A DNA stretch of 15,702 nt. Origin: Eubacterium sp. Its GTDB lineage: Bacteria > Bacillota > Clostridia > Oscillospirales > Acutalibacteraceae. The notes under the pieces were generated by a model. The model made no database searches, was not told where the DNA came from, and saw only the letters and a program-made list of their open reading frames with translations. The translations under genes were made by a program, and so were the position numbers. Location: positions 1-15,702 of the forward strand of contig JAFYGD010000087.1 of assembly GCA_017543415.1 (NCBI GenBank). The letters are read 5' to 3'. Each line of letters opens with the position of its first letter. Positions within the stretch are counted from its first letter, which is position 1. Below are positions 1 through 15,702 of the stretch, one piece after another.

Positions 1-1
1 G

Positions 2-415
2 GTTAAGGACCTTGAAAATACCGTGTGGATTGGCCTTGAGTATTTCTGTAATGAGGGAGACGAAATGTGGTCAATGACCGATGACGAATTTGCCCGACTC
101 GGTATTGACGAAATGGTAAAAATGGGGCTGATTACCTCTGCTGATGAGGTTCTTGATTACCATACCGAACGCGTTAAGAAAGCTTATCCCGCATATTTTG
201 ATACCTATGAACATATGGACGAGCTGCGCGATTACCTCAATACAGTCGATAATCTCTATTGCGTTGGACGCAACGGCCAGCACCGCTACAATAATATCGA
301 CCACAGTATGTGCACCTCGTTTGAAGCTGTTAAGAACATCCTTTCGGGCGAAACGGATAAAAGCAATATCTGGAACGTAAACACCGAAAAGGAATACCAC
401 GAGGAAAGCAAATAA
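2..415 (+). CDS. FAD/NAD(P)-dependent oxidoreductase, C-terminal end (5' truncated)
   Basis: The reading frame is open from base 2, so the gene begins before the window; the GTG at 23 lies mid-domain and is not taken as a start. About 137 codons are visible. Near the end is the stretch VGRNGQHRYNNIDHSM, followed by a helix ending AVKNIL. From knowledge of the family, this Gly-Arg-Asn-Gly...Arg-Tyr-Asn-Asn-x-Asp-His-Ser-Met pattern is typical of the FAD-binding C-terminus of amine-oxidase/protoporphyrinogen-oxidase-like proteins (COG1232 type), often annotated beside UDP-galactopyranose mutases. The N-terminal Rossmann motif would lie upstream, and the substrate cannot be told. No hairpin terminator is obvious before the next promoter, which starts 9 bases after the stop. 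Confidence 0.7.
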   Translation, partial: VKDLENTVWIGLEYFCNEGDEMWSMTDDEFARLGIDEMVKMGLITSADEVLDYHTERVKKAYPAYFDTYEHMDELRDYLNTVDNLYCVGRNGQHRYNNIDHSMCTSFEAVKNILSGETDKSNIWNVNTEKEYHEESK

Positions 416-423
416 AAAAACAC

Positions 424-452
424 TTGACAAATATATATTTATAATATATAAT
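424..452 (+). promoter_or_regulatory. Consensus vegetative promoter of rplJ-rplL
   Basis: TTGACA at 424-429 and TATAAT at 447-452 are both perfect matches and are separated by 17 bases. The intervening DNA is almost pure A/T. Transcription should start near 459, just before the L10 leader. This is the strength expected of a ribosomal protein promoter. Confidence 0.9.
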
Positions 453-459
453 AATTTTC

Positions 460-570
460 GCTGTTCAACCAAAGACAGCAGGTGTCGAAAGACGTAAGCA
501 TAGCGCCTGCCGAGGAATGAGCATTATGTGTTTATGTAATGTTGTGCATTCCCACGCCTTTGGGAATGCA
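460..570 (+). ncRNA. Ribosomal protein L10 leader (autoregulatory mRNA leader)
   Basis: The leader starts right after the predicted transcription start and precedes rplJ. It has the usual L10-leader signature CAACCAAAGACAGCAGGTG (466-484), a stem in which GCAGG (478-482) pairs with CCTGC (506-510), an inner GTC-GAAA-GAC hairpin at 484-493, and GCCGAGGAA closing the element. In this family L10 (with L12) binds the leader and represses its own operon. A second perfect 10-bp hairpin follows at 545-570 (TGCATTCCCA / TGGGAATGCA, loop CGCCTT). It has no U-tract, so it is probably part of the regulatory fold and not a terminator. The rest of the leader to 657 holds a small hairpin (621-633) and the GGAGGT ribosome binding site at 645-650. 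Confidence 0.85.
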
Positions 571-657
571 CTTATCTTATATATAGGGCATTTTACCCTT
601 TTGGGCGAACAGCTCAAAGTCCTGTTTTACAGGCAAATAATTATGGAGGTAAGCTAA

Positions 658-1404
658 ATGCCAAGTACAGTAGTTCTTGAAAAGAAAAAGGCACAGGTTG
701 CTGCTCTTTCTGACAGAATTAAGAATTCCTGCGCAGGTGTAGTAGTTGACTACAAGGGCATTAACGTTGAGGACGACACCAAGCTCAGAAAAGAGCTCCG
801 TGAAGCAGGCGTTAATTACACCGTTGTTAAAAACTCTATTCTTGCCCGTGCAGCTGAGGCTCTCGGCCTGGAACTTGACAATTCGGTTATTGAGGGTACA
901 ACCGCAATCGCTACTTGTGATGACGATTATGTAGCAGCAGCTCGTATTCTTAACAAGTATGCAGAAGGTCATGATAACTTCAATATCAAAACAGGTTATC
1001 TTGACGGCGCTATCATTGATAACGCTAAAATCGTATCTCTTGCAAAATTACCGTCAAGAGAAGTTCTTCTTGCAACAGTATGCAGTGTATTCAATGCACC
1101 TATCGCAGCCTTCGCCCGCGGCGTACAGGCTATTGTTGATAAGGGCGGCGTTGAAGCTTGCGAGCCCGCAGAAAAGGCTGAAGAGGCTCCCGCTGAGGAA
1201 ACAGCTCCTGCAGCAGAGGAAGCTCCCGCAGCAGAAGAGGCTCCCGTAGCTGAAGAAGCACCTGCAGCAGAAGAGGCTCCCGCAGAGGAAGCACCCGCAG
1301 CAGAGGAAGCTCCCGCAGCAGAGGAAGCTCCCGCAGAAGAAACACCCGCTGAGGCTCCTGCAGAGGAAGCAGCCGAAGCACCTGCTGAAGAAGCAGCAGA
1401 ATAA
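658..1404 (+). CDS. rplJ: 50S ribosomal protein L10 with long acidic C-terminal tail
   Basis: L10 is the base of the ribosomal stalk: it binds 23S rRNA with L11 and carries L7/L12 dimers on its C-terminal helix. The start ATG has GGAGGT 8 bases upstream. Residues 1-165 are a normal L10: VVVDYKGINVEDDTKLRKEL and NYTVVKNSILARAA in the rRNA-binding domain, LPSREVLLA near 131, and the L12-binding helix around 147-163 (APIAAFARGVQAIVDK). The family is usually about 165-180 residues, but this protein has 248. From about residue 169 to the end it is a low-complexity tail with about 29 Glu and one Lys. It is followed by rplL, and the leader upstream fits autoregulation. Identity is secure; the tail is the unusual part. 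Confidence 0.97.
   Translation: MPSTVVLEKKKAQVAALSDRIKNSCAGVVVDYKGINVEDDTKLRKELREAGVNYTVVKNSILARAAEALGLELDNSVIEGTTAIATCDDDYVAAARILNKYAEGHDNFNIKTGYLDGAIIDNAKIVSLAKLPSREVLLATVCSVFNAPIAAFARGVQAIVDKGGVEACEPAEKAEEAPAEETAPAAEEAPAAEEAPVAEEAPAAEEAPAEEAPAAEEAPAAEEAPAEETPAEAPAEEAAEAPAEEAAE
1186..1401 (+). repeat. In-frame Glu-Ala-Pro coding repeat at the 3' end of rplJ
   Basis: Imperfect tandem units encoding 5-6 residue blocks of the type (A)EEAPA run through the last ~72 codons of rplJ. Near-identical DNA units such as GCAGAGGAAGCTCCCGCA recur, with synonymous changes (GAG/GAA, GCT/GCA, CCC/CCT) between copies. The repeat is in frame and ends at the stop codon. It could expand or contract by slippage or recombination. 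Confidence 0.85.
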
Positions 1405-1440
1405 CTTTACAATTAACTATTATTTACGGAGGAAAAGACA

Positions 1441-1815
1441 ATGGCAGATAAAATTAATGCAATTATCGAAGAACTTAAGACTCTCACAGTTCTTGAACTT
1501 TCAGAGCTTGTAAAGGCAGTAGAAGAAGAATTCGGCGTAAGCGCTGCAGCAGCAGTAGCAGTAGCAGCTCCCGCAGAAGGCGGCGCAGCAGCAGCTGAAG
1601 AAAAGAGCGACTTTGATGTAATCCTTACATCTGCAGGCGCACAGAAAATCGCAGTTATCAAGGCTGTACGTGAAGCTACAGGTCTTGGCCTTAAGGAAGC
1701 AAAGGCTGTTGTAGACGGCGCTCCTGCTCCCGTTAAGGAAGGCGTTCCCGCAGCTGACGCTGAGGCTCTCAAGGCAGCTCTTGAAGCAGCAGGCGCAACT
1801 GTTGAGCTTAAGTAA
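1441..1815 (+). CDS. rplL: 50S ribosomal protein L7/L12
   Basis: L7/L12 is the mobile stalk protein that recruits and stimulates the translational GTPases; it sits as dimers on L10. The 124-residue length is normal. The N-terminal dimerisation domain is residues 1-33 ([20 protein letters not shown]), an Ala-rich hinge follows at about 34-54, and the globular C-terminal domain runs 56-124 with the factor-binding signature [25 protein letters not shown] at 1428-1432 is 8 bases before ATG. The gene starts 36 bases after rplJ and shares its promoter; a terminator follows at once. No rpoB lies downstream, unlike the common order. Confidence 0.98.
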
Positions 1816-1841
1816 TTTAACTTAAATCCATAATTAAAAAG

Positions 1842-1864
1842 GCTCTCCGAAAGGAGAGCTTTTT
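1842..1864. terminator. Bidirectional intrinsic terminator between rplL and the convergent gene
   Basis: A 7-bp perfect stem GCTCTCC/GGAGAGC closed by a GAAA tetraloop (1849-1852) is followed by TTTTTATT on the plus strand. It is preceded by AAAAA at 1836-1840, which gives a U-tract on the minus strand. It lies between convergent genes and can end both transcripts. Confidence 0.9.
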
Positions 1865-1873
1865 ATTATTGTT

Positions 1874-3238
1874 TTATAAATCTTCAAGTGTTCCTATTTC
1901 CCTCAGGCTGTAGCCGTCAAGCATCGGAACAACCTGGGCAATCAATTCCTTAATCTGCTCGTCTGTAAGCTTCAGGTCCCTTGTTGTAAAATAATCCTGT
2001 TCGGCGGTCAGAAAAGCATAAAACGGATGCTTTATAAAGTTGCGGTCGTCATCGTAGTAGCCGTAAACGTAAACCACATTAACAAAATCGTTAAGGTCGT
2101 AATCAACGTAATGACCGAACATAGAGCTGCTCTTGTTAACCGTTACCTTTTTGTCCGTAATAAGAATATTAGGTCTGCTCATTCCCGTAAATAAAAACAG
2201 GAAAAGAAGAGTAACAACTGCGGCAAAATACATGGTATTGTGGGAAGTGTCGGAAATATTGAGCAAATCGTAAAATTCAAGCGCCTGCTTTTTGTTTTTC
2301 AGCATTAACGGCTCAATTCTTTTTCTGAAAGCTATGGCGATTGCAATACCGGGAATTATTCCGCAAAGCGCAGATAAAAACGGATTTGAAATGTCAACAA
2401 ATCTTGCGGTTTTTAAATAATACTGATTAATCAGCAACTGTATAAGCAAAAGTAAAACATATGAAAAAGCAGCGCATGAAGCAATCAGAATTATAAACGT
2501 TCTAAGGCTCGGATTTTTGTACTGCCTTACCTCAATTATGCTTGCACATTCGGGCGTTACCGCCTGGTAAGGCGCGTTCTGCTCTTTAATAAAGGCAACG
2601 AGCTTTCTTTCATATCCGGTTTTAGCGGATATTTTTTTGTACCTGTTCAGCGAGGACTGATAGTCGCGGTTCACAAAGTCAAAGTACGCCTTGTTAGTTG
2701 TGTAACGCGGAATAAGGGAATCCGAATAATGCTTGAAAATACTTCCGTAAAAAGCGTCCTTGCCCGGCTTATCCTTTGGCGCGGCTTTAGAATCGTAACC
2801 TAAAATACGCTTGATTTCCCTTAACTTGCGCGCTTTGATTTCCTCTCTGTCAATCCTTAAGGAACAGATTTCCTCTATCCTGTATTCAATGAAATCGGTA
2901 ATATAATCAAAACAGGCATCAAGCCTTTTTTTATTTTTAATGTACGGAAAGCAGTAGCAGTGGTAATCGTAAATGTCAAGATAGTCAATAAGCTCGGGTA
3001 TTTCGTAAAAATACGGGCTGTCGGCGGTGTCAAGGTAAACCCTGCAGGTAAGCGTGCTTATCGGGTAGCTTGCGCTTCCCTTAAGCGAATAAACAAATTC
3101 AAGCCTGATTTTATCAAGCGTGATTTTACAGTATTTGTACGCCTTGTCCTCAAAGGCGTAAAAGTCCGCGGCGTTTGCCTTTTCGGCATAAGCCTTTGCC
3201 TTTTCTTCAAGATATGCCGAAAGCTTATCGGTTTTCAT
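1874..3238 (-). CDS. Unrecognised membrane protein with large cytoplasmic N-terminal region
   Basis: I do not recognise this 454-residue protein. Residues 1-240 are hydrophilic, rich in Tyr, Lys, Asp and Glu, with predicted helices and no signal peptide. Three hydrophobic segments lie at about 247-270, 286-304 and 336-352. A soluble tail of about 100 residues follows with alternating hydrophobic residues around 385-412, suggesting a beta-rich domain. A short basic stretch (FRKRIEPLMLKNKK) after the second segment suggests that loop faces the cytoplasm. The start ATG is supported by GGTGGTGA 5 bases upstream and by its own promoter. It stands alone, convergent to rplL and divergent from the kinase. 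A membrane sensor or stress-related role would be guesswork. Confidence 0.8.
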   Translation of the reverse strand: MKTDKLSAYLEEKAKAYAEKANAADFYAFEDKAYKYCKITLDKIRLEFVYSLKGSASYPISTLTCRVYLDTADSPYFYEIPELIDYLDIYDYHCYCFPYIKNKKRLDACFDYITDFIEYRIEEICSLRIDREEIKARKLREIKRILGYDSKAAPKDKPGKDAFYGSIFKHYSDSLIPRYTTNKAYFDFVNRDYQSSLNRYKKISAKTGYERKLVAFIKEQNAPYQAVTPECASIIEVRQYKNPSLRTFIILIASCAAFSYVLLLLIQLLINQYYLKTARFVDISNPFLSALCGIIPGIAIAIAFRKRIEPLMLKNKKQALEFYDLLNISDTSHNTMYFAAVVTLLFLFLFTGMSRPNILITDKKVTVNKSSSMFGHYVDYDLNDFVNVVYVYGYYDDDRNFIKHPFYAFLTAEQDYFTTRDLKLTDEQIKELIAQVVPMLDGYSLREIGTLEDL

Positions 3239-3256
3239 ATTATCACCACCGAGTTA

Positions 3257-3286
3257 ATTATAAAATGTAATCGGCCGTTTTGTCAA
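3257..3286 (-). promoter_or_regulatory. Promoter of the membrane-protein gene
   Basis: On the minus strand TTGACA (3281-3286) and TATAAT (3257-3262) are both perfect and lie 18 bases apart, placing the start of transcription about 12 bases upstream of the ribosome binding site. It is back to back with the kinase promoter. Confidence 0.8.
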
Positions 3287-3288
3287 CA

Positions 3289-3316
3289 TTGACATAAAAA
3301 TATTATTATGTATAAT
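3289..3316 (+). promoter_or_regulatory. Promoter of the pyridoxamine kinase gene
   Basis: TTGACA at 3289-3294 and TATAAT at 3311-3316 are perfect, with a 16-base spacer. The expected transcription start (about 3323) is only some 11 bases before the chosen ATG, so the 5' leader is barely longer than the ribosome binding site. Its -35 box is 2 bases from the opposing -35 box at 3281-3286. Confidence 0.8.
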
Positions 3317-3333
3317 TATTATAGGTGATGGAA

Positions 3334-4137
3334 ATGAAAAAAATAGCGGTAATTAACGATATATCGGGCTTCGGAAAATGCTCGCTTTCGGCAGCGCTTC
3401 CGATAATCAGCGCCCATAAAATACAATGCTGTCCTCTGCCCACGGGCGTTTTTTCAAACCAGACGGGCTATGACAGCTTTAAAAGCGTTGATATGACGGA
3501 TTACCTACCCGGATTCGTTGAGGAATGGAAACGCCTTTCACCTCATTTTGACGGTATTCTTACGGGCTTTATTCCAAACAGCAGGCAGGGAAGTATTATA
3601 CTTGATTTTATTGAATGTTTTAAAACGGAGGGCACCTTCCTTGCGGTTGACCCGATTATGGGCGATGACGGCGAGGTTTATCCCTGCTACGATGAAAACA
3701 GCATTGAAGCGGTTAAAATGATTGCAGCTAAAGCGGATTTAATAACTCCGAACGTTACCGAGCTCGCACTGCTTTGCGGGCGTGAAATAAAAGGGAATTA
3801 TCCGCTGTCCGAAATAGAGAAAATGTGCAAATCCCTTAACAATAAATACGTTGCCGTAACGGGAATTGACCTTGATGGCAAAATAGGTAACGCCGTTTAC
3901 GACGGAAAGAGATTTGAAGTAATTACCGCAAAAAAAATCGGCGCTCATTTTTCGGGAACGGGGGATGTTTTTTCCTCTTACGTGATAAGCGAGTGCGTAA
4001 ACGGCAGCGATATTTTCACCGCCGTAGGCAAAGCTTCGGAGTTTATTGAAAAGTCAATTCAGCAAACCGAAAGCGAAAATTTCAAAAACTATGAGCCTGA
4101 CGGAATTGATTTTGAACGTTTTTTAGGTTTTGTATAA
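3334..4137 (+). CDS. pdxY: Pyridoxamine/pyridoxal kinase (ribokinase-like superfamily)
   Basis: The enzyme phosphorylates pyridoxal/pyridoxamine in the vitamin B6 salvage pathway in the cytoplasm, using ATP. With the start at 3334 it has 267 residues, normal for the family. Visible motifs are INDISGFGKCSLSAALPI at 8-25, PTGVFSNQTGYD at 36-47 (substrate pocket), VDPIMGDDGEVY at 105-116, ITPNVTELALLCG at 137-149, and the anion-hole/catalytic SGTGDVF at 207-213 with Asp211 as the expected base. A longer frame would start at GTG 3325, but AGGTG (3323-3327) is the ribosome binding site for ATG 3334, so that start is preferred. The symbol is by family resemblance; pdxK would be equally fair. No hairpin terminator is obvious after the stop. 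Confidence 0.85.
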   Translation: MKKIAVINDISGFGKCSLSAALPIISAHKIQCCPLPTGVFSNQTGYDSFKSVDMTDYLPGFVEEWKRLSPHFDGILTGFIPNSRQGSIILDFIECFKTEGTFLAVDPIMGDDGEVYPCYDENSIEAVKMIAAKADLITPNVTELALLCGREIKGNYPLSEIEKMCKSLNNKYVAVTGIDLDGKIGNAVYDGKRFEVITAKKIGAHFSGTGDVFSSYVISECVNGSDIFTAVGKASEFIEKSIQQTESENFKNYEPDGIDFERFLGFV

Positions 4138-4164
4138 AATGCTCAAATATATTCAACATTTGCC

Positions 4165-4193
4165 TTGACATCTTGTCTATTTTTGAATATAAT
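4165..4193 (+). promoter_or_regulatory. Consensus promoter of the small RNA
   Basis: TTGACA (4165-4170) and TATAAT (4188-4193) are perfect matches with a 17-base spacer. The start is expected near 4200, immediately before an 11-bp hairpin. No start codon with a ribosome binding site follows before the terminator at 4270-4306. Confidence 0.85.
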
Positions 4194-4199
4194 TAAGGA

Positions 4200-4306
4200 A
4201 CACCTGACGCGGAGCCGCAACCGCGTCAGGTAACCTGTCCTCCTATAGTTTGTTATAGACAGAGAGGGGAAAGACTGTGTGCTATACACGGTCTTTCTTC
4301 TTTTTT
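4200..4306 (+). ncRNA. Probable small structured RNA (unrecognised family)
   Basis: A ~107-base transcription unit is bounded by a consensus promoter and an intrinsic terminator and contains no plausible ORF. Three helices are visible. Helix 1 is ACCTGACGCGG (4202-4212) with CCGCGTCAGGT (4221-4231), 11 bp perfect, loop AGCCGCAA. Helix 2 is CTGT (4235-4238)/ACAG (4259-4262) stacked on CTATA (4243-4247)/TATAG (4254-4258), with a 4-base bulge CCTC (4239-4242) and loop GTTTGT. Helix 3 is the terminator. The bulge lies within TCCTCC, which is complementary to a Shine-Dalgarno core; it could also pair with GAGGG (4264-4268) as a pseudoknot. A trans-acting sRNA fits best. A leader/attenuator for the next gene is the alternative, but that gene seems to have its own promoter at 4343. 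Confidence 0.65.
4270..4306 (+). terminator. Intrinsic terminator of the small RNA
   Basis: An 11-bp stem AAAGACTGTGT (4270-4280)/ACACGGTCTTT (4286-4296) with one G-U pair and loop GCTAT is followed by CTTCTTTTTT. Confidence 0.88.
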
Positions 4307-4342
4307 ATGGTACAATTTTTTGTGCCTTATTCTTTTGTTTAC

Positions 4343-4371
4343 TTGACATAGAACAAATGTACTATTAAGAT
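4343..4371 (+). promoter_or_regulatory. Probable promoter of the small HTH gene pair
   Basis: TTGACA (4343-4348) is perfect; TAAGAT (4366-4371) matches four of six bases with a 17-base spacer. It lies just downstream of the sRNA terminator and predicts a ~60-base leader for the gene at 4438. Confidence 0.6.
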
Positions 4372-4408
4372 AATTGATAGATTGATTCCACTCGTCAGTC
4401 TAATAATA

Positions 4409-4423
4409 TCAGGCAAAGCCTGA
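4409..4423 (+). other. Hairpin overlapping the ribosome binding region of the 4438 gene
   Basis: TCAGGC (4409-4414) and GCCTGA (4418-4423) form a perfect 6-bp stem with an AAA triloop, directly upstream of the GGAAAGG ribosome binding site (4424-4430). It may influence initiation but could equally leave the site free. Confidence 0.45.
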
Positions 4424-4437
4424 GGAAAGGGCAGAAG

Positions 4438-4641
4438 ATGACTATTGATGAATTAGCTCGTGAATACGAGGCTCAGTATAACGTGCTTTCTGCTAAAATG
4501 GACGCGCTAAGACCCCTGCTTTGCGTTTATTCCGGCAAAGAGCTTTATCTGCTGAGAAGAAAACTTAGAATTTATTACGATATGGCTTGTGAATGCAGAA
4601 GAACCGCATCACTGCTCAAGGGTTATTACGAGGAGGATTAG
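4438..4641 (+). CDS. Small conserved-looking helical protein paired with an HTH protein
   Basis: A 67-residue soluble, highly charged protein of unknown function. It is predicted almost wholly helical: residues 1-22 form one amphipathic helix (IDELAREYEAQYNVLSAKMD) and 32-64 another, with ELYLLRRKLRIYYDMACECR and the end LLKGYYEED. There is no signal peptide or membrane segment. AAAGG at 4426-4430 is 7 bases before the ATG. From memory, similar 60-70 residue proteins with a (K/R)ELYLLRR core are often found next to short sigma-like HTH genes in Clostridia, which matches the arrangement here. The stop codon overlaps the ribosome binding site of the next gene, so the two are probably translated together. 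A partner or regulator of the HTH protein is an inference. Confidence 0.75.
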   Translation: MTIDELAREYEAQYNVLSAKMDALRPLLCVYSGKELYLLRRKLRIYYDMACECRRTASLLKGYYEED

Positions 4642-4644
4642 TTT

Positions 4645-4980
4645 ATGGATTTTGTTGACAGCTATTATTACAATCTCGGCGTTATGAATTCGGGCAATAC
4701 CGATTACGATAAAGCCCGCAGCAAAGCGTTTTCGCTTGTCCTGCCTTACATTATGGAGCAAAAGCTTACCGAAAGGCAGCGCAGCTGTATTGAATGTAAG
4801 TATATGCTCGGAAAGAGCCAACAGGAAACAGCGGAAATGCTCAACCTTACTCAGCCTACTGTTTCAAGGCACATAGCCTCCGCAAAAAAGGAGCTTAATG
4901 AAGAGCTTAAATACTGCTTTGCCGCAGTAACCGCCGCGCTCGGCGAATACGACAGGCTCGGTCAGTCCTGCGGCTATTAA
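4645..4980 (+). CDS. Short sigma-70 region 4-like helix-turn-helix protein
   Basis: This 111-residue protein has one DNA-binding domain at about 41-88: LTERQRSCIECKYMLGKSQ, then QETAEMLNLTQPTVSRHIAS, a standard HTH in which TQPTVSRHI is the recognition helix, followed by a basic helix KKELNEEL. The fold matches sigma factor region 4. Regions 2 and 3, needed for core-polymerase and -10 binding in a true sigma factor, are absent. It is thus more likely a small DNA-binding regulator or sigma-like accessory protein. The N-terminal 40 residues are Tyr/Asp rich with no motif I know. GAGGAGG at 4630-4636, within the end of the preceding gene, is its ribosome binding site, and only 3 bases separate the genes, so coupling is likely. 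A structured RNA and terminator follow. Confidence 0.8.
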   Translation: MDFVDSYYYNLGVMNSGNTDYDKARSKAFSLVLPYIMEQKLTERQRSCIECKYMLGKSQQETAEMLNLTQPTVSRHIASAKKELNEELKYCFAAVTAALGEYDRLGQSCGY

Positions 4981-4981
4981 A

Positions 4982-5040
4982 CAGGCGGACTACGGCGCGG
5001 CTGTTCTGAGGGAGTAATCCACCGCGCAGCCCGTTGCCTG
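4982..5040 (+). ncRNA. GC-rich structured RNA element behind the HTH gene
   Basis: This non-coding stretch begins 2 bases after the HTH stop and folds as one long hairpin. CAGGC (4982-4986) pairs with GCCTG (5036-5040), ACG (4992-4994) with CGT (5032-5034), GCGCGG (4995-5000) with CCGCGC (5022-5027), and GGA (5011-5013) with TCC (5018-5020) around a GTAA (GNRA-type) tetraloop. Its GC content is far above the flanks. No U-tract follows directly; the terminator comes 27 bases later at 5067. It may be a 3'-UTR structure, an RNA processed from the mRNA, or the start of a separate sRNA. I do not recognise a family. Confidence 0.5.
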
Positions 5041-5066
5041 AGATTTTCCCCCTGAATTATTCTATG

Positions 5067-5097
5067 TATCGGCGCCTTTTGGTGCCGATATTTTTTA
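5067..5097 (+). terminator. Intrinsic terminator of the HTH transcript
   Basis: TATCGGCGCC (5067-5076) pairs with GGTGCCGATA (5081-5090), 10 bp with one G-U pair, loop TTTT, followed by TTTTTTATTT. Confidence 0.88.
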
Positions 5098-5105
5098 TTT
5101 ATATA

Positions 5106-5134
5106 TTGCATAAATTCTTATACTATGATAAAAT
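5106..5134 (+). promoter_or_regulatory. Possible promoter of iolG-iolD-iolE
   Basis: TTGCAT (5106-5111) and TAAAAT (5129-5134) with a 17-base spacer lie between the upstream terminator and iolG. The -35 is weak and the -10 good. No clear inverted-repeat operator was seen in the ~35-base leader. Confidence 0.45.
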
Positions 5135-5171
5135 ATTTACAACAAATTTTGCGAAAGGCAAGGTAGAATTT

Positions 5172-6185
5172 ATGAAAAAATTAAAGGTTGGAATTATCGG
5201 TGCAGGCAGAATCGGACAGGTTCATGCAAAATCAATCACCTACCATATTCCTCAGGCTGAAATAGTTGCTATTTCCGATATTTATGAGGAGGGCGCAAAA
5301 AAGGTAGCCGAAGAGCTCGGTATCCCCGCTTATTACAAGGATTATCATGAAATCCTTAACAATCCCGAAATCGAAGCGGTGCTTATCTGTTCTTCAACCG
5401 ATACTCATGCCGATATCGCCTGTGAAGCGGCTGAAGCAGGCAAGCATATCTTCTGTGAAAAGCCCGTTGACCTTACGGTTGCAAAAATCAAAAAGGTTAT
5501 TGCCGCCGTTGAAAAGGCGGGCGTTAAGCTTCAGATAGGCTTTAACAGACGTTATGACCATAACTTTGCCCATATTAAAGCTCTTGCAAACGAGGGTAAG
5601 CTCGGCGACCTTCAGATAATAAAAATCACCTCCCGTGACCCTGAAGCTCCTCCGATTCCTTATGTAAAGGTTTCCGGCGGTATCTTCCTTGATATGACGG
5701 TGCATGATTTTGATATGGCGCGCTTTATCGGCGGCGAGGTTGACGAGGTTTATGCAAACGCTACCGTTATGGTTGATAAGGCTATCGGTGAAGCGGGCGA
5801 TGTAGATACAGCACTTGTTGCACTTAAGTTCAAGAGCGGCGCAATCGGCGTTATTGATAACTGCCGCAGGGCTTGCTACGGCTACGACCAGCGCCTTGAG
5901 GTATTCGGCTCGGGCGGCCAGGCCTCCGCAGCAAACGATACTCCTACCAACGTTGCCTATATCAACGAAAACGGCAATGTTACCGATAAGCCTTTATATT
6001 TCTTCCTTGAAAGATATATGCAGTCGTTTACAGACGAAATGACCGAGTTTATTGACGCGGTTGTAAACGATAAAGCAACAAAGACAACCGTTAACGACGG
6101 ACTTGAGGCTCTCCGTTTAGGACTTGCCGCAAAGCTTTCCGTAGCAGAGCACAGGCCCGTAAAGCTTTCCGAAATTGAAATGTAA
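5172..6185 (+). CDS. iolG: Inositol 2-dehydrogenase (Gfo/Idh/MocA family)
   Basis: It oxidises myo-inositol to 2-keto-myo-inositol (scyllo-inosose) with NAD+, the first step of inositol catabolism. The 337-residue protein has the NAD motif GIIGAGRIGQVHA at 8-20, CEKPVDLT at 95-102 (Lys97), GFNRRYDHNF at 123-132, SRDPEAPPIPYVKVSGG at 154-170, and DMTVHDFDMARF at 174-185 (Asp174, His178). The Lys/Asp/His set is the known catalytic triad of inositol dehydrogenases, and the sequence resembles the Sinorhizobium IdhA branch. The frame is open back to 5034, but that stretch is the terminator and leader; ATG 5172 begins the canonical MKKLKVGIIG and has AGG 8 bases upstream. iolD follows after 25 bases. 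Confidence 0.92.
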   Translation: MKKLKVGIIGAGRIGQVHAKSITYHIPQAEIVAISDIYEEGAKKVAEELGIPAYYKDYHEILNNPEIEAVLICSSTDTHADIACEAAEAGKHIFCEKPVDLTVAKIKKVIAAVEKAGVKLQIGFNRRYDHNFAHIKALANEGKLGDLQIIKITSRDPEAPPIPYVKVSGGIFLDMTVHDFDMARFIGGEVDEVYANATVMVDKAIGEAGDVDTALVALKFKSGAIGVIDNCRRACYGYDQRLEVFGSGGQASAANDTPTNVAYINENGNVTDKPLYFFLERYMQSFTDEMTEFIDAVVNDKATKTTVNDGLEALRLGLAAKLSVAEHRPVKLSEIEM

Positions 6186-6210
6186 TTAATCGACTATAGG
6201 AGTTGTTACT

Positions 6211-8064
6211 ATGAAACGTGAACGATTAACAATGTCCCAGGCGCTCGTTAAATTCCTTGACAATCAGTACGTTGAATTTGACGGAGTTGAAACAAAATTT
6301 GTTTCCGGTATTTTCGGAATTTTCGGCCACGGCTGCGTTGTAGGCGTTGGCCAGGCGCTTGAACAGGGCGGTCATAATCTCAGATTCTATCAGGGTAAAA
6401 ACGAACAGAATATGGCTCTTGCCGCTGTTGCCTATGCAAAACAGATGGACAGAAGGGCAATTATCCCCTGTGTTTCCTCTATCGGCCCCGGCGCAACAAA
6501 TATGGTAACTGCCTGCGGCTGCGCAACTGCAAACAGAATTCCTTTGCTTGTGCTTCCCGGCGATACCTTTGCCTGCCGTCAGCCCGACCCCGTACTCCAG
6601 CAGGCGGAGTTCTTTGATAACTACGGAAGAACCGTTACTGACGCTTTCAGAGGCGTTTGCCATTATTTTGACAGAATTGAACGCCCCGAGCAACTTATGA
6701 CTGCCTGCATTAACGCAATGCGCGTTCTTACCGACCCCGCGGATACAGGCGCCGTATGCCTTGCAATGCCTCAGGACGTTGAAGGCGAGGCTTACGATTA
6801 TCCCGAGCATTTCCTTCAGAAAAGGGTATGGCATATTGACCGCAGACCTATCGCTTTAACCCAGCTTGAAAGAGCAGTTAAGCTTATCAAATCAGCCAAA
6901 AAGCCGATTATCGTATGCGGCGGCGGAGTTCGTTACAGCGCAGCCGAAGAAGAGCTTTTAAGGCTTGCGGTTGCCCATAATATTCCTATTACCGAAACCC
7001 AGGCGGGTAAGGGTATAATTGACTGGAAGCACCCGCTTAACCTCGGCGGTATTGGCGTTACCGGTGGCAAGGCTGCCAACGTTATTGCAAGGGACGCAGA
7101 CATTGTTATCGGCGTAGGTACAAGGTTTACCGATTTTACAACCTCATCAAAATGGCTGTTCAACGAAAACCGCAAGGTGCTCGGCATTAACATCTGCCCG
7201 TTTGACGCTTATAAAATGGACGCAGAGGCTGTTACCGCTGACGCAAGAGAGGCAATCGTTGCCATTGACGAGGCTCTCGGCGATTACAAAACAGCTTATG
7301 CGGGTGAAATCGCAGCGGCTAAAACCGAGTGGGACGCTATTGTTGACGAATTCTATACCAAGGAGCTTGACGGCGGCTTAAGCCAGACCCGCGCTCTCGG
7401 TATTATCAATGAATTTATGGCTGAAAGCGATATAGCTCTCGGCTCCGCAGGCTCGCTTCCCGGCGATATGCAAAGGCTCTTCCGCCCCGGCAGCCGCGGT
7501 ACATACCATATGGAATACGGTTATTCAAATATGGGTTACGAAATCAACGGCGCTCTCGGTGCAAAGCTTGCGCAGCCTGACAGAGAGGTTTATACCTTCT
7601 GCGGCGACGGTTCCTTCCTTATGGGCCACAGCGAGCTTTATACCTCACTTCAGGAAGGCTTGAAGATTAACGTATGCGTATTTGATAATCTCGGCTGGGG
7701 CTGTATTGAAAACCTTCAGAACAATCAGGGTACGGATACCTTCGGAACCGTTTTCCGTGCAAGGAACCCCGTAACGGGTATGCTTGACGGAGAGGATATG
7801 ACCGTTGACTTTGCAAAGATTGCCGAAGGCTACGGCGCAAAGGGCTATTCAATCCATAATTCCGAGGAGCTGAAAGCAGCTCTTGAGGACGCTAAAAAGC
7901 AAACCAAATCTGTTGTATTTGACATCAAGGTTATGCCGAAAACAATGACCCCCGGTTTTGAAAGCTGGTGGCGTGTAGGCGTTGCGGAGGTATCAAAGAG
8001 CGCAACGGTAGCCGCAGCATATAAGGATATGCAGGAAAACATCGCAAAGACATTTGACTATTAA
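6211..8064 (+). CDS. iolD: 3D-(3,5/4)-trihydroxycyclohexane-1,2-dione acylhydrolase (decyclizing)
   Basis: A thiamine diphosphate enzyme that opens the ring of the diketo intermediate to give 5-deoxy-glucuronate. The 617 residues match the family's length. The acetolactate synthase-like layout is clear: N-terminal PYR domain with [13 protein letters not shown] at 60-72 (Glu65, expected to contact the cofactor's aminopyrimidine) and [13 protein letters not shown] at 89-101; a middle domain with [17 protein letters not shown] at 230-246 and [15 protein letters not shown] at 266-280; a C-terminal PP domain with the Mg/ThDP motif [16 protein letters not shown] at 465-480 and FDNLGWG at 491-497. 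TAGGAG about 8 bases upstream supports ATG 6211. iolE follows with a ribosome binding site overlapping this stop. Confidence 0.95.
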
Positions 8065-8075
8065 GGAGATACAGT

Positions 8076-8975
8076 ATGCTTAACCCTAACAAAGTAAAAC
8101 TTGCTATCGCACCAATCGGCTGGACTAACGACGATATGCCCGATTTAGGTGCGGAAAACTCATTTGAGCAGTGTATAAGTGAAATGGCGCTTGCAGGCTT
8201 CAAGGGCAGTGAAATCGGCAATAAGTATCCTGCCGACCCCGACGTTTTAAAGAAGTACCTTGACATCCGCGGACTTCAGATTTGCAACGCCTGGTTTTCG
8301 TCATACCTCACCTCAAAGCCTTATGAGGAAACTATTGAGGCCTTCAAGGCTCACTGCGATAAGCTTTATAAGCTCGGCGCAAAGGTAATCGGCGCGTCCG
8401 AGCAGGGCAATTCTATTCAGGGCGACCTTACAAAGTCAATCCTTGACGAAAAGCCCTATTATACCGACGAGCAGTGGGAAACCGTTGCAAAGGGCTTTAA
8501 CGAAATGGGCGCCTATGCAAAAAGCAAGGGTATGTTCTTCACCGTTCATCACCATATGGGAACGGGCGTTCAGACCGTTGAGGAAATTGATAAGCTTATG
8601 GAAATTACAGACCCCGAGCTTGTATATCTTCTTTTCGATTCGGGCCACCTTACCTTTGCGGGTATCGACCCCGTACCCGTGCTTAAAAAGTATGTAAACA
8701 GAATTAAGCACGTTCACCTTAAGGACGTTCGCCTTGACGTTTACAACAATCAGGTTGTACCGCAGCATATGTCCTTCCTTGACGCTGTAAGAGCCGGCGT
8801 GTTTACGGTTCCCGGTGACGGCGACGTAGATTTCAAGCCTATCTTTGATATTCTTGATGAAGCGGGCTACGAAGGCTGGGTTGTTGTTGAAGCAGAGCAG
8901 GACCCTGCAAAGGCGAATCCGTTTGAATATGCCGTTAAGGCGCGTAAATATATCCGCGAAACCGCAGGACTTTAA
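8076..8975 (+). CDS. iolE: Inosose dehydratase (2-keto-myo-inositol dehydratase)
   Basis: It removes water from scyllo-inosose to give the dione used by IolD. The 299 residues match the family and form a xylose-isomerase-like TIM barrel. Visible are [20 protein letters not shown] near the N-terminus, a metal-site histidine cluster [25 protein letters not shown], the barrel strand [11 protein letters not shown], and [20 protein letters not shown] near the end, a typical IolE C-terminus. AAGGAG (8063-8068) overlaps the iolD stop, which indicates co-translation. The operon has no further iol gene; the DNA after the stop looks like a remnant of another gene and then a terminator. Confidence 0.95.
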
Positions 8976-9045
8976 GGCTAAAAAGGCACAGGGCAAGGTA
9001 AGCTATACGATTGCAAAGAAAAACAAGAACTTCAAGGTAGCTTAA
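8974..9045 (+). pseudogene. Remnant of a surface/secreted-protein repeat fused out of frame to the iolE 3' end
   Basis: In the frame +1 relative to iolE (codons at 8974, 8977 and so on to a TAA at 9043-9045) the DNA reads [12 protein letters not shown], then IAKKNKNFKVA, stop. From memory, Lys-rich pieces of the form GKVTYxIAKKNKNFKV are common in repeated Ig-like or other domains of large secreted proteins of gut Ruminococcaceae. Here there is no start codon or ribosome binding site, only ~24 codons remain, and the first codon overlaps the iolE stop. The likely reading is a scar where a deletion or rearrangement joined iolE to the end of another gene. Chance similarity is possible given the short length. 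Confidence 0.4.
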
Positions 9046-9060
9046 AAAATACAAATAAAA

Positions 9061-9085
9061 AAAGACGGTTAAACCGTCTTTTTTT
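9061..9085. terminator. Bidirectional terminator between the iol operon and the permease gene
   Basis: AAAGACGGT (9061-9069) and ACCGTCTTT (9073-9081) form a 9-bp stem with loop TAA, followed by a T-run and preceded by AAAA, so it can act on both strands. The minus-strand gene's stop codon lies in the T-run (9084-9086). Confidence 0.9.
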
Positions 9086-10232
9086 ATTGTCTTTTCGGTG
9101 GAGTCCACAGGTGGATTCTGCCCGTATCGTTAAACGCCTTAAGCGTCATTACCGCAATCGGTACAATGAACATTCCCAAAGGACCGAACAGCTTAAGTCC
9201 GAAGTAAAGTCCCATAAGAGTAACAATCGGGTTAACGCCGAGCGTGTCGCCAACAATCTTCGGCTCAATATACTGCCTTACAACTGTAATTATTACATAA
9301 ATAACAAGTAATCCGATAGCCTGCTTGTAATTGCCGAGCACAAGCGAAATCAGTGCCCACGGAATAAGAATTCCGCCGCTGCCCGCAACGGGCATTACGT
9401 CAAAGATTGTTATTCCCAGCGCAATCCAGATGTAAAAGCTGTTGTTCATAGCCCCGATAATGCGCAGGATTGAAAATCCTATGAATAACTCGCCGAAGGT
9501 GATGCACATAATCAGTCCGTAAGCTCGGAACATCTTTAAAACCGTTGTTGTGAAAACCTGTTTGATTTCAACAAGTATATTCTTTTTACCCTCGGGAAGC
9601 TGAAGCTGAATAAACTTAACAACCTTGTTGTAATCCTTGGTGAAAAGTATGCATGCAATAATGCCTATTACCGTGCCTATTGCTATGCTCGGAATGTTTT
9701 TAACAACGCCGAAAATACCTGAAATTCCCGTTGAAACTCCGCTCTTAACCGAAGACATATCAATTCCGAGTGAGCTTAAATCAAAGTCGTCAATAAGCTT
9801 TGTAAAGGTGTCCGTAATGCTGCTGCTGTAAGTGCGGTAAATTGCGTCAGGAAGGAATTTGCCGAGGTTGAGCAGCTTGTTTTCAAGCGTTGCAAGGAAG
9901 CTCGGAATATCGTTGAGCTGTGCAACAAGATTACTTACCACATCGGATATTTTTGAAATAATCGAGGAAAGAATAAAGCCGAGCGGAACAACTATTACAA
10001 CTATAACAAGTATAACCGAAATAATACTCCAGAAGGTGTGCAGGTTTCTTTTACTCTTTTTATCAAGCCAACGGATAGGTTTCTGCAAAATAATTGCAAT
10101 TAAAAATGTAAGAATAAAAGGTGCAGCAGCCCAGAATAAATACTTAAAGAAAACATATACAAGCGCAAGAATAATGGCTATGAAGAATATGTTGATTAAA
10201 AATTCTCTGCGCTTTTCAACTTTTTCGGGCAT
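9084..10232 (-). CDS. AI-2E family transporter / YtvI-like permease
   Basis: This 382-residue polytopic membrane protein has hydrophobic segments at about 11-30, 34-50, 66-92, 180-197, 236-260, 262-300, 303-318 and 335-365, the pattern of the AI-2E (PF01594) family, with a soluble amphipathic region between the third and fourth. The family signature is clear near the C-terminus: VRQYIEPKIVGDTLGVNP (318-335), then GLYFGLKLFGPLGMFIVP (341-358). Members include the sporulation protein YtvI and the AI-2 exporter TqsA; the substrate cannot be assigned. AAGGAGGA 5 bases before the ATG (complement of 10238-10245) fixes the start. It is divergent from hom and has its own promoter. Confidence 0.9.
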   Translation of the reverse strand: MPEKVEKRREFLINIFFIAIILALVYVFFKYLFWAAAPFILTFLIAIILQKPIRWLDKKSKRNLHTFWSIISVILVIVVIVVPLGFILSSIISKISDVVSNLVAQLNDIPSFLATLENKLLNLGKFLPDAIYRTYSSSITDTFTKLIDDFDLSSLGIDMSSVKSGVSTGISGIFGVVKNIPSIAIGTVIGIIACILFTKDYNKVVKFIQLQLPEGKKNILVEIKQVFTTTVLKMFRAYGLIMCITFGELFIGFSILRIIGAMNNSFYIWIALGITIFDVMPVAGSGGILIPWALISLVLGNYKQAIGLLVIYVIITVVRQYIEPKIVGDTLGVNPIVTLMGLYFGLKLFGPLGMFIVPIAVMTLKAFNDTGRIHLWTPPKRQ

Positions 10233-10263
10233 TTTTATCCTCCTTGGTTTTAGTATTTATTAT

Positions 10264-10292
10264 ATTTTAATGCAATATGTACTAAAGTTCAA
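10264..10292 (-). promoter_or_regulatory. Probable promoter of the AI-2E permease gene
   Basis: On the minus strand TTGAAC (10287-10292) and TAAAAT (10264-10269) are separated by 17 bases, upstream of the strong ribosome binding site. Confidence 0.6.
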
Positions 10293-10362
10293 GTGAAAAT
10301 ATCTTTCTTTGAATATTTTTTACCAAAAATTAAAAATTTTAGTAGCGTTTACAACAGTAATT

Positions 10363-10371
10363 TGATATAAT
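10363..10371 (+). promoter_or_regulatory. Extended -10 promoter of hom-lysC
   Basis: TGATATAAT is an extended -10 element (TGn-TATAAT). At the normal spacing the -35 (TAGCGT, 10343-10348) is poor, which the extended -10 may offset. The predicted leader is about 32 bases, too short for a lysine riboswitch or T-box. Confidence 0.6.
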
Positions 10372-10409
10372 AATTCAGATCTATAAATTTTAGGAAGGCA
10401 AATTATAAT

Positions 10410-11627
10410 ATGAAAGTTGCTGTAATGGGCTACGGAACGGTAGGCTCCGGCGTAGTTGACGTTATTGAAAACCATAAACAGGTAATAACAAAACGCACCG
10501 ACGGCGAAATGCTTGAGGTTAGTCATATTCTTGATTTGCGCGATTTTCCGGGCGACAGTCATCAGGAACTGTTCACCAAGGATTTCAACGATATTTTAAA
10601 TGACCCCGAGGTTAAGGTTGTTGCCGAAACCATGGGCGGCGTAAACCCTGCGTTTGATTTTACAATGAAGCTGCTCAAAGCGGGCAAAAGCGTTGTAACC
10701 TCAAATAAAGAGCTTGTTGCCCAGAAGGGGCTTGAGCTTCTCAATACTGCAAAAGAGTGCGGCGTAAACTATCTTTTTGAAGCTTCCGTAGGCGGCGGAA
10801 TTCCCATTATCCGTCCTATGGACCAGTGCCTTGCCGCAAATAATATTGAGGGCGTTGCGGGTATTCTTAACGGTACAACAAACTTTATCCTTACCAAAAT
10901 GATTCAGGAGGATATGTCGTTTGCAGATGCGCTAAAGCTTGCGCAGGATAACGGCTATGCGGAAAAGGACCCGACTGCCGATATTGAAGGGTTTGACGCC
11001 TGTCGCAAGGTTTGTATTCTTGCTTCGCTTGCTTTCGGTAAGCACGTTTATCCCAATCAGGTTGAAACAGAGGGAATTACAAATATCACTCTTGAGGATG
11101 TTTCTTATATCGCTTCCGTTAAGGGCGTAATCAAGCTCCTCGGTCAGATTAAATATATCAGCGAAAATGAAATTGCAGCCTTTGTAAGCCCCGCCGTTGT
11201 TTTCAGCGGCTCCCAGCTTGCAAACGTAAACGATGTTTTCAATGCAATTCTTGTCAGGGGAGACGCGGTCGGCGACGTATGCTTTTACGGCCCCGGCGCG
11301 GGTAAATATCCTACCGCTTCAGCGGTTGTTGCCGATATGGTAGACGCTGCAAAGCATACTCAAAGACGCAAGATTTTCGGCTGGGACGCAGGCAGCGAAA
11401 GCTACGTTGTTGACCATAAGGAAGTACTTAAAATGCCGTTTTATGTGCGCGCAAAAGCTTCCGAAGCTGAAATCAAATGTATTTTCGGCGATGTAAAATT
11501 CCTTACAAGATACGGCAAACCTGCAAATGAGGTTGCCTTTATTACAGACGCTATGAACGAATATACCCTTATTGAAAAGCTTAAGGGCGTTGACGTTATC
11601 AATACAATCAAAGTTACAAACTATTAA
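10410..11627 (+). CDS. hom: Homoserine dehydrogenase
   Basis: It reduces aspartate semialdehyde to homoserine with NAD(P)H, at the branch to threonine and methionine. The protein has 405 residues. The Rossmann motif is GYGTVGSGVV at 7-16, then AETMGGVNPAFDF (72-84), SVVTSNKELVA (94-104, Lys100), the catalytic-domain signature GVAGILNGTTNFILTKM (148-164), and GYAEKDPTADIEGFDACRK (182-200, with the expected catalytic Lys at the end). Residues ~340-405 sit where an ACT domain normally lies but are short and lack its usual Pro-Gly-Val-Leu loop. AGGAAGG at 10392-10398 is 11 bases before the ATG, slightly long spacing. lysC follows after 28 bases, so the two probably form an operon. Confidence 0.94.
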   Translation: MKVAVMGYGTVGSGVVDVIENHKQVITKRTDGEMLEVSHILDLRDFPGDSHQELFTKDFNDILNDPEVKVVAETMGGVNPAFDFTMKLLKAGKSVVTSNKELVAQKGLELLNTAKECGVNYLFEASVGGGIPIIRPMDQCLAANNIEGVAGILNGTTNFILTKMIQEDMSFADALKLAQDNGYAEKDPTADIEGFDACRKVCILASLAFGKHVYPNQVETEGITNITLEDVSYIASVKGVIKLLGQIKYISENEIAAFVSPAVVFSGSQLANVNDVFNAILVRGDAVGDVCFYGPGAGKYPTASAVVADMVDAAKHTQRRKIFGWDAGSESYVVDHKEVLKMPFYVRAKASEAEIKCIFGDVKFLTRYGKPANEVAFITDAMNEYTLIEKLKGVDVINTIKVTNY

Positions 11628-11655
11628 TTCACTTTTTGATGAAGGGGAAAACTCT

Positions 11656-12864
11656 ATGGCACTTATTGTTCAGAAGTTCGGCGGAAGCTCCGTTGCCAAT
11701 GCCGAGCGAGTAAAGAATGTTGCTAAAATTGTTTGCGATACTTATAAAGAAGGAAACGACGTTGTAGTTGTTGTTTCAGCCCAGGGAGATACAACCGACG
11801 ATTTGATTTCGGAAGCAAAGGTTATCAATCCCAAAGCCCCCAAGCGTGAGCTTGACCAGCTCCTTGCAGCGGGCGAACAGATTTCAATTTCACTTCTTGC
11901 TATGGCGATTGAAAGCCTCGGCTATCCCGTTATCAGCCTTCTCGGCTGGCAGGCAGGCTTCAATACCAATTCGGTTTACGGCTCTGCAAGAATAAAGAAT
12001 ATCCGCCCCAACCGTCTTCAGGCGGAGCTTGCAAAACGCAATATTGTTGTTGTAGCGGGCTTTCAGGGCATTAACAGGTATGACGATATAACAACGCTCG
12101 GCAGGGGCGGTTCAGATACCTCGGCGGTAGCAATCGCAGCAGCGCTCCACGCCGATAAATGCCAGATTTTTACCGATGTTGAGGGCGTTTACACAGCGGA
12201 CCCGCGCAAGGTTGAAGGCGCTAAAAAGCTTAAGGAAATAACCTATGATGAAATGCTTGAGCTTGCAACGCTCGGCGCGCAGGTGCTTAACAACCGTTCG
12301 GTGGAAATGGCAAAGAAATATTCAATTAAGCTTGAAGTGCTCTCGTCTCTTAACCCGATTCCGGGCACTATCGTTAAGGAGGTAGCAAAAATGGAAAAAA
12401 TGTTAATTCGCGGCGTAACAAACGATACCGACGTAGCTCTCGTTTCAATTCTCGGAGTTCAGGATAATCCCGGCGTAGCCTTCAAGGTTTTCGCAAAGCT
12501 TTCGCAAAAGCAGATTAACGTAGATATTATTCTTCAGTCCTTCGGACGTAATTCAACAAAGGATATCGTTTTCAGCGTAAGCAAGGAAAACGGTCCCGTT
12601 GCGGTTGAGCTTCTTAAGGAGCTTGACGTGCTTGACGGCGCGGAGATTGTTTGCGACACAAGCGTTGCCAAGGTTTCAATCGTAGGCGCGGGTATGGAAA
12701 GCCATCCCGGCACCGCAACCAAGATGTTTGAAGCGCTTTACGACAGGGGAATTAACATCAAAATGATTTCCACTTCCGAAATCAAGATTTCCGTTATTAT
12801 TGACGCTGACGAGGCGGAGCGCGCTGTCTCTGCAGTTCACTCTGCATTTATACCCAATGATTAA
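11656..12864 (+). CDS. lysC: Aspartate kinase (alpha subunit, LysC type) with internal start for a beta subunit
   Basis: It phosphorylates aspartate, the first step of the lysine, threonine and methionine pathway. The 402-residue enzyme has the kinase domain at 1-240: VQKFGGSSVANAERV at 6-20, LDQLLAAGEQISISLLA at 66-82, TLGRGGSDTSAVAIA at 147-161, FTDVEGVYTADPR at 172-184, and LNNRSVEMAKKY at 211-222. Two ACT domains follow (about 250-325 and 330-400), the second with GAGMESHPGTATKMFEAL. This resembles lysine-sensitive Bacillus LysC. The frame is open back to 11572, inside hom, but ATG 11656 begins MALIVQKFGG and has AGGGG 8 bases upstream. A terminator follows. Methionine 246 has a strong internal ribosome binding site. 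Confidence 0.95.
   Translation: MALIVQKFGGSSVANAERVKNVAKIVCDTYKEGNDVVVVVSAQGDTTDDLISEAKVINPKAPKRELDQLLAAGEQISISLLAMAIESLGYPVISLLGWQAGFNTNSVYGSARIKNIRPNRLQAELAKRNIVVVAGFQGINRYDDITTLGRGGSDTSAVAIAAALHADKCQIFTDVEGVYTADPRKVEGAKKLKEITYDEMLELATLGAQVLNNRSVEMAKKYSIKLEVLSSLNPIPGTIVKEVAKMEKMLIRGVTNDTDVALVSILGVQDNPGVAFKVFAKLSQKQINVDIILQSFGRNSTKDIVFSVSKENGPVAVELLKELDVLDGAEIVCDTSVAKVSIVGAGMESHPGTATKMFEALYDRGINIKMISTSEIKISVIIDADEAERAVSAVHSAFIPND
12377..12393 (+). promoter_or_regulatory. Internal ribosome binding site and ATG for the aspartate kinase beta subunit
   Basis: AGGAGG (12377-12382, within TAAGGAGGT) is followed after 8 bases by ATG 12391, in frame with lysC and equal to codon 246. Starting there would give a 157-residue protein of the two ACT domains only (12391-12864). 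Bacillus subtilis aspartokinase II is known to make exactly such an in-frame beta subunit starting at codon 246, so the site is probably functional. Confidence 0.75.
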
Positions 12865-12876
12865 TAATTACATTTT

Positions 12877-12906
12877 CGGGCAGGTTAACCTGCCCGTTAT
12901 TTTATT
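12877..12906 (+). terminator. Intrinsic terminator of hom-lysC
   Basis: CGGGCAGG (12877-12884) and CCTGCCCG (12889-12896) form a perfect 8-bp GC-rich stem with loop TTAA, then TTATTTTATT. Confidence 0.88.
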
Positions 12907-12907
12907 C

Positions 12908-12936
12908 TTGACTTTAAATAATATATAATATATAAT
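12908..12936 (+). promoter_or_regulatory. Promoter of greA-lysS
   Basis: TTGACT (12908-12913, five of six bases) and a perfect TATAAT (12931-12936) are spaced 17 bases apart in an A/T-rich stretch right after the lysC terminator. Confidence 0.85.
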
Positions 12937-12981
12937 TAATGCGTTAAAATATACTTAAAATCATTTAAAGGAGTTTTTGAT

Positions 12982-13452
12982 ATGGCAGCAAAGGTTTTTA
13001 AAATGACAGTAGCAGGTAAAGCTGAGCTTGAGGCTGAGCTTGAAAATCTTGAAACCGTCGGCAGAAACGATATTGCGGAAAAACTTAAGGTAGCCCGTTC
13101 CTACGGTGACCTCAGCGAAAACAGCGAGTATGATGAGGCTAAAAGCGAACAGGCTAAAATTGAAGCAAGAATTAACGAAATCAGGTATCAGCTTGACCAT
13201 GCGGTTATTATAGATTCAACCGATAAAAACGCAGTTTCAATGGGCTCAACCGTAACCGTTCTTCGTCTTAAGGATAAGGCAAAGCTCGTTTACAAAATCG
13301 TAGGCTTTTCGGAATCAAAACCAACCGAAGGCAAAATTTCGGATGAAAGCCCTATCGGTATGGCTCTTATGGGCAAAAAGAAGGGCGATAAGGTAATCGT
13401 TGAAGCTCCTATCGGTGAAATTGAATTTGAAATCAAAAAGATAGAAGGATAA
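12982..13452 (+). CDS. greA: Transcription elongation factor GreA
   Basis: GreA enters the RNA polymerase secondary channel and stimulates cleavage of backtracked RNA. The 156 residues are the normal length. Residues 1-75 form the coiled-coil finger, with the acidic tip ARSYGDLSENSEYDEAK at 38-54 (Asp43 and Glu46 being the expected Mg-binding pair). Residues 80-156 form the FKBP-like domain ending in SPIGMALMGKKKGDKV and PIGEIEFEIKKIEG. AAGGAG at 12968-12973 supports the start. lysS follows after 54 bases with no terminator, a neighbourhood often seen in Firmicutes. Confidence 0.97.
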   Translation: MAAKVFKMTVAGKAELEAELENLETVGRNDIAEKLKVARSYGDLSENSEYDEAKSEQAKIEARINEIRYQLDHAVIIDSTDKNAVSMGSTVTVLRLKDKAKLVYKIVGFSESKPTEGKISDESPIGMALMGKKKGDKVIVEAPIGEIEFEIKKIEG

Positions 13453-13506
13453 TTGCGGGGGGCTTTATGCCGCCCGAAAAAACTATGAAAGGCAATAGGT
13501 ACAGCT

Positions 13507-15345
13507 ATGGCAGGAAGGTTTGAAATCACTAAAAGAAGTGATAACACTTTCGACTTTACATTTTATATTGACGATACGGCTGTGGGTACTTCTCCCGTTT
13601 TTGAAACGGAGGACGCCTGCAAAAGAGGCGTTAAGGCTGTAAAAAAGAACAGCCGTATGAAGGTTGAAAATACCGTTAGCGGCGACGAGCAGAAAACTCT
13701 GCCCAAATATCTTGTTGAAAAGGACGGGGATATATTCAGATATACTCTTTTCCTTCAGTCGGGAGCCATTGCTATGGGCGGTTCCGCCGCTTCGGAGCAG
13801 GAAGTGCTTGCTCTTATCGAAAAAATCGGTAACAATGCCAACGCCGCACAAATGAAAATGGCAGAGGTTGTTCTTTCCGAAAACGAGCAAAAGCAAATCC
13901 GTGTGGACAAGCTTAAAGCGCTTCAGGCAGAGGGCAAGGACCCGTTTGAAATCACCCTTGCAACACAAACTCATCATTCAGATGAAATCAAGGCTGACTT
14001 TGACGCTCTTGAAAATCAGGAGGTTGTTATTGCAGGCCGTATTATGACCTGGCGCGATATGGGCAAGGCTAACTTTATTGACGTCCAGGACAGGAACGGA
14101 AGAATTCAGGCATACGTTCGTATGAACGACGTAGGCGAGGAAGAGTTCAGGGAGTTCAAAACCTGGGACATAGGCGATATTGTTGAGGTAAAGGGCTTCG
14201 TTTTCAAAACAAGAACGGGTGAAATCTCCGTTCACGCACAGTCGCTCCGCCTTCTTTCAAAATCCCTTCTTCCGCTGCCTGAAAAATTCCACGGCTTAAC
14301 GGATACTGATACAAGATACCGCAAGCGTTATCTTGATATGATAATGAATCCCGATGTTAAGGAAACCTTCCTTAAGCGTTCAAAAATCATTACTTCAATC
14401 AGGAATTATCTTGACAGCCTCGGCTTTATTGAGGTTGAAACCCCTATTCTTAACTTAATCCCCGGCGGTGCTTCGGCACGCCCGTTCATAACTCACCATA
14501 ATACTCTTGACCTTGATATGTACCTTCGTATCGCAACGGAGCTTTACCTTAAAAGGCTTATTGTCGGCGGTATGGAAAGGGTATATGAAATCGGCAGGAA
14601 CTTCCGTAATGAGGGTATGGACGTTAAGCATAATCCCGAATTTACCTGTATTGAGCTTTATCAGGCATTTACCGATTACCACGGTATGATGGATATTGCC
14701 GAGGCGCTTATAAGAAACGCCGCAAACGAGGTATGCGAAGGCAATCTTCATATTACCTTTAACGGTACGGAGGTTGACCTTGAAAGCCCGTTCAGACGTC
14801 TTACTATGGTAGACGCGGTTAAGGAATATACGGGCATTGACTTTGCGGAATTTATGAGCGATAACGAAAAGGCTATTGCCATTGCAAAGGAAAAGGACAT
14901 TGAAATCGAAAACGGCAAGGCAACCTGGGGCGATATTCTCAATTCCTTCTTTGAGGAATTTGTTGAAGAAAACCTTACCCAGCCCACCTTTATTATGGAT
15001 TATCCCGTTGAGGTTTCACCGCTTACAAAAAGAAAACCGGACTGTCCGGTACTTACGGAGCGTTTTGAGCTGTTTATTATGGGCAGCGAATACGGCAACG
15101 CCTATTCCGAGCTTAACGACCCGATTGACCAGATGGGACGCTTTGAAGCGCAGATGAAGCTGCGCGAAGCAGGCGACGACGAAGCAAATATGATTGATTA
15201 CGATTTCGTTACCGCGCTTGAATACGGTATGCCTCCCACGGGCGGACTCGGTATCGGTATCGACCGTCTTGTAATGCTTCTTACTGACAGCTATTCAATC
15301 CGTGACGTGCTCCTGTTCCCCACGATGAAACCGCTTGATAAATAG
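13507..15345 (+). CDS. lysS: Lysyl-tRNA synthetase (class II) with N-terminal tandem YegP/DUF1508-like extension
   Basis: Class II LysRS charges tRNA-Lys. The frame encodes 612 residues against ~490-500 for the family. A normal LysRS starts at Met118 (MAEVVLSENEQKQIRVDKL): OB-fold anticodon domain ~170-250 (VVIAGRIMTWRDMGKANFI), catalytic core with GFIEVETPILNLIPGGASAR (306-325), motif 2 region YEIGRNFRNEGMDVKHNPEF (360-379), and motif 3 GGLGIGIDRLVMLL at the end. Residues 1-115 are extra and look like two ~45-residue DUF1508/UPF0339 repeats: GRFEITKRSDNTFDFTFYI...KAVKKN (3-48) and PKYLVEKDGDIFRYTLFLQ...IEKIGNN (66-110). No stop or frameshift separates the parts, and there is no ribosome binding site before codon 116 or 118. 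AGG at 13497-13499 lies 7 bases before ATG 13507. A secreted-protein gene starts 9 bases after the stop. Confidence 0.9.
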   Translation: MAGRFEITKRSDNTFDFTFYIDDTAVGTSPVFETEDACKRGVKAVKKNSRMKVENTVSGDEQKTLPKYLVEKDGDIFRYTLFLQSGAIAMGGSAASEQEVLALIEKIGNNANAAQMKMAEVVLSENEQKQIRVDKLKALQAEGKDPFEITLATQTHHSDEIKADFDALENQEVVIAGRIMTWRDMGKANFIDVQDRNGRIQAYVRMNDVGEEEFREFKTWDIGDIVEVKGFVFKTRTGEISVHAQSLRLLSKSLLPLPEKFHGLTDTDTRYRKRYLDMIMNPDVKETFLKRSKIITSIRNYLDSLGFIEVETPILNLIPGGASARPFITHHNTLDLDMYLRIATELYLKRLIVGGMERVYEIGRNFRNEGMDVKHNPEFTCIELYQAFTDYHGMMDIAEALIRNAANEVCEGNLHITFNGTEVDLESPFRRLTMVDAVKEYTGIDFAEFMSDNEKAIAIAKEKDIEIENGKATWGDILNSFFEEFVEENLTQPTFIMDYPVEVSPLTKRKPDCPVLTERFELFIMGSEYGNAYSELNDPIDQMGRFEAQMKLREAGDDEANMIDYDFVTALEYGMPPTGGLGIGIDRLVMLLTDSYSIRDVLLFPTMKPLDK

Positions 15346-15353
15346 GTGAAAAA

Positions 15354-15702
15354 ATGAAACTAAAAAGAATTTCCGCTTTTCTTATTGCGCTTATTTGTGC
15401 TTTTTCATCCTTCGGAGCGCTTAATGCTTTTGCACAGGAATATGATGAAAGCTATTTCGGCGACCCAAATGCTAAAGAGGTTGTTGACGTCTATCTTACC
15501 GATGTCCCTGAAGGAATTGAAAGTGTAACAGCTTATTTTCAAAACGCCTATTCCTCTTATGACGTTTTGCTTCAAAATTATGCAGGTAACGAGGAAAGCG
15601 ATTATAACACCGCCTATAAAAAATACCTTAAAAGCCATTACCTTTTCCCTGAAGGTTATGAGCTGAGGTATTATAAAAAGGGCGATGCAAAAAACGCAAA
15701 AA
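15354..15702 (+). CDS. Secreted or surface protein, N-terminal part (3' truncated by the window)
   Basis: The frame is open from ATG 15354 to the end of the window (116 codons seen). A clear Sec signal peptide is present: KLKR, a hydrophobic core ISAFLIALICAFSSFGAL, and a probable cleavage site AFA/QE after residue 27. No lipobox is seen. The mature part is Tyr-, Asp- and Glu-rich (DVYLTDVPEGIESVTAYFQ, then SHYLFPEGYELRYYKKGD) and is not recognised. AGGTG (15344-15348) overlaps the lysS stop and is 5 bases before the ATG, so it may be translated with lysS. Confidence 0.7.
   Translation, partial: MKLKRISAFLIALICAFSSFGALNAFAQEYDESYFGDPNAKEVVDVYLTDVPEGIESVTAYFQNAYSSYDVLLQNYAGNEESDYNTAYKKYLKSHYLFPEGYELRYYKKGDAKNAK

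Follow-up and report, generated by a model that had tools for sequence, protein, structure and literature searches.

A YegP/DUF1508-type extension at the N-terminus of class II lysyl-tRNA synthetase in the Eubacterium coprostanoligenes group, and its possible role in RNA binding

Appended domains are a known kind of addition to aminoacyl-tRNA synthetases; a YegP domain on lysyl-tRNA synthetase (LysRS) appears to be new. The proteins of the YegP/UPF0339/DUF1508 family (PF07411; structures 2k8e and 2k49) share a two-repeat fold and length with the sequence described here and are homologous to it over residues 1-115. Unlike them, it is fused to LysRS, has lost the NGE-x-IATSE signatures and has a charge of +6 rather than 0 in the first helix. 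Bacterial class II LysRS (TIGR00499, LysS) has the same complete anticodon-binding and catalytic domains and the same greA neighbor, but the 118-residue N-terminal addition is absent in 27 unfused relatives, which belong to other genera or families. Clostridial LysRS may also carry an appended, nominally tRNA-binding module (tRNA_bind, PF01588); however, it is at the opposite end of the enzyme, belongs to a different Pfam family and is absent from the protein described here. By sequence motif this C-terminal module is found in 8 of 27 unfused relatives (2 cut) and in 2 of 68 fused loci (5 cut). Both modules occur together at loci L087 and L090 and in proteins of ~758 aa such as P0055, P0084 and P0107.

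The nearest working analogue is the N-terminal domain of human LysRS, which resembles the extension in being on the same enzyme at the same position and in having a basic helix with Lys/Arg on one face. It is ~65-70 residues long, is disordered alone and forms a long helix on tRNA, whereas the extension is a folded beta-alpha domain of ~118 residues. Since the fold differs, the likeness would be convergence at most. The extension has no match to the eukaryotic LysRS N-terminal domain in Pfam, NCBIfam and PDB sequence searches, which a short disordered basic segment could escape. No paper pairing "lysyl-tRNA synthetase" with DUF1508 was found in open-access full text, and the open-access papers naming DUF1508, YegP or UPF0339 gave no link to a synthetase among the matches listed. 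A LysRS with this appendage was not known to have been described, and the open-access search agrees.

The window (the whole stretch analyzed, 15,702 nucleotides of contig JAFYGD010000087.1 of a Eubacterium sp. assembly) contains the following features around lysS.

12982..13452, + strand: greA, the upstream neighbor, common to fused and unfused relatives
13490..13506, + strand: leader of the fused start, with AGGT at 13497-13500
13507..15345 (stop included), + strand: lysS, 612 aa, class II LysRS with N-terminal YegP-type extension, ATG start
13507..13860, + strand: N-terminal extension, residues 1-118, tandem YegP/DUF1508 domain (Pfam, phmmer, hhalign, predicted structure, relatives)
13507..13671, + strand: first YegP repeat, ~residues 1-55, with modeled strands at 3-9, 15-21 and 24-28, helix 35-48 and strand 53-55
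13609..13662, + strand: basic helix and the turn after it, residues 35-52, EDACKRGVKAVKKNSRMK, a fusion-specific positive stripe and the proposed RNA-binding face
13705..13857, + strand: second YegP repeat, diverged, residues 67-117, with strands at 67-73, 76-82 and 88-94, helix 97-110 and strand 115-117
13861..13956, + strand: junction, residues 119-150, with low model confidence (47-56 for blocks 121-150)
14023..14256, + strand: LysRS anticodon-binding OB domain, residues 173-250 (Pfam PF01336)
14305..15327, + strand: LysRS class II catalytic domain, residues 267-607 (Pfam PF00152)

Elsewhere the window encodes ribosomal protein L10 (658..1404, + strand; PF00466 at residues 8-102) with a C-terminal tail of ~75 residues containing AEEAP/APAEE repeats. 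It also has three ORFs in a row (5034..8975, + strand) with the domains of a Gfo/Idh/MocA oxidoreductase, a thiamine-pyrophosphate enzyme and a xylose-isomerase-like TIM-barrel, a trio which we take to resemble the inositol-catabolism set iolG-iolD-iolE.

The lysS frame is open from end to end, in keeping with the continuous fusion frame first read from the DNA. Residues 126-609 are covered by the LysRS models TIGR00499 (676.4 bits, cut-off 427.6) and PRK00484 (725 bits), and judged by these matches they are a complete bacterial class II LysRS. With the equivalog TIGR00499 cut-off passed and both the OB-fold and the class II core present, the protein falls within the sequence definition of bacterial class II LysRS. 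The other two LysRS matches in the window's own genome (68% complete) are far weaker (E 1.5e-22 and 1.1e-9). The calculated masses of 69.6 kDa for the full protein and 56.7 kDa from an internal start agree with the earlier estimates of ~69 and ~56 kDa. The full-length AlphaFold model has a mean pLDDT of 58.7 and is poor over most of the catalytic part, too poor to place the domains or to orient the helix relative to tRNA; its PDB matches were all LysRS among the 50 listed. Residues 119-150, where model confidence is low, are probably a flexible tether into LysRS.

The only Pfam match of residues 1-118 is to DUF1508 (PF07411; residues 24-49, inside the first repeat), with an E-value of 1.9e-4 and a score of 21.7 bits that just misses the cut-off of 22. 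The extension also matches the E. coli YegP structure 2k8e (phmmer E 2e-5) and the Shewanella SO_3888 structure 2k49 (E 0.012); an NCBIfam search with the extension alone gave no match. Each of the 20 orthologues in the alignment has a DUF1508 match with E <= 1 (the best being 2e-6), and other families match at most 3 of the 20 (best E 0.008). Comparison with stand-alone tandem YegP by hhalign covers columns 1-115, and so is end to end, at 98.4% and E 5e-15 (a single comparison). The preliminary description proposed that a tandem YegP/UPF0339 module precedes LysRS in one protein and let this depend on DUF1508 similarity in an HHpred-type search; that similarity was found by Pfam, phmmer, hhalign and through relatives.

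The tandem arrangement needs some qualification. The predicted structure is strand-strand-strand-helix twice over, and these two beta-beta-beta-alpha repeats are those of YegP proteins. PF07411 matches two stretches in the diverged fused extension L141 (37.8 bits) and in each of the two stand-alone relatives scanned (~152 bits); both fused orthologues scanned, L141 and L145 (33.3 bits), are above the cut-off. However, the second half of the window's extension has no Pfam match, and BLASTP found no alignment between its two halves. Therefore, the tandem claim rests on relatives and structure and not on internal similarity. Of the two similar halves first described, the two-repeat fold is supported, and BLASTP did not find the sequence similarity between them; PF07411 was expected in both, and it matches only the first in the window but two stretches in the diverged fused relative L141.

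A rival explanation of the open frame is that it is an artefact of gene calling or assembly, with true initiation at an internal Met and a spurious upstream frame. The window's Met116 and Met118 are near the start positions of unfused LysRS, and the window's own Shine-Dalgarno (SD) sequence is weak, its AGGT being a weak counterpart of the gaggt ahead of the start in many relatives. However, 70 of 71 loci have an SD-like 4-mer ahead of the fused start (exception L094). An internal Met at residues 106-125 is present in 69 of the 71 and is preceded by such a 4-mer in 0/69, while random in-frame codons have one in 283 of 1399 cases. The lack of a ribosome binding site before the canonical LysRS start, noted at the outset, holds for both Met116 and Met118, and some orthologues have V, T or I in place of Met118. 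The frame is open in the 71 loci, and it has homology to a known domain. The selection across the extension is of the coding type: its median dN/dS of 0.119 compares with 0.092 in LysRS residues 130-277 (59 loci, with 698 of 1711 pairs usable; the values are rough, with synonymous sites near saturation at a median pS of 0.69). With SD-like motifs at the fused start and a dN/dS near that of LysRS, the extension is taken to be translated and to be under a constraint similar to that on the enzyme. The SD and selection data point to initiation at 13507, and an artefact is extremely improbable.

The extension was found in 71 of 80 same-genus genomes, counting the window's own; a search of related genomes for the same fusion had been proposed at the outset. 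Seven of the remaining nine lack a class II LysRS match at E 1e-40, and in the other two a contig end truncates LysRS before the N-terminus. Class I LysRS as a substitute in the genomes without a match is not supported, as PF01921 gave only weak matches. No unfused LysRS was seen among the readable lysS genes of the 80 genomes, and none of the same-genus genomes examined has a stop codon between the two parts. A scan of named genome records gave 93 relatives, of which 79 loci were retained, 71 with the extension and 8 with stand-alone Lysobacter-type YegP genes. The LysRS core could be aligned in 68 of these 71; in two more the contig ends within LysRS sequence (by eye), and the last is cut at residue 120. 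The fused loci include that of the E. coprostanoligenes ATCC 51222 isolate, whose LysRS does not differ over 610 residues from that of a same-genus genome (L098 and G005); therefore, the window's genus includes this species, which NCBI taxonomy places in the Eubacteriaceae. Going by the genomes sampled, the carriers are gut and rumen bacteria around E. coprostanoligenes.

These data also bear on whether the extension is simply a passenger, a neutral or solubilizing tag with no binding role of its own. It is acidic (pI 5.5, median charge -4) and compact, and the human RNA-binding appendage has been proposed as a cis-acting chaperone (PMC6213541). However, the dN/dS of the extension is close to that of the enzyme, there are no gaps in it among 20 orthologues, and the 80 genomes have no readable unfused LysRS. 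A mere passenger or folding aid is very unlikely.

Beyond the genus, the counts are from samples of larger groups in which some genomes are incomplete. In the family, 24 of 398 genomes match the extension profile, 14 as fusions in five genera (called by frame length or inspection, one cut at a contig end) and 10 as stand-alone genes in other genera. In the order, 55 of 394 genomes match, with four fusions, all in the same genus, and 51 frames of 122-180 residues; 26 of the 51 were inspected and are stand-alone YegP, the remainder being assigned by frame length. In the class, 9 of 391 match and the only fusion is the window's own. The fused extensions of L141, L142 and L145 are 37-42% identical to the window's; those of L141-L145 (genera g88 and g100) keep the basic helix while the remainder has drifted, and L191 (G788:C8) looks similar by eye. 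At L197 (G048:C16:113389-114474), in the same family, there is a strong class I LysRS-type match (PF01921, E 4.3e-110) and no class II match at E 1e-90, so the family seems to contain both classes of LysRS.

No stand-alone DUF1508 gene above the cut-off was found in the 80 same-genus genomes; the PF07411 matches above it, in 2 of the 80, are both in LysRS-length frames. Therefore, the separate YegP gene appears to be gone where the fusion exists. Recurring matches of 173-183 aa (E ~0.02-0.5) and one of 200 aa (E 0.007) were judged to be chance; in two genomes inspected, one is a fumarase C-terminus (PF05683) and the other looks alike. Among 64 short-protein near-copies of the extension, the 16 inspected look like truncated, frame-shifted or chimeric LysRS fusions, and none of these 16 looks like a genuine close stand-alone copy. 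The records P0159 and P0162 leave the frame at a similar point, after residues ~78-82 (TLF/TLS), which is probably due to sequencing errors.

Two changes separate fused from stand-alone forms. Stand-alone YegP has an NGE-x-IATSE-like sequence in both repeats, in which NG and then the A/T-S-E region are the most conserved residues. This NGE-x-I-A-x-S-E-type signature (our reading, not a curated definition) is absent from the fused sequences, so the extension is a diverged homologue and probably not functionally equivalent to stand-alone YegP. The second change is in the first helix. Over residues 34-54, the 71 fused sequences have a median charge of +6 and four diverged fused sequences from other genera one of +5.5, compared to 0 in 38 stand-alone sequences (36 distinct; L115/L159 and L117/L160 are duplicates), even though the whole extension is acidic. 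All but one of 76 fused sequences from loci (75, L144 having a conservative variant) carry the motif [KR][KR]x[VI]KAVKKxx[KR]xK, as do all of the nearest 120 of 852 fused proteins. It is found in 0/38 stand-alone sequences from loci and in none of 120 stand-alone proteins among the matches listed (of 8000). In the window the helix has its basic residues on a single face, and 98 of 20000 shuffles of that helix were equally one-sided. The same face has ~2.7 K/R in stand-alone YegP and 6 in the fused form; therefore, the stripe is not new but enriches a surface that stand-alone YegP already has.

The basic helix supports the earlier suggestion of extra RNA contacts as a fusion-specific feature, with RNA binding itself only inferred from it. 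The helix could instead bind a protein partner, DNA or membrane. One such role is docking, in which the extension binds another synthetase, EF-Tu, the ribosome or the dimer mate through the conserved helix. The helix is near-invariant in sequence as well as charge, with A44 and V45 fixed in 75/75 sequences, and added domains of eukaryotic synthetases often mediate protein-protein interaction (PMC6794377). However, what mainly sets the fused helix apart from the stand-alone one is additional K/R on one face, a change more in line with binding to nucleic acid, and the upstream neighbor is the usual greA, which suggests no partner. Docking is unlikely, although less so than the other alternatives. 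A sensory role, in which YegP senses a stress ligand and tunes LysRS or gives it a second job, is less likely again. E. coli yegP is listed among up-regulated stress hub genes (PMC9501238), and in 57 cases a yegP homologue comes after capK-capS, a regulatory pair that occurs next to immune operons (PMC13373217). Nevertheless, the fused form has lost the best-conserved stand-alone residues, which makes it unlikely that it retains an ancestral ligand site.

The gene greA is directly upstream of lysS in 24/24 unfused relatives examined; therefore, the YegP gene came to lie between the two, in frame. A LysRS-core tree of 48 rows was drawn from 96 distinct cores, with 70 fused cores thinned to 22 (preferred rows and rows below 88% identity) and all 26 unfused cores kept; cores with a matched span below 380 residues were dropped, and the trees are quick ones without bootstrap. 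On this tree the fused-versus-unfused label needs two changes, the second being Clostridium sp. CAG:217. The window's genus, g86 and g100 form one set (support 99), and g88 and the unfused row L167 are in an open fork beside the remaining rows. A single origin for all fusions is not firmly resolved. The CAG:217 lysS (L099/L164; G072:C15) is like the fused clade from residue 1 to ~260 and like unfused relatives thereafter (support for the N-part tree is only 81). Its greA is 71.6% identical to the window's, compared to 43-58% for the 24 unfused relatives. By these comparisons the gene is a recombinant with a tract that includes greA. Since the tract takes in greA, the mosaic is uninformative on which domains work together, and a coupling of extension and anticodon domain was dropped as a conclusion.

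To our knowledge, YegP has no known function, hence homology yields no activity. Computation shows the fused gene and its fold, the occurrence of the fusion in every readable lysS of the genus, purifying selection and the shift in charge; that the domain binds RNA, which RNA it would be and how charging is affected are inferred. Most likely the extension serves LysRS as an RNA-binding appendage, tethered flexibly next to the anticodon-binding domain, and docking, stress-sensing and passenger roles rank below this. In the ancestry of the E. coprostanoligenes group, a stand-alone tandem YegP gene would have come to lie between greA and lysS and become continuous in frame with the 5' end of lysS; the separate YegP gene would either have been this donor or have since disappeared. 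The domain, presumably translated within LysRS from the upstream ATG, would then have shed its NGE-x-IATSE hallmarks while its first helix was enriched to a K/R strip on one face. The extension may raise affinity for tRNA, probably tRNA-Lys, by backbone contacts, as the basic N-terminal domain does in the human enzyme. This account as a whole, in which YegP joined lysS and is now a tethered domain raising tRNA affinity, is somewhat probable. A broader proposal is more doubtful, namely that YegP was recruited as a bacterial counterpart of the eukaryotic LysRS tRNA-interaction domain, that the K/R conversion of the helix is the adaptation and that YegP/DUF1508 is generally an RNA-contacting fold.

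The fusion gives the YegP/DUF1508 family a concrete biochemical partner, in a genus with a cultured species. If the stripe binds tRNA, it would be an independent bacterial solution to the role of the N-terminal helix of animal LysRS, and it would qualify the statement of two papers that bacterial LysRS is without such an appendage. If YegP in general contacts RNA, the fusion would be a Rosetta-stone clue to a widespread uncharacterized family.
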